Origin: Shewanella subflava
Lineage (GTDB): Bacteria; Pseudomonadota; Gammaproteobacteria; Enterobacterales; Shewanellaceae
Length of the DNA stretch: 64,000 nt
Assembly (NCBI RefSeq): GCF_025971955.1
Contig: NZ_JAPDMX010000003.1
Span: forward strand, 186,001 to 250,000
Direction: 5' to 3'
A program made the position numbers and the translations under genes. This document shows, in pieces, positions 1 to 64,000 of this stretch (within the stretch, counting starts at the first letter, position 1; each line of letters opens with the position of its first letter). The notes below the pieces were generated by a model. That model ran no database searches. It saw nothing but the letters and a program-made list of their open reading frames with translations, and had not been told where the DNA came from.

Positions 1-578
1 CCAACACTATTACGCACGCCCTTGGCAACAATGACTGTTTCTTGAGTTTCAACATCGAGTCTTAAAATGCTGGCAAATGGCAGTTCACTTTCACAAACGT
101 TACAAGGTGCTCCTACAGGAATATAAAGCTTCCCATCGGGGCCGAAGGTGATGAATTTCCATCCATGGTGGGATATGTTGGGGAGTTTGTCATAAACTAA
201 TTCTGGAGTGGGGATCTGCGGTAGTGTTTTTTCAATATTGCGATATCGCCAAATTTTATCCACTTCTGCCACATAAAGGCTCCCATTATGAAAAGCTAAG
301 CCAGAAGGCATGAATAAATTCGATGCGATGATGATTTTCGAATCAGCCTTAAAGTCGTTATTACTGTCTATTAGGGCATAAACATTTCCAGCCTTTCTAC
401 TGCCAACAAAAACCGTTCCATTATCTCCTAAAGCCATTTGACGGGCATTTTCAATATTCTCAGCGTACATTTCAATCGAAAACCCCTGTGGTAGCTTTAT
501 CTTATCTAAAGGTAATGCCTTAACTAAACAGGGGAAGAGCAAGCATAGAATTAAGATATTGAGATTTTTGCAGGACAT
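1..578 (-). CDS. Secreted PQQ-dependent sugar/sorbosone dehydrogenase-like beta-propeller protein (3' truncated by window)
   Basis: The frame reads leftward from an ATG at 576-578 to the window edge without a stop, giving about 192 residues. An N-terminal signal peptide (MSCKNLNILILCLLFPCLVKA) leads into repeated propeller-blade segments such as LPQGFSIEMYAENIENA, LYVAEVDKIWRYRN and FGPDGKLYIPVGAPCNVC. These resemble the soluble quinoprotein glucose/sorbosone dehydrogenase fold, in which strands of a six-bladed propeller position PQQ in the periplasm. An AAAGG ribosome-binding site lies just upstream of the start. The C-terminal half is outside the window, so the catalytic and PQQ-binding residues cannot be judged, and a non-catalytic propeller remains possible. 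The gene is transcribed divergently from pyrC. Confidence 0.72.
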   Translation of the reverse strand, partial: MSCKNLNILILCLLFPCLVKALPLDKIKLPQGFSIEMYAENIENARQMALGDNGTVFVGSRKAGNVYALIDSNNDFKADSKIIIASNLFMPSGLAFHNGSLYVAEVDKIWRYRNIEKTLPQIPTPELVYDKLPNISHHGWKFITFGPDGKLYIPVGAPCNVCESELPFASILRLDVETQETVIVAKGVRNSV

Positions 579-851
579 TTGGATACCTTTTATGTTGATG
601 TAGAGTGGAATCGAGCACATTTTCATTTAAATAATATTAGCCCAATTTCAAAATAGGTTTTTAAAATGAATAAATTAACAGTCAAACGTATTTTTTGAAA
701 TCACAAAGTCAGCGTTCAAATTACACACCTATTAAGCCAGGCTGTTTTCAGGCACAATAACCGCAAAATTTGGCACCCACCTTTCATGCTCATTTAACTC
801 GCCAATTTTGATGGTTTAAAGTAAATGAGCGGCACTCAATTAGGACTCCTT
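579..851. other. Divergent intergenic region (propeller gene / pyrC)
   Basis: This 273-base AT-rich spacer must hold the promoters of the two divergent genes. I see no clear PurR-like operator upstream of pyrC and no riboswitch-like fold. The pyrC ribosome-binding site (AGGA, about 843-846) is at its right edge. Confidence 0.4.
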
Positions 852-1883
852 ATGACGCAAATTACGATCACAACCCCTGATGACTGGCATTTACATTTTC
901 GTGATGGCGATATGCTACAGGAAACAGTGCCAGCAACAGCGCGACTATTTCAGCGTGCGATTGTGATGCCAAACCTTGTGCCACCGGTCACTACCGCTCA
1001 AATGGCGGTAGACTACCGAGAGCGTATTTTGGCTGCGCGTCCTCAGGGAAGCAGCTTTCAGCCTCTTATGACCTTATTTTTAACCAACACCACCACAGCA
1101 CAAGATATTATTGATGCTAAGGCAGCAGGTGTTGTGGCGGCTAAGTTGTATCCAGCAGGTGCAACCACTAACTCAGATGCAGCAGTTAAAGCATTAGATG
1201 CACTGTTTCCGATTTTTGAAGTGATGGCTGAACAGGGCATGTTATTGCTGGTTCATGGTGAAGTTACCGAATCACACATTGATATTTTTGACCGTGAAAA
1301 GCTGTTTATTGATCGCTATCTAGCACGTATTGTCGATACTTTACCTCAGCTTAAAGTGGTGTTTGAGCACATCACCACTAAAGAAGCTGCTGAATTTGTT
1401 ACCACAGCATCAGCAAATGTGGCTGCAACCATTACACCACAGCACTTATTATTAAACCGTAACGATTTATTAGTTGGGGGAGTTCGTCCGCACAACTTCT
1501 GTTTGCCTGTGTTAAAACGTAATATTCATCAGCAGGCATTACAAGCCGCCGTTGCCACGGGTTCAAGTAAGTTTTTCTTAGGAACTGACTCAGCGCCACA
1601 TGAAAAACACCGAAAAGAATCCGCTTGTGGTTGTGCCGGCTGTTACAGCGCTTGGAGCGCATTAGAGTTATATGCCCAAGTATTTGATAACCTAGGTGCA
1701 TTAGATAAATTAGAGGGGTTTGCTAGTTTACATGGTGCAGATTTTTATGGTTTACCACGCAATACAGGTACGGTGACGTTAGTAAAAGAAACCTGGACCG
1801 TGCCAGAAGAAATCATTTTACCTAACGGTAACCCAATTGTGCCATTTTTTGCTGGCCAACAAGTGAATTGGAAGGTGAAGTAA
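852..1883 (+). CDS. pyrC: Dihydroorotase PyrC
   Basis: This is a class II dihydroorotase, which cyclises N-carbamoyl-L-aspartate to dihydroorotate in cytoplasmic pyrimidine synthesis. The start [19 protein letters not shown] contains the HxH metal-binding pair (H-L-H) of the amidohydrolase fold. Further in are [11 protein letters not shown] (carbamylated-Lys region), [10 protein letters not shown] and [10 protein letters not shown] with additional metal histidines, and [13 protein letters not shown] with the catalytic Asp. The length of 343 aa matches the E. coli-type enzyme. An in-frame ATG exists at 825, but the ATG at 852 follows an AGGACTCC Shine-Dalgarno and matches the family N-terminus, so I used it. 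The gene appears monocistronic. Confidence 0.95.
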
Positions 1884-2050
1884 ATCGATCACCATAATGG
1901 TTATGTTGCTTTAGGTTTGCGCTTTTCCATTGAAGTTGTTGAGGTTGCGGTGTTGAACTCAATCTCCCCAAACAGTAGCGTAAACATCGACTGTATCTGA
2001 AATCGGGTTAAAGCATTTACTCAACCTTTAATGCGTTAACGTCAAATACA

Positions 2051-2074
2051 AACCAGCATCATTGCTGGTTTTTA
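2051..2074 (+). terminator. Rho-independent terminator, probably pyrC
   Basis: AACCAGCA pairs perfectly with TGCTGGTT around a TCAT loop and is followed by TTTA. It lies about 170 bases after the pyrC stop. No other gene in between could own it. Confidence 0.6.
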
Positions 2075-2414
2075 TTTCATATCCACAGGTGGCTTGCGAA
2101 AATCATCAATTGATAAACCTTAAATCCCCCATTTGGCTTAATCCAAATTCTGGTATTGCGTTATATAAATACAAAAATACTAGGGCGTGTTGATCATTGT
2201 GAAAAGAATGATGATTTTAGCGGCTCAATTTCACTTTTAAACTCAAGCTTGCTGATGAAAATAATACGGTACCATCCGATACGTCCTCCGCTATATACCT
2301 AATCTATCAGTGCATATTGGTGATAAAAAAATCAGTTTATTTTCTGATTTTATTGGCTCTATTTTTAAATTAATCATCATTTTGAATATTTTTTACGAAT
2401 TTTTATCTTTATGT

Positions 2415-2460
2415 TGTGAAATACTTACACTTATAAAAATTATTTGTGATTAAAAATCAG
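2415..2460. promoter_or_regulatory. Possible CRP/FNR-family binding sites upstream of aspT
   Basis: TGTGA-N6-TACAC (2415-2430) and TGTGATTAAAAATCA (from about 2445) each resemble the CRP consensus TGTGA-N6-TCACA in one half. The second also resembles an FNR-type TTGAT-N4-ATCAA site. They lie 230-280 bases upstream of the antiporter start. The matches are imperfect, so this is suggestive only. Confidence 0.25.
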
Positions 2461-2564
2461 TTGCTTAGATTTCTGTTGCGTGAGGTTTGATGGTTTTGAA
2501 TGATTCAGTCCATCAAACGCGACTCACTTAAACATCCCCCCGACTTTATTATCACTTCCAAGGC

Positions 2565-2630
2565 AAAGAGAGACATTTGTGTCATCAAGTTACTGATAAC
2601 CTTATGTGGTTTCTCGCCTTGTCTCTCTTT
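2565..2630. repeat. 11-bp inverted repeat in the aspT leader
   Basis: AAAGAGAGACA (2565-2575) is exactly complementary to TGTCTCTCTTT (2620-2630), separated by 44 bases. It sits 65 bases upstream of the antiporter start. It could form a long-loop hairpin in the mRNA leader or be a split operator. No U-tract follows at once, so a simple terminator is unlikely. Confidence 0.5.
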
Positions 2631-2694
2631 ATTCCGCGATGTCCCATAAATACGTCGTTTCTAATTTAGTTAACAATGAAGGCAGCTTTTGATT

Positions 2695-4398
2695 ATGAGT
2701 ATTATCAGCAATCTTTTCGCTATTTCGCCCTACATTGCCCTGTTTATTACACTCGCACTAGGGTACCTAGTCGGTAAAATTACCATCGGACGTTTTGTTC
2801 TTGGTGGTGTTGCCGGAACCTTATTGATGGGGGTATTAATCGGTCAATTTGGTGTGCAAATAGACCCTGGTGTCAAAACCATTTTCTTCGCTTTATTTAT
2901 CTACGCTGTAGGTTATCAAGGCGGTCCACAGTTCTTCGGGGCATTAAACTTTAAAACGATTAATATTCTGCTTTCAGCTGTGGTGATGACAGTAACAGGG
3001 TTACTTTGTGTACTTGCTGCGGCAATGATATTTGATCTTGATAGTGGCACAGCAGCAGGTCTTGCCGCTGGTGGCTTAACTCAGTCAGCCATTATCGGTA
3101 CAGCTGGTGATGCAATATCTAAATTAGGTGGCATGACAGAAGAAGCTAAAAGCTTGATGCAAACCAATGTGGCTGTAGGTTATGCGGTAACATACATCTT
3201 TGGTTCATTAGGTCCTATTTTAATGGTGTCATGGTTAATTCCATCATTCATGAAATGGGATATCCGTGAAGAAGCATTAAAGCTCGCTGAAAAAATGTCT
3301 GATGGTAAGCCTGAGCTGGCCCCTGGTGAATTTAATGCAATGACAGATCTTGTGTCTCGAGCTTATAAAATCCCTACAGACAGTCCATTCATTGGCCAAG
3401 ATATTCAAACCATAAACCGTGATTTGCTTGATACTGCAATTGAAATGATTTCACGTGACGGCCAGAACATTGAAATAGACAAATCAGTGGTGATCAAAGC
3501 GGGTGACATTTTAGTAGTAACGGGTCTTCGTCAAGCTATTGCCAGCCATGTTGAGTCAGCCAAGCATGAAGTCGTATTACCACGTGGCACAGTTTTGATA
3601 GAAGAGAATCGTCAACTTGTTGCTAATGACAAACGGTTAATTGGTAAAACACTGGCACAGATCAAAGCGGAAACTAATGTAGACACCCTTCGTGGGGTGT
3701 ACATCACAAATGTTATTCGTGGTGGAAATTCACAAAATATTTCAGCAGATTTTATTGTTAAAAAAGATGACATTATTCAAGTTACCGGCTCAGCAAAAGA
3801 TATTAACCGTATCGAAAAAGGTATTGGTAAACGTTTAGTTTCATTATTTTCAACTGACTACGTACTGTTTGGTTTAGGTATGGTTGGTGGCTTATTAATT
3901 GGTCTGATTAATTTCAAAATAGCCGGTATTCCAGTCACGATAGGTTCAGGTGCAGGTTGTTTGGTATCAGGTCTATTCGTAGGTTGGTTACGTAGTCGTA
4001 AACCTAATATGGCATCACTACCATTGGGTGCTTCTAACTTCTTACGTGATTTTGGTTTAGCGGTATTCGTTGGGATTGTGGGCTTACAAGCAGGACCACA
4101 AGCTATCGATATGGTTAAAGAGAACGGTTTAACCTTATTGTTCCTCGGCGTAGCGGTAACCATTATTCCACAAATCGTATCGTTCTTTATTTCGTACTAT
4201 GTACTCAAGATTAAAAATCCGATTGAAGCGTTAGCGTGTGTAGCAGGTGGCCGAAGTGCTAACCCAGGCTTTGCAGCCCTACTTGAAAAAGCAGGTAATG
4301 CGACACCGGTATTTGCTTTCACTGTGACATATGCCATCGCCAATGTATTACTCACCCTCTGGGGACCAATCATTGTCGGCATTATTTCAAGCCAATAA
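2695..4398 (+). CDS. aspT: Aspartate:alanine antiporter family transporter (AspT/YidE type)
   Basis: This is a 567-aa inner-membrane carrier of the AAEx family. It has about five hydrophobic helices at residues 1-185, a cytoplasmic loop of about 200 residues with two RCK_C/TrkA-C-like domains (the segments ending in GDILVVTGL and DDIIQVTGSA), and a second membrane block at about 385-567. Duplicated glycine-rich motifs (AAGGLTQSAIIGTA and AGGRSANPGF) occur in the two halves, as in AspT. The ATG at 2695 follows a GAAGG ribosome-binding site. An upstream in-frame TTG is less likely. The next gene is aspartate 4-decarboxylase, which supports aspartate-in/alanine-out exchange. Decarboxylation consumes a proton, so the pair can generate proton motive force. 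Substrate is inferred from family and context. Confidence 0.88.
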   Translation: MSIISNLFAISPYIALFITLALGYLVGKITIGRFVLGGVAGTLLMGVLIGQFGVQIDPGVKTIFFALFIYAVGYQGGPQFFGALNFKTINILLSAVVMTVTGLLCVLAAAMIFDLDSGTAAGLAAGGLTQSAIIGTAGDAISKLGGMTEEAKSLMQTNVAVGYAVTYIFGSLGPILMVSWLIPSFMKWDIREEALKLAEKMSDGKPELAPGEFNAMTDLVSRAYKIPTDSPFIGQDIQTINRDLLDTAIEMISRDGQNIEIDKSVVIKAGDILVVTGLRQAIASHVESAKHEVVLPRGTVLIEENRQLVANDKRLIGKTLAQIKAETNVDTLRGVYITNVIRGGNSQNISADFIVKKDDIIQVTGSAKDINRIEKGIGKRLVSLFSTDYVLFGLGMVGGLLIGLINFKIAGIPVTIGSGAGCLVSGLFVGWLRSRKPNMASLPLGASNFLRDFGLAVFVGIVGLQAGPQAIDMVKENGLTLLFLGVAVTIIPQIVSFFISYYVLKIKNPIEALACVAGGRSANPGFAALLEKAGNATPVFAFTVTYAIANVLLTLWGPIIVGIISSQ

Positions 4399-4488
4399 TT
4401 ACTCTAGATAGTCGATGACAGTGACGTTTCATCTTGTCGACTACTTCCCGAATTAACCATTTTAAAATTGATAAATAGGTAAAATATT

Positions 4489-6099
4489 ATGACTACAGTT
4501 AACACTCAAGCGACACCAGTAATTGATTTCACTAAGTTTGCAAACTTAAGCCCATTTGAACTAAAAGATAAATTAATTGAAGTGGCTCAAGCCGTCCCTG
4601 ATCGTATTTTATTAGATGCGGGTCGAGGTAATCCTAATTTCTTAGCGACCTTACCGCGTAAAGCATTCTTACGTTTAGGTGATTTTGCAATCGAAGAATC
4701 TGAGCGCAGCTATTCTTACTTAAATGAAGGCTTTGGTGGTATACCTGATGGTGTCGGTGTTGTAGAACGCTTTGATACCTTCGCAAAAGCAAACCCCAAC
4801 AGAGATGGTGTTACGTTTTTACAAAAAGCAATCAGCTATGCTAATGACCGTTTAGGTATTGATAAGCAAGCTTTTTTACACGAGTTTGTAAACGCGTTTT
4901 TAGCCTGTAACTACCCAGTTCCTTCACGTATGTTAACCAACATCGAAAAAGTGGTTAAGCAGTACATAGGTGAAGAAATGTATGGCCCAATGCCTATGAC
5001 AACAGACTTTGACCTGTTTGCTACTGAAGGTGGCACAGCCTCAATGGCTTATACATTTGCATCAATGTTTAACAATGGATTACTTAAAAAAGGTGACAAA
5101 GTCGCGTTAGTGACGCCTATCTTTACGCCTTATTTAGAAATTCCAGAGCTGGCAGAATATGAGTTAGAAATTGTTGAATTACGTTTAGATGAAAAAAACT
5201 GGCAATTACCACAATCTGAAATTGAGAAATTAGCAGATACCGGCATTAAGCTATTGTGTGTGGTTAACCCAGCAAACCCTGCATCGGTTAAGTTTTCAAA
5301 CGATACGTTAGACCGTTTAACAGACTTTGTTAACACACAACGTAAAGACTTGTTCATCATTACCGATGACGTATATGGCACGTTTGCAGACAACTTTATT
5401 TCGCTATTTGCCAAATTGCCATATAACACGTTATGTGTGTATTCATTCTCAAAATACTTTGGCGCAACAGGTTGGCGTTTAGGGACTATCGGTATCCACT
5501 ATAAAAACGTATTTGATGATGCAATGCGCGCATTACCAGAAGCGCACCAATTACAGTTAGATAACCGTTATAAAACGCTAACACCAGAACCAAGAGCCAT
5601 TAAGTTTATTGACCGTATCGTTGCCGACAGCCGTGCTGTAGCGCTTAACCACACTGCAGGTTTAGCATTACCACAACAAGTGCAAATGGCATTGTTTTCA
5701 TTAAGCTGCTTAATGGACTTAGAAGATAACTACAAAGCCGCCTGTAAACGTATTATTCGTGAACGTTATGTCACTTTATACAAAAACATGGGCATTGAAG
5801 TTGAAGAAAACGAAGACCGTGTTGATTACTACACCTTATTAGAGTTAGACACATTAGGTGGCAAACTTTATGGTGAAGACTTTGTGCAATGGTTTAAAGA
5901 TAACGATAAAGGTAAAGATTTCCTATTTGTGTTAGCGCACAAAACAGGGGTGATTTTACTTCCTGGTAAAGGGTTTGATGTGGTTCATGCTTCAGCACGT
6001 GTATCACTAGCGAACTTAACTCACCATGATTATGAGCTAATAGGCCGTGAAACAAGAGCAGTGCTTGATGGTTATTATGCAGAGTATCAAGCTCGCTAG
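4489..6099 (+). CDS. asdA: Aspartate 4-decarboxylase (PLP-dependent)
   Basis: This cytoplasmic enzyme is predicted to convert L-aspartate to L-alanine and CO2. It is 536 aa, the usual size of bacterial aspartate beta-decarboxylases, and has a fold-type I aminotransferase core. ATEGGTAS (about residues 179-185) is the phosphate-binding turn, NPANPAS (260-266) the Asn region, ITDDVYGTF (291-299) the Asp that binds the PLP ring nitrogen, and SFSKYFGATGWRLG places the Schiff-base lysine at about K322. It follows the antiporter by 90 bases in the same direction, and a strong terminator follows it, so the two form a transport-decarboxylation unit. The family also includes plain aminotransferases, but the length and the long N-terminal region favour the decarboxylase. 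Confidence 0.92.
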   Translation: MTTVNTQATPVIDFTKFANLSPFELKDKLIEVAQAVPDRILLDAGRGNPNFLATLPRKAFLRLGDFAIEESERSYSYLNEGFGGIPDGVGVVERFDTFAKANPNRDGVTFLQKAISYANDRLGIDKQAFLHEFVNAFLACNYPVPSRMLTNIEKVVKQYIGEEMYGPMPMTTDFDLFATEGGTASMAYTFASMFNNGLLKKGDKVALVTPIFTPYLEIPELAEYELEIVELRLDEKNWQLPQSEIEKLADTGIKLLCVVNPANPASVKFSNDTLDRLTDFVNTQRKDLFIITDDVYGTFADNFISLFAKLPYNTLCVYSFSKYFGATGWRLGTIGIHYKNVFDDAMRALPEAHQLQLDNRYKTLTPEPRAIKFIDRIVADSRAVALNHTAGLALPQQVQMALFSLSCLMDLEDNYKAACKRIIRERYVTLYKNMGIEVEENEDRVDYYTLLELDTLGGKLYGEDFVQWFKDNDKGKDFLFVLAHKTGVILLPGKGFDVVHASARVSLANLTHHDYELIGRETRAVLDGYYAEYQAR

Positions 6100-6141
6100 T
6101 CGGGTGAAGCGATATCGAGCGAAATATTTAATTCGCTAAGC

Positions 6142-6175
6142 AAAAAACGCCAACATCATGTTGGCGTTTTTTGTA
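6142..6175 (+). terminator. Rho-independent terminator of the aspT-asdA unit
   Basis: A perfect 14-bp stem (AAAAAACGCCAACA paired with TGTTGGCGTTTTTT) surrounds a TCA loop. It starts 43 bases after the asdA stop. A- and U-tracts on both sides mean it could work in both directions. Confidence 0.92.
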
Positions 6176-6206
6176 TTTATACCAGTCACAATGTAGTTAT
6201 CATGTA

Positions 6207-6403
6207 TTTTAACAAGCTAGAATGAACAGTTATTTATTAAGATTGATATTACATGTCGGCATTTTTTATCAAGTGATATGCAATTTACAGTAACTCGGAA
6301 TGGCATGGAGAAAGAGACTTAAACAGACATTGTTCAGCGTTTCAACGTCAAAGGTGGATTATATATGGGTCTTGATTCACCTTTGATGTGCGTTATTCCA
6401 GCA
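6207..6403. repeat. Possible small interspersed repeat (copy A)
   Basis: The segment beginning ACAAGCTAGAATGA (6212-6225) recurs at 14137-14150 with similar flanks. Its right part contains an inverted pair (TCAAAGGTG near 6351 and CACCTTTGA near 6379). The right edge, CGTTATTCCAGC (about 6391-6402), is a degenerate inverted copy of the left edge. That arrangement suggests a short palindromic or MITE-like element with eroded ends. Boundaries are uncertain. Confidence 0.35.
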
Positions 6404-6426
6404 TTATTTTATTTGCCTTTAATTGA

Positions 6427-7308
6427 TTAAAGTAACAAATCTAACTGATTAGGATGATTAAATGGTTGTTCTATTAAATTGATTTTGGGTAATTCATTTA
6501 AGCCAACGGTTGCTCTTAACATCTCATTTAATCTAACGGCTAATTCAGGGGCGTACACATTATCTGGTGTATGAATAAACACCAAAGGTTGCTTACCTTC
6601 ATTAATCCACTGGGCAAGCTTATGACACCATTTTTGAAAAAATACACTATTAACCTCTTCATCTAACTGGCCAATAAAACGCACCACAGGCTGATCTGCT
6701 GTCGCAATTGGATGAACAGGTACATTAGGCTTTTTTTGTTGCGCATCAATTAACACTGAATTGTTGGGTACGGCAGCAAAAAGCGGACGGCTGTCCATAA
6801 TAATGCGATTACATTGATGTTCGATTAATAAACGGTTGAGTGCTTTTTCTGCTTCGCCTTTGCTAAAAAAGGCCTGATGTCGCACTTCCACGCCAAAATG
6901 CAAATGTGCTGGCAGTTGCTGTAAAAAGTCCTCAAGTACGGGCAATGAGCTAGGGCCAAACTTTGCGGGTAATTGAATTTTCCACAGGGCAGTTTTTTCA
7001 ATTAAGGGATTCATTACTTTAAAGAAATGATTTAAATCAGATTGGGAATTTTGCAGCTGTAAATCGTGGGTGATTTGTTTGGGCAATTTGAAAGTAAATT
7101 TAAAATTATCTGGTACGGCATCACGCCAGTTCATTGCGGTTGCTAATTTAGGTAATGCGTAAAATGTGGTGTTGCCCTCAACGGTATTAAATATTTGTGC
7201 ATATTTCTCTAACCGCACCGAGATGGGAGTATCGCCATACAGGCTTTGTTTCCACTGTGTTTGAGACCACATGGCTAGGCCTAATCTTAGTAAAGGTTCG
7301 CTATTCAT
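6427..7308 (-). CDS. yecE: DUF72 (YecE-like) protein
   Basis: This 293-aa TIM-barrel protein belongs to the DUF72/YecE family, whose biochemical role is not established. The N-terminal LGLAMWSQTQWKQSLYG and VEGNTTFYALP are the characteristic conserved segments. FKLPKQITH, LHFGVEVRHQAFF and VVRFIG are the barrel strands expected next, and HTPDN lies near the C-terminus. The family is thought to share the fold of sugar-phosphate-isomerase-like barrels. The gene stands alone, divergent from the penicillin-binding protein gene that begins 208 bases away. The function is unknown beyond the family. Confidence 0.85.
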   Translation of the reverse strand: MNSEPLLRLGLAMWSQTQWKQSLYGDTPISVRLEKYAQIFNTVEGNTTFYALPKLATAMNWRDAVPDNFKFTFKLPKQITHDLQLQNSQSDLNHFFKVMNPLIEKTALWKIQLPAKFGPSSLPVLEDFLQQLPAHLHFGVEVRHQAFFSKGEAEKALNRLLIEHQCNRIIMDSRPLFAAVPNNSVLIDAQQKKPNVPVHPIATADQPVVRFIGQLDEEVNSVFFQKWCHKLAQWINEGKQPLVFIHTPDNVYAPELAVRLNEMLRATVGLNELPKINLIEQPFNHPNQLDLLL

Positions 7309-7516
7309 TCGCTGTTACCTATTAACTCATCTTAGTAAAATGGACTTTTATCGCCTTTTTTTGCCACAAACCGATAAAAATACACTTCTTAGCATTTATC
7401 CATCTATCTCAACACTATCGCTATCTGATAAAATACATCAGCGATTTTGTGTTATATTCAATTCGCGGATGCAACGTTGACATGTTGTCAGTGTTTTGGT
7501 TTTCAACGGAGTGATT

Positions 7517-10500
7517 GTGTCAGATCCAAACCTAGATATGAAGTTTGATAATTATCGGCCTCAATCTTCTCAACAAAAACAAAAAGCCCAATCTAGCCGT
7601 CGAGGTAAACTGCTGTTTATCTTGCTTTTCATTATTTTATTAGTGGCTGTAGGTGTTTTTGTTGCCTTCGAAGTTAAAACCTCTCATTACCAATCTAAAT
7701 TAGTTAACCATTACGGTACACAACTGACATATCAAGTGGTGCCCTTTGCGAGTGACAAAGTGATTTACCCACAGTATGGCCCGTTTGATATTCGCCATGG
7801 CTACACTAAGTTACCCCAATTTATTGATAGATTGGTTAAAAATGGTTTTACGATTGAGCGGCAAGCCAGCTTTTCCCCCATGTTGATGGACTACACTCGC
7901 TATGGCTTCTTTCCGCCTTATCATGAAAAAGCCCAGTCAGGTTTAATTATTAAAGACTGCCGCGATGAAAATGTATTTGATGCACTGTACCCAAGCAGAG
8001 CCTATCAAGACAGTGACCTTATCCCAAGCGAAGTCACTAATACCTTATTATTTATTGAAAACCGTGAGCTTTGGAACCCAGAGCCTAATCATAATCCGGT
8101 GATCGACTGGCCTCGATTTGTGGTGGCTAGTATAACTCAAATTGCTGAAAAAGTGGGCGTTAACATGTCCAAGGCGGGCGGTAGTACCTTGGCTACCCAG
8201 ATTGAAAAGTTCCGCCATTCTGAGTTTGGTTTAACCTCCAGTATTGAAGACAAGTTACTCCAAATTGGCTCGGCGATGGTGCGCGTGTATCAGCAAGGTG
8301 AAAACACCTTGGCAGCCAGACAGCGAATAGTACAAGACTACTTAAATACAGTGCCGTTATCTTCCGCGCCAGGCTTTGGCGAAGTGCATGGTATTGGTGA
8401 TGGATTATGGGCTTGGTTTAAAACCGACTTTAATCGTGCCAATCAGTTATTAATGTCACCACACGACCCTAAAACGGCTAATGAGCGTGGACAAGTTTTT
8501 AGGCAAATTGTGGCGTTAATGATAGCCCAGCGCCGCCCTTCATATTACCTATTACAGGGACACGATGATTTAGAGCAACTGGTCGATAGCCACCTTAGAT
8601 TACTAGTGAGTTACGCATTAATTGATCCCCAATTGATGAACTCAGCAATGCAACAAAAATTGAAGTTTGATCGCCGCAAAGGTGTGCCAGATAAGCCAAA
8701 CAACAAAGGCGTTAATGCTGTGCGGATCAGAACCGCGGGTATGCTATCGAGTAACTTATTTGATTTAGATCGTTTGGATTTAACGGTGCAATCTACTTTT
8801 CATGGTGATTTGCAGCAGCAAGTGGGGAATTATTTACGCGGTCTAGGCTCTCAGGAGAATGCCCAGCGGGTTGGGTTATTAGGTGAGCGATTACTTACCC
8901 CAGATCAGCTGCCTAATGTGTTGTATAGCTTTACCTTATTTGAAAAAGATCGCGGTGTGAATAGGGTGCGGGTACAAACCGACAGTACCGACCAACCTTT
9001 TGATATCAATGAAGGCAGTAAGCTTGAACTAGGGTCAACCGCTAAGTTAAGGGTGCTAGCCACTTACCTTGATATTGTGGCTGAGTTGCAACAGCGTTTT
9101 GCAGATAAAACCGTGGCCGATTTATACCGAATAGATGTAGAACCTAAAGATAAAATTACCCGTTGGGTGGTGGATTATTTAATTGAAACCCGCGATAGAA
9201 ATTTAACGCGTATGCTAGATGCGGCATTACAACGTAAATATTCTGCATCGGTTGATGAGCGTTTCTTCACAGGCGGTGGTTTGCATGCGTTTAATAACTT
9301 TCAAAAGAAAGAGAACACCCGCAACCCCACTTTATATGAAGCCTTACAAGACTCAGTAAATTTGCCGTTTGTGCGTCTCATGCAAGATATCGTTAACTAC
9401 AGCAGTAGCTATAACAGTGAAGGTAGCATGTCGCAATTACTGCGTAATGATAAAGACCCACGCCGCGAAGAATACCTAAAAGCCTTTGCTAAGCGTGAAG
9501 GTAGCACTTTTGTGCGCCGTTTTTATCGCAAGTACCAAGCGTTAACGCCCCCTGAAAGATTAGAGACTTTCTTTAATGGCGTGCAAGCCTCAGAACACCG
9601 CTTATCGGCAACGTATCGGTATTTACAGCCTTATAAAAGTACTGAAGATTTAAAACTGTTTCTGCGCGAGAGAATGCCCGACAAACCGCAAACCGATAAG
9701 CAAATTAATAGCCTATACAATAAATATGGCCAAGATAAATTCAATCTGGCTGATCAGGGATTTATTGCGCGGGTGCATCCATTAGAGTTATGGGTATTAA
9801 GCTACTTAAATGATTATCCAGATGCCAAGTTAACCCAGGTGCTTGAAGACAGTCAGGCAACCTTGCTTGAAGTATATCGTTGGTTATTCCGCACTCGCCA
9901 TCAAAATGCCCGCGATCAGCGGATTAAAGTGATGCTAGAAGTGGAAGCATTTTTAAGTATCCATCAACGGTGGCAGCGCATGGGTTACCCCTTTGACTTT
10001 ATCGTGCCTTCATTAGGCTCAGCGTTAGGCAGCTCTGGTGACCGTCCAGCGGCATTGGCCGAGTTGATGGGAATTATTCAAAATGACGGCGTGCGTGTAC
10101 CAACCGTACGGATTGAGAAATTGCATTTTGCGCAAGATACGCCATATGAAGTGAAATTCACTAATGACATTAAACAGCCTATTCAAGCATTGCGTCCTGA
10201 AGTGGCTATGGCGCTAAAAAATGCTTTAGCCAATGTGGTTGAAAAGGGCACCGCAAGAAGGCTAAAAGACAGCATTATCAATGCTGATGGTAATATTGTG
10301 CGCCTAGGGGGAAAAACGGGCACGGGTGACAACCGTATCGCCACCGAAATCCGTAATGGCCGCAAAGTGTCGTCTACGGCAATGAACCGCACCGCGACTT
10401 TTGTGTTTTACCTTGGTGATAACTACTTTGGCACGTTAACAGCATTTGTGCCTGGCGCAAAAGCGGATGATTTCAGCTTTACCTCCGCATTGCCTTTGCA

Positions 10501-10582
10501 AGTGCTTAAAGGCATGTTGCCGATATTAACGCCGCAATTGTTTGCTGCTCAGCCTTTATGTTTAGCCGATGATGCTGAGTAA
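7517..10582 (+). CDS. Bifunctional penicillin-binding protein (GT51 transglycosylase + transpeptidase), atypical class A
   Basis: This 1021-aa peptidoglycan synthase is anchored by one N-terminal helix (about residues 30-53) after a basic cytoplasmic tail. The GT51 part shows the catalytic-Glu region TLLFIENREL, then AGGSTLATQIEKFRHS and RQRIVQDYLNTVPLSSAPG. The transpeptidase part has the serine motif S-T-A-K (in LELGSTAKLRV), S-V-N (in QDSVNLPF) and K-T-G-T (in LGGKTGTGDN). About 300 residues of extra, mostly charged sequence lie between the SxxK and SxN/KTG motifs. The protein is therefore longer than typical PBP1a/1b, and its motif contexts differ. GTG at 7517 follows a GGAG ribosome-binding site. 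An open extension to 7496 lacks one. It probably acts in the periplasm in septal or sidewall synthesis, but its exact role is unassigned. Confidence 0.85.
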   Translation: MSDPNLDMKFDNYRPQSSQQKQKAQSSRRGKLLFILLFIILLVAVGVFVAFEVKTSHYQSKLVNHYGTQLTYQVVPFASDKVIYPQYGPFDIRHGYTKLPQFIDRLVKNGFTIERQASFSPMLMDYTRYGFFPPYHEKAQSGLIIKDCRDENVFDALYPSRAYQDSDLIPSEVTNTLLFIENRELWNPEPNHNPVIDWPRFVVASITQIAEKVGVNMSKAGGSTLATQIEKFRHSEFGLTSSIEDKLLQIGSAMVRVYQQGENTLAARQRIVQDYLNTVPLSSAPGFGEVHGIGDGLWAWFKTDFNRANQLLMSPHDPKTANERGQVFRQIVALMIAQRRPSYYLLQGHDDLEQLVDSHLRLLVSYALIDPQLMNSAMQQKLKFDRRKGVPDKPNNKGVNAVRIRTAGMLSSNLFDLDRLDLTVQSTFHGDLQQQVGNYLRGLGSQENAQRVGLLGERLLTPDQLPNVLYSFTLFEKDRGVNRVRVQTDSTDQPFDINEGSKLELGSTAKLRVLATYLDIVAELQQRFADKTVADLYRIDVEPKDKITRWVVDYLIETRDRNLTRMLDAALQRKYSASVDERFFTGGGLHAFNNFQKKENTRNPTLYEALQDSVNLPFVRLMQDIVNYSSSYNSEGSMSQLLRNDKDPRREEYLKAFAKREGSTFVRRFYRKYQALTPPERLETFFNGVQASEHRLSATYRYLQPYKSTEDLKLFLRERMPDKPQTDKQINSLYNKYGQDKFNLADQGFIARVHPLELWVLSYLNDYPDAKLTQVLEDSQATLLEVYRWLFRTRHQNARDQRIKVMLEVEAFLSIHQRWQRMGYPFDFIVPSLGSALGSSGDRPAALAELMGIIQNDGVRVPTVRIEKLHFAQDTPYEVKFTNDIKQPIQALRPEVAMALKNALANVVEKGTARRLKDSIINADGNIVRLGGKTGTGDNRIATEIRNGRKVSSTAMNRTATFVFYLGDNYFGTLTAFVPGAKADDFSFTSALPLQVLKGMLPILTPQLFAAQPLCLADDAE

Positions 10583-10723
10583 GCATGTTAGCCATGGTTG
10601 AGTGAATAGTGGCTTAGATTTGTTTGCCACAATTCATTTAAGCTTATCGACGCGTTATCAGTAATGAGTGAAGATTACTGCTGCGACTAGCGCTAAACTC
10701 GACCGTAATGAATAGCAGCCAAT

Positions 10724-10758
10724 AAAAAAGTCAGCCAAAAATAGCTGACTTTTTTGTC
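10724..10758. terminator. Bidirectional terminator between the PBP gene and ppaC
   Basis: AAAAAAGTCAGC pairs with GCTGACTTTTTT around an eight-base loop (10736-10743), giving a 12-bp stem with A/T tracts on both sides. The convergent flanking genes suggest it serves both. Confidence 0.9.
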
Positions 10759-10807
10759 TCTGTTAGTGTGTTAAACACTTAACAGATGAAGATTGATGGG
10801 CACAAAT

Positions 10808-11728
10808 TTAAGCAAATGCTTGCTGTAGTGATGGCACAACTTGCTTTTTACGGCTTAATACACCGTCTAACCACACTTTACCGTCTACTGTTGCTTTGCC
10901 GTAAGCACGCTCGGTCAGATCTGCACTGTCAGAAATTACCAGCATTTCACTGCCTTCTTTCATAATATCAGTCAGTAGCAATAATACACTGTGGCGATTA
11001 CCTTCTTGCTTTAGGGCTGCAATATCTGCAACTAAATCTGCTTTGATGGCATCAAATACTGCTAAATCAATCACTTCTAGTTGGCCGATACCGACAAGGT
11101 TACCGTTCATGTTGAAGTCTTTAAAATCACGCATAACAAGATCACGCACAGGTGTTCCTTCTACTGCAGACTTCACTTTAAACATGTCCATGCCTAATTC
11201 TTTAAAGTCTTCAATGCCTGCGATTTCAGCAAGGGCTTCAACGCAACGAATATCAGCAGTCGTGCAGGTTGGTGATTTGAAAATAACCGTGTCACTTAAA
11301 ATGGCACACATCATAATACCGGCGATGTTTGCAGGAATTTCTACTTGATAGAAATCATACATCATCTTAATCACAGTGTTACTACAACCCACAGGGCGGA
11401 TCCAGCACTCTAACGGTGTTGATGTGGTTAAATCCCCCAGTTTGTGGTGATCCACAATACCTACGATGGTAGCCTGGGCAATATCGTCTGGCGCCTGAGT
11501 GATTTCAGAGTGATCAACAATATACACATTCTCGCCAGCGTAACTGGTTTTATACTCAGGAGCTTCAAAGCCGAAACGGTCTAGAATAAATGCAGTTTCA
11601 GGTGATAATTCACCTAAACGTGCAGCAATCGCAGGTTCGCCAATTTGATTTTTTAAATACGCTAACGCGATAGCACCACAAATTGAATCTGAATCAGGGA
11701 TTTTATGACCCACTACATACATTGACAT
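10808..11728 (-). CDS. ppaC: Manganese-dependent inorganic pyrophosphatase (family II)
   Basis: This cytosolic 306-aa DHH-DHHA2 phosphoesterase hydrolyses pyrophosphate to phosphate, pulling biosynthetic reactions forward. The first metal motif is GHKIPDSDS (H8, D12, D14). It is followed by YIVDHSE, the signature DHHKLGD, and the C-terminal DHHA2 substrate motif SRKKQVVPSL. The length matches family II enzymes (about 305-310 aa). The ATG at 11728 has an AGAGGAG ribosome-binding site. Family II enzymes typically prefer Mn2+ or Co2+ and occur patchily in marine gammaproteobacteria, either replacing or coexisting with family I Ppa. Confidence 0.95.
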   Translation of the reverse strand: MSMYVVGHKIPDSDSICGAIALAYLKNQIGEPAIAARLGELSPETAFILDRFGFEAPEYKTSYAGENVYIVDHSEITQAPDDIAQATIVGIVDHHKLGDLTTSTPLECWIRPVGCSNTVIKMMYDFYQVEIPANIAGIMMCAILSDTVIFKSPTCTTADIRCVEALAEIAGIEDFKELGMDMFKVKSAVEGTPVRDLVMRDFKDFNMNGNLVGIGQLEVIDLAVFDAIKADLVADIAALKQEGNRHSVLLLLTDIMKEGSEMLVISDSADLTERAYGKATVDGKVWLDGVLSRKKQVVPSLQQAFA

Positions 11729-11908
11729 TGTTAAGACTCCTCTAAATTTGCGCCGATTTTAGCAAGATTTAAATGCTTGACCAATCCTTATACGAAAAAA
11801 AGCTATCATGTCGTGTTAAAAACCTCATCAGCGCCATTATTCCAGCATATTGGTGAGCCATAGTGTGCTATAACATCTTCATTAACATGGGTTGCAATGG
11901 AATTATTT

Positions 11909-12298
11909 ATGTTACTGGGAATTCATCATGTGGCGATTATTTGTGGCGATTATGCTCGATCAAAGCACTTTTACCATCACATATTAGGTTTGGGTATTGT
12001 TGCTGAGCATTATCGTGCCGAACGCGACTCGTACAAGCTAGATTTAGCGTTACCCGATGGTAGTCAAATTGAACTTTTCTCTTTTAACCATGCGCCGCCT
12101 CGTCCCAGTTATCCCGAGGCGCAAGGGTTGCGCCATTTGGCATTCAAGGTTGATGATATCGATCAGGTGGTCGCCTATTTGGTTGCTCACAATATTGATG
12201 TCGAACCTATCCGTGTAGATGAATATACTCAAAAACGCTTTACGTTTTTTAATGACCCAGACGGTTTGCCGTTAGAGCTTTATTCTCATCACTTTTAA
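11909..12298 (+). CDS. VOC-family metalloprotein (YaeR/glyoxalase I-like)
   Basis: This 129-aa single-domain vicinal-oxygen-chelate protein begins LGIHHVAIICGDYARSKHFY, then has the betaalphabetabetabeta unit with LPDGSQIELFSF, RHLAFKVDDID and FFNDPDGLPLELY. His (HHV), Glu (IELF), His (RHLAF) and Glu (LELY) occupy the usual metal-ligand positions. The sequence is close to E. coli YaeR, whose substrate is not established, rather than to canonical GloA. An in-frame ATG at 11897 would add four residues. The ATG at 11909 follows a GGAA ribosome-binding site and matches the family start. Confidence 0.85.
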   Translation: MLLGIHHVAIICGDYARSKHFYHHILGLGIVAEHYRAERDSYKLDLALPDGSQIELFSFNHAPPRPSYPEAQGLRHLAFKVDDIDQVVAYLVAHNIDVEPIRVDEYTQKRFTFFNDPDGLPLELYSHHF

Positions 12299-12376
12299 GG
12301 CAATATTAAGCCAACCTCTGTAGTCTCCTGCCACATTTTATCTGTTGTACTTATGTTTGCAGGAGCGTTCATTTTT

Positions 12377-13240
12377 ATGTCTGTTACTACCCTACAAAAT
12401 AAACTTAAAATCATTAATAGTAGTAAGGCTTTTCAGGGCTTTGTGATTTTTGTCATTGTGGTTTCAGCACTCTCCATTGGCGCTCACACCTATCATTTAC
12501 CGCCATGGCTAGAAAGTAGCTTATGGGTATTAGATATTGGTATTACAGTATTTTTTCTGTTTGAATTGATTATTCGTTATATCGCCAGTGACGGGATTAA
12601 AAGCTTTTTTTCAAAAGGCTGGAATATTTTTGACACAGTAATTGTGATTGGCAGCTTAATTCCATTAGGCGGTTCAACCGTGTTATTAGCACGATTACTG
12701 AGAATTTTCCGCGTATTGCGTTTAGTGTCGATGGTGCCTGAGCTGCGCATGCTGATTAATGCCTTGTTTAAAGCGATTCCGCGCATGGGTTATATCGTGC
12801 TGCTGATGTTTGTGATTTTTTATATCTATGGCGCAGTCGGCAGTATGATTTTTGGTCATATCAATGCATTTTTATGGGGTGATGTGTCTATTGCCATGCT
12901 GACCTTGTTTCGTATTTCTACATTCGAATCATGGACATCCATCATGTACGAAACCATGGCGGTATACCCACTAAGCTGGATATTTTATTTAAGCTTTATT
13001 TTTCTAACTACTTTTACGTTTTTAAATATGATGGTGGGAACTGTGTTAGATGTTATGGGCGAAGAGGCCCAAATTATGCGTGACCATCAAACAAAACAAC
13101 CAGTAGATTCGCAAGGTGAACAGCAAACGCCAATGCTTGCTACTCCTGATGATACTGCACTAGAGATTCAAAAACTGCATGCTAAGATCGATCAGTTAAC
13201 GGCGATGTTAACGGAAAATGCCACTAAAGTGCCGCGCTAG
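12377..13240 (+). CDS. Single-domain voltage-gated sodium channel homologue (BacNav type)
   Basis: This 287-aa protein has the six-helix voltage-gated channel layout. S1-S3 span about residues 20-95. S4 carries arginines every third position (R106, R109, R112, R115 in LLARLLRIFRVLRL). S5 spans about 135-160, the pore loop has the filter T-F-E-S-W-T-S (182-188), and S6 spans about 200-225. The E-S-W core is the sodium-selective signature of NaChBac/NavAb-like tetramers, although most have L rather than F before the Glu. A C-terminal heptad segment (about 262-283) fits the known tetramerising coiled coil. ATG at 12377 follows AGGAG. An open extension to 12353 lacks support. A likely role is membrane excitability or Na+ homeostasis linked to motility and pH, by analogy. 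Confidence 0.88.
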   Translation: MSVTTLQNKLKIINSSKAFQGFVIFVIVVSALSIGAHTYHLPPWLESSLWVLDIGITVFFLFELIIRYIASDGIKSFFSKGWNIFDTVIVIGSLIPLGGSTVLLARLLRIFRVLRLVSMVPELRMLINALFKAIPRMGYIVLLMFVIFYIYGAVGSMIFGHINAFLWGDVSIAMLTLFRISTFESWTSIMYETMAVYPLSWIFYLSFIFLTTFTFLNMMVGTVLDVMGEEAQIMRDHQTKQPVDSQGEQQTPMLATPDDTALEIQKLHAKIDQLTAMLTENATKVPR

Positions 13241-13265
13241 AGGTAATGTGAATACCTTCAGCGTT

Positions 13266-13307
13266 AACAGGCTTGAGCTGATATGCCAGTTTAAGCCTGT
13301 TTTATTT
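13266..13307 (+). terminator. Terminator after the ion channel gene
   Basis: AACAGGCTT (13266-13274) pairs with AAGCCTGTT (13293-13301) around an 18-base loop and is followed by TTTATTT. It starts 25 bases after the stop codon. Confidence 0.7.
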
Positions 13308-13343
13308 AACTGAAGCGGCAAAAGATAGATTAACTCAAATTAT

Positions 13344-14093
13344 TCAGTGTGTTATCTGAGTTAACCCAGTTAGCGAAACCGCTATATTTTGCTCGACCAA
13401 TTGATTAGGCGCTTGCGCCATTGCCTGTTGCTCACCATGTTGCCAATAACTAAGTTTAAGTTGGCTAACATTAAGCGGATCAATTATGTCAATGGTGTTG
13501 AGCTTTATTCTATCCCCTAACAGCAGGCTGTCGATGTGGCGGATGTCAGCCGTCTGATTATTTAAGCGGAACAGTCCCAGATACCAAAAATTTCCCGAAC
13601 CCTGGTTCGCTACCACAAAGGGCGCAACAAATAGCATTTCATGCTCAGGATTACCTAAGTTGATTGGCGTAATTTTGCTGTAATCGAGAGTAACCGAACC
13701 TAACTCAAACTCATCTTGGTAATGGCCAATCGCTAAATGCACGTTATCAGCTTGCTTTAGCTCGGTCAGTGGCACAAATATGGGCTTGTTGGCAGGCGAT
13801 TCTGGCAGCTGTATTTGCCACTGTTTGTCGGTTTTAAAACTAAACAAGGCAAGCATCACATCATCATATTTAACTTTCAGGGTGTTAGCTGAAGATGATG
13901 GTTCACCAGTTTGGCTGATAGCTTGATGGTTTATCGTTGCAGGCATAAACCCGTAGCCAATATAGAGCGCCAATATGAAGACAACAGAGATGATTACATA
14001 CAGGGATTTATTCATCGGTAATACCCATTGCAGTAAGTGGACAGAAATAGCGTAAAAAAGGCCTGATAGTAAGGCAAATTTTTTGATAAGCAT
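13344..14093 (-). CDS. Uncharacterised membrane-anchored protein
   Basis: I do not recognise this 249-aa protein. Two hydrophobic segments (about residues 8-25 and 30-50) precede a soluble domain of about 190 residues rich in beta-prone stretches (LGNPEHEMLFVAPFVV, NFWYLGLFRLNNQ). The soluble part is probably periplasmic. The ATG at 14093 has a GAAG ribosome-binding site. A later Met at about residue 27 would leave only one membrane helix, so the topology depends on the start. It is flanked by unrelated genes, so context gives no function. Confidence 0.6.
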   Translation of the reverse strand: MLIKKFALLSGLFYAISVHLLQWVLPMNKSLYVIISVVFILALYIGYGFMPATINHQAISQTGEPSSSANTLKVKYDDVMLALFSFKTDKQWQIQLPESPANKPIFVPLTELKQADNVHLAIGHYQDEFELGSVTLDYSKITPINLGNPEHEMLFVAPFVVANQGSGNFWYLGLFRLNNQTADIRHIDSLLLGDRIKLNTIDIIDPLNVSQLKLSYWQHGEQQAMAQAPNQLVEQNIAVSLTGLTQITH

Positions 14094-14460
14094 TTATTCT
14101 TCAATCAAAAAACTAACGCACTTATCAGCTATTTTCACAAGCTAGAATGATAAGTTATTTATGATGATTGGTATCTACCTTTGATGCATTAAAACGTCAC
14201 AAAGTTAACTTATGCTAGCCTGATATAGATAGCTTAGGCTAATAGTAAGCTTGTTGTTTTGTTAGTGAACCATTAGCAACTAGCATTGCAGATATTAATG
14301 AATCCATTTGTTGATTATCAACGTAATGAGTTACAACACCAGGTAGAACGTATGCAATTCTATCAATAATGTAATGTACAACTAATCCTGTTGTTCACGC
14401 CTTTTAATATGCTAAGGTGATGAAAAATAACAACTCTATCTTCATAAATAAGAGAAGTAT
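14094..14460. other. Intergenic region with repeat copy B before folM
   Basis: This 367-base region includes a second copy (14137-14195) of the ACAAGCTAGAATGA repeat seen near 6212, and a 23-codon open frame (14298-14369, beginning MNPFVDYQ) with no clear ribosome-binding site. Its last part must contain the folM promoter, and AGAGAAG just before 14461 is the likely ribosome-binding site. Confidence 0.4.
14137..14195. repeat. Possible small interspersed repeat (copy B, fragment)
   Basis: ACAAGCTAGAATGA at 14137-14150, followed by AGTTATTTAT and then ACCTTTGATG (about 14177), parallels elements of copy A at 6207-6403 in the same order but more closely spaced. It is likely a deleted or decayed member of the same family. 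Confidence 0.35.
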
Positions 14461-15186
14461 ATGAATAAGACGGTATTGATTACAGGCGTAGGTAAACGCA
14501 TAGGCTATGCACTGGCAAAGCACTTTTTAGCCCGTGGTGATAACGTGATTGGTACTTATCGTAGTCACTACGACAGCATAGAGCAGCTGCGTAAATTGGG
14601 CGCAACGTTGATCCAATGTGATTTAACCGAAACGACATCGGTTGCCAATTTAATTGAGCAAGTTAACAGCGCTGCGCGTTTAGATTGCATTATTCATAAC
14701 GCTTCAGATTGGTTACCCGATAATAATCCATTAAGCCCCAGTGACACCATTAATCGTATGATGCAGGTTCATGTAAATGCTCCCTATGAAATCAACCTCG
14801 CATTGGCAGATTTATTAATACAAAGCGCCCAGCTAAATACCGATGTGGTAGGCGCCAGCAATATTATTCATATCACTGATTATGTTGCCGAAAAGGGCAG
14901 TAAAAAACATATTGCCTATGCGGCCAGTAAAGCGGCATTGCACAACTTAACCCTATCTTTTGCCAGTAAACTTGCCCCACACGTTAAAGTTAACTCTATT
15001 GCCCCCGCGATGATTTTATTTAACGAACATGACGATGATGCATATAAAGTCAAAGCGTTAGCTAAAGCCATATTGCCAAAAGAAGCTGGTAATCATGAAA
15101 TTATCGCACTAGTGGAATACCTGCAATCAAGCCACTATGTCACGGGGCGCAGTTATGCGGTTGATGGCGGGCGACAGTTAATGTAA
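14461..15186 (+). CDS. folM: Dihydromonapterin reductase FolM
   Basis: This short-chain dehydrogenase/reductase reduces dihydromonapterin, and weakly dihydrofolate, with NADPH. It supplies tetrahydromonapterin and backs up FolA. The 241-aa protein starts with the nucleotide-binding motif TGVGKRIGYALA. The arginine in this motif and the following GTYRSH are typical of pteridine-reductase-like SDRs. IIHNASDW is the NNAG-equivalent, and Y-x3-K occurs in YAASKAALHN. GRSYAVDGGRQLM closes the fold. Folate context is supported by 5-formyl-THF cyclo-ligase and the glycine cleavage operon nearby, but no operon is evident. Confidence 0.85.
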   Translation: MNKTVLITGVGKRIGYALAKHFLARGDNVIGTYRSHYDSIEQLRKLGATLIQCDLTETTSVANLIEQVNSAARLDCIIHNASDWLPDNNPLSPSDTINRMMQVHVNAPYEINLALADLLIQSAQLNTDVVGASNIIHITDYVAEKGSKKHIAYAASKAALHNLTLSFASKLAPHVKVNSIAPAMILFNEHDDDAYKVKALAKAILPKEAGNHEIIALVEYLQSSHYVTGRSYAVDGGRQLM

Positions 15187-15217
15187 AGGCAGAAAGCATT
15201 TAACGGATAAAACATTT

Positions 15218-15233
15218 AGACTTCTAGATGGCT
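15218..15233 (+). promoter_or_regulatory. Candidate MetJ operator (tandem met boxes) upstream of metY
   Basis: AGACTTCT followed directly by AGATGGCT matches the tandem MetJ-box pattern AGACGTCT at 7/8 and 6/8 positions. It lies 60 bases upstream of the methionine-pathway gene start. MetJ with S-adenosylmethionine binds two or more adjacent boxes, so methionine repression is the natural prediction. No experimental support is available here. Confidence 0.6.
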
Positions 15234-15292
15234 ATTTGTTAGTGTGGATATCAGTGCAATATTCACACTGCTCATCATCAAAGGAAGGTATT

Positions 15293-16600
15293 ATGTCAAC
15301 GGCAAATTTGAAACTCGAATCGCTCGCGCTGCACCATGGTTATAAATCTGAAGCCACCACTAAGGCAGCAGCAGTGCCCATTTACCAGACCACCTCGTAT
15401 ACCTTTGATGACACCCAACATGGCGCCGATTTATTCGACTTGAAAGTGGCTGGCAATATTTACACCCGCATCATGAACCCCACAACAGATGTATTAGAGC
15501 AGCGGCTTGCTGCCATTGAAGGTGGTATTGCCGCATTAGCGGTAGCTTCTGGTATGGCGGCCATTACCTATGCAATTCAAGCCTTAACTCAGGTGGGTGA
15601 CAACATTGTCAGCACCAGCCAGTTGTATGGCGGTACGTATAATTTATTTGCCCATACTTTACCACGTCAAGGCGTTGATGTTCGCATGGCCGCTTACGAT
15701 GATTATGCAGGTCTTGAAGCCTTAATAGACGATAAAACCAAAGCCTTATTTTGCGAGTCCATCGGCAACCCAGCAGGTAACGTGGTCGATTTACAGCGTT
15801 TAGCCGATATCGCCCATAAGCATGGGGTGCCGCTAGTGGTCGATAATACCGTCGCTACCCCTGTTTTATGCCGCGCATTTGATCACGGCGCCGATATTGT
15901 GATTCATTCATTAACCAAATACATCGGCGGCCATGGCACCACCATTGGCGGGGTGATTATAGATTCCGGTAAATTTGATTGGGTTGCAAATAAAGCGCGT
16001 TTTGCTTTACTTAACCAGCCTGATCCGTCTTATCACGGCGTGGTGTATACCGAGGCATTTGGCCCAGCTGCCTTTATTGGCCGTTGTCGCGTAGTGCCAT
16101 TACGAAATACCGGCGCAGCATTATCGCCTCAAAGTGCCTTTTTACTGCTGCAAGGGTTAGAAACCCTGAGCTTACGTATGGAGCGTCACTGCAGCAATGC
16201 ACTGACATTAGCTAAATACCTCCAGAGCCACCCACAGGTGAGCTGGGTTAATTATGCGGCATTGCCCAATAGCCCACATTTTGAACGTTGCCAAAAAATC
16301 ACTGGCGGCAAAGCTTCTGGCATTATCAGTTTTGGGATTAAAGCCGCCGATGCGCAGGCGGGTAAAGTGGCGGGCGGTAAGTTTATTGATGCATTACAAA
16401 TGGTTTTACGTTTAGTCAACATTGGTGATGCCAAGTCATTAGCTTGTCATCCAGCCAGCACCACCCACAGGCAACTTGATGCAGCTGAGTTGGCTAAAGC
16501 GGGCGTGTCAGAAGATTTAATTCGGATTTCAGTGGGTATTGAGCATATCGACGATATTATTGCCGATGTCAGCCAAGCACTGGAAAAAGCATCAAGTTAA
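15293..16600 (+). CDS. metY: O-acetylhomoserine sulfhydrylase / aminocarboxypropyltransferase
   Basis: This cytosolic PLP enzyme of the Cys/Met-metabolism family uses O-acetyl-L-homoserine and sulfide, or methanethiol, to make homocysteine or methionine. The 435-aa length is typical of MetY and longer than MetB/MetC (about 390). LALHHGY and YQTTSYTFDDTQHGADLF begin the family pattern. YTRIMNPTTDVLEQRLA has the conserved YxR-NPT, ASGMAAI binds phosphate, and DIVIHSLTKYIGGHGT holds the Schiff-base Lys. The ATG at 15293 follows AAGGAAGG. The open frame starts earlier at 15236, but without such a site. A MetJ-like operator lies upstream. Homocysteine or cysteine substrate preference cannot be settled by sequence inspection. 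Confidence 0.88.
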   Translation: MSTANLKLESLALHHGYKSEATTKAAAVPIYQTTSYTFDDTQHGADLFDLKVAGNIYTRIMNPTTDVLEQRLAAIEGGIAALAVASGMAAITYAIQALTQVGDNIVSTSQLYGGTYNLFAHTLPRQGVDVRMAAYDDYAGLEALIDDKTKALFCESIGNPAGNVVDLQRLADIAHKHGVPLVVDNTVATPVLCRAFDHGADIVIHSLTKYIGGHGTTIGGVIIDSGKFDWVANKARFALLNQPDPSYHGVVYTEAFGPAAFIGRCRVVPLRNTGAALSPQSAFLLLQGLETLSLRMERHCSNALTLAKYLQSHPQVSWVNYAALPNSPHFERCQKITGGKASGIISFGIKAADAQAGKVAGGKFIDALQMVLRLVNIGDAKSLACHPASTTHRQLDAAELAKAGVSEDLIRISVGIEHIDDIIADVSQALEKASS

Positions 16601-16645
16601 ATGTTTGATTTATAAATCTTAATGTATTTTATTAAGTCATAAACG

Positions 16646-16690
16646 AATCATCCCCAATACACTCGATGTATTGGGGATGATTGTTTCTAT
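16646..16690. terminator. Bidirectional terminator between metY and fau
   Basis: A perfect 16-bp stem (16646-16661 with 16667-16682) encloses a CTCGA loop. It lies between convergent genes, with T-rich sequence to the right, and probably terminates both. Confidence 0.85.
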
Positions 16691-16709
16691 GCTGTTAAAG
16701 CTGTCGCCT

Positions 16710-17510
16710 TTAGCTACGGGCTAAGCGTCGAGTGGGTGTGATCACCAATGGCAATGGCACATCCCAACATTCAACAGGCAAATGACTCACCTGCTGACAA
16801 TCGTGGGCAAAACCTACCGCAAAGGGTTTGTTGTTTACGCTGTTTTTCAAGGTTCTATCATAATAACCACCGCCCATACCCATACGGTTACAGGCACCAT
16901 CAAATGCCACTAATGGGGTCACTATCATGTCTAGCTTAGGCGTTGGGATCACGTCCTGAACATTCAGTTTAGGCTCTAAAATACCAAACTTGTTTTTAAT
17001 CAATACTGACTCACTGTGGTAGTGACAAAACAGCAAGTGACCAGGGCAAAAAGGATGCACAATCGGCAAATAGGTTTTCACTCCAATATGCCATAGGGCT
17101 TCAATCAATTTTTCAGTGGCAAGTTCACCATCAAAGCTGAGGTACAACGCGACATGCTCGGCATTGCGTTGCTGAATTTCAGCCAGCATATGACGGCTAG
17201 CGATTAATGCTAATTGATGTTGTTCAGCAGGGGTGAAGCTTTTACGTTCTTCACGAATATGACGGCGAATAAAGTCGCGGCTCATTCCTTGGCTATCAAA
17301 TAGGGCATATCGCTCTTGATTACTTAATTCAAAGCCAGAGTCTTGATGGGCCAGGTTATCAATATGCAGATGTTGATTGCCAGCGTCTATCGCAGACAAT
17401 GCCTGATTAGCACTGTCTAAATGTTTATTAATAGATGAGAAATACGTGGTTTTGGCTGGTGCTGACTCTGCTGGTATTTCAGCAGTGTTCATGTAGCGAG
17501 TTAACGTCAT
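16710..17510 (-). CDS. fau: 5-formyltetrahydrofolate cyclo-ligase with an N-terminal extension
   Basis: This ATP-dependent enzyme converts 5-formyl-THF to 5,10-methenyl-THF. The conserved domain starts near residue 76 (MSRDFIRRHIREERKSFTP), with YLSFDGELAT, then the C-terminal MGMGGGYYDRTL ATP/folate loop and FAVGFAHDCQQ. The domain alone is about 190 aa, the usual family size. The open frame adds about 75 polar residues of unknown role. No strong ribosome-binding site marks either candidate start (17510 or 17285), so the true N-terminus is uncertain. It follows the 6S RNA gene on the same strand, the widely conserved ssrS-fau arrangement, and may be cotranscribed with it. Confidence 0.87.
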   Translation of the reverse strand: MTLTRYMNTAEIPAESAPAKTTYFSSINKHLDSANQALSAIDAGNQHLHIDNLAHQDSGFELSNQERYALFDSQGMSRDFIRRHIREERKSFTPAEQHQLALIASRHMLAEIQQRNAEHVALYLSFDGELATEKLIEALWHIGVKTYLPIVHPFCPGHLLFCHYHSESVLIKNKFGILEPKLNVQDVIPTPKLDMIVTPLVAFDGACNRMGMGGGYYDRTLKNSVNNKPFAVGFAHDCQQVSHLPVECWDVPLPLVITPTRRLARS

Positions 17511-17520
17511 AAATTAGGAT

Positions 17521-17702
17521 GCTCCCCAGAATACCGTGGCTGGTGTAAGCCCTTGAACCGTAGGTTCAAGGCGGGTAAATGATCATATCCTAAGGCTTCT
17601 CGATACGAGCCGAGCATGCACAATGTCAATGAAAGCATTCACCCTGGGTTTGTAAATATCGGCACAGGGACATTACCAACACACGCATATCCCAGGGAGC
17701 AA
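17521..17702 (-). ncRNA. ssrS: 6S RNA
   Basis: On the minus strand, the ends GCTCCCTGGGATATG and TATTCTGGGGAGC pair to form the closing stem. Inside are the conserved GTCCCTGTGCCGATATTT, GCATGCTCGG, GAGAAGCCTTA and TTGAACCTACGGTTCAAGGG segments, which match the layout of gammaproteobacterial 6S RNA. The position between zapA and fau is the classical locus. 6S RNA binds sigma70-RNA polymerase and dampens transcription in stationary phase. Ends are estimated from the closing stem. Confidence 0.95.
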
Positions 17703-17744
17703 AACAGGTCGATAGTTGCTTAACGCAAGTATCTAAAACTGATT

Positions 17745-18053
17745 CTAGTCGTCCTTGCGACTTCGTTCAATCAACGAATTTTCCAGCGTAGATTGCAACA
17801 AAGAAATACGCTCGTCCATTTGCGCCATATAGTGTTTATTTTTCTGCTTTTCTTCAAACAATTCATTACCAATATTTAACGCGGCCATAATGGCTAATTC
17901 TTCGCGGCTCAAGCTATTGGTACGGGTTTTAAGGTTGGTGAGCTGTGCCTCAACCTCTCTGGCTACAGTGCGTAAGTTATCCTCACGTCCTTTGGGACAT
18001 GCAATAGAGTAAGTGCGCCCTAAAAGGGTTATTTCAACAGCGCTGGTACTCAT
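17745..18053 (-). CDS. zapA: Cell division protein ZapA
   Basis: This small cytoplasmic protein bundles FtsZ filaments at midcell. The 102-aa protein starts MSTSAVEITLLGRTYSIACP, the usual N-terminal beta-hairpin. The segment REELAIMAALNIGNELFEE and a C-terminal coiled coil follow, as in family members that form antiparallel tetramers. The frame is open a further 11 codons to 18086. I prefer 18053 because it matches the family N-terminus, although no strong ribosome-binding site is visible for either. It lies immediately upstream of the 6S RNA gene and is divergent from ygfB, as in related genomes. Confidence 0.9.
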   Translation of the reverse strand: MSTSAVEITLLGRTYSIACPKGREDNLRTVAREVEAQLTNLKTRTNSLSREELAIMAALNIGNELFEEKQKNKHYMAQMDERISLLQSTLENSLIERSRKDD

Positions 18054-18270
18054 AACGTCGCGGCCAGATCCTTTATAAAAAAGCATATTTTGTTAAAGCC
18101 GAACTATATAGGTGTGGATTTAAAAGCGCAAGGCAAGCAGACGCCTTTTTATCTATTTGCTGTATGTCTGAGCAAATCTGGCTTTTATATCACATCGTGG
18201 TGGCAAGTATTTGGCGACAATAGCGAACTCTGCTAGCATTGGGAAAGTTATCGCCCTTTAGGAAAGTACC

Positions 18271-18846
18271 ATGGCAACCCCACCTTCATTTTGTATCGAC
18301 AACCTCAAAAAAGCCCTCGATGAAGCCGAAATTGGCCAGCACCCAGTAGAAGTTCACGGTGCATTGGTAGGTTTAATTTGTGGTGGTGTTGAACAGGACA
18401 ACCAAACTTGGATTGGCCCATTAATTGATTTAATGAACGATGGTCAGGCATTAGAAAGCAACTTACTCCAACTGATCACCGAGCTTTACCAAGATACAGT
18501 AACCCGTTTGGTTGATTTTGAATTCGGCTTCACCTTATTACTGCCAGAAGAGGAAGTGTCGCTTTCGCATCGGGTTGAAGCATTATCATTGTGGACCCAA
18601 AGTTTTTTAACTGGCATTGCGATTATTCAGCCAAAATTGAATCAGGCATCGGACGATGTCAAAGAGGTGATTAAAGATCTTGCTGAAATCGCCCAAGTTG
18701 AATTTGATGTCGGTGATGATGAAGAGTCAGAAGCCGCCTACATTGAATTACAAGAGTTTGTCCGCATGGCCGCTATTTTATGTTATTCAGAATTTGGCCC
18801 AGAGCCCGAGATGGACAACACCGACACCATCCAAACGGTTCACTAA
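18271..18846 (+). CDS. ygfB: UPF0149 family protein YgfB
   Basis: This is a 191-aa, acidic, mostly helical UPF0149 member. The N-terminal domain contains EVHGALVGLICGGV, the family signature. The C-terminal helices include FLTGI, DVKEVIKDLAEIAQ and EAAYIELQEFVRMAAILCY. In Pseudomonas a homologue has been linked to repression of alpA/ampDh3-related stress regulation, but a general biochemical function is not established. It has a TTTAGGAAAG ribosome-binding site, and it directly precedes ubiH. pepP, which separates these two genes in E. coli, is not present in between. Confidence 0.9.
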   Translation: MATPPSFCIDNLKKALDEAEIGQHPVEVHGALVGLICGGVEQDNQTWIGPLIDLMNDGQALESNLLQLITELYQDTVTRLVDFEFGFTLLLPEEEVSLSHRVEALSLWTQSFLTGIAIIQPKLNQASDDVKEVIKDLAEIAQVEFDVGDDEESEAAYIELQEFVRMAAILCYSEFGPEPEMDNTDTIQTVH

Positions 18847-18898
18847 ATTATTTAGCCACAGGTTTTAGCCGCAAATACATAAGCGATTGAGTTGAGAT

Positions 18899-20176
18899 AT
18901 GAATTCAGCATCAGCAGCATTACAGCCCTTTGATATTGTCATAATTGGCGGCGCCATGGCTGGCGCCACTCTAGCGTTAGGGCTTGCCAAGCTCAATCAA
19001 GGTCGAGCGCAACCGTTATCTATCGCCCTTATTGAAGCGCAGCAAGCCGACGACAGTCACCCAGGTTTTGATGCCCGCTCAATTGCTATTGCCCATGGCT
19101 CTATTTTTGAACTCACTCGCTTGGGTATTTGGCCAGCGCTGAGTCATTTAGGCACTGCAATTCAAGACATCCACATTTCAGATCGCGGTCATTTTGGTAT
19201 GACCGAGCTGAACGCCAAGCCGCTAGGCTTATCGGCACTCGGTCAGGTGGTTGAGCTTGCCCAAGTGGGGCAGGTGTTATTTGAACGACTTAAACAAGCG
19301 GACATCAGCTTATTTTGCCCCGCAAAACTCAGCCAGCTTAGTAGTGACGCACAGGGGCATTATTTAACCTTAGATAATGGCATCACCCTTAGCGCTAAAT
19401 TGCTGGTGGCGGCAGATGGGGCTAATTCAGTGGTGCGTGAGCAGCTAAAACAACACGCCGAACAAATTGATTTTCAGCAAAGCGCTGTGGTGGCTAATGT
19501 CGAAACCGATAAACCGCATCACCATTGGGCCTATGAAAGATTTACCGACTCAGGCCCATTAGCTTTATTACCGATGAGCAATCAGCCTGCGGGTAAAGGT
19601 CAAGCGCCGCGCGCCTCAAACCATGCCAGATTATCACTTGTGTGGGCTGTTTCACCTGCAAAAGCCGCGCAATTGGCTCAGGTAGATGAAGCCGAGTTTT
19701 TGCAGCAACTACAACAGGTGTTTGGCAATCGGGCAGGGCGTTTTACCCAAGTTGGTAAACGCATCACTTACCCGCTAACGTTAACCACCATGCCACGGCC
19801 TATATACCATCGTTGCGTGTTTGTCGGTAACGCCGCACAAACCTTACACCCGATTGCTGGACAAGGGTTTAACCTAGGCCTACGTGATGTAGTGGGGCTA
19901 ATACAGGTGATTGAAACCGCACTTAAACAGGCTGACGATACCGCCTTGAATCACTCTGTGCCCTTTGATGTGGGGGCAAGTGACATAGTGCATCAATATT
20001 TGGCGGCGCGGCAGGACGATCGCCACAGCACGTTGCGTAATATCGAATTTTTAGTGCGTGGTTTTTCTAATCAATATTGGCCTCTCGTCGCAGGGCGGTC
20101 ATTGGGGTTAAGGTTACTGTCTTGGTTACCACCGTTAAAACGGCCAGTGGCGCAAATTGCGATGGGCTGGCGCTAA
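18899..20176 (+). CDS. ubiH: 2-octaprenyl-6-methoxyphenol hydroxylase UbiH
   Basis: This FAD-dependent aromatic hydroxylase of ubiquinone synthesis adds the C1 ring hydroxyl and acts with other Ubi proteins in a soluble complex. It has 425 aa. FDIVIIGGAMAGATLALGLA is the Rossmann FAD motif (third Gly region slightly divergent), GFDARSIAIAHGSI binds FAD/substrate, LLVAADGANSVVREQL is the DG motif, and FVGNAAQTLHPIAGQGFNLGLRD is the second FAD motif (GD-like). The order ygfB-ubiH-ubiI and the alternative-start profile support UbiH rather than UbiF. The gene is cotranscribed with ubiI 68 bases downstream. Confidence 0.9.
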   Translation: MNSASAALQPFDIVIIGGAMAGATLALGLAKLNQGRAQPLSIALIEAQQADDSHPGFDARSIAIAHGSIFELTRLGIWPALSHLGTAIQDIHISDRGHFGMTELNAKPLGLSALGQVVELAQVGQVLFERLKQADISLFCPAKLSQLSSDAQGHYLTLDNGITLSAKLLVAADGANSVVREQLKQHAEQIDFQQSAVVANVETDKPHHHWAYERFTDSGPLALLPMSNQPAGKGQAPRASNHARLSLVWAVSPAKAAQLAQVDEAEFLQQLQQVFGNRAGRFTQVGKRITYPLTLTTMPRPIYHRCVFVGNAAQTLHPIAGQGFNLGLRDVVGLIQVIETALKQADDTALNHSVPFDVGASDIVHQYLAARQDDRHSTLRNIEFLVRGFSNQYWPLVAGRSLGLRLLSWLPPLKRPVAQIAMGWR

Positions 20177-20244
20177 CTCTTTTTTGACGAGCCAACGTTT
20201 TACACCGATTTACTTTTTCACTGATGCTTTAAAAGGACACTGCT

Positions 20245-21468
20245 ATGTATACCAGCCAAACTTTTGATGTCGCCATTGTCGGCGGCGGAATGGTGGGATT
20301 AGCTACCGCAATTGGCTTAGCTGAAGCCAATTTAAAGGTAGTGGTCATTGATGCTAGCAGCACACAAGCCCCTAGTGGTGAGCCCAAACTGCGCGTCAGC
20401 GCCATTAATAAAGCCAGCCAACAACTGCTAACCAACCTAGGAGCATGGCAATATCTTGACCATAGCCGAGTTAGCCCATACCAAAAAATGATGGTGTGGG
20501 ACAAAGACGGTATGGGGAAGATTGAGTTTGACGCCCACGCTATTAGCGAAACCCATTTGGGGGCGATCATTGAAAACGACGCCATTAGCTTTGCGCTGGC
20601 AAAACGAGTCAGTGAGCTCACCAACATCACTCATATCGAACAACAAAAACTGCAACGCGTGGCATTTGGTGAGCGCGAAGCATGGTTAACCCTTGAAAGC
20701 GGCGACAATATGTCAGCTGCGTTAGTGATAGGGGCTGATGGTGCTAATTCATGGGTACGCCAGCAGTGCCAAATACCACTCACCTTTTGGGATTACGGCC
20801 ATCACGCCATTGTTGCCACAGTGCGCACCGAACTTGCCCACGATGCCATTGCCCGCCAAGCTTTTTTACCCGACGGCCCATTGGCCATGCTGCCCTTATA
20901 TGAAGACAACCTGTGTTCGATTGTATGGTCAACCTCGCCACAACATGCTGAGCAATTGTTAGCCTTAGATGATGCCACCTTTGGCCATGCGTTAACCGCC
21001 GCCTTAGATAGCCGTTTAGGTGTATGTGAAGTGATAAGCGAGCGCCATGCGTTTCCACTTCGCATGCGTTATGCGCGTCATTTTGCCCGTCATCGTTTAG
21101 TGTTAGCTGGAGATGCCGCCCACACAGTGCATCCGTTGGCAGGACAAGGGGTTAATTTAGGCTTTTTAGATGCTGCCAGTATTATTCAAACCGTGACAGA
21201 GCTGCATGAGCAGGGCAAAGATATTGGCGATTATCGTCATTTACGTGCGTTAGAGCGCTGGCGAAAAGCTGAAGCCATGGAAATGATTGCCACCATGGAA
21301 GCCTTTAAGCGACTGTTTGCTGGACGCAATCCAGTGAAAAAAGCCATCCGCGACATCGGATTGTCACTGGTTGATAATGTTGCTGGTCTGAAAACAGTGT
21401 TCGTCAGACAGGCCATGGGTAACAAGATGACATTACCTAAACTGTGTCGTGAATCAATTTCATCTTGA
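20245..21468 (+). CDS. ubiI: 2-octaprenylphenol hydroxylase UbiI (VisC)
   Basis: This paralogue of the preceding hydroxylase has 407 aa and catalyses C5 ring hydroxylation of octaprenylphenol. It has the FAD motif VAIVGGGMVGLATAIGLAEA, PKLRVSAINKAS, LVIGADGANSWVRQQC and LVLAGDAAHTVHPLAGQGVNLGFLDA. An AAAAGGACACTGCT ribosome-binding site precedes the ATG. The VisC name comes from E. coli, where disruption gives a visible-light sensitivity phenotype. The assignment to UbiI rather than UbiF rests on gene order (next to ubiH), since the two are similar in motif content. Confidence 0.88.
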   Translation: MYTSQTFDVAIVGGGMVGLATAIGLAEANLKVVVIDASSTQAPSGEPKLRVSAINKASQQLLTNLGAWQYLDHSRVSPYQKMMVWDKDGMGKIEFDAHAISETHLGAIIENDAISFALAKRVSELTNITHIEQQKLQRVAFGEREAWLTLESGDNMSAALVIGADGANSWVRQQCQIPLTFWDYGHHAIVATVRTELAHDAIARQAFLPDGPLAMLPLYEDNLCSIVWSTSPQHAEQLLALDDATFGHALTAALDSRLGVCEVISERHAFPLRMRYARHFARHRLVLAGDAAHTVHPLAGQGVNLGFLDAASIIQTVTELHEQGKDIGDYRHLRALERWRKAEAMEMIATMEAFKRLFAGRNPVKKAIRDIGLSLVDNVAGLKTVFVRQAMGNKMTLPKLCRESISS

Positions 21469-21599
21469 GAATCTGTAAAATCGCTTATATATCAGGTGAT
21501 ATAGCCCTATAGATGTTTTTCATCTAAATGGGTTGTAAATTTATTACATGTGTCGCATTAGCTAAACTAATGATAAGTCTGTCGGATTAGAAAATTTTT

Positions 21600-21609
21600 T
21601 TGTATACAA
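21600..21609. promoter_or_regulatory. Palindrome TTGTATACAA upstream of gcvT (candidate operator)
   Basis: A perfect 10-bp palindrome lies about 90 bases before gcvT, in an AT-rich promoter-like segment. Similar short palindromes serve GntR-family regulators. No glycine-riboswitch structure is seen in the 231-base ubiI-gcvT gap, so control is more likely at transcription initiation. The regulator is unknown. Confidence 0.3.
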
Positions 21610-21699
21610 TCCAACTCTGCCGAGTATAATTTTGGCCGAATTTTAGCAAATACCTAGGCTGTGTTTTTAACATAGCACTACCCACAATAAGGGATAAGA

Positions 21700-22794
21700 A
21701 TGGCTAGCAAAACGGTACTCTTCAACAAGCATTTAGAATCTAACGCCAAGATGGTGGATTTCCACGGCTGGGAAATGCCAATCAACTATGGTTCGCAAAT
21801 CGAAGAGCATCATGCTGTTCGTCAAGACGCGGGTATGTTTGACGTGTCTCACATGACCGTTGTCGATGTGACTGGCACAGACGCATGTGCATTTTTACGT
21901 AAGCTATTAGCAAACGATGTCGCCAAACTTACCGTAGCAGGCAAAGCCCTATACGGCGGCATGTTAGACGAAAACGCTGGCATCATTGACGATCTTATCA
22001 CTTACTACTTAACCGACACGCACTATCGCGTTGTGGTTAACTCAGCTACCCGCGAAAAAGACCTCGCATGGATCAACAAGCAAGCTGCAGCCTTTGATGT
22101 CACCATCACTGAGCGTCCAGAGCTAGCGATGATCGCCGTTCAAGGCCCTAACGCTAAAGCCAAAGCCGCCAAAGTGTTCAATGCCGAGCAAAACGCAGCA
22201 GTAGAAGGCATGAAGCCATTCTTTGGCGTGCAATCTGGCAGCCTATTTATTGCCACCACGGGTTATACTGGTGAAGCTGGCTACGAAATTATCGTCCCAG
22301 AAACCGAAGCAGAAGCACTATGGCAAGCGCTATTAGATGTCGACGTTCGTCCATGTGGTTTAGGCGCACGTGACACATTACGCCTAGAAGCAGGTATGAA
22401 CCTATACGGCTTAGACATGGATGAAAGCATTAATCCATTAGCCGCTAACATGGGTTGGACCGTAGCGTGGGAGCCAAGCGACCGTGACTTTATTGGCCGC
22501 GCCGCATTAACCCAATTAAAAGCCGCAGGTACCGACAAATTAGTTGGTCTGGTTATGGAAGAAAAAGGCGTTTTACGCCATGATATGCCAGTGTTTTTCA
22601 CCGACGAAAACGGTGTAGAGCATCAAGGTGCGATCACTAGCGGGACTTTCTCGCCAACTTTAGGCTATTCTATTGCCATGGCACGCGTGCCAAACGGTAT
22701 TGGTGCGGTTGCCGAAGTTGAAATGCGTAAAAAACGCGTTGCGGTAAAAGTGATTGCCCCAAGCTTTGTACGTAACGGCAAACAAGCATTCTAA
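21700..22794 (+). CDS. gcvT: Aminomethyltransferase, glycine cleavage T-protein
   Basis: The T-protein releases ammonia from the aminomethyl-lipoyl arm of GcvH and transfers the methylene group to tetrahydrofolate. The 364-aa protein shows [23 protein letters not shown] and AGMFDVSHM at the N-terminus, then the folate-binding core with [38 protein letters not shown] and GRAAL. The C-terminal barrel ends [19 protein letters not shown]. The ribosome-binding site AAGGG lies about ten bases before the ATG. It is the first gene of gcvTHP. Confidence 0.95.
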
Positions 22795-22882
22795 ATTAAG
22801 CAGTTTGCCAGGCATGGATAATGTCTGGCTAGCTGGACAATTTTTACTACAGATTACAGAACCAGATTAAAGGACAACGACA

Positions 22883-23272
22883 ATGAGCAACATTCCAGCA
22901 GATTTGAAATATGCTTCTTCACACGAGTGGATCCGTCTTGAAACTGACGGTAGCTACACAGTAGGTATTACTGAGCACGCTCAAGAGCTTTTAGGTGACA
23001 TGGTATTCGTTGAATTACCAGAAGTGGGTGACACGGTTACCGCTGGTGAAGACTGTGCAGTTGCGGAATCTGTTAAAGCGGCATCTGATATCTATGCACC
23101 TATTTCTGGTGAAGTGATTGCCATTAACGAAGCGCTAGAAGATTCGCCAGAGTTAGTTAACAGCGATGCATTTGGCGACGGTTGGTTCTTCCGCGTTATG
23201 CCATCTGATGCGTCTGAAGCAGACAGCCTATTAGATGCTGAAGGCTATCAAGAAGTTATCGACGAAGAGTAA
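22883..23272 (+). CDS. gcvH: Glycine cleavage system H-protein
   Basis: This 129-aa lipoyl carrier shuttles the aminomethyl group between P, T and L proteins. [12 protein letters not shown] and [24 protein letters not shown] form the first half of the lipoyl-like barrel. The lipoylated lysine is K65 in [13 protein letters not shown], the usual ES(V)KAA context. A hairpin terminator just downstream separates it from gcvP, so read-through would set the relative level of P-protein. The ribosome-binding site AAAGGACAACG precedes the start. Confidence 0.97.
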
Positions 23273-23287
23273 ATCTTGTCGGCACTG

Positions 23288-23316
23288 AGAAGCTCCCTCG
23301 GGAGCTTCTTTGTTTT
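23288..23316 (+). terminator. Terminator-like hairpin between gcvH and gcvP
   Basis: AGAAGCTCC pairs with GGAGCTTCT around CTCG and is followed by TTGTTTTG. It starts 15 bases after the gcvH stop. It could attenuate transcription into gcvP or mark a separate gcvP promoter in the 206-base gap. Confidence 0.75.
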
Positions 23317-23478
23317 GTGTGGCGCGTTGCAACACGTCATTAAATAAAAATATCAACAAAAATAACCTTTTTGGAAGATATCGACGTATTACACCCATTC
23401 ACACGTACCACTATTTCACACATACCCAGTAACTGTGCCCTACAGCCCACTACTGGCAAATTTGGAACAAGGTTAATC

Positions 23479-26367
23479 ATGACCAAGCAAACGCTTACAC
23501 AATTAGAACAGCACGAATTATTTTTAACACGTCATATTGGCCCGAATGCAGCTCAACAGCAAGAAATGTTGAACTTCGTTGGTGCAGAGTCGTTAGAAGA
23601 TTTAACCGCACAAACCGTGCCGGGTAAAATTCGTTTACCACAGGAATTAACCATTGGTGATTCATGTGGTGAAGCTGAAGGTATCAGCTACATCCGTAAC
23701 ATTGCCGATAAAAATAAAGTGTTCAAAAACTATATCGGTATGGGTTACTACGGCGTACAAGTACCCAACGTTATTTTGCGTAATGTGTTTGAAAATCCAG
23801 GTTGGTACACCGCGTACACGCCTTACCAGCCAGAAATCGCGCAAGGTCGTTTAGAAGCCATTCTTAACTTCCAACAAATGTCGATGGACTTAACCGGTCT
23901 TGATTTAGCTTCAGCATCATTGCTTGATGAAGCCACTGCCGCTGCAGAAGCCATGGCACTAGCCAAGCGTGTGTCTAAAGCGAAAAAAGCCAACACTTTC
24001 TTCGTAGCCGATGATGTGTTCCCACAAACATTAGACGTGGTTAAAACCCGTGCTGAATGTTTTGGTTTTGAAGTGGTTGTTGGCCCAGCACATGAAGCCG
24101 TTAACTACGAGCTATTTGGTGCGTTGTTCCAATACACTAACCGTCACGGTCAAATTACCGATTACACCGAGCTATTTGCCACTTTACGTGAAAGCAAAGC
24201 CATCATTACCGTTGCTGCCGACATCATGTCGTTAGTGTTGCTGAAATCACCGGGCGCAATGGGCGCTGACGTGGTATTTGGTAGTGCACAACGTTTTGGC
24301 GTACCAATGGGATACGGCGGACCACATGCTGCGTTTTTCGTTGCCCGTGACGAGCACAAACGTTCAATGCCAGGTCGTATCATTGGTGTGTCAAAAGACA
24401 CCCGTGGTAACCAAGCATTGCGTATGGCCATGCAAACGCGCGAGCAACATATTCGCCGCGAAAAAGCCAACTCAAACATTTGTACTGCGCAAATCTTACT
24501 TGCCAACATGGCATCGTTCTATGCCGTATTCCACGGCCCACAAGGCTTAAAAACCATTGCATCACGCATTAATCGTTTTGCTGATATCTTAGCAGCAGGT
24601 TTACAAGCTAAAGGATTAAACCTAGTTAACAGCACTTGGTTTGACACCATCAGCGTAGCGGGCGCAGACGTAGCAAGCATTAATGCTCGCGCACTTGCCG
24701 CTGGCATTAACCTGCGTATCGACGCCGACGGCGTATTTGGTATCAGCTTAGATGAAACCACAGTACGTGCTGATGTAGCAGCATTATTTGATGTAATTTT
24801 AGGCGCAGGCCATGGCTTAGACGTTGCTGCGCTGGATGCACAGGTTATTGCTAGCGGTAGCCAATCTATTCCAGCAGCACTTGTACGTCAGGATGCGGTA
24901 TTAACCCATCCAACATTCAATCGCTACCAAAGCGAAACTGAAATGATGCGTTATATCAAGCGTCTAGAAAATAAAGATTTAGCATTGAACCACTCAATGA
25001 TCTCATTAGGTTCGTGCACCATGAAGCTTAACGCGGCAGTCGAAATGCTACCCGTTAGCTGGCCAGAATTTGCTAACATGCACCCATTCTGTCCGCTAGA
25101 CCAAGCGCAAGGCTACACTCAGTTAATTACTGAATTATCAGACTATCTTGTCAACATCACAGGTTACGATGCAGTTTGTATCCAGCCTAACTCGGGTGCA
25201 CAAGGTGAATACGCAGGCTTATTAGCCATTAAAAAGTACCACGAGTCTCGTGGCGACGCGCACCGTGATATCTGTTTAATTCCACAATCGGCACACGGTA
25301 CTAACCCAGCATCGGCGCAGCTTGCAGGGATGAAAGTAGTCGTAACCGCCTGTGATAAAGAAGGTAACGTTGATTTAGAAGATCTACGTGCTAAAGCTAG
25401 CGAGCTTGCTGACAGCCTATCGTGCATTATGATCACTTACCCATCTACCCATGGTGTGTATGAAGAATCTATCCGCGAAGTGTGTGAAATTGTTCACCAA
25501 TACGGTGGTCAAGTGTACCTAGACGGTGCCAACATGAACGCACAGGTTGGATTAACTTCACCTGGCTTTATCGGCGCCGACGTATCGCACTTAAACCTAC
25601 ACAAAACCTTTGCTATTCCGCACGGCGGTGGTGGTCCAGGTATGGGCCCAATCGGTGTTAAAGCTCACCTAGCGCCATTTGTTGCGGGTCACGTTGTGGT
25701 TAAGCCTGGTCGTGAAAGCGACAACAACGGTGCCGTATCAGCAGCGCCTTACGGTAGTGCTAGCATTTTACCTATCAGCTGGATGTACATTAAGTTGTTA
25801 GGCACTAAAGGTGTGACTCAATCGACGCAAACAGCCCTGTTAAACGCTAACTACGTGATGAAAAAGCTATCTGCACATTACCCAGTATTATTTACAGGCC
25901 GTAATGACCGCGTAGCCCATGAATGTATTTTAGATTTACGCCCGCTTAAAGAAGCATCAGGCGTGACTGAAATGGACATTGCTAAGCGTCTAAACGACTA
26001 TGGTTTCCACGCCCCAACCATGAGCTTCCCAGTTGCGGGTACGTTAATGATTGAGCCAACAGAATCAGAGTCAAAAGTAGAGCTAGACCGCTTCATCGAA
26101 GCAATGGTATCTATACGCGCTGAGATTGCTAAAGTGGAATCTGGCGAGTGGCCAGCCGACAACAACCCATTGCACAATGCACCACACACCATGGCCGATA
26201 TTATGGACCCTGAGTTCGACTCACGCCCATATAGCCGCGAAGTGGCCGTGTTCCCAACTGCATCAGTTAAGGCCAACAAGTTCTGGCCAACGGTTAACCG
26301 TATTGATGATGTTTATGGGGATCGTAATTTGATGTGTAGTTGTGCACCATTATCTGATTACGAGTAA
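23479..26367 (+). CDS. gcvP: Glycine dehydrogenase (decarboxylating), P-protein
   Basis: This single-chain 962-aa P-protein decarboxylates glycine with PLP and loads the aminomethyl group on GcvH. The N-terminal half has [41 protein letters not shown] and [13 protein letters not shown]. The C-terminal half has [36 protein letters not shown], and the Schiff-base region [21 protein letters not shown]. An open extension back to 23371 is unsupported. The ATG at 23479 has an AAGGT site and matches the family start. It is fused from two subunit halves, as in other gammaproteobacteria. A terminator follows. Confidence 0.97.
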
Positions 26368-26397
26368 ATAGCTACTTAACCTCAATAATACTGCATC

Positions 26398-26463
26398 AGC
26401 CGCTACTTTTCTCTTCTCATTGACACCAGTCAACTCCGAGGAGAAAAGCAGCGGCTTTTTTGT
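26398..26463 (+). terminator. Terminator of the gcv operon
   Basis: AGCCGCT...CTTTTCTC on the left pairs with GAGAAAAG...AGCGGCT on the right (stem about 15 bp with a one-base bulge, 26-base loop), followed by a TTTTTT tract at 26456-26461. It starts 31 bases after the gcvP stop. Confidence 0.85.
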
Positions 26464-26507
26464 CTTACTTTCGGCAGTAACGCTATTTGGTTGCTTTTGC
26501 TCGATAA

Positions 26508-26645
26508 GTAGGTGACCCCTCTGGCTCTGGCCCCGTTTATTTAGGAGCTATTATCTGGGGGATTGAATTTGGGATTTTTAGAAGTTTTATCACAGGACTT
26601 TCTGTATTTTTAATATGGACGATGTATTGTTATTTTGAAAGCTAG
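26508..26645 (+). pseudogene. Remnant of a small two-TM membrane protein (C-terminal part)
   Basis: A stop-bounded frame from 26508 to TAG at 26643-26645 translates to GDPSGSGPVYLGAIIWGIEF followed by GIFRSFITGLSVFLIWTMYC. This resembles the C-terminal end of small integral proteins with a P-G-G-x-Y-x-V-x-x-G-A-I-I-x-G pattern before an aromatic-rich helix. No start codon or N-terminal half precedes it; a TAA closes the frame at 26505-26507. It therefore looks like a fragment left by a deletion or insertion. It lies between the gcvP terminator and the DUF2971 gene. Family recall is approximate. Confidence 0.4.
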
Positions 26646-26708
26646 CGAAACTTACCAAGTTATAAGAATGGCAGTAGTGTAAAAACCACATTATAAGAAG
26701 GATTTTCC

Positions 26709-27554
26709 TTGTATTTTTATAAATTTAGGTCGTTTGATACGAATGCTTTAACAGCGCTTTCTAACAATGAGCTTTGGTTTGGAAAATTAGAAAGCCAAAA
26801 TGATCCTTTCGAGGGGCGATGTAGAATCGATAGGAGCTTATCTGAAGAGTTAAAGAGCTTCGCTATTCAAAGAATCACGCCTAAAGATCCTAAATCATAT
26901 AATGTTTACTTTCAGTTAACAGGTGTTCATTATCCAGATAAGTTGTCAAATATTGAGCTGTTAGAGCGAGGCTGCTTTCAAATGGCCAGCGAAATGATTG
27001 GGAATTTGAACTCTATTAGCCGAATTTGTAGCTTTTCATATTATGACTCAAGCTCTAAAAACAACGTTTTAATTGATAATCGGATGTGGGGGCATTACGC
27101 TAATGGGTTAAGGGGGTTTTGTTTGGTTTTTGACCAGAAGGTACTACAAGAGGCAATATTCGAATCAACAGAAAAAAAAGCCGTTGGATTCAAAGTGCGA
27201 TACCAGAATGAACCCGATGAGTTGAGAGTGTCGGATATTTTCTCTGTCAATGATAGGCTTGAATTGATTCAAAATAAGACTCTCAGTGGTTATCAGATTG
27301 TAGCTACAGCAGCATCAACCAAGTCTGAGCATTGGAAGCATGAACAAGAGGTTCGCTTCATATCATTTTCCGATAAAGCTTTGATAAAATACCCTCATCA
27401 TGCTTTGATAAAGATTGTTATTGGTGACAAGATGCCAAACGCTCAAGTAAACCTTCTTAAAGACATCATGCAATCCAAATACCCTCATGCAAGCATAGAA
27501 AAGATGATGATGAGACAAAACAGCTATGAGCTTAAACAAGTTGCTTGGAACTGA
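26709..27554 (+). CDS. DUF2971 domain protein (TTG start)
   Basis: This 281-aa protein begins MYFYKFRSFDTNALTALSNNELWFGKLESQNDPFEGR, the characteristic DUF2971 start (YKYRS... L...N..LWF..P..LNDPFD). A central RICSFSYY segment and NRMWGHYANGLRGFCLVF follow, as in the family. The start is TTG at 26709, well placed behind AAGGA (26698-26702), and no better ATG exists. The function of DUF2971 is not established. Members are scattered, often in accessory or defence-associated islands. Codon and base usage look more AT-rich than the neighbouring gcv genes, consistent with transfer. No partner gene is visible. Confidence 0.85.
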   Translation: MYFYKFRSFDTNALTALSNNELWFGKLESQNDPFEGRCRIDRSLSEELKSFAIQRITPKDPKSYNVYFQLTGVHYPDKLSNIELLERGCFQMASEMIGNLNSISRICSFSYYDSSSKNNVLIDNRMWGHYANGLRGFCLVFDQKVLQEAIFESTEKKAVGFKVRYQNEPDELRVSDIFSVNDRLELIQNKTLSGYQIVATAASTKSEHWKHEQEVRFISFSDKALIKYPHHALIKIVIGDKMPNAQVNLLKDIMQSKYPHASIEKMMMRQNSYELKQVAWN

Positions 27555-27704
27555 TCTTGTATAAACGGAGTAAACAACTTATTTTTGAAAAACGAGGTTA
27601 TTGTCTAGTTAATTCTTACAAATAACAAAAACAGTTATATAGCTTGAGTTTGAGGGAGGATCAAAAGGTACTTAGTTAAGATTCACAATGACTGTCTCTG
27701 TTTT

Positions 27705-28544
27705 CTATCGCCCTTGTTTATCAAATGCACTCCCTAAGGGTTCAAAATAAGCCATGATAGCTTGGTAAATGGCGGCGCAATGGGTTGCGTCAGGGTAAGC
27801 GCCCAATTTTGCTAAGGGGGAATTAATGGTGCTGTTAACCAGATATGGGTTGGCGATAGCGGCATGTGTTTGTGAGTGCATTTCAATACTGGCTTCAAAG
27901 GCGCGGGCCATCATTTCAGTGGGTTTGGCAAAGTATAAACTTTGTTGCTGTTTATCAAGTGCAATAGCGCGGCGCACATAATCACTGGGGTGTTGGCTAT
28001 TGTTGCTTAGTAAAGTTACCTCAAACAACTTCGACAATTGCTGATTAAGTGGATGGTTGATGAGCTGTTTATCGGCTAACCAATGGTCACTGGCGCAGGC
28101 ATAAGGGTTAAGGTGATAGGGATCGAGTAGGCTGTCGTTGTGATACATTTTGTCGGCAATGTAATGGTCAAACGCATGCCAAAACTCATGGGCTAGTGCG
28201 CCAGCGCCTGCATTTTTGGCTAACGCTAATTCACGGTAGGCTGGTGAGTAATGTGCCTGTACGCCTTTTTGCCCGCCATGACCAAACGCAAAGCGTAAGC
28301 TACCACGAAGACCAATTAATTCTGGTGGTACACGTAAAATATTGGCTAAGTCTGCCAATGCATCAAATATTAAGTTAGCCGCTAAGGCTGATTCGGTGCG
28401 ATTAACCCATTTACCAACGCGTATATGCTGTAGGCCAAAGGTGTGTTTAATATCTAAAAAGCTCACTGACTCACCTTGACGGTAATCAGGGCCGATACGT
28501 TCAAAATGACGCTGGTGATGCAATAATGAATGCCGTGTAGCCAA
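27705..28544 (-). CDS. CLCA_X-like zinc-metallopeptidase-fold protein
   Basis: About 280 aa with ALAHEFWHAFDHYIADK, an HExxH-type zinc site followed by a third aspartate or histidine, which marks it as zincin-like. RRxxDYRQGESVSFLDI-like N-terminal sequence, FGLQHIRVGKWVNR and LRGSLRFAFGHGG match, from memory, the uncharacterised CLCA_X family of gammaproteobacteria. The C-terminal TEMMARAFEASI is also typical. An AAGAGG ribosome-binding site supports a TTG start at 28544. The frame extends openly to an ATG at 28592. No signal peptide is obvious, so it is probably cytoplasmic. Enzymatic activity is not shown. Confidence 0.65.
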   Translation of the reverse strand: MATRHSLLHHQRHFERIGPDYRQGESVSFLDIKHTFGLQHIRVGKWVNRTESALAANLIFDALADLANILRVPPELIGLRGSLRFAFGHGGQKGVQAHYSPAYRELALAKNAGAGALAHEFWHAFDHYIADKMYHNDSLLDPYHLNPYACASDHWLADKQLINHPLNQQLSKLFEVTLLSNNSQHPSDYVRRAIALDKQQQSLYFAKPTEMMARAFEASIEMHSQTHAAIANPYLVNSTINSPLAKLGAYPDATHCAAIYQAIMAYFEPLGSAFDKQGR

Positions 28545-28853
28545 ATGTACCTCTTGATAAAACCAAAAACTGAAGATGGATAAGTACAGCATATACGTGT
28601 TAATGGATCAGTTAGCACAAATTTAACCTAAAGGGTGGGCGGTATCCGCTTCGGCTTATTGCCAGAGACGCCCCCAACGTTCTCTGATAATCCTAAGCGG
28701 TGAACTTGGGTATATAAAGGCTTTACTGCTGAATGGGTCAAAGTGTTAGCGGTTTTATAGTGAGACCTATGAATCACTACTGTTACTTGTTACTCGCTAT
28801 TCATTTTTATTTTGACTAATCTTTAATCATCGTTAGGTATAAGGAGTAATACC

Positions 28854-29279
28854 ATGAAAGTGTGCGATATCATGACCCCAAATCCAGTGTGCATAAGTGA
28901 TGAGGCCAGTTTGAAGGATGCCCATCAATTGATGCAAAGTCGAAATGTGCGCCATTTACCCGTGATTTCAGAAACAACCGGAGAGTTTATCGGTTTATTG
29001 ACCCATAAAAAAATGATTGCCAGCGTATTAACTATGTTGAATAAATATGGTCAAGGGGCATTAGATAGAAAAGAGCGCTATAAACCTATTCGAGATGTGA
29101 TGGAAACCCAGGCAGAAAAGTTAGGCTTAGATGAACCGCTGACTGTGGTGGTGCAATATTTTATTGATAATAAGCTGGGTTGCTTACCTGTGGTTGATGC
29201 GCAAAACAAAGTACTTGGTATTGTGACATCGTCTGATTTTGTCAAACTGTGTCAGCGCTTGTTGCTTTTGCAAAAATAA
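28854..29279 (+). CDS. CBS-domain protein
   Basis: This 141-aa protein is essentially two CBS motifs in tandem. The first has CDIMTPNPVCISDEASLKDAHQLM and ending residues TGEFIGLLTHKKM. The second has IRDVMETQAEKLGLDEPLTVVVQYFI and KVLGIVTSSDFVKL. Such Bateman modules bind adenosyl ligands (AMP, ATP, SAM) and control partner proteins. No partner domain or neighbour suggests the target, so function is open. GGAGTAATACC is the ribosome-binding site. A shared terminator lies downstream with the porin gene. Confidence 0.88.
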   Translation: MKVCDIMTPNPVCISDEASLKDAHQLMQSRNVRHLPVISETTGEFIGLLTHKKMIASVLTMLNKYGQGALDRKERYKPIRDVMETQAEKLGLDEPLTVVVQYFIDNKLGCLPVVDAQNKVLGIVTSSDFVKLCQRLLLLQK

Positions 29280-29325
29280 CTTTTAAAGGTTGATAGACGT
29301 TAGGCATTTCAGCTGATCCACAACA

Positions 29326-29360
29326 AAAAGCCCGAAGTGATCACTTCGGGCTTTTGGTTT
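29326..29360. terminator. Bidirectional terminator between the CBS gene and porin
   Basis: A 30-base perfect palindrome (AAAAGCCCGAAGTGA and its complement, 29326-29355) has T/A tracts at both ends. Convergent genes on either side suggest it serves both. Confidence 0.9.
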
Positions 29361-29382
29361 ATCTTGCGATTGCGTTAACCGA

Positions 29383-30594
29383 TTACAGGGTGTAACGAAT
29401 ACCGATAGCTACGCCGTCTTCTTCTGACATCGACATTCTTGCTTCTTGTGCTTTATCTGCACTGGTAAAGTCGCTGAAGTCTTTACGGCCTTCAACATAC
29501 AATACGGTATTGGTGTCCCATACATAGTGTAAGCCTACTACCACAAACTGACGCTTGAATACGTCGTTAGGGTCAGCATTAAAGTTAGGTTGAATAACAT
29601 AGTCATCACCTGCATCTAAAATGTTGTATGACACAAATGGACGTAAACCGTTGTCAAACTTGTACGAAACTAAGGTTTCAACACCATAAGCATCTTTGAT
29701 TAAGCGGCCTAGGTTATCAGTATCATGGTTTTCTTGTTTATTGAAGTTAGCGGCGGCATATAGACCATTATTATCCCAGTTGCCCCAGGTAATACCAGCA
29801 CCGTAAATTAAGTCGATGGCGGTAGTTTGTTCGCCATTACCAAACTGCACCTCAAATTCACCACGGTTAACACCCGCAGTTAATGACAACATGTCAGTGA
29901 CTTGATAAGTAATCGAACCGCCATAGGTGTAGTCGAAGTCAACTTTTTGAGCTTCTTTTGCACCGCCAACAAACTCTTGTTCACAGTCTGCTTGGCTTAT
30001 TTCTTCGGTTGTATCACAAGTATAGAAGCTGCTGTTTTTAAGCTGAGTTTGAATCGCGAAGCTGACATCACCAAAGCTGTTACGGTATTGAACGGTTTTG
30101 TCACCACGACCCACGCCGTTTACGGCACCATCATCTTTGTTATAGGTATATACGCCAGCGGCATTACCATCCCAAACAAAGCCGTAGTTGGTGTTATAAA
30201 CCACATCGTACCAAGCGCCCCATTGCTTACCAATAGTTAATGAGCCATAGGTATCATGTTCAAGTCCAACGTAACCTAAACGGTTGTAAAAAAACTCATC
30301 TTGAACAGACTCAAAGCGGTTGTTATAAACGATATCGCTGTTACCGACAGGGTTGACACCCCACTCTAATTTAGTAAACGCTTTCCAGCCATTGGTAAGC
30401 TCACGATTAAAACCAAAGTTAATACGTGAAGCACCATTGACGACTTCTGTTTCACCTTGAGTATTAATGATACGAGCATCAACAAAACCGCCAATTTCTA
30501 CCGCATTTTTATCATCTTTATAAATTTCAATTGCCGATACTGTAGGGGCAATAAAAAGTGCTGAAAGCGCGGTAGCTATGAGTGTCTTTTTCAT
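29383..30594 (-). CDS. Gram-negative porin (general outer-membrane channel)
   Basis: This 403-aa precursor has a signal peptide (MKKTLIATALSALFIAPTVSA) and a 16-stranded barrel pattern of alternating aromatic/glycine strands. IGGFVDARIINTQG, GYVGLEHDTYGSLTIGKQWGAWYD (the L3-type region with PEFGG-like acidic turns) and VSYKFDNGLRPFVSYNILD are typical. It ends GVAIGIRYTL, with an aromatic (Tyr) near but not at the terminus. A Cys pair (CDTTEEISQADC) lies in an external loop. It forms diffusion pores in the outer membrane. Substrate preference cannot be stated. Its promoter lies in the 278-base gap to trxC. Confidence 0.88.
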   Translation of the reverse strand: MKKTLIATALSALFIAPTVSAIEIYKDDKNAVEIGGFVDARIINTQGETEVVNGASRINFGFNRELTNGWKAFTKLEWGVNPVGNSDIVYNNRFESVQDEFFYNRLGYVGLEHDTYGSLTIGKQWGAWYDVVYNTNYGFVWDGNAAGVYTYNKDDGAVNGVGRGDKTVQYRNSFGDVSFAIQTQLKNSSFYTCDTTEEISQADCEQEFVGGAKEAQKVDFDYTYGGSITYQVTDMLSLTAGVNRGEFEVQFGNGEQTTAIDLIYGAGITWGNWDNNGLYAAANFNKQENHDTDNLGRLIKDAYGVETLVSYKFDNGLRPFVSYNILDAGDDYVIQPNFNADPNDVFKRQFVVVGLHYVWDTNTVLYVEGRKDFSDFTSADKAQEARMSMSEEDGVAIGIRYTL

Positions 30595-30872
30595 GTGGTA
30601 TAAACCTTATTTGTTTGAGTCTGTAAGCTGCATTTCTTTGTTTTATGCCTACTTGAGTTGCATCTGAGATTAGCAAAAGATTATCAATCTCTCAAAGATA
30701 AAAGACACTATAACAGCTGATTAACATCAAATTTTCTAACTCTTTAACCGATGATGTACAGAATTAAATGCTAAAAACATACGACTAAAACAGATAATGA
30801 ACAATTGACACATTGTGGTAACATGGTTTTGGCTGTTTGGGCGTTAATACAGATAAGTGACGTGGAGTAAAA
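30595..30872. other. Divergent intergenic region (porin / trxC)
   Basis: This AT-rich 278-base spacer carries the promoters of both divergent genes and probably a long leader for the porin mRNA. I saw no convincing operator or small RNA. Confidence 0.3.
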
Positions 30873-31295
30873 ATGATAATAGCTTGCCCCCATTGCGATA
30901 CGTTAAATCGTGTCCCGCAAGAACGACTTGAGCAACAACCCACTTGCGGTAAATGTAAACAACGTCTTTTTATTGGCGAACCCATTGATCTTACCGCGGT
31001 AAATTTCATCTATCATGCTAATAAATCAGAGCTGCCACTGGTAGTCGATTTTTGGGCTAGCTGGTGTGGGCCGTGTAAAAGCTTTGCCCCTGTATTTAGT
31101 CAGGCCGCTGCAAAGTGGGAACCTAGATTCCGTTTCGGTAAGCTTAATACAGAAGATCAACAAGCATTAGCGGCGCAATTTAATATCCGTTCTATCCCAA
31201 CCGTAATGGTATTAAAGCAAGGCAAAATAATTGCACAGCAATCGGGCGCTATGCCTGCCTCATCCTTTAACCAATGGCTTGAATCGTTGAAATAG
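30873..31295 (+). CDS. trxC: Thioredoxin 2 (zinc-finger thioredoxin)
   Basis: This cytosolic 140-aa disulfide reductase has an N-terminal zinc finger, C5-x2-C8 (CPHC) and C25-x2-C28 (CGKC), followed by a thioredoxin fold with WCGPC at residues 64-68 and the cis-Pro region SIPTVMVL. This is the TrxC architecture. E. coli TrxC is oxidative-stress induced (OxyR). No OxyR site was verified here. GTGGAG is the ribosome-binding site before ATG. The gene is flanked by a divergent porin and a convergent serine hydrolase. Confidence 0.93.
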   Translation: MIIACPHCDTLNRVPQERLEQQPTCGKCKQRLFIGEPIDLTAVNFIYHANKSELPLVVDFWASWCGPCKSFAPVFSQAAAKWEPRFRFGKLNTEDQQALAAQFNIRSIPTVMVLKQGKIIAQQSGAMPASSFNQWLESLK

Positions 31296-31407
31296 GGTTT
31301 TATATAGAACAGGCTTTAATGTGACAGGCCAGTTTGATCGAATAAAAACGCAATAATGGATCGCGTTTATAACGAACACTGCTCATTTAAATCATTAAGT
31401 GAGCACA

Positions 31408-32601
31408 CTATTTCAACGAAGCTACGATTTCACGGAAAAATGCGATGGTTTCGTGTTTTGAAATTAACCCATCTTGAAAGCCTAAATCGGCACTGTTTTT
31501 CACAATCACGATATTGTGTTGTTGATTGATGTAAATATATTGTCCGTATACCCCAACACAAAAAAACTCTCCTGCTTCAGCTGCGGGTGGTAACCAGATT
31601 TGATAGCCATAGCCCAGTTTGTCAGCCTGGGGTTGCAGGTAATCCGCTTGTGGGGTAGTGGCGGCTTTTATCCACTGTGCGGAGACAATTTGTTGGCCAT
31701 TGTAGGCACCGTTATTTAGCAATAAACGGCCAAAACGCGCATAGTCGCGGGTGGTCATGTTCAATCCACCTAATGCGAAAGCCACACCTTGTGAGTCGGT
31801 AAGCCAATAAGCATAGTCCTCCATGCCTAACTGTCCCCAGAGGTTTTGTTGTAACAGCTCGATTAATGACTTACCAGACACGCGCCTGACTATCATGCCA
31901 ATCACATGGGTATCCATACTGACATAATGAAACGTTTTGCCTGGTGCTGACTCGTTGACCAGCTCGCTGGCCATCTGATCTAACGAGCCACCAATAGCTA
32001 AAATACGTCCCATTTTATTGATATCAGAATAAAAATCTTGATAGTCTTCATTCCACTTCACGCCCGATGACATTTGCAAAACGTGCTTTACTTTGACATT
32101 GGCATAACCCGAGTGAGCAAGTTCTGGCAGATAAAAATCGACGGTTTGTTCAATATCAATTTTGCCAGCGTCAACCTGCATACCAAATAATACCGACACG
32201 AAGGATTTCGCCATCGACCAAGATATGCGTTTGTCATCACTATGGGTGCCTAAAAAGTATTGTTCGTAGCTAATGTTGTCGTCTTTTAGCACTAACAAAG
32301 CTGTGGTGGCGCGGCGGGTTAAAAAGGATTCGGTATTGGTCGATTTATTACGGTAAGTGAATGACTCAGGTAATGGCTTTAAGTTGCTGTTAAATACATA
32401 AGGTGTGCCTTGTTGGGCAATTTTTTGGTTAAAAAAGAGCGTTTTCATATGGGAGAAGTTGTTTACGATCACCCCTTCATCAAATAAGGTGACGACGCTG
32501 TATAAGCGGTTAACGGTTTGCCAGTTAAATCCAACGATCAAGGAAACAATGATAACTATGCCCAAAGCTACCGCTTTGATGTGCTTAAACCGAATCGACA
32601 T
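31408..32601 (-). CDS. Serine hydrolase, class C beta-lactamase family
   Basis: This 397-aa protein has an N-terminal hydrophobic segment (about residues 10-28) consistent with a signal anchor. The active-site SxxK is S-M-A-K in ISWSMAKSFVSVLFG. The second motif (usually YxN) appears as Y-V-S-M-D in FHYVSMDTHVIGMIV. GGLNMTTRDYARFGRLLLNNG is a strong family marker. GVYGQYIYI occupies the third (KTG/HxG-like) motif position. These features fit the 6-aminohexanoate-dimer-hydrolase/esterase-like branch rather than a true beta-lactamase. Substrate is unknown. It probably faces the periplasm. Confidence 0.85.
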   Translation of the reverse strand: MSIRFKHIKAVALGIVIIVSLIVGFNWQTVNRLYSVVTLFDEGVIVNNFSHMKTLFFNQKIAQQGTPYVFNSNLKPLPESFTYRNKSTNTESFLTRRATTALLVLKDDNISYEQYFLGTHSDDKRISWSMAKSFVSVLFGMQVDAGKIDIEQTVDFYLPELAHSGYANVKVKHVLQMSSGVKWNEDYQDFYSDINKMGRILAIGGSLDQMASELVNESAPGKTFHYVSMDTHVIGMIVRRVSGKSLIELLQQNLWGQLGMEDYAYWLTDSQGVAFALGGLNMTTRDYARFGRLLLNNGAYNGQQIVSAQWIKAATTPQADYLQPQADKLGYGYQIWLPPAAEAGEFFCVGVYGQYIYINQQHNIVIVKNSADLGFQDGLISKHETIAFFREIVASLK

Positions 32602-32695
32602 CTCGATTATCCAAAGGAAAAATTAACGTAGATTAAGTAACCTAGCGTTATCGTTACGATAAATCAATTGATTGATATATTTGTGAGCAACAAGA

Positions 32696-33379
32696 TTATT
32701 TCTCCGACAACAGCGCAAGGCGGATAATCGATTCAATGGTGGGATCTTGCTCAGCAGCAAATTCCACACCAAACTCAACGCCTTGTTGAAATGGTTTCAG
32801 ATTACACACTTTACACGATAGGGTGAGGGTAGGTTCGTCTGCATCGTTGTCACAGAATTTGGCGGTGACAAGGGTGTCTTCGGTAATGCTATCGGCACCA
32901 CCTTTGGCAATATTAATGTGACACCCTGATAGTGACACATCGGTCATTACTGCCTCATACTCTTGACCATTGGTGCTGACGGTACAGGCTAACTCAGTCA
33001 GTACTCGCTTAGTGGAGCGTAAGTTATGGATCACCATAGTGTCGGGGAAATTTAACACTAGTATTTTGGTTGGGGTGCTTAAGGTTTGTTTTAAGGTGGT
33101 TTGAAACGCGATGACCGAGGCTTCGTGCCCTTCAACTAACCCCCGGACGGTAATGGGGACATTTTTAACTATATATTGTTCGTGTTTGCCAAGTTTGGTG
33201 GATTCAGGAGATTGAATCAGAATGAATTGCTGTGGCAGATAACCAATAAAGGTGGTTCTAAAGCGCCCAAGTTCACCGGTAGGAGTAGAAATATCAATAT
33301 TGACCGGCGTACCAGCTAATAAAAACTTAAATGCGCTAGTGTGATTGTTATTTTTGATGCTGACTTTTTTGGTTGCCAT
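32696..33379 (-). CDS. PilZ-domain protein (YcgR-like c-di-GMP effector)
   Basis: This 227-aa protein has an N-terminal YcgR-like beta domain (about residues 15-110) and a C-terminal PilZ domain. The PilZ c-di-GMP motifs are R-S-T-K-R (RxxxR) and D-V-S-L-S-G in MTDVSLSGCHI (D/NxSxxG). CDI-type signalling would couple cyclic-di-GMP to motility or surface functions. No flagellar genes are nearby, so the target is not known. It lies downstream of no obvious operon partner and is probably transcribed alone. Confidence 0.85.
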   Translation of the reverse strand: MATKKVSIKNNNHTSAFKFLLAGTPVNIDISTPTGELGRFRTTFIGYLPQQFILIQSPESTKLGKHEQYIVKNVPITVRGLVEGHEASVIAFQTTLKQTLSTPTKILVLNFPDTMVIHNLRSTKRVLTELACTVSTNGQEYEAVMTDVSLSGCHINIAKGGADSITEDTLVTAKFCDNDADEPTLTLSCKVCNLKPFQQGVEFGVEFAAEQDPTIESIIRLALLSEK

Positions 33380-33635
33380 ACTTTATCCATTTGCTGCTGA
33401 CACGTTTAGAGTATTCACTTAATACTTTGTAATCATTACAAATAACGACCTATACTTGCTTGTGAAAACATTAGATAACCGTGTAATGTTTTTCGATTAT
33501 AGAATAACAATTTACCGCTAAACTCCGCCTTATTATTTTGCTTTTTCTGTACTATTGAAGATCACTTGTTGTCTGTGAGTGTTATTTATCCTAGTAGATA
33601 ATAGTATGACTTTACTGAATTAAGGTGTTGTGTGA

Positions 33636-34136
33636 TTAAATCCGTTTAAAATCTTTATCTAACATGTTGCTCAGTAGCATTTTTCCCTCAGGGGTGACCC
33701 TAAACTCACCATATTTCGCCTTGGCAAACGCTTCAGCTCGCCCCTCTTCAAAGAAAAAGGCATTACTGGCTAGTTTCACGCTGCCGTTTCGCATTCGATA
33801 TTGGATTATGTGTTGGTTGGGCAGCAGGGGTTGACCTTGGTAGAGGTTGTCAAATTGGGCGAGATTGTGTTGGTTTAAGGTTACAACAAACAAACCGTCA
33901 TGGTTTTCTAATCCATTTTCTAATTGAGTTGCTTGGCTAATTTTGCTGGCTATTTGGTAGTTGAGCGCCATGTAGTCTCCTTGCATTAACGAGCGAGGGT
34001 CAACAGGTGCCAGTTCAAATACCACTAAGTTGCCAGTAACCAGTTGTTGCTCTTGCTGGTAAATATTCAGGTTTACCAGCGCCAAAATGATTAGAGCACT
34101 CGCTATCACACCAAGCCTGCTTTTACTGAATGTCAT
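33636..34136 (-). CDS. GDYXXLXY-motif membrane protein
   Basis: A single N-terminal transmembrane segment (about residues 8-25) leads into an extracytoplasmic domain carrying the signature GDYMALNY (in LMQGDYMALNYQIA). It has 166 aa. The family name comes from this motif. Its function is unknown. The start overlaps the end of the upstream DUF4401 gene by 14 bases, so translation is coupled. Genes of this family commonly follow DUF2157 and DUF4401 genes, as here. Confidence 0.9.
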   Translation of the reverse strand: MTFSKSRLGVIASALIILALVNLNIYQQEQQLVTGNLVVFELAPVDPRSLMQGDYMALNYQIASKISQATQLENGLENHDGLFVVTLNQHNLAQFDNLYQGQPLLPNQHIIQYRMRNGSVKLASNAFFFEEGRAEAFAKAKYGEFRVTPEGKMLLSNMLDKDFKRI

Positions 34137-35277
34137 GGCGTTGCTCCTGTTTGTTACTCGTTTTGTCGACCTTGCTAGCGAGTGCCCAGCGGATCAGCAA
34201 TAGCATCACTCCACTGGCCATTAACCAGAGTGATTTGTCGAATAAACTCATATGCAACGAATAGTAATATAGGCCAATAAAACTCACTAATGCACCAATG
34301 GCAAGGGCAGTGAGTTTGAATTCATTGTAAAAATACCCCAGTAGCAGCATCAGTACCGCAGTGCTGATCCCCGCCATAGGGATAGATAACAAACTGATTA
34401 ATATTGCGCTTAATATGGCGATAGATTTCACGCGGCGCAGTGGTGTTGTATTTGTTGATTCAAGTGGTTGCATGCTTAACTGATTAAATACTTTGTGGAT
34501 GAGCCACAATGCCGATAACAACACCATCACCACAGCAAGGTAGTGACTAAAGCGAGCGTCAAATGCCATTATTACTTGGGGGAGATCCATCCAGCGCCCC
34601 ATGTCGGATAAGACAAAATGGGCAAACAGTACGTTAAGGCCAAGGGCGTAGCCTAACATCCGTAGACGTTGGTAACTTTGTGGCCATTGATAAAGCCGCG
34701 ACCACACCAGCATTAAACAGACAATTAACAGTGGCAGAATAAGCAAACTAAGTTGGTGCATTGCCAGTATGGTGAGCAAGCTAGGCACCATCGCGATAGC
34801 AGCAATAAATTGGTTAGCTTTGTGTGGAATAAGCCACCAATGAACAGCAAAAAGCATCGCGTACAGTAAGGCTATAATGCCATCATCTAGGTGTTTTAGG
34901 GTGTCGTGGATCCCCCAAAGCATCATCAACTGGCCTGAAATGCTTAAAGCAAATACCATTTGCAGCACAAATTCTTGGCGATTTTCACCGACTCGATAAT
35001 AGATTAAACAGCCAAGTGTCATGATTATCCCTATTACTAATATCGATTGTTCCATGTCAGTGACAGACGCGATACTCGCTAAAACAAATGCCAACAGGAA
35101 TAATGCCGCAACCCACCCGCCAATGATTTGGGCGCCAATGATATACCAAGGGCTTGATAGCTCAGTCGCCGGTAAGGTGTTGTTGTCAACCAGCCCTTGG
35201 TTAAATAATAAGGTCCACAATTGCGTTTGTGCTTCCTGCGCAGAACTTTTATCAGGGTTGTTTATGGCGTTATTCAT
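34123..35277 (-). CDS. DUF4401 multi-pass membrane protein
   Basis: This 384-aa protein starts MNNAINNPDKSSAQEAQTQLW. A cytoplasmic N-terminus is followed by about ten hydrophobic helices (from about residue 55), including WYIIGAQIIGGWVAALFLL. ATG at 35277 overlaps the DUF2157 stop (ATGAATAA) and has a GGGGAAG ribosome-binding site. An extension to 35316 is less likely. The family is uncharacterised and regularly paired with DUF2157. The set may form one membrane complex of unknown role. Confidence 0.86.
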   Translation of the reverse strand: MNNAINNPDKSSAQEAQTQLWTLLFNQGLVDNNTLPATELSSPWYIIGAQIIGGWVAALFLLAFVLASIASVTDMEQSILVIGIIMTLGCLIYYRVGENRQEFVLQMVFALSISGQLMMLWGIHDTLKHLDDGIIALLYAMLFAVHWWLIPHKANQFIAAIAMVPSLLTILAMHQLSLLILPLLIVCLMLVWSRLYQWPQSYQRLRMLGYALGLNVLFAHFVLSDMGRWMDLPQVIMAFDARFSHYLAVVMVLLSALWLIHKVFNQLSMQPLESTNTTPLRRVKSIAILSAILISLLSIPMAGISTAVLMLLLGYFYNEFKLTALAIGALVSFIGLYYYSLHMSLFDKSLWLMASGVMLLLIRWALASKVDKTSNKQEQRHDIQ

Positions 35278-36343
35278 CACAGGCTTCCCCATCACTGAGA
35301 GAGGATTGTGCTGCAAACTCTTGTTGAATGCGCTTCAACCAATATAAACAGCCGCTGGTAAGACCGACAACTAGCAACGCTATTAGCAAAAAGATCCCGA
35401 TGGGATCATGACTTTCAAATAAGCCCCTTGAAAATATCGATACTATGGTGGCGCAGAGGCTGGTTAATACTAAGGTGAGTGGGTAAAGCGCAGGTGAGCG
35501 GTAACGATACCAGCCAAATATAGCTGCCATGATGGTTAAATACAGTAAGGCGTAGTCACTAGAGTCGACGGTGGCATCAACATCAAACACCACCCAAATC
35601 ATCAGCCAAGTTAAGCTAACCATACTGACCAATAAGCTGGTGGCTTCTACTGCAGGGCACTGAAAACGTGATTGAGCCGCCCAAGTTAATCGGCGGGCGA
35701 GGTTAAATAGCAGATGAATAGATAAATTCACTAAACTAAACAATGCCATTATTTGAATAAGTGCTAGTTTTACCCCCCAAATAGAGGCAAATGAATCAAA
35801 GTAAATACCTAAACTGACATTCACTAACACCAGCACAAGCAACCACAAGAGATCGAATCCTGCGATAACAGCAAAAGGCAGAATGAACACCGCCCACAGC
35901 GCAAACAATTGCCAGGGATCGGCTCCTGTTTGATAGGTTTGCCCGACCAATGCTAACAGTGCGCCGACCATAATACTGGCCCCCAATAGCATGGCATTGG
36001 GTAAGTTCCAATGGTGATTAAAGGCAACAAACTTGTTTGGATTTGAGGCATCTGATGCGCGATGAGTAAGATAATACCCGCCAATAAACGCCATCAACAG
36101 ACCTTCTACAATCGCAAATTTTGTCAGGTTGGCTAATGCATCCCAATTGAATGCCATGAAAAATATCACCCCTGCGCTGAGCAATAACATGCCAAGAAAC
36201 AACACTAAATTAGCAATCAGTTGCAGCCAATTGTGCTCACTGGGATAAGGGTAGGCAGCCAGCATTGCTGCGTTAAGGTTATTGGCGACGATTTTACCCG
36301 CAGTAAACCATTGCCATATGTTTGAACGTTTGCTGATTATCAT
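35270..36343 (-). CDS. DUF2157 multi-pass membrane protein
   Basis: A 357-aa polytopic protein with about nine or ten hydrophobic helices. The segment LLSAGVIFFMAFNWDALANLTKFAIVE is the hallmark DUF2157 N-terminal helix pair. The last residues overlap the next gene's start (8 bases), so translation is coupled. It is the second gene of a minus-strand operon that begins with the small 36374-36589 gene. Function is unknown. Confidence 0.87.
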   Translation of the reverse strand: MIISKRSNIWQWFTAGKIVANNLNAAMLAAYPYPSEHNWLQLIANLVLFLGMLLLSAGVIFFMAFNWDALANLTKFAIVEGLLMAFIGGYYLTHRASDASNPNKFVAFNHHWNLPNAMLLGASIMVGALLALVGQTYQTGADPWQLFALWAVFILPFAVIAGFDLLWLLVLVLVNVSLGIYFDSFASIWGVKLALIQIMALFSLVNLSIHLLFNLARRLTWAAQSRFQCPAVEATSLLVSMVSLTWLMIWVVFDVDATVDSSDYALLYLTIMAAIFGWYRYRSPALYPLTLVLTSLCATIVSIFSRGLFESHDPIGIFLLIALLVVGLTSGCLYWLKRIQQEFAAQSSLSDGEACDE

Positions 36344-36373
36344 TCCTGCTCCTTGGATTTATGCTGCGGATAC

Positions 36374-36589
36374 TTAGGACAGCTTCACAATGTGCGGATG
36401 ACGGTCTGTGGCCCATTCATGGTAGATATCGCCTAAATATTGTGCCAATTCATTTTCATCTAATGAGGGTGGGAGCACCACATCTTTTACTGGACGTCGT
36501 AAGCCCAAACCAGAGTCGATACTGAGTTGCCATTGGTCCTGATGTTGTATTGCTATCATTGTTGTGCCAAATACATCAAATTTAGCCAT
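36374..36589 (-). CDS. Small conserved protein (DUF7661-like)
   Basis: This 71-aa protein begins MAKFDVFGTTMIAI and continues with VLPPSLDENELAQYLGDIYHEWAT, a pattern shared by small conserved proteins that I recall as DUF7661. The role is unknown. The start at 36589 follows a strong AAGGAGAATTGC ribosome-binding site. The frame is open upstream to 36628. It is 30 bases upstream of the DUF2157 gene on the same strand and may be the first gene of the operon. Confidence 0.7.
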   Translation of the reverse strand: MAKFDVFGTTMIAIQHQDQWQLSIDSGLGLRRPVKDVVLPPSLDENELAQYLGDIYHEWATDRHPHIVKLS

Positions 36590-36720
36590 GCAATTCTCCT
36601 TAGTGAACAAGGGCATAATGAAAAACAATTGTCAGGATAGCAATGATATTCATCAAAAAGTATTGCTGTTTAAGCGGGATGAACTGAATTATGGAATAAA
36701 CGAATAAATTTATGGCATAA

Positions 36721-36745
36721 AAAAAGCCAGTTTCCTGGCTTTTTA
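36721..36745 (-). terminator. Terminator of the subtilase gene
   Basis: AAAAAGCCAG pairs with CTGGCTTTTT around TTTC. On the minus strand the A-tract becomes a U-run downstream of the subtilase stop. The hairpin also lies upstream of the small-protein operon (read leftward), so it isolates the two units. Confidence 0.85.
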
Positions 36746-36788
36746 AATTAAAAATGGCGCTGGCCTTATGGATTACGCCAGAGTCACC

Positions 36789-38615
36789 TTAGAAAGTGAT
36801 TGATTTTTCAGCGCTACAAGTTGTAGTGCCTGCTTCACATACTTTGTAACTGTAGTTAAGGGTTGACTTAGTATTTAATGCATCGGTGTAAGCGCCATCA
36901 TTCGCTGTAGTGGTTAATTTGCTACCATTACGGAACACATCTACATTGTTACCGGATAACCCGCTAAAGGTTAAATCGATAAACTTAGCGCCTCGACTCT
37001 TCACACCGTTCAAGCTTAAAGTAATGTCTCCGCCAGTTGGTGGTGGCGTTACGCCGCCTTCACAACCATTAGTTGTTAAATATGCATGTGCAGCAGCCGC
37101 TTTAACAATACCGTATCCAAAGTAATCGTCTTTTCCTGTTGCACCCGCATCTTGAGCCGTTGCTTTTAGGGCATTACGAATTTCAGTACCAGTACATTCA
37201 TTGTGTTGTGACCACACCAATGCCGCAATACCAGAAACAGCAGGCGTAGCCATTGATGTACCACTCATAAAGCCAAAGTCAGATGTACCTATGTTTATGG
37301 CCATAGTCGAGGCGGCAAGTAATGTTGCTCTGTCTTCAAATGCTGCGCCAACGGCAGGAATTGAAGTTGCGTTAGCATCGCCTAGTGTGCCGTAAAGCAT
37401 GCCAGGTTCATTGTTAATGATAACCGCACCAACACCGCCTGACGCTTCACAGTTTGCGACTTTATCGTGGAAAGAGATAGCACCGCGATCGATTACACAA
37501 ATATTACCATTTGCGCCGCTGTCTACCGCTTCAGCGGTGCCCATGTAGTAAGTTGAGCCAGATGCATTACCTGAGTTTTCCATTGAAGAAGAAACAATGA
37601 ACGCATTATCTGCTGTTAATGATGATGCCGTGGCCATACCCGCTGGGTAGGTCGAAAGGGTGTCTACACCACCCGCTGTCACTTCAACACAAATGGTCTC
37701 ATCTGTGGTGACACGACGGCCTTTACCAGAAGAACAAGATGGAAATTGAGAAAAGTCAGCAATGTTATTGTTAGCATCATTAGCACCAATCATCATGACA
37801 GATGGGTAACCAGCAGGGTAAGAACGGACATTATTACCATCGTTACCTGCAGCCGCCACGACTAAACCGCCCGCGTCAGTAAAGGCTTTGAACGCATTTG
37901 ATTCTGTTGAGTTTGAACCACCACCACCTAAGCTCATGCTGATGATGTTGGCTCCAGCATTACTACATAGGTTTGCCGCATGGGCTAGATCAGATGAATA
38001 ACCCCAGCCAGCTTCGTTGAACACTTTAATAATGTGTAAATCAACACCTGGTGCCATACCCACAACACCAAATCCGTTATCTGCAGCTGCAATGGTTCCT
38101 GCTACGTGAGTACCATGTGGGCCACCATTAACATCCCAGCTACCAGTTCCAGAGTCGTTATCCCCGGTGATGTTGTTCCATTGAAAATCATTATTGCTAC
38201 GGTCTAGACCAGAATCAATAACACACACTTTGATCCCCGCATTAGGGTTAAATGTCACTTGGTTGGCTTGTGATTGATACACAGCATATGGCGTGATTTG
38301 TTGTGTCATTGGGTTGCCACTGTCATCAGCATACACCGACATTAAATGACGTGGTTGGTCTAATTCAACCAGTTTGACGTGAGGATTATTTAATAGTCCT
38401 TTTACTTGTGCTAAGTCTTTACCGCTAAAGGTTGCTGCGATAAAACCATCGCCATCAACGTGAATTTGCGCACCTAATTGTTTTGCTAGCGCCTTAACTA
38501 CGCCTTTTTTTTGTTGGTCGACTTGAATGACATAACGATCATCCGCTGCTTGTGATGAGGCGCTAGCGCCGACAGTTAGGGCTAGCATTGCACTTGAAAG
38601 TAAAGATAATTTCAT
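36789..38615 (-). CDS. Secreted S8 subtilisin-like serine peptidase with PA domain
   Basis: This 608-aa preproprotein has a signal peptide (to about residue 24) and an I9-type inhibitor propeptide (YVIQVDQQKKGVVK...) to about residue 90. The catalytic domain has D134 (CVIDSGLDRS), H167 (GPHGTHVAGT), N258 (oxyanion, AAGNDGN) and S454 (SGTSMATPA). A PA-like insertion (about 355-440, ICVIDRGAISFHDKVANCE) interrupts the fold before the serine. After about residue 500 there is a proline-rich linker and a C-terminal Fn3-like or beta-sandwich domain ending in KSITF. The enzyme is exported, probably by type II secretion, for proteolysis. Cysteine pairs suggest disulfides. The gene is monocistronic. 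Confidence 0.93.
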   Translation of the reverse strand: MKLSLLSSAMLALTVGASASSQAADDRYVIQVDQQKKGVVKALAKQLGAQIHVDGDGFIAATFSGKDLAQVKGLLNNPHVKLVELDQPRHLMSVYADDSGNPMTQQITPYAVYQSQANQVTFNPNAGIKVCVIDSGLDRSNNDFQWNNITGDNDSGTGSWDVNGGPHGTHVAGTIAAADNGFGVVGMAPGVDLHIIKVFNEAGWGYSSDLAHAANLCSNAGANIISMSLGGGGSNSTESNAFKAFTDAGGLVVAAAGNDGNNVRSYPAGYPSVMMIGANDANNNIADFSQFPSCSSGKGRRVTTDETICVEVTAGGVDTLSTYPAGMATASSLTADNAFIVSSSMENSGNASGSTYYMGTAEAVDSGANGNICVIDRGAISFHDKVANCEASGGVGAVIINNEPGMLYGTLGDANATSIPAVGAAFEDRATLLAASTMAINIGTSDFGFMSGTSMATPAVSGIAALVWSQHNECTGTEIRNALKATAQDAGATGKDDYFGYGIVKAAAAHAYLTTNGCEGGVTPPPTGGDITLSLNGVKSRGAKFIDLTFSGLSGNNVDVFRNGSKLTTTANDGAYTDALNTKSTLNYSYKVCEAGTTTCSAEKSITF

Positions 38616-38988
38616 AATTTTTCTCTTTTTTAATTATTGTTCTTACCACCAACTACATCAGCTTGTCTTTGCAAGCTTTGATAGCATTTTTATATAAGGT
38701 CATGTGTACTACCGAATAAAATGTAACACAATGTATCAGCCTTAACAATTTGTTAACTTGTGGTGTTGTAAAATACTGAAAATGTCATTTTGCAAAAAAA
38801 TACACTGTGAACGGGTGTGTATTATTTTTTGTTGTTGTTTTTATTTAGTTTTTTAGGCTTTAATTGGATGGTTAGGTTTTAGCTGACAGACACTAATCTG
38901 ATAATTGCTGCTTACTAGATGTTGGTGTTTTGTTAACTTTCTGAGGTGGTTATACGCGGTTTTGGTATTTCATCCCACTGGGAATAAT
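38616..38988. other. Upstream region of the subtilase gene
   Basis: This 373-base, T-rich stretch contains the subtilase promoter and otherwise no gene-like frame, apart from the frame that leads into the doubtful small gene at 38989. Confidence 0.35.
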
Positions 38989-39246
38989 ATGCCAACCCAT
39001 TTCGACATTAGCACTGTCACTATAGCGAGTTTAATTCTGTTAGGCGGTTCTAATGAGGCTGATGCATCAGCTGAAGGAATCAGCAAGGCAGCTCAAGATG
39101 TAATATGTTTAGTCAGCAACTTAGCATTTAGTGCTGAAATGGCTGTTGCCTGTGAGTTACTCAATAGGTTCGCCTATAGAGCCACGTCATTACTGAAGAT
39201 AAGTGTCATATTACTCTGTGGTCATAATGATGCTTTTGCCCCATGA
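38989..39246 (+). CDS. Doubtful small ORF of unknown function
   Basis: Starting at an ATG behind GGGAAT, this frame gives 85 residues beginning MPTHFDISTVTIASLILLGG, with moderate hydrophobicity and an Ala/Ser-rich centre. I do not recognise it. The frame is open further upstream (to 38905) without a recognised start signal. A good hairpin terminator follows at 39279-39302, which slightly favours a transcript on this strand. Confidence is low. It could be non-coding. Confidence 0.3.
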   Translation: MPTHFDISTVTIASLILLGGSNEADASAEGISKAAQDVICLVSNLAFSAEMAVACELLNRFAYRATSLLKISVILLCGHNDAFAP

Positions 39247-39278
39247 TAAATGGTTGTTTGACATCATGATGTGAAACA

Positions 39279-39302
39279 GGGGGCATTATGCCCCCTTTTT
39301 TG
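39279..39302. terminator. Terminator between the small ORF and the M3 peptidase gene
   Basis: GGGGGCA pairs with TGCCCCC around TTA and is followed by seven Ts. Its 3' tract faces the plus strand. It lies 35 bases before the end of the convergent M3 peptidase gene. Confidence 0.8.
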
Positions 39303-39336
39303 CTAGGTAGTGGATAATTGCTACCATGTTGATTAA

Positions 39337-41493
39337 TTAATGCACTAACCCACGGCGCATTAATAATGCCTCTGTTGAGGGTTTCTTACCGGCAAAGTCG
39401 ATATAGCTTTGCATTAAATCCTGACTGTTACCTTTTGATAAAACCGTGTCACGGTATTTTTGACCGTTTTCTAAGGTTAAGCCGCCGTGAGACATCATGT
39501 AAGAGAATGCATCTGCCGCAAACACTTCTGTCCATAAGTAGGCGTAGTAACCCGCAGAATAACCGCCGCCAAAGCTGTGGCTAAAATAAGTGGTTTTGTA
39601 GCGTGGCGGGACTGGCGCGTAATCTAAACCATGTTTTGCTAAGGCTTGTTTTTCAAAGGCGGCAACATCGGTAATTTCGGTGTCGGCTGCAATTGAGTGC
39701 CATTCCATATCAAGTAATGCAGCAGACAAGTATTCAACGGTACCAAAACCTTGGTTAAAGGTATGTGCTTTTAATACCTTAGCTAATAGCTCGGCAGGAA
39801 TAGGCTCGCCAGTTTGATAGTGTTTAGCGTAGTTGGCTAGCACTTGTGGGTCGATACTCCAATCTTCGTTGGCCTGTGAAGGAAACTCTACAAAGTCACG
39901 CGCGGTTAATGTACCTGCTAGGCTGGGATAATTAACCTGTGAATATAATCCATGAATCGCATGGCCGAACTCATGGAATAGTGTGCTGACTTCGTCAAAT
40001 GTCATCAGAGTAGGTTGCCCTTCAGCTGGCTTAGGGACATTTAGCGCGTTATAAACCACGGGCTTTGTATTGTTTAAGAATGATTGGCTGACAAGTTCAT
40101 CCATCCAAGCGCCACCTTGTTTACCTTGGCGGGCATAGAGGTCTAAATAAAACAAACCAATTGAGCTGCCATCCTGATTGAAAATCTCATAGGCGCTGAC
40201 ATCTTTATGCCATACAGGTAGGTCATTACGTGGTTTTACAGTAATGCCGTACAGCTTATTCATGGCGAAAAACATACCGTCATTCAATACGGTGTTCATT
40301 TCAAAATACGGTTTAACTTGGCTGTCGTCGAGATCATATTTGGCTTTACGGACTTTTTCCGCATAGTAAGCCCAGTCCCATGGCGCGAGTTCAAAAGTTT
40401 GGCCATCTTTTACTATTTCAGCTTGAATATCGGCCGCTTCCACTTTGGCTTTGACTAGGGCTTTTGGCGCAAGATCATCCAGAATGCCATAAACCGCTTC
40501 AGGGGTTTTAGCCATTTGATCGCCAAGTGAATAAGCCGCCCAAGTTGAATAACCGAGTAATTTGGCTTTTTGAGCACGTAATTTGGCGATTTGTATATTA
40601 AGCGGTGCATTGGTTGCCATTGCGCGATAGGCAGATGTTTCCCAGAGTTTTTTACGTAAATCACGGTTTTTAAGGCTAGCTAACAACGGCTGAGTTGTGG
40701 TGTTAACTAAGGTGATCATGTAACCGTTTTTACCAGCATCTTTAGCTGCAGCGGCAAGTGATGCGATATCGTTGTCTGACAAACCATCAAGTTGCGCTTG
40801 GTCTTCAACAATAATCACATCCTCTTTATAGGACTTTAATAGGTTTTGGGAAAAACTGGTTTCAAGTTTAGCTAGCTCACCATTGAGTTCACGCATTGTG
40901 GTTTTATCCGCTGCTGATAATTCAGCACCTGCACGCACAAAACGATCGTAATACACTTCAACTAAACGCAGGTCTTCACCTGTCAATGCCGCTTTGGCTT
41001 TATATATTGCCTGAATTCGGGCAAACAGTTTTTCATCAAGGTAGATGTTGTCCTGATGTGCGGTTAATTGAGGCACTATTTGTTCTTCAACACGGGTGAA
41101 GTTATCGTCTGAGATTAATCCTGAAAGATTGAAGAATACCCGTTGAGTGCGGTCTAAAATCGCGCCAGCTTTTTCTAAAGCCACAATGGTGTTTTCAAAG
41201 GTCGCAGGGTCGCTATTATTGGTTATTGCTGCAATTTCAGCTTTATGCGCCTGCATGCCTTGCTCAAATGCTGGCAAATAGTCACTGCCTTGCAATTTGT
41301 CGAACTGCGGTGCCATGTATTGCAATGGGCTAGGGGTTAGTAATACGTTTGCGGCGGTTGCAGGTGCTTTAGTCATTGTTGTTGGTGTCTCTGCTGTCGC
41401 TTGGCTCATTGGGGTGGTGTTTTTTGATGGTTCTGAACAGGCACTGAGCATCAGTGCGGCACTGATTGCGGTAGTGATAAGAGTTTTACGCAT
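39337..41493 (-). CDS. M3 family metallopeptidase lipoprotein (Dcp-like)
   Basis: This 718-aa zinc peptidase carries a lipoprotein signal (MRKTLITTAISAALMLSAC, lipobox LSAC). The catalytic motif is H-E-F-G-H in STLFHEFGHAIHGLYS, with the third ligand in the downstream EFPSQANEDW Glu region. The sequence resembles peptidyl-dipeptidase Dcp (M3A), which removes C-terminal dipeptides. The lipid anchor puts it in the periplasm or outer membrane rather than the cytosol. ATG at 41493 follows AAGGA. The frame is open back to 41601, without a family match. A proline-rich or low-complexity linker follows the lipobox. Likely role: digestion of imported peptides. Confidence 0.9.
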   Translation of the reverse strand: MRKTLITTAISAALMLSACSEPSKNTTPMSQATAETPTTMTKAPATAANVLLTPSPLQYMAPQFDKLQGSDYLPAFEQGMQAHKAEIAAITNNSDPATFENTIVALEKAGAILDRTQRVFFNLSGLISDDNFTRVEEQIVPQLTAHQDNIYLDEKLFARIQAIYKAKAALTGEDLRLVEVYYDRFVRAGAELSAADKTTMRELNGELAKLETSFSQNLLKSYKEDVIIVEDQAQLDGLSDNDIASLAAAAKDAGKNGYMITLVNTTTQPLLASLKNRDLRKKLWETSAYRAMATNAPLNIQIAKLRAQKAKLLGYSTWAAYSLGDQMAKTPEAVYGILDDLAPKALVKAKVEAADIQAEIVKDGQTFELAPWDWAYYAEKVRKAKYDLDDSQVKPYFEMNTVLNDGMFFAMNKLYGITVKPRNDLPVWHKDVSAYEIFNQDGSSIGLFYLDLYARQGKQGGAWMDELVSQSFLNNTKPVVYNALNVPKPAEGQPTLMTFDEVSTLFHEFGHAIHGLYSQVNYPSLAGTLTARDFVEFPSQANEDWSIDPQVLANYAKHYQTGEPIPAELLAKVLKAHTFNQGFGTVEYLSAALLDMEWHSIAADTEITDVAAFEKQALAKHGLDYAPVPPRYKTTYFSHSFGGGYSAGYYAYLWTEVFAADAFSYMMSHGGLTLENGQKYRDTVLSKGNSQDLMQSYIDFAGKKPSTEALLMRRGLVH

Positions 41494-41795
41494 TGAAATA
41501 TCCTTGGGTCTTTGCCCTTTCGATGTATTTGTTCGATATGTGCTTGTGTTGTTGATCGAGTGGGTTGGATGGGAAACATCACAACGCCAATACAATACCA
41601 AGCCTTGCTCTTTTCGCCTAGGAGGGATTCTGAAGATTAATCTTTGTTGGCAATATTTATCGCTTAATCGCTGATTGAATCATCTTCCTCGTTAATCTGA
41701 AGCGCTTTTTGCGCCATATTCTGCGTTATTATGGTGGTAATTTACTGATATTCGCGTAGCTTAGGGATGATAGAAATACAGGACTAGGCGGTTAA

Positions 41796-42056
41796 ATGAA
41801 AGCGGGTAAACACGATACAAAACTGCTTAAGCTCGCAATGGATATTGGCATGGGTTACGCCCACAAGCGTGGTTTTGCTGATTTTGGTAAAGGTATTTCG
41901 CCTAAAGATAAAGTGGAATGTATTTATCGGTTATTAGTACAAGATAAATTAATTCAACCGCTTGCTGAAGATAAAGACGACGGCCCGAATAGAAAGCACA
42001 AACTGATATTGTGGATCAGTAAACAATTACCCAAAGATCACGAGCTGCTAAACTAA
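41796..42056 (+). CDS. Small conserved protein (DUF5062-like)
   Basis: This 86-aa, Lys-rich soluble protein (KLLKLAMDIGMGYAHKRGFADFG, then HKLILWISKQLPKDHELL) resembles, from memory, the DUF5062 family of Vibrio and Shewanella. Function is unknown. It stands alone between the M3 peptidase and the DUF3297 gene. Confidence 0.6.
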   Translation: MKAGKHDTKLLKLAMDIGMGYAHKRGFADFGKGISPKDKVECIYRLLVQDKLIQPLAEDKDDGPNRKHKLILWISKQLPKDHELLN

Positions 42057-42250
42057 CTGTGGTTTTAATGGTTAATACCAGCCGAAGGGGTCGTTTGTGC
42101 TCAGCATCATAAAATGATGCGCTGTATGTTTGTGAGCGATTTGGGCTTTTATCGGTATTTATTCATTTAGGCAGTATTTATTATGGCTTCGATACTTGAG
42201 CAGGCGACGTGTATTGCCTACAATAACGCACGCTTTATTCACAATAGACA

Positions 42251-42505
42251 ATGACTATGAACGACACGACTTCACAACCTGCTTTACCCGATCGCTTAAG
42301 CGTTAATCCACGTAGCCCACATCATGTGGCTGCTATTTTTGAACATGAAATCGGTATTACCTTAAATGGTAAAGAACGCTTTGATGTTGAAGAATATTGT
42401 ATCAGTGAAGGCTGGGTAAAAGTCCCAGCGGGTAAAGCGTTAGATCGCCGTGGCCAACCACTGACAATGACGATGAAAGGCAAGGTTGAAGCGTTTTATC
42501 GTTAA
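42251..42505 (+). CDS. DUF3297 protein
   Basis: This 84-aa protein contains LPDRLSVNPRSPHHVAAIFEHEIGITLNGKERFDVEEYCISEGWVKVPAGKALDRRGQPLTMTMKGKVEAFY in full family order, which is the DUF3297 pattern. Function is unknown. A second ATG two codons in (42257) is an equally possible start; neither has a strong ribosome-binding site. A good terminator follows. Confidence 0.88.
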   Translation: MTMNDTTSQPALPDRLSVNPRSPHHVAAIFEHEIGITLNGKERFDVEEYCISEGWVKVPAGKALDRRGQPLTMTMKGKVEAFYR

Positions 42506-42570
42506 GATTTACTCGCTGATATCAGCCATTGATGTTCTAACTGCTGATGTTCAAATAGAGCTCAGTGATA

Positions 42571-42616
42571 AAAAATAAAGCGCTACCATTTAACATGGTC
42601 AGCGCTTTATTTTTAT
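42571..42616. terminator. Bidirectional terminator between DUF3297 and the DsbA-like gene
   Basis: A long stem (AAAAATAAAGCGCT with AGCGCTTTATTTTT, extended inward by ACCAT/ATGGT across a one-base bulge) is flanked by A- and T-tracts. Convergent genes on either side suggest that it serves both. Confidence 0.85.
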
Positions 42617-42652
42617 TCGCAACTGTCAATGCCGCACAGTCTTTGTTGATGA

Positions 42653-43261
42653 CTACTTTATTGCGGCGATCTCTTTTTCAACGGCTTCGACAACGGCTTG
42701 TGGATTGCTGAGATACAAAGAATGATCAATAAAAATCGCATTGTCATCTACTGTCATGACTAACACTGGAAACCCTGTTGTACCAATAACCTGCTGTATT
42801 TCAATAATGTTCTCAAGGATATATTCTGCTTCGAGACTGAGTTCATCTTTAAATATTTTATTTGAGGGTGACAGTTTGCACTGTTCTACTATGGCGTTGA
42901 AATCATGTTTATTATCGAGTGGATTCCCGTCAATAAAATGCGCTTTTTGAATGGCATTTAGCGTTGCCAATTGTTTTTCAGGTTGTTTTGCCTGCAACCA
43001 CGCCATCAAATTTGCCGTTTTAATTGAATTTTTAGGGCTATTAACGTAGCGAATATGGTCGCGACCAAACTTGAGACCACTTATTTTGGCGGCCGCTGCC
43101 ATTTGTTCTTCACCCGCACTGTCTGTGCCGATGTAATGCGCGCTATGTAATAAGTGTAAATTCATTTTGGGATAAGCTGCTTGTAACGCATTCACTAAAG
43201 GCGTGGTGGCGTAGCTCCAGGGGCAATGTGAGTCATAAATAAAATAAAGCTCAGTGGTCAT
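42653..43261 (-). CDS. DsbA/thioredoxin-fold protein with CPWS motif
   Basis: This 202-aa protein begins YFIYDSHCPWSYATTPLVNALQ. The active-site position has CPWS, with serine in place of the second cysteine. The rest (PKMNLHLLHSAHYIGTDSAG, IHFIDGNPLD, FPVLVMTVDD with the cis-Pro region) fits a cytosolic DsbA or FrnE-like oxidoreductase fold with no signal peptide. A single active-site cysteine argues against dithiol oxidase chemistry. It may act as an isomerase, glutathione-linked enzyme, or binding protein. It has no clear operon partner. Confidence 0.8.
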   Translation of the reverse strand: MTTELYFIYDSHCPWSYATTPLVNALQAAYPKMNLHLLHSAHYIGTDSAGEEQMAAAAKISGLKFGRDHIRYVNSPKNSIKTANLMAWLQAKQPEKQLATLNAIQKAHFIDGNPLDNKHDFNAIVEQCKLSPSNKIFKDELSLEAEYILENIIEIQQVIGTTGFPVLVMTVDDNAIFIDHSLYLSNPQAVVEAVEKEIAAIK

Positions 43262-43465
43262 TAAGTTGATTCTTATTAGCGATTGATGGCGAGATCCTAA
43301 ATAGTTTACTCACATTATACAATCTTTGAATCTGCGATTAATCGCACAATGGCTGAGGTCGATACTGATTGAAACACTTGTGAAATTAATTCTGGGTTAA
43401 TGTCGTTGACATATTATGACAGGAGATTGGCCGTCATAAATCATGTTTGATTTTCAGGAGTAATA

Positions 43466-44011
43466 ATGTCACTGATTTTTTTATCAAAAACACGTGCGAT
43501 GACATTAAGCAGTTGCTTAGTGGCTAGCGCTATATTGTCAGGTTGTGGCTTTATAGGCTCAGATGAAAAACAACAAGCAGAAGCACTTTGGTTAGCTAAA
43601 GATGAGCAGTTAAAACTTGCGGTTGAAGCCGTGCGAAGTCAGGGGATTGATGCGGTTATTCATGGCGCTGAGGCTGGCAGTGTTTCGGCGTGTGTTGCGG
43701 CTAAATTGAGTGAAGACCCTTTGGGCGAACTGCTTAGCGTTGAGGGCGCGTTAGCTGAGTCTGCTCAGGTTGCTGAACTGATTGGCTCGGTACAAAAGCT
43801 ACTTGAGCAAGATGTTAGCTTTGAGCAAGTTGCCGGTTTACTGCAACAGGGCGCTGAAGCAGCCTCTTATGCCAAAGCGTTGATAGAGCAACTTGGCGTT
43901 ACTGGCGCGATAGCCAGTATGCAGCAAATGGCTTTGGCCAGTGAGCAATATGCGACTCAAGACTTAGGTGGTCACTTTAAGCAATTATTACTAGAGTGTC
44001 AGACCCAATAA
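43466..44011 (+). CDS. Uncharacterised lipoprotein
   Basis: This 181-aa precursor has a lipoprotein signal ending LSGC (lipidated Cys at about residue 27). The mature part is Ala/Leu-rich and largely helical (EQQAEALWLAKDEQLKLAVEAV and later amphipathic helices). I do not recognise a family. A single later Cys pair (C71-like and C178-like) is not obviously paired. AGGAG lies just upstream of the start. Context gives no function. A nearby hairpin at 44091-44113 may terminate it. Confidence 0.6.
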   Translation: MSLIFLSKTRAMTLSSCLVASAILSGCGFIGSDEKQQAEALWLAKDEQLKLAVEAVRSQGIDAVIHGAEAGSVSACVAAKLSEDPLGELLSVEGALAESAQVAELIGSVQKLLEQDVSFEQVAGLLQQGAEAASYAKALIEQLGVTGAIASMQQMALASEQYATQDLGGHFKQLLLECQTQ

Positions 44012-44090
44012 CTGCAAAGTGGAAAAAGTTAACTTTAAACACTGCTTTTAATCTACATGTGGTAACTCATTCATAGTGTTTTTAACGTAA

Positions 44091-44113
44091 AAGCCGGCAA
44101 TATCAGCCGGCTT
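44091..44113 (+). terminator. Hairpin after the lipoprotein gene (weak terminator)
   Basis: AAGCCGGC pairs with GCCGGCTT around seven bases (AATATCA), giving a strong stem, but the following GGTTACTT is a poor U-tract. It may act as a processing or stability structure instead. Confidence 0.45.
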
Positions 44114-44187
44114 GGTTACTTGTCCCAGTAATATGAGTGATCATTGGAAGACGTTATTTCACTTTAATCACTATTTCACATTAATCG

Positions 44188-47151
44188 TTATTTGATGTTG
44201 ACGACTAAGCTTGCTCCGTGGCTTGATGGTGCGCCATCTGCGCTGATGTAATACCAACCTTCATTGGGGGCGGTAATGGTTAAGCGCTCTACATTGGTTT
44301 CATTTTCAGATTTAACATCAAATGCACTTGGATTTGCCCATGTTTGTTGATTGCCATATAGGTTAACATTGCCGGTGCCATTACCACTTGTTACTGTGAT
44401 TTCTTCCGTCGCAGCAGGTACATAGAAGTAGTAACTTGAGTGACCATCAGCAATACAGATAGCTTGTCCAAATTCTACACCGCCATAACTGTAAGGTGCT
44501 TGCGTGGCACAGGCGTCTGCAACAGTGGTTGGTGGCGTGGCACCATCATCGTTTGTTAAGCTGACATTGACACTGACACCTTCGTAAGCTTGTTCTGCCA
44601 CTAAACTGATGTACACCCAACCTCGGTTTGCAATGACACTCAGTAATTCATCATTATTTGCCGTAGTTGCCTTGGCATCATAAGCCGTGGTTTTTGCCCA
44701 AATACTTTGGTTAAAGTAAATATCGACATTACCCGTTCCGCCAGTGGTTGAGATGTAAAGAGGTGTATTATCTTCTTCTACGTATGTGTAGAAATAGTTA
44801 ATGCTTTGGCCGCTCACACACTCCGTTTGCTCTTTGATGAGGTTTCCGTCTCTAATGGTTGGAGCACCACAGTTTTGAATTGGGTCAGTTGGTCCATCAG
44901 TATCAGCATTATCACCTATACCATCACCATCAGAATCTGCCCATTCATTTGGGTCATTTGGAAATACATCGGCATTATCACCAAAACCATCGCCATCTGA
45001 GTCAACTGTTTCAGTGGGGTCGGTCGGGAACATATCGCTGTTATCACCAACGCCGTCGCCATCAGTATCTCGGGTTTCTGTTGGGTCAAACGGAAACGCA
45101 TCTTGATTGTCATTCACGCCGTCACCATCAGAATCAATAGGGGCAACAATACCGGTATCAATGGTGTCATCGTTGCTTGATACTGAGGCGAGCCAAGTGT
45201 TCCACTCACTGTCGTATTGTTTGCCAATCGTATCATTGATATATGTTAGCCAGCCTGTTGCATCACCACCACGGGCTAGAACGAGTAGCGCATCAATATC
45301 TGATCTGTGTTTTTCAAACATGAAACGTACTGCTAGATAACCCCAACTGTAAACGCGTTCAGTGCCGCTGTTATAGGTGTTTGATAAAATCTCACTCAAG
45401 CTAAATGCTTGTGAACGCCCGACATTAATTGCACCATCATTACGATTTTGTTTTGAGATGTATTCCGCTAAACCTTCTGTCCACCACACAGATTTTCCGG
45501 TATCAATGTCGAAATAATTAAATGCGCCATAAAGGTTAAAACGACCATCGAGGTAGTGCACATATTCATGCTCAAGGTTCCAGACAAGAATGTCTTCTGT
45601 CCATGTGGCTTCATGGGCAATAAATCGTGCTTGGTTGCCCTCTTGTGATGGTGTTCCTTCTAAGTACATGCCGCCATTGTTGGTGCCGATACCAAAGATC
45701 ACGCCAGCATACTGTACATAATCATTGTAACTATCAAAAATATTCACTTCGAGGCGTTCATTGAAGTCGTCAGCTACTGGCTGGTATCCCGTTGCAAGTA
45801 CATTGTGGAACAAGGTTTCTTCCAAACCCATTAGATCACAAGAGCTTTGCAATTCTGCATCTGTTAATGCTTGAGCGCGAATATAAATGGTGTCACTACA
45901 GGTGTAGTTAATCGGTAATGCAGTACGTTCTAGTTCAGCTTCCCAACCACAAATGCCGAAGGCTTCACACTCGCCAGGATTGTAGTAATCAAGATAACCT
46001 GCGCCATCAGCCCATTCTGCTGACATACGTTCAAATTTACTCATGTAAAGTTGTACGCCTTCGTTTAGGCGAGTTTTGAAGCTTGCTGGCAGGTTCCAGG
46101 TTTTTTGGTAGCCATAAAATCGCCCAAATTCATGGAAGGCGTCGGTCGATTCATATTGATAAGCAGAATTATAAATATATTCTGAGGTGGCAATTTTCAG
46201 TAAAGCATCAATTAAATCACTATGAGCCAGCGCATTCTGGCTGTACTCATCTTCCCAAGTACCGTAATAAAGGGTGGTTAATGCACTGGTCAATGCTGCG
46301 CGGTGACGATTGCTGGCTAAGTATTCGGCATTAAATCGTTGCAAGTAATCTGTTATCACCGGCACACTTTCGAGAATATGGCTTGCACTTGCCCAAGAGC
46401 TGAAAAATTCCGTTAAGGTGTCTCCCGAGCTTTGGCTTAAATCAAACAAATGTGGGTTTTTAGTGTATTCCTGTAATGCGCCGTAAACGGCATCAGCAGC
46501 CTGAGTGTCGCTGTAAGTTAGTTTATCGTTATAGAATTCAATATAAAACGCGCCGCGTAAGAAATAGAATAGGTTACGCATTTCATCGCCATTACGGCTA
46601 TCGTAGGTTGCGGCAATGCTTTTAGCTTGATTCGCCACCGACACCACATTGGCAGTTTGATATACAGCAACTGAAATATCGTCATTTCTTGAATATAATT
46701 CTGAAATACACGACAGCTCTGCTTGTTTTATAAAATCAAATAATGCTTGGCCATTTAAGTTAGCCATTTCACTGCTACATACATTCACTGTTGCTTCAGC
46801 TGCAGTCGCCAATGCTCCCATTGGCCCATCAATCTTTTTTAATGACTTGCCCTCAGTCGTAGGCTGAAGTGGATCTGACTTAATGTCTTTTCGTTGGCCT
46901 GGAATATTAGCGCCTTTTTCAAAGCGGTTTGTGACGGCCTTAATTTGCTCTAAATTTGATGCTTCTTTAATTTCGGAAGACTGCTTAACTGCAGAAACCT
47001 CCTCAACGGTTGAAGACTCTTTAACTGTTGGAGGTGCTTCAGTTGCTTGTGCAAGGAATGGGAAAAGAATGCTAGAACATGCAAGCGCAACAGCATGTAC
47101 GGTAAATTTTTTCCTGACATTGTTCAATGGTGATGGTTTTATTATTATCAT
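44188..47151 (-). CDS. Secreted M9 microbial collagenase
   Basis: This 987-aa precursor has a signal peptide and a long prodomain with an activator-like helical region (through about residue 400). The catalytic M9 peptidase domain contains the zinc motif H-E-Y-V-H (EHEYVHYLDGRFNLYG) and the third Glu in WWTEGLAEYIS. A calcium-binding linker of four thrombospondin type-3-like repeats follows (D-S-D-G-D-G-V-N-D-N and similar). Two C-terminal PPC-like (pre-peptidase) domains, each ending in the YxY-V pattern, probably bind collagen. The start has a GGAG ribosome-binding site. Known relatives are the Vibrio collagenases, and secretion is type II. Likely role: collagen degradation in a marine setting. 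Confidence 0.93.
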   Translation of the reverse strand: MIIIKPSPLNNVRKKFTVHAVALACSSILFPFLAQATEAPPTVKESSTVEEVSAVKQSSEIKEASNLEQIKAVTNRFEKGANIPGQRKDIKSDPLQPTTEGKSLKKIDGPMGALATAAEATVNVCSSEMANLNGQALFDFIKQAELSCISELYSRNDDISVAVYQTANVVSVANQAKSIAATYDSRNGDEMRNLFYFLRGAFYIEFYNDKLTYSDTQAADAVYGALQEYTKNPHLFDLSQSSGDTLTEFFSSWASASHILESVPVITDYLQRFNAEYLASNRHRAALTSALTTLYYGTWEDEYSQNALAHSDLIDALLKIATSEYIYNSAYQYESTDAFHEFGRFYGYQKTWNLPASFKTRLNEGVQLYMSKFERMSAEWADGAGYLDYYNPGECEAFGICGWEAELERTALPINYTCSDTIYIRAQALTDAELQSSCDLMGLEETLFHNVLATGYQPVADDFNERLEVNIFDSYNDYVQYAGVIFGIGTNNGGMYLEGTPSQEGNQARFIAHEATWTEDILVWNLEHEYVHYLDGRFNLYGAFNYFDIDTGKSVWWTEGLAEYISKQNRNDGAINVGRSQAFSLSEILSNTYNSGTERVYSWGYLAVRFMFEKHRSDIDALLVLARGGDATGWLTYINDTIGKQYDSEWNTWLASVSSNDDTIDTGIVAPIDSDGDGVNDNQDAFPFDPTETRDTDGDGVGDNSDMFPTDPTETVDSDGDGFGDNADVFPNDPNEWADSDGDGIGDNADTDGPTDPIQNCGAPTIRDGNLIKEQTECVSGQSINYFYTYVEEDNTPLYISTTGGTGNVDIYFNQSIWAKTTAYDAKATTANNDELLSVIANRGWVYISLVAEQAYEGVSVNVSLTNDDGATPPTTVADACATQAPYSYGGVEFGQAICIADGHSSYYFYVPAATEEITVTSGNGTGNVNLYGNQQTWANPSAFDVKSENETNVERLTITAPNEGWYYISADGAPSSHGASLVVNIK

Positions 47152-48143
47152 TTTTAACTCCAGTTAATTATAACAATGTCGTTAAATCACCTAATACAAG
47201 GAAGTGATGTTCAGACTATGTTTGTTTCGTCGTGAATTCGATCGTGGTACTGATGGTTGTTAATCTTTTGTTAAAGATTGGTATAATTTATAATGTATAC
47301 AATATTCGCGATCAAGTTAAAAAATCACTCCAAAAATCATTTTGGTGCTGAGATGGTTTTTGAAGATGAATGCGCATTCAGTCGTCAAATAAATGGCTTT
47401 GCTAAGCGCGGATAGGGTTTATTGCAGCAGAGATGAATAGTCTGAGATAGTGTCGCTTGTAAACAGGGTGTTAAAAGCTGGCAAGCTGAAATGGTGCGCC
47501 TCATATTGTGCTTTAGTCATGTGCGACATAGTCATCAAAATTTAATATAACAATAACTTGATTGTCATTTATTCAAAATTCAATAAATGATTTTTAGCCT
47601 TAAGCCACAAGCTTTCTTTAGCGAGTATTGAGCGGCAATGTGTCGTGAAAAATCGCTTTATTTAAACAATATGAGTGTGTGTCAAAAACTTAATTTTGGG
47701 TTAAATTTTTCATAATAAATTGCATATAAATTTAGTATATTGAATTTTTATGCACTGATGCTGTTGTTTGCAACTTATATAGCTAAATGGAATAAGTTAT
47801 TCCTTTTGTTGTTTTTAGTTGTATCACTACCATTGATCATGATGATGTAAGTCATTAGGCGCATACTGCGCTTGGATACTTTTAGCTGACTTTGGAGATA
47901 AGTATTCAATGAGTGCCGTAAATTAAACTAGGGTGATTCAACTGCAACTAATTGATGATATTAATATATGTTTTTGCTGACGAGCAAGTATCATTAGCAC
48001 GTTTTTTTATGCTGTTTTTGTCCAGAAAAACAAGCCCTTTCTAAGATTTTTATATTTTCATTTAGCGCTTCCAAAGTGATTACTTTTTTAAAGCTTCTGC
48101 TAGAATGCCGCGCGTCACATAAGTGTCACTTTGGAGTGGTTGT
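47152..48143. other. Long intergenic region (collagenase / Na-Pi cotransporter)
   Basis: This 992-base AT-rich region lacks any ORF of note. It contains a perfect 14-bp palindrome TGAATGCGCATTCA (47367-47380) and a TGTATACA palindrome near 47293-47302. It otherwise shows no RNA or protein signature I can defend. It separates the two divergent genes and likely carries both promoters. Confidence 0.45.
47367..47380. promoter_or_regulatory. Perfect 14-bp palindrome (possible operator)
   Basis: TGAATGCGCATTCA is fully self-complementary. It lies about 215 bases upstream of the collagenase start and 760 upstream of the transporter, and could be the binding site of a dimeric regulator. Chance cannot be excluded. 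Confidence 0.3.
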
Positions 48144-49274
48144 ATGAACGGTTCCCCTTCAGCACTAAGCAATGGCTTACGTTGGTCCAGCTTAGTCGCA
48201 TCTTTGTATTTATTATTGCTTGCTGTTGCAATGATAAGTTCAGGTTTTAAATTGGCGAGTGGTGAACAAGCCAAGGCGTTATTTGAGTTTGCTTCACATC
48301 CGATTGCAGGGTTAATGGTGGGGTTAGTGGCCACCGCATTAATTCAATCTTCTAGTACGACGACGAGTATTATTGTTGGCTTGGTGGCTGGTGGTTTACC
48401 TCTACCGATCGCTATTCCTATGATCATGGGAGCTAATATTGGCACAACCTTAACTAATACGTTAGTCAGTTTAGGCCATCTTCGATGTCAGCATGAGTTT
48501 CGCCGCGCGTTTGCGGGGGCAACAGTGCATGACTTCTTCAATCTGTTAGCGGTTTGTGTGTTTTTACCGCTTGAAATCATGTTCGGCTTTTTAGAAAAAC
48601 TCAGTGGCTGGATAGTGGCGCCATTTGCGGCAATGAGTGGTGGTTCAGGCAGTTTTGGTTTTGATTTTATCAAGCCCATAACTAAACCTGTTACTGAGTT
48701 ATTAGCCAGTCAGTTGCACTTTGCTAGTCCAGCTGTTAATGGTGTCATTGTGATTATGGTGGGTATTTTTATTCTGTTTTTTGCCATTCTTTTTATGGGG
48801 CAACAGCTGAAAAAACTCATGGTAGGGCGCGCTGAAACCATGTTAAAAACCGCATTAGGACGAGGACCGATACACGGTATTGCAGCTGGAACAGCTGTTA
48901 CAGTTTTAGTTCAATCGTCATCAACCACTACCAGCTTAATCGTGCCATTAATTGGTAATAATATTATCACCATAAGAGAAGCGTATCCGTTCACCTTAGG
49001 GGCAAACATTGGTACTTGTATTACGGCTTTGCTTGCTGCAATGGCGGTGTCTGGTGATAATGCCATATTGGGATTGCAAATTGCTTTAGTTCATTTGTGC
49101 TTTAATGTCTTGGGTGTAGCCGTACTCTATGGCATCCCTTGGTGTCGCGATTGGCCGATCAATTGTGCTGAATGGTTGGCGGAACAAGCACAGAAAAACA
49201 AACTTGCTGTGGTGGCTTATATCGGGACTGTCTTTTTTGCTATTCCGTCGTTGATGATAGTGGTGACTCACTGA
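48144..49274 (+). CDS. Na+/phosphate cotransporter family (NptA-like)
   Basis: This 376-aa inner-membrane transporter has eight or nine helices in two inverted repeats. Each half carries the Q-S-S-S-T-T-T motif (ALIQSSSTTTSIIVG and VLVQSSSTTTSLIVP), the Na/Pi cotransporter signature, followed by GANIGTT and GANIGTC. The C-terminal PhoU-like regulatory domain of some relatives is absent. Start at 48144 follows GGAG. The open frame reaches 48123. A terminator follows. Sodium-driven phosphate uptake is the family role, with export reported for some members. Confidence 0.92.
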   Translation: MNGSPSALSNGLRWSSLVASLYLLLLAVAMISSGFKLASGEQAKALFEFASHPIAGLMVGLVATALIQSSSTTTSIIVGLVAGGLPLPIAIPMIMGANIGTTLTNTLVSLGHLRCQHEFRRAFAGATVHDFFNLLAVCVFLPLEIMFGFLEKLSGWIVAPFAAMSGGSGSFGFDFIKPITKPVTELLASQLHFASPAVNGVIVIMVGIFILFFAILFMGQQLKKLMVGRAETMLKTALGRGPIHGIAAGTAVTVLVQSSSTTTSLIVPLIGNNIITIREAYPFTLGANIGTCITALLAAMAVSGDNAILGLQIALVHLCFNVLGVAVLYGIPWCRDWPINCAEWLAEQAQKNKLAVVAYIGTVFFAIPSLMIVVTH

Positions 49275-49311
49275 TACAACCTTCTAAATACGGTATTCAT
49301 GTTAATTTAAG

Positions 49312-49340
49312 CGGGGAGCAGATATTGCTCCCCGTTTTTA
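49312..49340 (+). terminator. Terminator of the Na/Pi cotransporter gene
   Basis: CGGGGAGCA pairs with TGCTCCCCG around GATAT and is followed by TTTTT. It starts 38 bases after the stop codon. Confidence 0.9.
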
Positions 49341-49599
49341 TGTCAAAATCTTATGTTTTGGTTTTTTTGGGGGTTAGGAAAGGGTTATTTAATGTTCAAT
49401 TCCCAGCCTGTTGACATGAGTTTCTTAATTTTTAAAATTTCACTCAAACTCACTTTGCTCTGTAATTCAATGCAGGTTTGCTTTTAAGTTAAGGATTTTA
49501 GCCGTATTTATTGATTTATTTTTGCCTAGTGAACTTTTGTTTTTTTATGCTGCTTGCTGTATGTTACAGACTTTATTTTACGTAAATTAAGGATGAATA
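49341..49599. other. Intergenic region after the Na/Pi terminator
   Basis: About 260 bases, T-rich, with no gene I can support. It should carry the promoter of the aspartic-peptidase-like gene that follows. Confidence 0.3.
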
Positions 49600-50514
49600 A
49601 TGCGTAAGAAAATGATCAAAATCTTCCCTTTTTTGTCGCTTTTACTTTTCTCACTTAATACTGTTGCTGCCACTAATTGGGTTAATTTTGAAATTATCAA
49701 TGGCCATATTAATTTACCTGTAACCATTGAAGGTATTGAAGGTCGAGCGATTCTAGACAGTGGTGCACAGTTAAATGCGATTAATTTAAGCTTCATTAAT
49801 AAACATGGATTTGAGTTTCCTAAAGGTGGAAAGGTCAATGTTGAGGGGATTTATGGCACCGAAACACGCCGATTATTTAATAATGTGCAAGTGAAGCTTT
49901 TTAATACTGATTTAGAGTTAGATAACCTAGTAGGGCTTAGACTGGGAGACCATGAAGTTCAACTCCTTTTAGGTGCGGGATTATTAGAAAAATTTATTTT
50001 TCAGATAGATTACCCAAATAATCGTTTAAGGCTGTTTGAAAGAGGCTCTGTGGATTTGGCCAAGCTTGAGAATATTCAGATGCAAATAGATCGAGGTTCA
50101 GGACAACCTATTGTAAAAGTTGATCTAAATGGTGAAAAGAATGCGTGGCTTATCCTTGATACTGGCAATAATGGTGGGCTATTTTTAAAACGCTCAATGG
50201 CAACAGATTCAAACTGGCTGGAATCTTACGGTTCTCAATCAAGTTTGATCGCGGGAGCTAATCAAATTGGTACTGTTGATAACTTTCGTTTACCCGAAGT
50301 CAAGTTTGGGCCTTTTACCATTGAAAATGTTCAGGTCAGTGTGCCTGCTGAAGGTCAAACTGAATCTGTTTCAGGTCAAGACCAAGTGAGTTTTTCTCGC
50401 ATAAAAGGAAAAAATATTAAAGGCCTTGTTGGTTATGATGTATTGAAACATTTTGTATTAACCATCGATTATAAATCTGGTCACTTACATGTTGGATTGC
50501 CAGAAGATATTTAG
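49600..50514 (+). CDS. Two-domain retropepsin-like (clan AA) protein, secreted
   Basis: This 304-aa precursor has a signal peptide (to about residue 24). Two aspartic-peptidase-type motifs occur, D-S-G at about D53 (AILDSGAQLNAIN) and D-T-G at about D187 (WLILDTGNNGGLFL). This fits either a pepsin-like bilobal arrangement or a tandem of retropepsin-like folds. The hydrophobic G-x-D-V/L motifs (LLLGAGLLEKF and GLVGYDVLKHF) near the end of each lobe support the clan AA fold. The active aspartates are present in both, so activity is possible, but substrate is unknown. It ends 22 bases before the convergent solute-binding gene. Confidence 0.78.
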   Translation: MRKKMIKIFPFLSLLLFSLNTVAATNWVNFEIINGHINLPVTIEGIEGRAILDSGAQLNAINLSFINKHGFEFPKGGKVNVEGIYGTETRRLFNNVQVKLFNTDLELDNLVGLRLGDHEVQLLLGAGLLEKFIFQIDYPNNRLRLFERGSVDLAKLENIQMQIDRGSGQPIVKVDLNGEKNAWLILDTGNNGGLFLKRSMATDSNWLESYGSQSSLIAGANQIGTVDNFRLPEVKFGPFTIENVQVSVPAEGQTESVSGQDQVSFSRIKGKNIKGLVGYDVLKHFVLTIDYKSGHLHVGLPEDI

Positions 50515-50536
50515 TGTGCACTCAGGGTGGGCAATT

Positions 50537-51457
50537 TTACTCAGCTAGAACAGGCAGAGGGAGGGGGATAAAAGCAATTATGCCGTCTACTGTCATGTTC
50601 ATGACACCATTTGAGCCGTCAATCGGAGCGGTTTTGGGTGGGGAATCTTGGGCTTTGGCAACAGAAAGTTGTTGCCATTTCATCATTACTCTCGCTAATG
50701 CACCATGATTTGATAGCGTCGATATAGCTTGATTGATCTTATCTAGTAAAGCGACATTATTGGCTTTTTTACTGAGCATAAAATGGATTTGATTCGTGTC
50801 TACTACAAGTGCTAATGGTGACAGAATTAACCCTTCAGATTGATTAGCGATATAAGGCAATGAAACTGAATCTCCGATTAAAATATCCCCCCTTTTATAG
50901 GCAAGCATTTGCACTGATTGTGTTGCATTAGGGCTGGTAATTAATAAACCCTGTCGTAATAATTCATCTTTAGTGGCTAAATAGTCCTGACCATACCAGC
51001 CATAAGAAGGGGCTAATAATTTAAGCTTCTTACTGATAATGTCCTGCCACTTATCAACGGTAATACTTGAGGTGTTTTCGGCTTCGACAAATAGTCTAAC
51101 TTCTTCATCACGATAGGATTTTGAGAAATATGCATATTGTTCTCTTTCCGAGGTATAACTTGCTCCCATCATCATGTCTAAAGAGCCAACTTTTAGCATC
51201 TGGTGGGCTCGCTTAACGGGCATGGGGATAAACTCCACTTTACAGCCAAGATTATTTGCCACCAGTGTAAGCATATCCACATCTAAGCCAACGGCTTTAC
51301 CCGAATCATCAATCCAAGCGTAAGGAGCCCAATCATTAAAACCAATTTGAATGGGGTTGGGGCAGACGGATTTTGCATCTTGTCCACGGGCGATGCTAGG
51401 TTGCCCACAAAGCACTAAACATGTTAATAGTAATATTTTCAGTGTGATAGATTTCAT
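50537..51457 (-). CDS. Periplasmic solute-binding protein family 3 (amino-acid ABC-type)
   Basis: This 306-aa precursor has a signal peptide (MKSITLKILLLTCLVLCGQPSIA). The type II periplasmic-binding fold begins PIQIGFNDWAPYAWIDDSGKAVGLDVDML and continues with MMMGASYTSEREQYAYFS and LLAPSYGWYG. No permease or ATPase gene is adjacent, so it may serve a sensor or an orphan transporter. Ligand is probably an amino acid or small polar solute. The next gene begins on the other strand 286 bases to the right. Confidence 0.85.
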   Translation of the reverse strand: MKSITLKILLLTCLVLCGQPSIARGQDAKSVCPNPIQIGFNDWAPYAWIDDSGKAVGLDVDMLTLVANNLGCKVEFIPMPVKRAHQMLKVGSLDMMMGASYTSEREQYAYFSKSYRDEEVRLFVEAENTSSITVDKWQDIISKKLKLLAPSYGWYGQDYLATKDELLRQGLLITSPNATQSVQMLAYKRGDILIGDSVSLPYIANQSEGLILSPLALVVDTNQIHFMLSKKANNVALLDKINQAISTLSNHGALARVMMKWQQLSVAKAQDSPPKTAPIDGSNGVMNMTVDGIIAFIPLPLPVLAE

Positions 51458-51743
51458 ATATCACTCACATATTGTTTTTGTTAAATAGACTGTTTTGATG
51501 TTGGTGTACCTATAATTAAGTTTAAAACTGTAATATTAGATTTATCTTAGTCTTGTATTTGTGTATTTACCAGACAATAAACATCAGCGCTTGTTGACGC
51601 CTGAGTCTGATATTTTTGTTTAAGTTGTGTTGATGCTGCTTATGGAATAAGTCAATGGGTAACGATTAAACTAACTACATAGTTGTGAATTATAGAGTGT
51701 GAATAAGCCGCTAGTTTTATGTGTTTAAATATTGTGAAAACCC

Positions 51744-52133
51744 ATGATGAATGAATCTATTGATATCGCATTGCCTTCACTGGTTCACCGGATTGGTGGT
51801 GACAGTGTTAAGCAAGCAAAAGCGATTGCACAGGAATACGATTGCCAACTTAAGCGTGTGCGACGTTCAAGAAACTGGCTACTGCGGGGGGAGGCAAAAA
51901 TGATCCAATCCTGTGTGTTGCGATTGAAAGTAGACAATGCGGAGGCGTTTAAATACTTAATTCAAAAAATAGAAGCAAGCCTATTAGCACACGCAGATAA
52001 GCTGGAGCCTTTAGCCATGAAACTACAGCGGTTGATGGCTCAAAATCCGTGTATGACTTTGGCTGAGTTGATGCAACTCACTAATTGCACTGTGGCGCAG
52101 GCAAGAGTGGCTCGCATTCAGGCTGAAATATAA
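51744..52133 (+). CDS. Small ribosome-recycling-factor-like (RRF_GI) protein
   Basis: This 129-aa protein (ALPSLVHRIGGDSVKQAKAIA, then CQLKRVRRSRNWLLRGEA) matches my recollection of the RRF_GI family (annotated as ribosome recycling factor in Shewanella and Vibrio). The basic RVRRSRNWL and the C-terminal helical domain (AELMQLTNCTVAQARVARIQAEI, a helix-turn-helix-like segment) are the main features. The family has no demonstrated recycling activity. The start MMNES might instead be the second Met. Confidence 0.65.
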   Translation: MMNESIDIALPSLVHRIGGDSVKQAKAIAQEYDCQLKRVRRSRNWLLRGEAKMIQSCVLRLKVDNAEAFKYLIQKIEASLLAHADKLEPLAMKLQRLMAQNPCMTLAELMQLTNCTVAQARVARIQAEI

Positions 52134-52338
52134 TCGAGGTTATTAATGTGACGATAAACACATTGAATTTATGGGTAATAAACTCAGTGTATCATCCTTG
52201 ATAGAGGGAACTGATGAGCGCTTGCAGTCATGTTAAATTTGTTATTTTTTCAATTAACGGGTTTCAATCAAAGCTGATGCTTTCGTGAGGGTGTAACAGA
52301 TTCTGTGTAACTGCAATTAAGTTGGATAATGAATGGTT

Positions 52339-53196
52339 TTAATATTCATTTTTAGCATCATTTATTCGCTGTAATCTTTCTTGCTCTTCTTCTTTTGCGG
52401 CATTGATTTCATCAAGAACGGCATTAACATCGGCAATGTGTTCACTTTCAGCAAACTCGCCAGTGAGCTTTGATGTGGGCGTGAGCTCACCCGCTTCAAA
52501 TAATGCCCACATTTCTTTGGCAAATTTAGTGCTTGCGAGTTCAGGGGCAAATTGACTGTAATAACTTGTCATGTTGTTTACATCGCGGGCAAACATCCAT
52601 TGTGCGTTATTATTGGCGGCAGCATCAACCGCCTGGGGCAAGTCAATAATCACCGGGCCTTTGCTATCGACCAGCACATTAAACTCAGATAAATCCCCAT
52701 GCACAATGCCCGCGCACAGCATTAATTTGGTATATTCGATCATGCTGGCATGATCTCGAAGCGCTTCTTCATGGCTCATTTCTACATCGTTTAAGCGAGG
52801 TGCAACTAGGCCATCATCATCTGTTACTAATTCCATTAACAATACACCGGAAAAACAGCCGTAAGGTTTTGGTACGCGCACGCCAGCATCGGCTAATTTA
52901 TACAAGGCATCTACCTCGGCATTTTGCCAGGCTTCTTCTTGTTGATCTCGACCAAACTTAGACCCTTTCTCCATTGCTCTGGCGCGGCGGCTATTGCGTA
53001 CTTTTCTGCCTTCTTGATACTGAACCGCTTGTTTAAAGCTACGCTTGTCAGCATCTTTGTAGACTTTAGCGCAGCGAATATCCTCGCCACAACGGACGAC
53101 ATAAACACTGGCTTCTTTGCCACTCATTAATTGACTTAGGACATCGTCCACTAAGCCTTCTTCAACCAGAGGTTGGATTCGTTTTGGGATTTTCAT
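52339..53196 (-). CDS. RIO1-type serine protein kinase
   Basis: This 285-aa atypical kinase has the N-terminal RIO lobe with GLVDDVLSQLMSGKEASVYVV (glycine-loop substitute), CAKVYKD (ATP-binding Lys), then KLMLCAGIVHGDLSEFNVLV with the catalytic HGDLSEFN motif, and VIIDLPQAVD (metal-binding DLPQ). A charged C-terminal helix follows. This belongs to the PA4780-like bacterial RIO family, whose substrates are not known. ATG at 53196 follows AAGGA. The frame is open to 53214. It is encoded alone. Confidence 0.92.
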   Translation of the reverse strand: MKIPKRIQPLVEEGLVDDVLSQLMSGKEASVYVVRCGEDIRCAKVYKDADKRSFKQAVQYQEGRKVRNSRRARAMEKGSKFGRDQQEEAWQNAEVDALYKLADAGVRVPKPYGCFSGVLLMELVTDDDGLVAPRLNDVEMSHEEALRDHASMIEYTKLMLCAGIVHGDLSEFNVLVDSKGPVIIDLPQAVDAAANNNAQWMFARDVNNMTSYYSQFAPELASTKFAKEMWALFEAGELTPTSKLTGEFAESEHIADVNAVLDEINAAKEEEQERLQRINDAKNEY

Positions 53197-53556
53197 TGCG
53201 TCCTTATACCGCAATTAAGCACAGGATGGAATGCTCAAATGCTTGCTAGAACATAAATATTAACAAAATGAGTTTGTTGGCCATTTTTTAACAATCCAAT
53301 ATCAGCATAAATAACGGATTATTCTTTAGCACAGTGATTGAACTGAAGAGTGCCATAGCCCAAGGTCGTTATTATTTGTTATCATATCGGTATCTGATTT
53401 TGTATTTGTGCAGTGACATTGATGCAATTGTCTCTAAGCTAGCTATAGTCATATTTAAGTGTTGATAAGCTAGATGAAAGCCTCGCACAAACTTGCGAAT
53501 TAACCTCCTGATTTACAATGATAATACAACCGGTTTGTCGGTTATTGGAATTCCTT
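53197..53556. other. Intergenic region (RIO kinase / VF530)
   Basis: This 360-base AT-rich gap separates divergent genes. No gene, RNA or clear operator is seen. Confidence 0.3.
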
Positions 53557-54054
53557 ATGATTGAACTGCAAAAAAATAACCCGCTACATGGTTTAAAATT
53601 AGAAACCATGGTGGCAGAACTGGTCGACTTTTATGATTGGAAAATCCTCTACGCGGCACTGCGTTTAGAATGCTTTAATACCAACCCAAGTATGGAAGCG
53701 TGCCTAAAGTTTTTAAAAAAGACCGAATGGGCCAGAGAGAGAGTAGAAAGCTTTTATCTTTATCGCTTCAAACGTATGCCAAAGGGAAGTGCGGCACAGT
53801 TTGATTTAAAGCCGCGTGAACGCGGGTTTGCTCATGGGATTATGCCTCGTAAACCCCAAGAGCTGACGGTTGAGTTAATTGCTGAAATGCGCGATAAAGC
53901 CGCGACGGATTACCAAGAAATGAAGCGTAATAATCGACGTCCACAATTTGGTAAAGATAAGCCCAAAGCGCAAGATAACTACGCACAAAATAAACGTACC
54001 AGCAGCAAGCGACCCGCGCCGTCGCAAGACCCTAAAAATCCTTGGGGGAATTAA
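53557..54054 (+). CDS. VF530/DUF2132 family protein with basic C-terminal tail
   Basis: This 165-aa protein starts IELQKNNPLHGLKLETMVAEL and LRLECFNTNPSMEACLKFLKKTEWARERVESFYLYR, the VF530 (DUF2132) domain, usually 70-80 aa. Here it is followed by about 95 extra residues ending in a low-complexity basic stretch (RRPQFGKDKPK, KRTSSKRPAPSQDPKNPWGN) that could bind nucleic acid. The VF530 fold has been determined structurally in Vibrio fischeri, but no function is known. ATG at 53557 follows GGAATTCC. The open frame to 53518 is unsupported. A terminator follows. Confidence 0.85.
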   Translation: MIELQKNNPLHGLKLETMVAELVDFYDWKILYAALRLECFNTNPSMEACLKFLKKTEWARERVESFYLYRFKRMPKGSAAQFDLKPRERGFAHGIMPRKPQELTVELIAEMRDKAATDYQEMKRNNRRPQFGKDKPKAQDNYAQNKRTSSKRPAPSQDPKNPWGN

Positions 54055-54098
54055 CTCACTGAAGGTGAAATCCTATTATCAAAATTGGATTGTTATTT

Positions 54099-54127
54099 AA
54101 ATGCCGCAAACATTGCGGCATTTTTAG
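54099..54127 (+). terminator. Terminator of the VF530 gene
   Basis: AAATGCCGCAA pairs with TTGCGGCATTT around ACA and is followed by TTAG. It starts 45 bases after the stop. Confidence 0.88.
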
Positions 54128-54563
54128 TTTAGCATTGGTGTCAACTTATACTGTCAATTTAGCGGCTAAAGTGTCTTTGCGAGCAAGATGTTGTATGCGC
54201 CACCTAAATACTGCATTATTTTTTAGCGCATAGATAAGATCAATACGCGTTTTTTTGTCAAACCAGACAGCAGTTGCAGCTCAAATAAAAGTGTCCCTAT
54301 GAGGGCGGATCGGTTTAGATGAAATAGCTTTAGTGATTATTTTTTATTTATCTTTACAATAGTTCAAACTGATGTATTCTATAGCCTGCTCTGGCAAACA
54401 GAGTTATTAATGAATATCAAGTAAAAGTAAAGCTCTAGATCTCTGCGTTATCGTTGTTATCCAAAGTGTTTCCCTTAGCTTCATAGTCACATTCAATAAT
54501 TCAAGCTTCAGTGCATCGCATTATCGCGATAGATTTATTAATTTATTATATAAGGGACACAAA
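54128..54563. other. Intergenic and cspA promoter/leader region
   Basis: After the VF530 terminator there is about 435 bases without a gene. It contains the sigma70-like TTTACA (54353-54358) and TATTCT (54375-54380), spacing 16 bases. A transcript from there would have about 175 bases of 5' leader before the cold-shock gene, as in E. coli cspA. Confidence 0.5.
54353..54380 (+). promoter_or_regulatory. Predicted promoter of the cold-shock gene
   Basis: -35-like TTTACA and -10-like TATTCT (then ATA) are separated by 16 bases. The long untranslated leader that follows is a hallmark of cspA-family temperature control. The prediction is by eye. Confidence 0.5.
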
Positions 54564-54773
54564 ATGTCTAAAACTACTGGTTTAGTAAAATGGTTCAACG
54601 AAGATAAAGGTTTTGGTTTTATCACTCCTGATAACGGCGGCGCGGACGTTTTCGTTCATTTCCGTTCAATCACTTCAGAAGGTTTCAAAACTTTAGCTGA
54701 AGGCCAAAAAGTATCTTTCGAAGTAGAACAAGGCCAAAAAGGCCCACAAGCAGCTAACGTTACTGCTATCTAA
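54564..54773 (+). CDS. cspA: CspA-family cold-shock protein
   Basis: This 69-aa OB-fold RNA/ssDNA chaperone has RNP1 (KGFGFITP, residues about 16-23) and RNP2 (VFVHFRSI, about 30-37). [14 protein letters not shown] and the C-terminal ANVTAI match the bacterial Csp family. AAGGG before the ATG is the ribosome-binding site. A long upstream leader and a terminator downstream bracket the unit. Which of the several Csp paralogues it represents cannot be settled. Confidence 0.95.
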
Positions 54774-54790
54774 GTTCTATTTTTAAAGAC

Positions 54791-54826
54791 AGCGCAAATA
54801 GTTTAACGACTGTTTGCGCTTTTTTT
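54791..54826 (+). terminator. Terminator of the cold-shock gene
   Basis: AGCGCAAA and TTTGCGCT pair (with a short inner AGT/ACT pairing) and are followed by nine Ts. It starts 17 bases after the stop. Confidence 0.9.
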
Positions 54827-55094
54827 TTATCTGTTTATCCGGCTAAATTAATCCTTTTGCTTTTTATTTCCCCTTTAATATCAACCGTAACAAATAACTG
54901 CTCATCCTAGCTTGTTCTCAAGCGTTTTTCCTACGCTAATTTTGATCACTGACTTATCATGATTGGGATAAATTGCCATTATTTTGTTTATACAGCCTTA
55001 GGCAACTTAGTTAAAAATTGCTAAACTCTACCGCGACTTTTTATGTCTATGCATTACTTATTGACCAGAAGATCTTAATTTATAGGAAACCAAC
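54827..55094. other. Intergenic region before rluF
   Basis: Roughly 270 AT-rich bases with no gene. The rluF ribosome-binding site TAGGAAACC ends it. Confidence 0.3.
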
Positions 55095-56027
55095 GTGACA
55101 GATTCAGCCATGCGCCTAAATAAATACATCAGCGAAAGTGGTATTTGCTCTCGACGTGATGCAGACCGTTATATTGAGCAGGGGAATGTATTTATTAACG
55201 GCAAGCGTGCACAAGTTGGTGATCAGGTTAATTTTGGCGACAAGGTGAAAGTGAACGGTCATGATATTGAGCCACGAGATGCTGAAGACTTAGTGTTTAT
55301 CGCTTTAAATAAGCCTGTGGGTATTGTCAGTACCACAGAAGGCACCGAGCGCGATAATATTGTTGATTTTGTGAATCACTCCACGCGTATTTTTCCTATT
55401 GGCCGATTAGATAAAGACTCCCAAGGGCTGATTTTTTTAACCAATAATGGTGATTTGGTTAATAAAATATTACGTGCGGGCAATAACCACGACAAAGAAT
55501 ATGTGGTGACGGTAAATAAACCCATTACCGATGATTTTATTAAAGGGATGGGTGCGGGTGTGCCTATTCTTGGGGTCGTGACCAAAAAGTGTAAGGTTGA
55601 GCAGGTTTCACCTTATGCGTTTAAAATTGTTCTTGTACAAGGACTTAATCGTCAAATTCGCCGTATGTGTGAATATTTTGGTTTTGAGGTTACAAAGCTT
55701 GAACGTCAGAAAATTATGAACGTTAGCCTTAAAGGTTTACCGATGGGGGAATGGCGCGATCTTGATAAGCAAGAGCTTGAGGTGTTGTTTGAAATGATCA
55801 AAAACTCTTCATCCGAAGATAAAAAGTCTGCGACGAAGAAAAAACCTAAACCGAAACCTAAAATGGCATCTCTTCGCGATAAAATCGAAGGCCCAGAACA
55901 CTTTATGCAACACAACCGCAGTACTAAACATAAAGGCCAGGCTAAGGGAGCTCCACGGGGGCAAACTAAAGGTCAGGCACAACAGGGTAAAGGTAAACCA
56001 AGTCCTTCAAGAAAACCTAAACGTTAA
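55095..56027 (+). CDS. rluF: 23S rRNA pseudouridine(2604) synthase RluF
   Basis: This 310-aa enzyme isomerises uridine 2604 (helix 74 region) of 23S rRNA. An S4 RNA-binding domain occupies about residues 5-55 ([22 protein letters not shown]). The pseudouridine-synthase domain has the catalytic Asp D106 in [18 protein letters not shown], and [13 protein letters not shown]. The last 70 residues are lysine-rich and disordered. GTG at 55095 is the likely start, preceded by TAGGAAACC. Related RsuA/RluB/E family members are alternatives, but the length and motif order favour RluF. It has no operon partner. Confidence 0.88.
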
Positions 56028-56064
56028 TATGCAACAGTTTAGAATACTCAAACTAAAATAGAGT

Positions 56065-56093
56065 AAGGCGACAGCGATGCTGGCGCCTTTTTT
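56065..56093 (+). terminator. Terminator of rluF
   Basis: AAGGCG-A-CAGC pairs with GCTG-G-CGCCTT around GAT, and six Ts follow. It starts 38 bases after the stop. Confidence 0.88.
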
Positions 56094-56109
56094 ATTTTCA
56101 GCACATAAA

Positions 56110-56274
56110 CCACCAACTTCAGTAGGTGAGCTTTGCTAACGGTGTGGTACAAGCTTCTAAATCAGGGATGAGTTAGTCGATCCTATAGGGATCTATTTAC
56201 GGCGTCTTGTTAACGCACGATAGGAAAGCGCCCTTATAGGGCGTGATATCAAAGCCACCTTCTTCAGAAGGTGG
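56110..56274. repeat. Structured repeat, copy 1 (PATE-like)
   Basis: This 165-base unit repeats 188 bases downstream with about 91% identity (roughly 14 differences in 161 aligned bases). Within it, hairpins can form near the left edge (CACC-ACT/AGT-GGTG), centrally (CGCCCT/AGGGCG, about 56229-56243) and at the right edge (CCACCTTC/GAAGGTGG, 56255-56274). End hairpins on both sides with no ORF are typical of palindrome-associated, IS200/IS605-derived elements, but I cannot confirm the family. Confidence 0.7.
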
Positions 56275-56297
56275 ATTCTTTACTTTCAGCCCTTACC

Positions 56298-56463
56298 CCC
56301 CCAATTTCAGTAGGTGAGCTTTGCTAATTGTGCGGTACAAGCTTCTAAATCAGGGATGATTTAGTAGAGCCTATAGGGATATATTTACGGCGTCTTGTTT
56401 ACGCACGATAGGACAGCGCCCCTTATAGGGCGTGATATCCAAGCCACCTTCTTCGGAAGTTGG
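56298..56463. repeat. Structured repeat, copy 2 (PATE-like)
   Basis: The second copy of the unit at 56110 carries a one-base insertion in the central hairpin (GCGCCCC) and substitutions in both end hairpins. It is followed by the upstream region of the DASH cryptochrome gene. The two copies are separated by a spacer of about 23 bases. Confidence 0.7.
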
Positions 56464-56585
56464 TGCTTTTATTGGCGGTTTTTATGGATAAATAACTGAT
56501 AATGGGGTTGCTTGCTCAAGTAAGGTAAACTTTTCTGCCCATCAGCACGTAATGGTTCATACGTTCATTTGTTAGTGAGAGCCAG

Positions 56586-57935
56586 GTGTCTTTATATCGC
56601 TCCCTTTTTTGTTTTTCTACTGATCTTAGATTAACGGATAATCTGGCGTTAAGCGCTTTAATAAGCCGTAGCTCAGATATTGCTTTCGTATTTGTTTTTG
56701 ATGAAAACAGTTTCAAACCCAATTATTTTCAACAGACATCGATGGGGAAGCACAGACTGGCTTTTTTATTACAATCTTTAGAAGATTTAAGTGGTCAACT
56801 TAACGCATTAGGGCACAAGCTTCATCTTTGTTATGGTGAACCTGTAAAAGTGATTACTGATATTGTTGATGCTTTTAATATCGAACAAGTGGGTTATTCA
56901 CAGCCAGTCGGTTGGAACGAAAGGGTTAGTTGGCAAAAATTACACACCAGACTAAGCGAGACGCGTTTTGTATCCCAGTGGAGTAATAGTTTATTCAGTG
57001 AAGAGCAAATAAAGGGGGTTGATCTTACCTCTTTTAGTTTTTCACAATTTAGGCGCCATGTAGAAGCTAAACCTTTTGCCGTGTCTAAATGTTGCCAAAC
57101 CTGGCTGGGTGATCTGCCTCAACCACTGATGATTGATACCCAGCCATTTCAGCAGGCCGATAGCGATAAGCTAGCCCGTTTATTACCTCATCCTGAAACA
57201 ACACCTTTGGTGTTAGGCGGAGAGAAAAGCGCTCAGGCCCATTTACTAAATTATTTCAGCCAATCATCTCCATCGACTTATAAAGCGACTCGTAATGAGC
57301 TTGATGGTTTCGAAAACTCGACAAAATTTAGCCCATTCTTAGCCATTGGCAATCTTTCTGCGCGTCAAATATGGGCTGCATTACGTCAATATGAGGCTAT
57401 CCATGGTGCGAATGACTCGACTTATTGGATAGGTTTCGAGTTACTGTGGCGTGAATACTTCCATTGGTTGACCTTAACGTTGGGTAAACATGTTTTTAGA
57501 TTTAAAGGTATGAAAACAACACCGCCGTTAACGTGTTTTTTACCAGAGCGTTTTACTAAGTGGTGCCAGGGTAATACTCCTTTTCCTTTAGTGAATGCTT
57601 GCATGAAACAACTTAATGCCACGGGATATATGTCCAACCGCGGTCGTCAAATTGTTGCCAGCTGTCTGGTGAATGAATTGCGTGTGGATTGGCGTTATGG
57701 GGCGGCATATTTTGAGCATCAACTTATCGATTATGATGTTGCCTCTAATTGGTGTAATTGGCAATACATAGCCGGAGTCGGTGTAGATCCTCGAGGAGGA
57801 CGGCATTTTAATATTGCCAAACAAGCTCAAACCTATGATCCCAATAACCGGTTTATTCAACTCTGGCAAGGAGATAAAGACTTGTGCAGTTTGGATTCTG
57901 TTGATGCTGCAGATTGGCCTATGTCGGCTGAATAA
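56586..57935 (+). CDS. Cryptochrome/photolyase, DASH type
   Basis: This 449-aa flavoprotein has the photolyase alpha/beta domain at the N-terminus (SLFCFSTDLRLTDNLALSAL, GKHRLAFLLQSLEDL) and a helical FAD-binding domain. NRGRQIVASCLVNELRVDWRYGAAYFEHQLIDYDVASNWCNWQYIAGVGVDPRGGRHFNIAKQAQ-type sequence is the diagnostic DASH C-terminal pattern. DASH enzymes repair pyrimidine dimers in single-stranded DNA and may act as blue-light sensors. The start is GTG at 56586, whose translation matches family starts. The FAD- and DNA-binding Trp/Tyr pattern is intact by eye. It is the first gene of the light/repair cluster. Confidence 0.9.
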   Translation: MSLYRSLFCFSTDLRLTDNLALSALISRSSDIAFVFVFDENSFKPNYFQQTSMGKHRLAFLLQSLEDLSGQLNALGHKLHLCYGEPVKVITDIVDAFNIEQVGYSQPVGWNERVSWQKLHTRLSETRFVSQWSNSLFSEEQIKGVDLTSFSFSQFRRHVEAKPFAVSKCCQTWLGDLPQPLMIDTQPFQQADSDKLARLLPHPETTPLVLGGEKSAQAHLLNYFSQSSPSTYKATRNELDGFENSTKFSPFLAIGNLSARQIWAALRQYEAIHGANDSTYWIGFELLWREYFHWLTLTLGKHVFRFKGMKTTPPLTCFLPERFTKWCQGNTPFPLVNACMKQLNATGYMSNRGRQIVASCLVNELRVDWRYGAAYFEHQLIDYDVASNWCNWQYIAGVGVDPRGGRHFNIAKQAQTYDPNNRFIQLWQGDKDLCSLDSVDAADWPMSAE

Positions 57936-58221
57936 AGCTCATTGAACGTTGATTTCGATTGCCGTTGTTTGGTTCAAGCGGGCTTAAGATTGTTGTTAAA
58001 TCAAGCTTTAGCAATGGGATAAATAGCGGTTTGACTTGGGTAATAATTGATCATTTTTAGCCCTGAATGATATGTGCATGTCATATTATTGAGCTAGGCA
58101 TAGACTATGATTATTGTTTTTTTTGCGGAAGTGAAGCTCGGTTACCCTTGATGGCAGTGGTTTTGGTACGCGAAGACTGACGTTAAATCGATTGTAACCA
58201 CGACATGTGAGGTCTGACTCA
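57936..58221. other. Intergenic region before the DUF2256 gene
   Basis: This 286-base gap has no gene or terminator that I can defend, so the DUF2256 gene may have its own promoter here. Confidence 0.25.
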
Positions 58222-58398
58222 ATGAAAAAATCTGAGCTTCCTTCTAAAGTTTGCCTGACTTGCTCACGCCCTTTTTATTGGCGTAAAAAATGGCAAAAAG
58301 ATTGGCAAAATGTGAAGTACTGTTCAAAACGTTGTGCGGGTGAAAGAAATCGCTCACTGGTAGGCAGAGGCAATAAACATATTAAGCCAAGCCTTTAG
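58222..58398 (+). CDS. DUF2256 small zinc-finger protein
   Basis: This 58-aa protein has [20 protein letters not shown] then [14 protein letters not shown], which is the DUF2256 double CxxC zinc-ribbon-like pattern (C-x2-C and C-x3-C). Function is unknown. Genes of this family commonly lie next to cryptochrome/photolyase genes, as here, so a role as a photolyase partner is a reasonable inference. ATG at 58222 follows GAGG; an open extension to 58207 is not supported. Confidence 0.88.
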
Positions 58399-58468
58399 TT
58401 ACTGATAAACCTCATTTGAGTCGCCTTAAATTAGCAAATAAACACTACATAGAATGCAGGGATTATAG

Positions 58469-60037
58469 ATGGGAACAGCAACAAGATTAAGGTTAGTGTT
58501 AGGTGATCAGCTTAATGCTTCGCATTCTTGGTTTCGTGAAAAACATGATGATACTTTGTATGTGATTGCCGAGTTACACCAAGAAGCCCAATATACCCAG
58601 CACCATGCACAAAAAATATCGGCTTTTTTTGCAGCGATGTCGCAATTTGCTGATGCACTTGTCCAAGCTGGTCATAGGGTATTGCACCTGACGCTAGATG
58701 ACACCGCCCAGTATCAAGATTTGCCGGATTTACTGACAGCATTATTGCAACGCTATAACGTCAACCATTTTGAGTATCAACTCGCAGATGAATACCGATT
58801 ACGTAATCAGCTGGATAATTTTGCTCAAGGGTTAACGATTAGTGCAACAGCCTATGAAACCGAACATTTTTATTTAACAGATACAGAGTTGAGTGATTAT
58901 TTCCAGCAGGGGAAAAGACATCGATTAGAGCATTTTTATCGCAAAATGCGGCTCAGGTTTAACGTGATGATGGAAGGTGAGGAGCCTTTAGGTGGCCAAT
59001 GGAATTTTGATCAGCAAAATCGTCAAAAAATGAAACCTAAAGACTTTGTCTCAGTGCCAGACCCCTTGCTATTTAGTCACGATGTAACAGCAATATGGGA
59101 ACGTATTCAAAGACATAATATCAGTACTATAGGTGAGATGAACATGGCACTTCTGTGGCCGGTCAGCCGCAAGCAATCTTTAATACTCTTAGAGTATTTT
59201 TGTCGCTTTTGTTTGGTTCGCTTCGGTCAATTTCAAGATGCCATGACAGCCAAGTTAGATACCTTGGGCGAATCAAAGCAGTGGACCCTTTACCACTCTA
59301 GATTATCATTTGCACTTAACACCAAGATGATCAGTCCTCAATGTGTTGTAGATACTGCAATTAAGTATTATGCGTCGTCTCAAGGCCAGATATCCCTCCC
59401 CCAAATTGAAGGCTTTGTTCGACAAATTATTGGTTGGCGAGAGTTTGTTCGGGGCGTTTATTGGGCCAACATGCCTGATTACGCGCAATTAAATGCGCTT
59501 AATGCTGATAATTCACTTCCTGATTGGTTTTGGAATGCTAAAACCAAGATGAATTGCTTGCATTATGCAATCAAGCAATCACTTGAATATGCATATGCAC
59601 ATCACATTCAGCGGTTAATGGTAACCGGAAATTTTTGCTTGATAACGGGGATTGACCCCGAGCAAGTAGATGAGTGGTATCTAGGGATTTATATTGATGC
59701 CATTGAGTGGGTAGAAATGCCGAACACTCGAGGCATGAGCCAGTTTGCTGACGGAGGCATTGTGGGTTCTAAGGCCTATGCAGCAAGTGGTAATTACATC
59801 AACAAAATGAGCGATTATTGTAGTGATTGCGCTTATAACGTCAGTAAAACAATTGGCGATAATGCGTGCCCATTAAACGCCTTGTATTGGCGTTTTATGG
59901 TTAAACATCAGCCACTTTTTTCTAATAATCCACGTAATAAAATGGTTTTTGCTAATTGGCAAAAGAAGCCCATTGATGATCAGCAGGCTATTTTAAAAAG
60001 AGCAGAGTATTTACTGAAGCATTTAAACAATATTTAA
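58469..60037 (+). CDS. FeS-containing photolyase-related protein (PhrB/CryB-like)
   Basis: This 522-aa protein starts LRLVLGDQLNASHSWF, the N-terminal photolyase-related pattern. The catalytic half has LNTKMISPQCVVDTAIKYY, GFVRQIIGWREFVRGVYW (FAD/DNA region) and four cysteines placed as in FeS bacterial cryptochromes and photolyases: one in NCLHYA (about residue 363) and three in YCSDC...ACPLNALYW. These bind a 4Fe-4S cluster in (6-4) photolyase PhrB and CryB of Agrobacterium/Rhodobacter. The most likely functions are (6-4) photoproduct repair or blue-light signalling. Start at 58469 follows GGGATTATAG. It ends 15 bases before a perfect inverted repeat. Confidence 0.9.
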   Translation: MGTATRLRLVLGDQLNASHSWFREKHDDTLYVIAELHQEAQYTQHHAQKISAFFAAMSQFADALVQAGHRVLHLTLDDTAQYQDLPDLLTALLQRYNVNHFEYQLADEYRLRNQLDNFAQGLTISATAYETEHFYLTDTELSDYFQQGKRHRLEHFYRKMRLRFNVMMEGEEPLGGQWNFDQQNRQKMKPKDFVSVPDPLLFSHDVTAIWERIQRHNISTIGEMNMALLWPVSRKQSLILLEYFCRFCLVRFGQFQDAMTAKLDTLGESKQWTLYHSRLSFALNTKMISPQCVVDTAIKYYASSQGQISLPQIEGFVRQIIGWREFVRGVYWANMPDYAQLNALNADNSLPDWFWNAKTKMNCLHYAIKQSLEYAYAHHIQRLMVTGNFCLITGIDPEQVDEWYLGIYIDAIEWVEMPNTRGMSQFADGGIVGSKAYAASGNYINKMSDYCSDCAYNVSKTIGDNACPLNALYWRFMVKHQPLFSNNPRNKMVFANWQKKPIDDQQAILKRAEYLLKHLNNI

Positions 60038-60051
60038 GATTATCTCAGACT

Positions 60052-60101
60052 AGGGCGTGTTTATCTTTGCTGATAAAAATAAACAAAGATAAACACGCCC
60101 T
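60052..60101. repeat. Perfect 18-bp inverted repeat (MITE-like mini element)
   Basis: AGGGCGTGTTTATCTTTG (60052-60069) pairs exactly with CAAAGATAAACACGCCCT (60084-60101) around 14 bases. The left arm TAGGGCGTGTT recurs at about 2182 (TAGGGCGTGTTGATC) without its partner. It looks like a miniature repeat or, read as RNA, a terminator for the gene at 58469 (no strong U-run). Both roles could hold. Confidence 0.7.
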
Positions 60102-60132
60102 CATAATCTGAGTATTATATTTAGGATGGATT

Positions 60133-60828
60133 ATGAAGCATTTTTCAACACAAGATTTTGCCATGCTGGATAAACAATATCGGGCAAAACTCATTAACAG
60201 TTTATCAGGTTTTAAAAGTGCTAATTTGGTTGGCACTCAAGATGCCTTGGGGAACACGAATTTATCTATGGTCAGTTCGGTATTCCATATTGGTGCAGAT
60301 CCTGCTCTAGTTGGGATGATTATGCGCCCAGATAGCGTGCCCAGAGACACCTTAACCAATATCAAACATCATGGTTTTTATACTATTAACCATGTTTGTC
60401 GTGATATTTTTCAGCAAGCACATCAAGCATCAGCTCGTTATGGGGCTCAGGAGTCTGAATTTGAAAAAGTCGGCCTAACACCTGAATATCTCGATGGCGT
60501 TCTAGCCCCCTTTGTGGCAGAAAGTCGGCTTAAATTTGCCGTTAAAATGCGTGAGATCATGCCGCTATCGATTAACAATACCATATTAGTCATAGGTGAA
60601 ATATGTCATTTATATTGTGTGTCTGACGCCATAAAAGCGGATGGCTATATTGATATTGAATCGCTTGAAACGGTTGCAGTAACAGGGCTTGATTGTTATC
60701 ACATCACCCATAGGTTATCTCGACTCAGTTACGCCAAACCGAATAAACCCCTTCAATGTTTAAATCTTGATGGTGAAGATAGCGCTGCGTTGATAAGAAG
60801 CAAAAATGACCCACATCAACACAGTTAG
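60133..60828 (+). CDS. Flavin reductase-like domain protein
   Basis: This 231-aa protein has the split-barrel FMN-binding fold of the flavin reductase/flavoredoxin family. KSANLVGTQDALGNTNLSMVSSV, RPDSVPRDTLTNIKHHGFYTIN and FEKVGLTPEYLDGVLAPFVAESRLKFA are in family order. It could supply reduced flavin to the adjacent photolyase or act independently. ATG at 60133 follows ATTTAGGATGG. Its position directly after the FeS photolyase gene, with the inverted repeat in between, is the main reason to propose a functional link. Confidence 0.85.
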   Translation: MKHFSTQDFAMLDKQYRAKLINSLSGFKSANLVGTQDALGNTNLSMVSSVFHIGADPALVGMIMRPDSVPRDTLTNIKHHGFYTINHVCRDIFQQAHQASARYGAQESEFEKVGLTPEYLDGVLAPFVAESRLKFAVKMREIMPLSINNTILVIGEICHLYCVSDAIKADGYIDIESLETVAVTGLDCYHITHRLSRLSYAKPNKPLQCLNLDGEDSAALIRSKNDPHQHS

Positions 60829-60844
60829 CATATGCTGAGCTATA

Positions 60845-61099
60845 TTGAGTCATATCAATTCCGCTGCAGTGACTATTGTGACTAACAAAAAGTTAATTTT
60901 AATACTTAACACTTCAATTATTACTGGTATTTGCTTAATTTTATTGGGCATATACCTGCATAATTTTAATGAGACCATAGAAGCTATGGGGGTGCAGGGC
61001 ATCATTATTAGTGCGATGTGCGTAGCGTTTGGTATGGTGTTGTCATTACCGACCAAAATGTACCTGACGTTTTTGCTTGTTAAACGAGAAGAGAAATAA
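60845..61099 (+). CDS. Small two-TM membrane protein of unknown function
   Basis: This 84-aa frame contains two hydrophobic helices (KLILILNTSIITGICLILLGIYL and IIISAMCVAFGMVLSLPTKMY) separated by an acidic loop. The first part up to VTNKKLI may be untranslated. GTG at 60878 is an alternative start and would give about 73 aa. Its 16-base distance from the flavin reductase stop suggests cotranscription with the photolyase cluster. Family unknown to me. Confidence 0.55.
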   Translation: MSHINSAAVTIVTNKKLILILNTSIITGICLILLGIYLHNFNETIEAMGVQGIIISAMCVAFGMVLSLPTKMYLTFLLVKREEK

Positions 61100-61283
61100 A
61101 TGCTTTGAGGATGATTACAGGCAAGGAGATAAAACATCGATTGTAATGTTACATTATCAGCCAATGTGTCATTGAGTCGTGACGTTGATGACAGCCTTAA
61201 ATGATTGCCCCTTCCAACATTCAAGTCACCATGATTGACACTGTTAAATCGCTCGATATCCGCCAATATTCATCCCTAAACAT

Positions 61284-62087
61284 TTAAGGCATGTCTTGTC
61301 CTGCATCACTATTGGTCTCAAATGCTTCTGGTAACAGGTAGGTTTGATATTGCCGCATTTTTTGTTGCCAAAGTGGATCGGCGTTTAACTGCTTAACTAG
61401 GCTTTCTACCATATCAAATTCGGTTTGAAGTCGCTTGGGAGCAAAAATATGTCGGGTAAAGGTATCATGTGGATTTGATGAAAAATAAATTGAGGTTTCA
61501 GTGTTGAGTAGTTGCTGGTAATAAATCGTGGTTGCCCGTGAAACGATGGCACAATCAAAGCGTTTTTTTAGCAACATATTGATTAACTGAGATTCGTTAG
61601 CGGTATCAATGCGGGTCATTAAGCCTTCGGCTACAAGCGTATCTACGGTGTGGTAGCGAAACCCTGCAATACCACCAATGCTTTTACCGATTAAGGCCTG
61701 TTTACTATCAAACTCTACAGGGTTGTTTGAATGCGAAATGATTTCATCTTGATCGTTAATAAAAGCTTCTGACCATAAGTATTTCGTTTTATTGACATCC
61801 TGAAACCAAATCGGATTAACGCCTATCACCATTCCTTCAAATAAGTTGGAGTTAAGTAAGTGATTTAGGCGTTTTCGGGGAATGTAAGATACTTTGAAAT
61901 AGTATATTTGTTGGTGAGTATTAAAAAATTGCTCAATATCATAGAGTAAGCCTATTTGCTCTGAGCTGTTGATTACGTAAGGGGGCATGTAATGATAGGT
62001 ATAAAGGGACACGTTTTGACGCTGCGGCTGAGGCGCAGCAGCTAGGTTAAAACAAATCAATAACAGTGTTAGCCAGACATATTTCAA
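61284..62087 (-). CDS. Periplasmic solute-binding protein family 3
   Basis: This 267-aa precursor starts at TTG 62087 behind AAAAGGAA and begins MKYVWLTLLLICFNLAAAP, a signal peptide. VSLYTYHYMPPYVINSSEQIGLLYDIEQFFN opens a type II periplasmic-binding fold. IGGIAGFRYHTVDTLVAEG and NMLLKKRFDCAIVSRATTIYYQQ follow the standard order. The frame is open to 62183, but that region lacks a start signal. No ABC partner genes are adjacent, so transport versus sensing is open. It is distinct from the paralogue at 50537. Confidence 0.82.
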   Translation of the reverse strand: MKYVWLTLLLICFNLAAAPQPQRQNVSLYTYHYMPPYVINSSEQIGLLYDIEQFFNTHQQIYYFKVSYIPRKRLNHLLNSNLFEGMVIGVNPIWFQDVNKTKYLWSEAFINDQDEIISHSNNPVEFDSKQALIGKSIGGIAGFRYHTVDTLVAEGLMTRIDTANESQLINMLLKKRFDCAIVSRATTIYYQQLLNTETSIYFSSNPHDTFTRHIFAPKRLQTEFDMVESLVKQLNADPLWQQKMRQYQTYLLPEAFETNSDAGQDMP

Positions 62088-62346
62088 ATGTTTTCCTTTT
62101 GCTTCTACATGAATGGCTTTAACCACCAACGAACCGCCTCTTGTTTTAATATAGTGCACATTAATGCTATATGCATCATTCAATTTAGCATTTTATGCTT
62201 AATGGGTGGCTTGATTATTCCTCTTATAAAGTGCCTGCTTGGCGCATTTATGCAATAAACCCAAGACTATTGAGCCAAAAACACCGATAATTCACTTTAA
62301 TCAGATAATGTGGCCGTGTGGCTGTGAATGACTTTAGGTGTATTCA

Positions 62347-64000
62347 ATGGAAATCAAAGTAAATTTTCTCGACAATTTAAGACTCGAAGCCAAGTTTGAT
62401 GACTTTACGGTGACTGCCGACCAACCTATACGTTATAAAGGCGATGGTTCTGCACCGAGTCCTTTTGATTACTTTTTAGCATCATCAGCACTGTGCGCCG
62501 CTTACTTCATTAAGGTGTACTGTAAGGCTCGTGATATTTCGACTGAAAATATCCGCTTATCGCAAAATAATATTGTTGACCCTGAAGATCGTTATAACCA
62601 AATTTTCCAAATTCAAGTTGAATTACCTGATGATATTTCCGATAAAGATCGCGAAGGTATTTTACGCTCCATTGATCGTTGTACCGTTAAAAAAGTGGTT
62701 CAAACGGGACCAGAATTTAAAATTGAAACCGTTGAAAATTTAGATGCCGACGCCAATGCCATGTTGATGGGACAGCCTGATGGAGAAGGTAGCACTTTTA
62801 TTTTAGGCAAAGACTTGCCGCTTGAACAAACCATCAAAAACATGACTGCGATGCTAGCTGATCTGGGCATGAAGATTGAAATTTCATCGTGGCGAAACAT
62901 TGTCCCTAATGTGTGGTCGTTACATATTCGTGATGCCGCTTCGCCTATGTGTTTCACCAATGGCAAGGGTGCAACGAAAGAAAGTGCACTGTGTTCAGCA
63001 TTGGGCGAGTTTATTGAACGTCTTAATAATAACTTTTTTTATAACGATCAATATTTTGGCGAAGAAATTGCCAACAGTGAGTTTGTTCACTACCCCAATG
63101 AAAAGTGGTTTGCTCTGCAAGACGATGATTCACTGCCAGCGGGTATTTTAGATGAGTATTGTTTAGACATTTATAATCCAGATGATGAGCTATGTGGTTC
63201 ACACTTAATTGATACCAATTCAGGTAATAAAGAACGCGGCATTTGTGCAATTCCCTATACACGTCAGTCCGATGGTGAAACCGTGTATTTCCCATCAAAC
63301 TTAATTGAAAACTTGTTTTTAAGTAATGGCATGAGCGCAGGTAATAATCTCGCAGAAGCGCATGTGCAGTGCTTGTCTGAAATCTTTGAGCGAGCGGTAA
63401 AGCGTCAAATTATCGAGCAAGAAATTGTTCTTCCAGATGTGCCAATGGCCGTATTAGAAAAATACCCAAGTATACTGGCAGGGATTAAAGGACTTGAAGA
63501 GCAAGGCTTTCCAGTGGTGGTGAAAGATGCCTCATTGGGCGGACAATTCCCGGTAATGTGCGTCACCTTAATGAACCCAAGAACAGGCGGTGTGTTTGCC
63601 TCATTTGGTGCTCACCCAAGCTTTGAAGTCGCGTTAGAACGCAGCCTAACCGAGTTATTACAAGGCAGAAGTTTTGAAGGGTTAAATGATGTCCCTAGAC
63701 CAACATTTAATAGCATGGCAGTGACCGAGCCTGAAAATTTTGTTGAGCACTTTATTGATTCTACTGGGATTATTTCTTGGCGTTTCTTTAGCAGTCAGTA
63801 TGACTATGATTTCTGTGAGTGGGATTTTACCGGAACAAATGAACAAGAAGCTGAGGCTTTATTTGGTATTTTATCGGCAATGGGTAAAGAAGTGTATATT
63901 GCTGAATTGACCGATTTAGGTGCTTCTGCCTGCCGTATTTTGGTTCCTGAATATTCTGAAGTATACCCTGTCGATGACCTGATTTGGGATAATACCAACA
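62347..64000 (+). CDS. ycaO: OsmC-YcaO fusion protein (5' complete, 3' truncated by window)
   Basis: Translation from ATG 62347 is open to the window edge, giving about 551 residues. The first 130 residues are an OsmC-like domain (YKGDGSAPSPFDYFLASSALCAAYF with the peroxidatic Cys region, and a second Cys in IDRCTVKK). A linker is followed by a YcaO domain from about residue 150 (FILGKDLPLEQTIKNM, PNVWSLHIRD, FTNGKGATKESALCSALGEF, IERLNNNFF), which is E. coli YcaO-like (linked to RimO-dependent methylthiolation of ribosomal protein S12). YcaO enzymes phosphorylate amide backbones with ATP. The OsmC half adds a possible thiol-peroxidase activity. AGGTG before the ATG is the likely ribosome-binding site. 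Confidence 0.88.
   Translation, partial: MEIKVNFLDNLRLEAKFDDFTVTADQPIRYKGDGSAPSPFDYFLASSALCAAYFIKVYCKARDISTENIRLSQNNIVDPEDRYNQIFQIQVELPDDISDKDREGILRSIDRCTVKKVVQTGPEFKIETVENLDADANAMLMGQPDGEGSTFILGKDLPLEQTIKNMTAMLADLGMKIEISSWRNIVPNVWSLHIRDAASPMCFTNGKGATKESALCSALGEFIERLNNNFFYNDQYFGEEIANSEFVHYPNEKWFALQDDDSLPAGILDEYCLDIYNPDDELCGSHLIDTNSGNKERGICAIPYTRQSDGETVYFPSNLIENLFLSNGMSAGNNLAEAHVQCLSEIFERAVKRQIIEQEIVLPDVPMAVLEKYPSILAGIKGLEEQGFPVVVKDASLGGQFPVMCVTLMNPRTGGVFASFGAHPSFEVALERSLTELLQGRSFEGLNDVPRPTFNSMAVTEPENFVEHFIDSTGIISWRFFSSQYDYDFCEWDFTGTNEQEAEALFGILSAMGKEVYIAELTDLGASACRILVPEYSEVYPVDDLIWDNTN

Follow-up and report, generated by a model that had tools for sequence, protein, structure and literature searches.

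A photolyase is usually presented as an enzyme that works by itself, with light and its bound cofactors as the sole requirements. The photolyase described here shares a DPRP domain, four FeS cysteines and the PhrB catalytic residues with the prokaryotic 6-4 photolyases (FeS-BCP) 7ykn, 8a1h, Agrobacterium PhrB (4dja) and Rhodobacter CryB (3zxs). According to the accessible text of PMC3204975, 86-89, 2 and 12-15 residues lie between the four FeS-BCP cysteines. Cysteine mutants of PhrB were insoluble or not expressed, and the cluster has been assumed to be necessary for stability (PMC4619345); in the part of a 2025 paper available to us, the function of the FeS cluster of this photolyase class is called unknown (PMC12082625). 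The FeS-BCP papers, as far as their accessible portions go, treat these enzymes as lone, and in those portions the CryB and Vibrio cholerae papers mention no neighbouring small gene.

Grouped photolyase genes and their regulation have been described in other systems. The UV-B operon of Synechococcus sp. PCC 7335 holds two photolyase-family genes together; from the accessible text, these belong to other photolyase classes, and the two-gene operon is without DUF2256 or flavin reductase (PMC9649867). The sigma E/ChrR (RpoE2) regulon, which responds to light and oxidative stress in Shewanella oneidensis and V. cholerae, has predicted photolyase and DPRP members in the former, and no DUF2256 or flavin reductase is named in the portions of the papers at hand. 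According to the same portions, its V. cholerae promoters follow TGATC-N16-18-CGTAW (PMC5241685) and those of S. oneidensis follow TGATCC...CGTAAT; the predicted S. oneidensis members include ybgA-phrB and the DPRP gene SO_4169 (PMC4336711).

In the available excerpts, DUF2256 is named among frequent small-protein domains (PMC11796252) and is assigned, along with the FCS zinc finger, to the TRASH clan of metal-binding domains (PMC4047054). A link between DUF2256 and photolyases was not found in the full-text literature searched, a body of text that leaves most subscription papers outside its reach. The same literature yielded no report on COG4338, which we take to be the label for DUF2256, and its listings on photolyase with flavin reductase contained no statement of a DUF2256-DPRP coupling. 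Here we describe a Shewanella gene cluster in which DUF2256 adjoins an FeS-type 6-4 photolyase, and the coupling of these two families across genomes.

Results

A cryptochrome, DUF2256 and an FeS-type 6-4 photolyase in one gene cluster

The window is a stretch of 64,000 nucleotides from the 4.09 Mb genome of Shewanella subflava (G000 below; contig NZ_JAPDMX010000003.1, positions 186,001 to 250,000). Its list of open reading frames contains five plus-strand frames at 56586..61099, which the initial annotation had presented as five co-oriented genes; all five are real and lie on the plus strand at these positions. The features are as follows.

56526..56551, plus strand: promoter-like site TAAACTT-N15-CGTA, 60 bp 5' of the cry-DASH start; exact in 9 of 14 module loci (window counted)
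56586..57935, plus strand: DASH-family cryptochrome (cry-DASH), 449 aa; TIGR02765 463 bits, curated cut-off 317; cry-DASH relatives in the PDB
57936..58206, plus strand: remnants of both ends of a photolyase-family gene that has been lost; they match, in DNA and over short stretches in protein, the intact 483-aa gene that locus L193 has at the same place
58222..58398 (ORF from 58207), plus strand: DUF2256 predicted zinc-finger protein, 58 aa; PF10013 71 bits, cut-off 25
58469..60037, plus strand: FeS-type 6-4 photolyase (DPRP / FeS-BCP), 522 aa; PF04244 237 bits, cut-off 22
60133..60828, plus strand: flavin-reductase-like split-barrel protein, 231 aa; PF01613 49 bits, gathering score 27; PDB 3fge 251 bits

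The fifth ORF encodes a small membrane protein with two transmembrane segments (2-TM protein) and matches no family above its cut-off. The promoter-like site and the decayed photolyase ends had been overlooked in the initial annotation, as had an insertion at about 56097-56466 that consists of two tandem copies of about 185 bp.

The DPRP protein is an FeS-type 6-4 photolyase. Its cysteines C363, C451, C454 and C467 are separated by 87, 2 and 12 residues, which matches the published FeS-BCP spacing. The PhrB residues W342, H366, W390, Y424 and Y430 correspond to W355, H379, W403, Y437 and Y443 of the window protein and are all conserved. The nearest solved chain is 7ykn/8a1h (672 bits). Binding of a 4Fe-4S cluster, FAD and antenna, as well as 6-4 repair activity, is predicted. 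Whereas the accessible FeS-BCP literature presents lone enzymes, the window gene adjoins DUF2256 and a flavin reductase.

DUF2256 co-occurs with the FeS-type 6-4 photolyase, linked and unlinked

In the phylum sample (n = 378), DUF2256 was present in 98 genomes and DPRP in 99. Both were found in 84; 14 had only DUF2256 and 15 only DPRP (odds ratio 106, with p 7e-53 in Fisher's test, uncorrected for kinship). The two genes lie within 1.5 kb of each other in 36 of the 84 genomes (30 on the same strand and 6 on opposite strands, with DPRP ends estimated) and within 10 kb in a further 8; in the other 40 they are farther apart or on different contigs. Since just 36 of the 84 have both within 1.5 kb, the coupling outlives linkage.

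The control family PF03441, which covers class I photolyases and cryptochromes, was present in 214 of the 378 genomes, a few of them weakly. DUF2256 occurred in 83 of 98 genomes of the phylum sample with PF03441 and DPRP, in 14 of 116 with PF03441 without DPRP, and in none of the 163 with neither; the single genome with DPRP and without PF03441 carries DUF2256. On these counts, DUF2256 tracks DPRP rather than photolyases generally.

The class sample (185 genomes, 177 genera) has DUF2256 in 25 genomes (two weak partial matches), DPRP in 34 (one weak) and both in 19 (odds ratio 31, p 5e-12). In the genus sample (n = 60), DUF2256 was found in 11 genomes and DPRP in 25, one of which (G192) holds a remnant; all 10 genomes with both have DUF2256 adjoining DPRP on the same strand. 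Fourteen named control genomes included two with both families, Haloferax volcanii with DPRP only and Escherichia coli with PF03441 only. DUF2256 is not obligatory for DPRP, because 15 of the 99 DPRP genomes in the phylum sample are without it; in the genus sample the figure is 14 of 24. A tree was built from 52 DPRP sequences whose genomes had a locus (not every DPRP genome did): 29 from the class sample, 22 from the genus sample and that of the window. The presence of DUF2256 requires at least 11 changes on this tree, against a mean of 17.5 for shuffled labels, 3 of 500 shuffles being as low. DUF2256 has been gained or lost repeatedly.

A scan of named genomes gave at least 571 confirmed DUF2256 places, and the best 80 of these were analysed together with up to 6 kb of flanking DNA. 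The initial annotation had proposed that DUF2256 recurs beside photolyases, and a photolyase-family gene indeed lies within 6 kb in 41 of these best 80 of at least 571 loci; the lack of enrichment next to photolyases that it had named as counter-evidence did not occur. Within the same best 80 of at least 571, DPRP is found in 32 loci (32 of 32 on the DUF2256 strand), a match to the cry-DASH query in 30 (40 of 42 genes on the DUF2256 strand) and the flavin reductase in 10, all on the same strand. All three occur in 9 of the 80 and none in 39, and no other recurrent neighbour was seen by eye among the nearest genes of these 39 partner-less loci. The ten flavin-reductase loci bear names that we take to belong to Bacteroidota, the group in which the set of flavin reductase, DUF2256, cry-DASH and DPRP recurs among the best 80 of at least 571. 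FolE and DUF2805, as well as an ABC1-type kinase and an SDR-DUF2867 protein, are found repeatedly in part of the clusters.

DUF2256 is a predicted treble-clef zinc finger

The ATG at 58222, which has GAGG upstream and gives 58 residues, is a likelier start of DUF2256 than the GTG at 58207. The protein contains the motif C-x2-C...C-x3-C, and in an alignment of 70 sequences the four cysteines C11, C14, C34 and C38 are invariant, together with L6, W20, R21, K23, W24, W28, V31 and S35. The window protein is strongly basic, with 16 K+R against 3 D+E. In the structural model, a hairpin surrounds the first cysteine pair and a helix follows the second (block-mean pLDDT 89-91, residues 11-40). DUF2256 is a predicted treble-clef zinc finger with a faint likeness to YacG, and we infer that zinc is bound through the four cysteines. 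The gyrase-inhibitor zinc finger YacG (PDB 4tma) took the top rank, below significance, in both fold comparisons (families of the VIA-align list); YacG and the FCS zinc finger (2w0t), which also ranked at the top, are small four-cysteine folds. Searching PDB sequences with the DUF2256 profile gave a best E of 0.11 (ribosomal L24), and YacG reached E 0.63. YacG is presumably DUF329, which would place it with DUF2256 in the TRASH clan. No DUF2256-photolyase fusion was recognised; the single long frame inspected, in G146 (L016), looks like a chance overlap.

Pruning of a recurrent photoreactivation module

In two relatives, G204 (L193) and G254 (L206), a 483-aa photolyase-family gene separates cry-DASH from DUF2256, and its ORF abuts or overlaps each of these neighbours. 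At the same place, the window has a gap of 286 bp that ends where the ATG of DUF2256 begins. The left end of the gap (about 57936-58032) matches the start of the 483-aa gene and the right end (about 58187-58206) its last codons. At the DNA level the match breaks off at 58032 and is picked up again at 58187; at the protein level there are only short matches, with E 0.005 and 0.17 under permissive settings. A further photolyase gene has been lost from the window cluster, which is a pruned version of the recurrent module. Elsewhere, the host keeps a PhrB-type photolyase (NF007955 548 bits, cut-off 506), whose gene adjoins one with 2-thiouracil desulfurase and DUF1722 domains.

Of the other relatives, G262 (L208) keeps DUF2256, DPRP and the flavin reductase, with cry only as a fragment, and in G192 (L207) only fragments of cry, DPRP and the flavin reductase are found, in that order. 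In G235 (L210), rluF and the OsmC-YcaO gene (which starts at 62338 in the window) have two unrelated genes between them. The cluster thus occupies a single chromosomal slot in several relatives and is undergoing pruning there. The neighbours of the module are different in other relatives, for example G198, G230 and G239.

The flavin reductase is loosely tied to the module and the 2-TM protein is not a member

Reductase activity is predicted for the flavin-reductase-like protein. PDB 3fge, a split-barrel putative flavin reductase, aligns with it over nearly the full chain, and the function of 3fge is itself just a putative label; no literature on the 3fge protein was found, as judged by title and abstract. 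Six genomes of the class sample have a close homolog (at least 171 bits, followed by a gap to 62 bits). Five of them also have DPRP and one, G157, is without it. The homolog lies near DPRP or DUF2256 in three class genomes: G000, G139 (on the opposite strand) and G053 (at about 2.5 kb). The tie of the flavin reductase to the module is real but looser. The suggestion that it is a partner holds in part, with same-strand reductase genes in 10 of the best 80 of at least 571 DUF2256 loci and DPRP in the genomes of five of the six homologs, the sixth coming from a genome without it.

The 2-TM protein had been suggested as a partner as well, and this part fails. The ORF is real, and it probably starts near the GTG at 60878, since most homologs align only from about residue 10-13. 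A match is present in 26 of 58 family-sample genomes (two weak, 34 and 29 bits), and a module gene lies within about 1.5 kb in just five of these (G000, G204, G206, G254, G262). The remaining 21 have no module gene at that distance, and we reject the 2-TM protein as a module member. It is also found near the module in G216 and G242, both outside the 58-genome sample.

A conserved promoter-like site precedes the module

The window would be expected to contain 0.06 matches of TAAACYT-N15-CGTA. This strict pattern has 15 matches in 249 loci (1.64 Mb), a rate that is not genome-wide as the loci were chosen for the module. The matches fall at nine distinct places, each of them 5' of either the module itself or a shortened or remnant form of it. 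Among the 14 module loci examined, the exact site is absent in G237, G216, G239, G207 and G209; in G242 the site 60 bp upstream has one mismatch, and an exact copy is found at 459 bp.

The site did not prove to be a genome-wide regulon tag. Across 1.92 Mb, or 47%, of the host genome, three strict matches were found against 1.8 from the shuffle rate of the window, which is about chance. Of the other two, one lies 40 bp before an unrelated 285-aa ORF and one before no ORF, and only the match at the module is conserved in relatives as far as examined. Because strict matches in the host are near chance, the support for the site is its conservation among relatives, not its rarity. A matrix made from the module's own sites scored the module's match highest, followed by a variant 61 bp before folX-folE. 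The operon of the desulfurase-DUF1722 gene and phrB has TGAAC-N17-CGTAT 58 bp upstream, which falls within a pattern with 54 matches in the 1.92 Mb. It took looser patterns to obtain the sites before folX-folE and RudS-phrB, and by themselves these sites are weak.

The window site, read as TAAAC-N17-CGTAA at 56526, agrees with sigma E/ChrR promoters in the CGTAW -10 element and the 16-18 spacing. In the -35 element, however, two of five bases differ from TGATC, and because of this difference we do not class it as a sigma E/ChrR promoter. Going by this promoter-like sequence, the cluster would likely be induced by light.

Discussion

That DUF2256 is mostly found where a DPRP gene is present makes a role as zinc-finger helper of the 6-4 photolyase likely. 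We give about even credence to the proposal that DUF2256, encoded and co-occurring with the FeS-type 6-4 photolyase, is a dedicated docking helper in a likely light-induced photoreactivation cluster. The DUF2256-DPRP coupling is observed, and docking is the mechanism that we infer: DUF2256 would bind zinc through its four cysteines, and its invariant W-R-x-K-W...W patch and strong positive charge would keep the photolyase attached to DNA or to a partner protein. The flavin reductase would help to keep flavin reduced and hence the FAD ready for repair, and a sigma E/ChrR-like factor may drive the cluster. In a narrower form, which we advance tentatively and with less than even confidence, DUF2256 would be an accessory subunit dedicated to the FeS-type 6-4 photolyases, a zinc finger by which the enzyme is loaded onto damaged DNA or held there.

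Alternatively, DUF2256 might assist in making the photolyase and not in its work. DUF2256 as a small chaperone loading the 4Fe-4S cluster, flavin or antenna into the photolyase would fit its tracking of the FeS-bearing class and not of FeS-free photolyases, as well as the insolubility or lack of expression of the PhrB cysteine mutants (PMC4619345). We nevertheless regard this role as unlikely, given that DUF2256 is very small and 15 of 99 DPRP genomes do without it. Its motif, moreover, looks zinc-binding and, we presume, unlike that of a known FeS carrier. It is rather improbable that DUF2256 acts as a regulator, or as redox partner to the flavin reductase, and meets DPRP only via a shared light-stress regulon. 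A shared promoter type would explain co-occurrence without linkage, the reductase is within 300 bp of DUF2256 in 7 of the best 80 of at least 571 loci, and G206 retains DUF2256 beside the reductase without DPRP. Yet a close reductase homolog is found in 6 of 185 class genomes against 25 of 185 for DUF2256, so most DUF2256 genes have no reductase partner, and DUF2256 co-occurs far more strongly with DPRP than it does with photolyases of other kinds.

The same preference for DPRP weighs against an origin of the coupling in ecology or gene transfer, whereby sunlit bacteria would acquire both genes, often on plasmids, without any shared function. Both genes do occur on plasmids (DPRP in 87 records, DUF2256 in 136), and on some, for example NZ_CP026129.1, the two matches are 9 bases apart; DPRP had no match in the phage collection searched. 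Their patchy distribution, repeated gain or loss and decay in close relatives also suit this explanation. On the other hand, the genus sample shows DUF2256 as the immediate same-strand neighbour of DPRP, and both are kept in 40 genomes though far apart or on other contigs, and we consider a purely ecological or transfer-driven coupling doubtful.

What is new here is that DUF2256 is specifically coupled to the FeS-type 6-4 photolyase, even where the two genes are unlinked. A small, widespread protein that tracks a single photolyase class would be that class's helper. Such a role would give a function to a common DUF and would open a handle on the FeS cluster of 6-4 photolyases. If true, bacterial 6-4 photorepair would be a multi-protein system of helper, reductase and paired photolyases, not a lone enzyme.

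Genes and sequences flanking the photolyase module

The interval between rluF and the module's promoter-like site contains a tandem repeat, and a small gene lies 3' of the cluster:

Window 56097-56466, tandem pair of an element of ~185 bp per copy
Window 60878-61099, + strand, small 2-TM protein, encoded 3' of the cluster

By locus comparison, the tandem pair is an insertion relative to L207 and L208, the corresponding loci of two other genomes. Each copy terminates in a hairpin-like end, CCACCTTCTTC...GGTGG. The 2-TM protein gene was matched in 26 of the 58 genomes of the family sample, mostly apart from the module, and is a conserved gene separate from it.

DUF2256 neighbours and variant DPRPs

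In genome G206, which has no DPRP match, DUF2256 lies immediately 5' of the flavin reductase gene (L205); this odd case argues for a DUF2256-flavin reductase tie. The DPRP open frames of L157, L158, and L159 (G223, G231, and G233) span 606-617 aa, and their query matches are split into two pieces, as if they bore an insertion. A second small uncharacterized protein was observed in a photolyase/DUF2256 vicinity:

L100:4237-4521, DUF2805 protein (PF10985), near photolyase and DUF2256 genes

Further host operons and a possible link to pterin supply

Two further operons were located in the host:

L246:3505-5966, contig C11, a gene for a 2-thiouracil desulfurase-DUF1722 protein and, after it, one for a PhrB-type photolyase, making up a second photolyase operon
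L300:12757-13879, contig C28, folX-folE operon, promoter-like site 61 bp before folX

The site before folX ranked second among promoter-like sites when 1.92 Mb of host DNA was scored with a matrix from the module's own sites. The FolE gene also lies close to the module in some Bacteroidota loci (loci with the module and flavin reductase are presumed Bacteroidota from their names), and this proximity hints at pterin supply.
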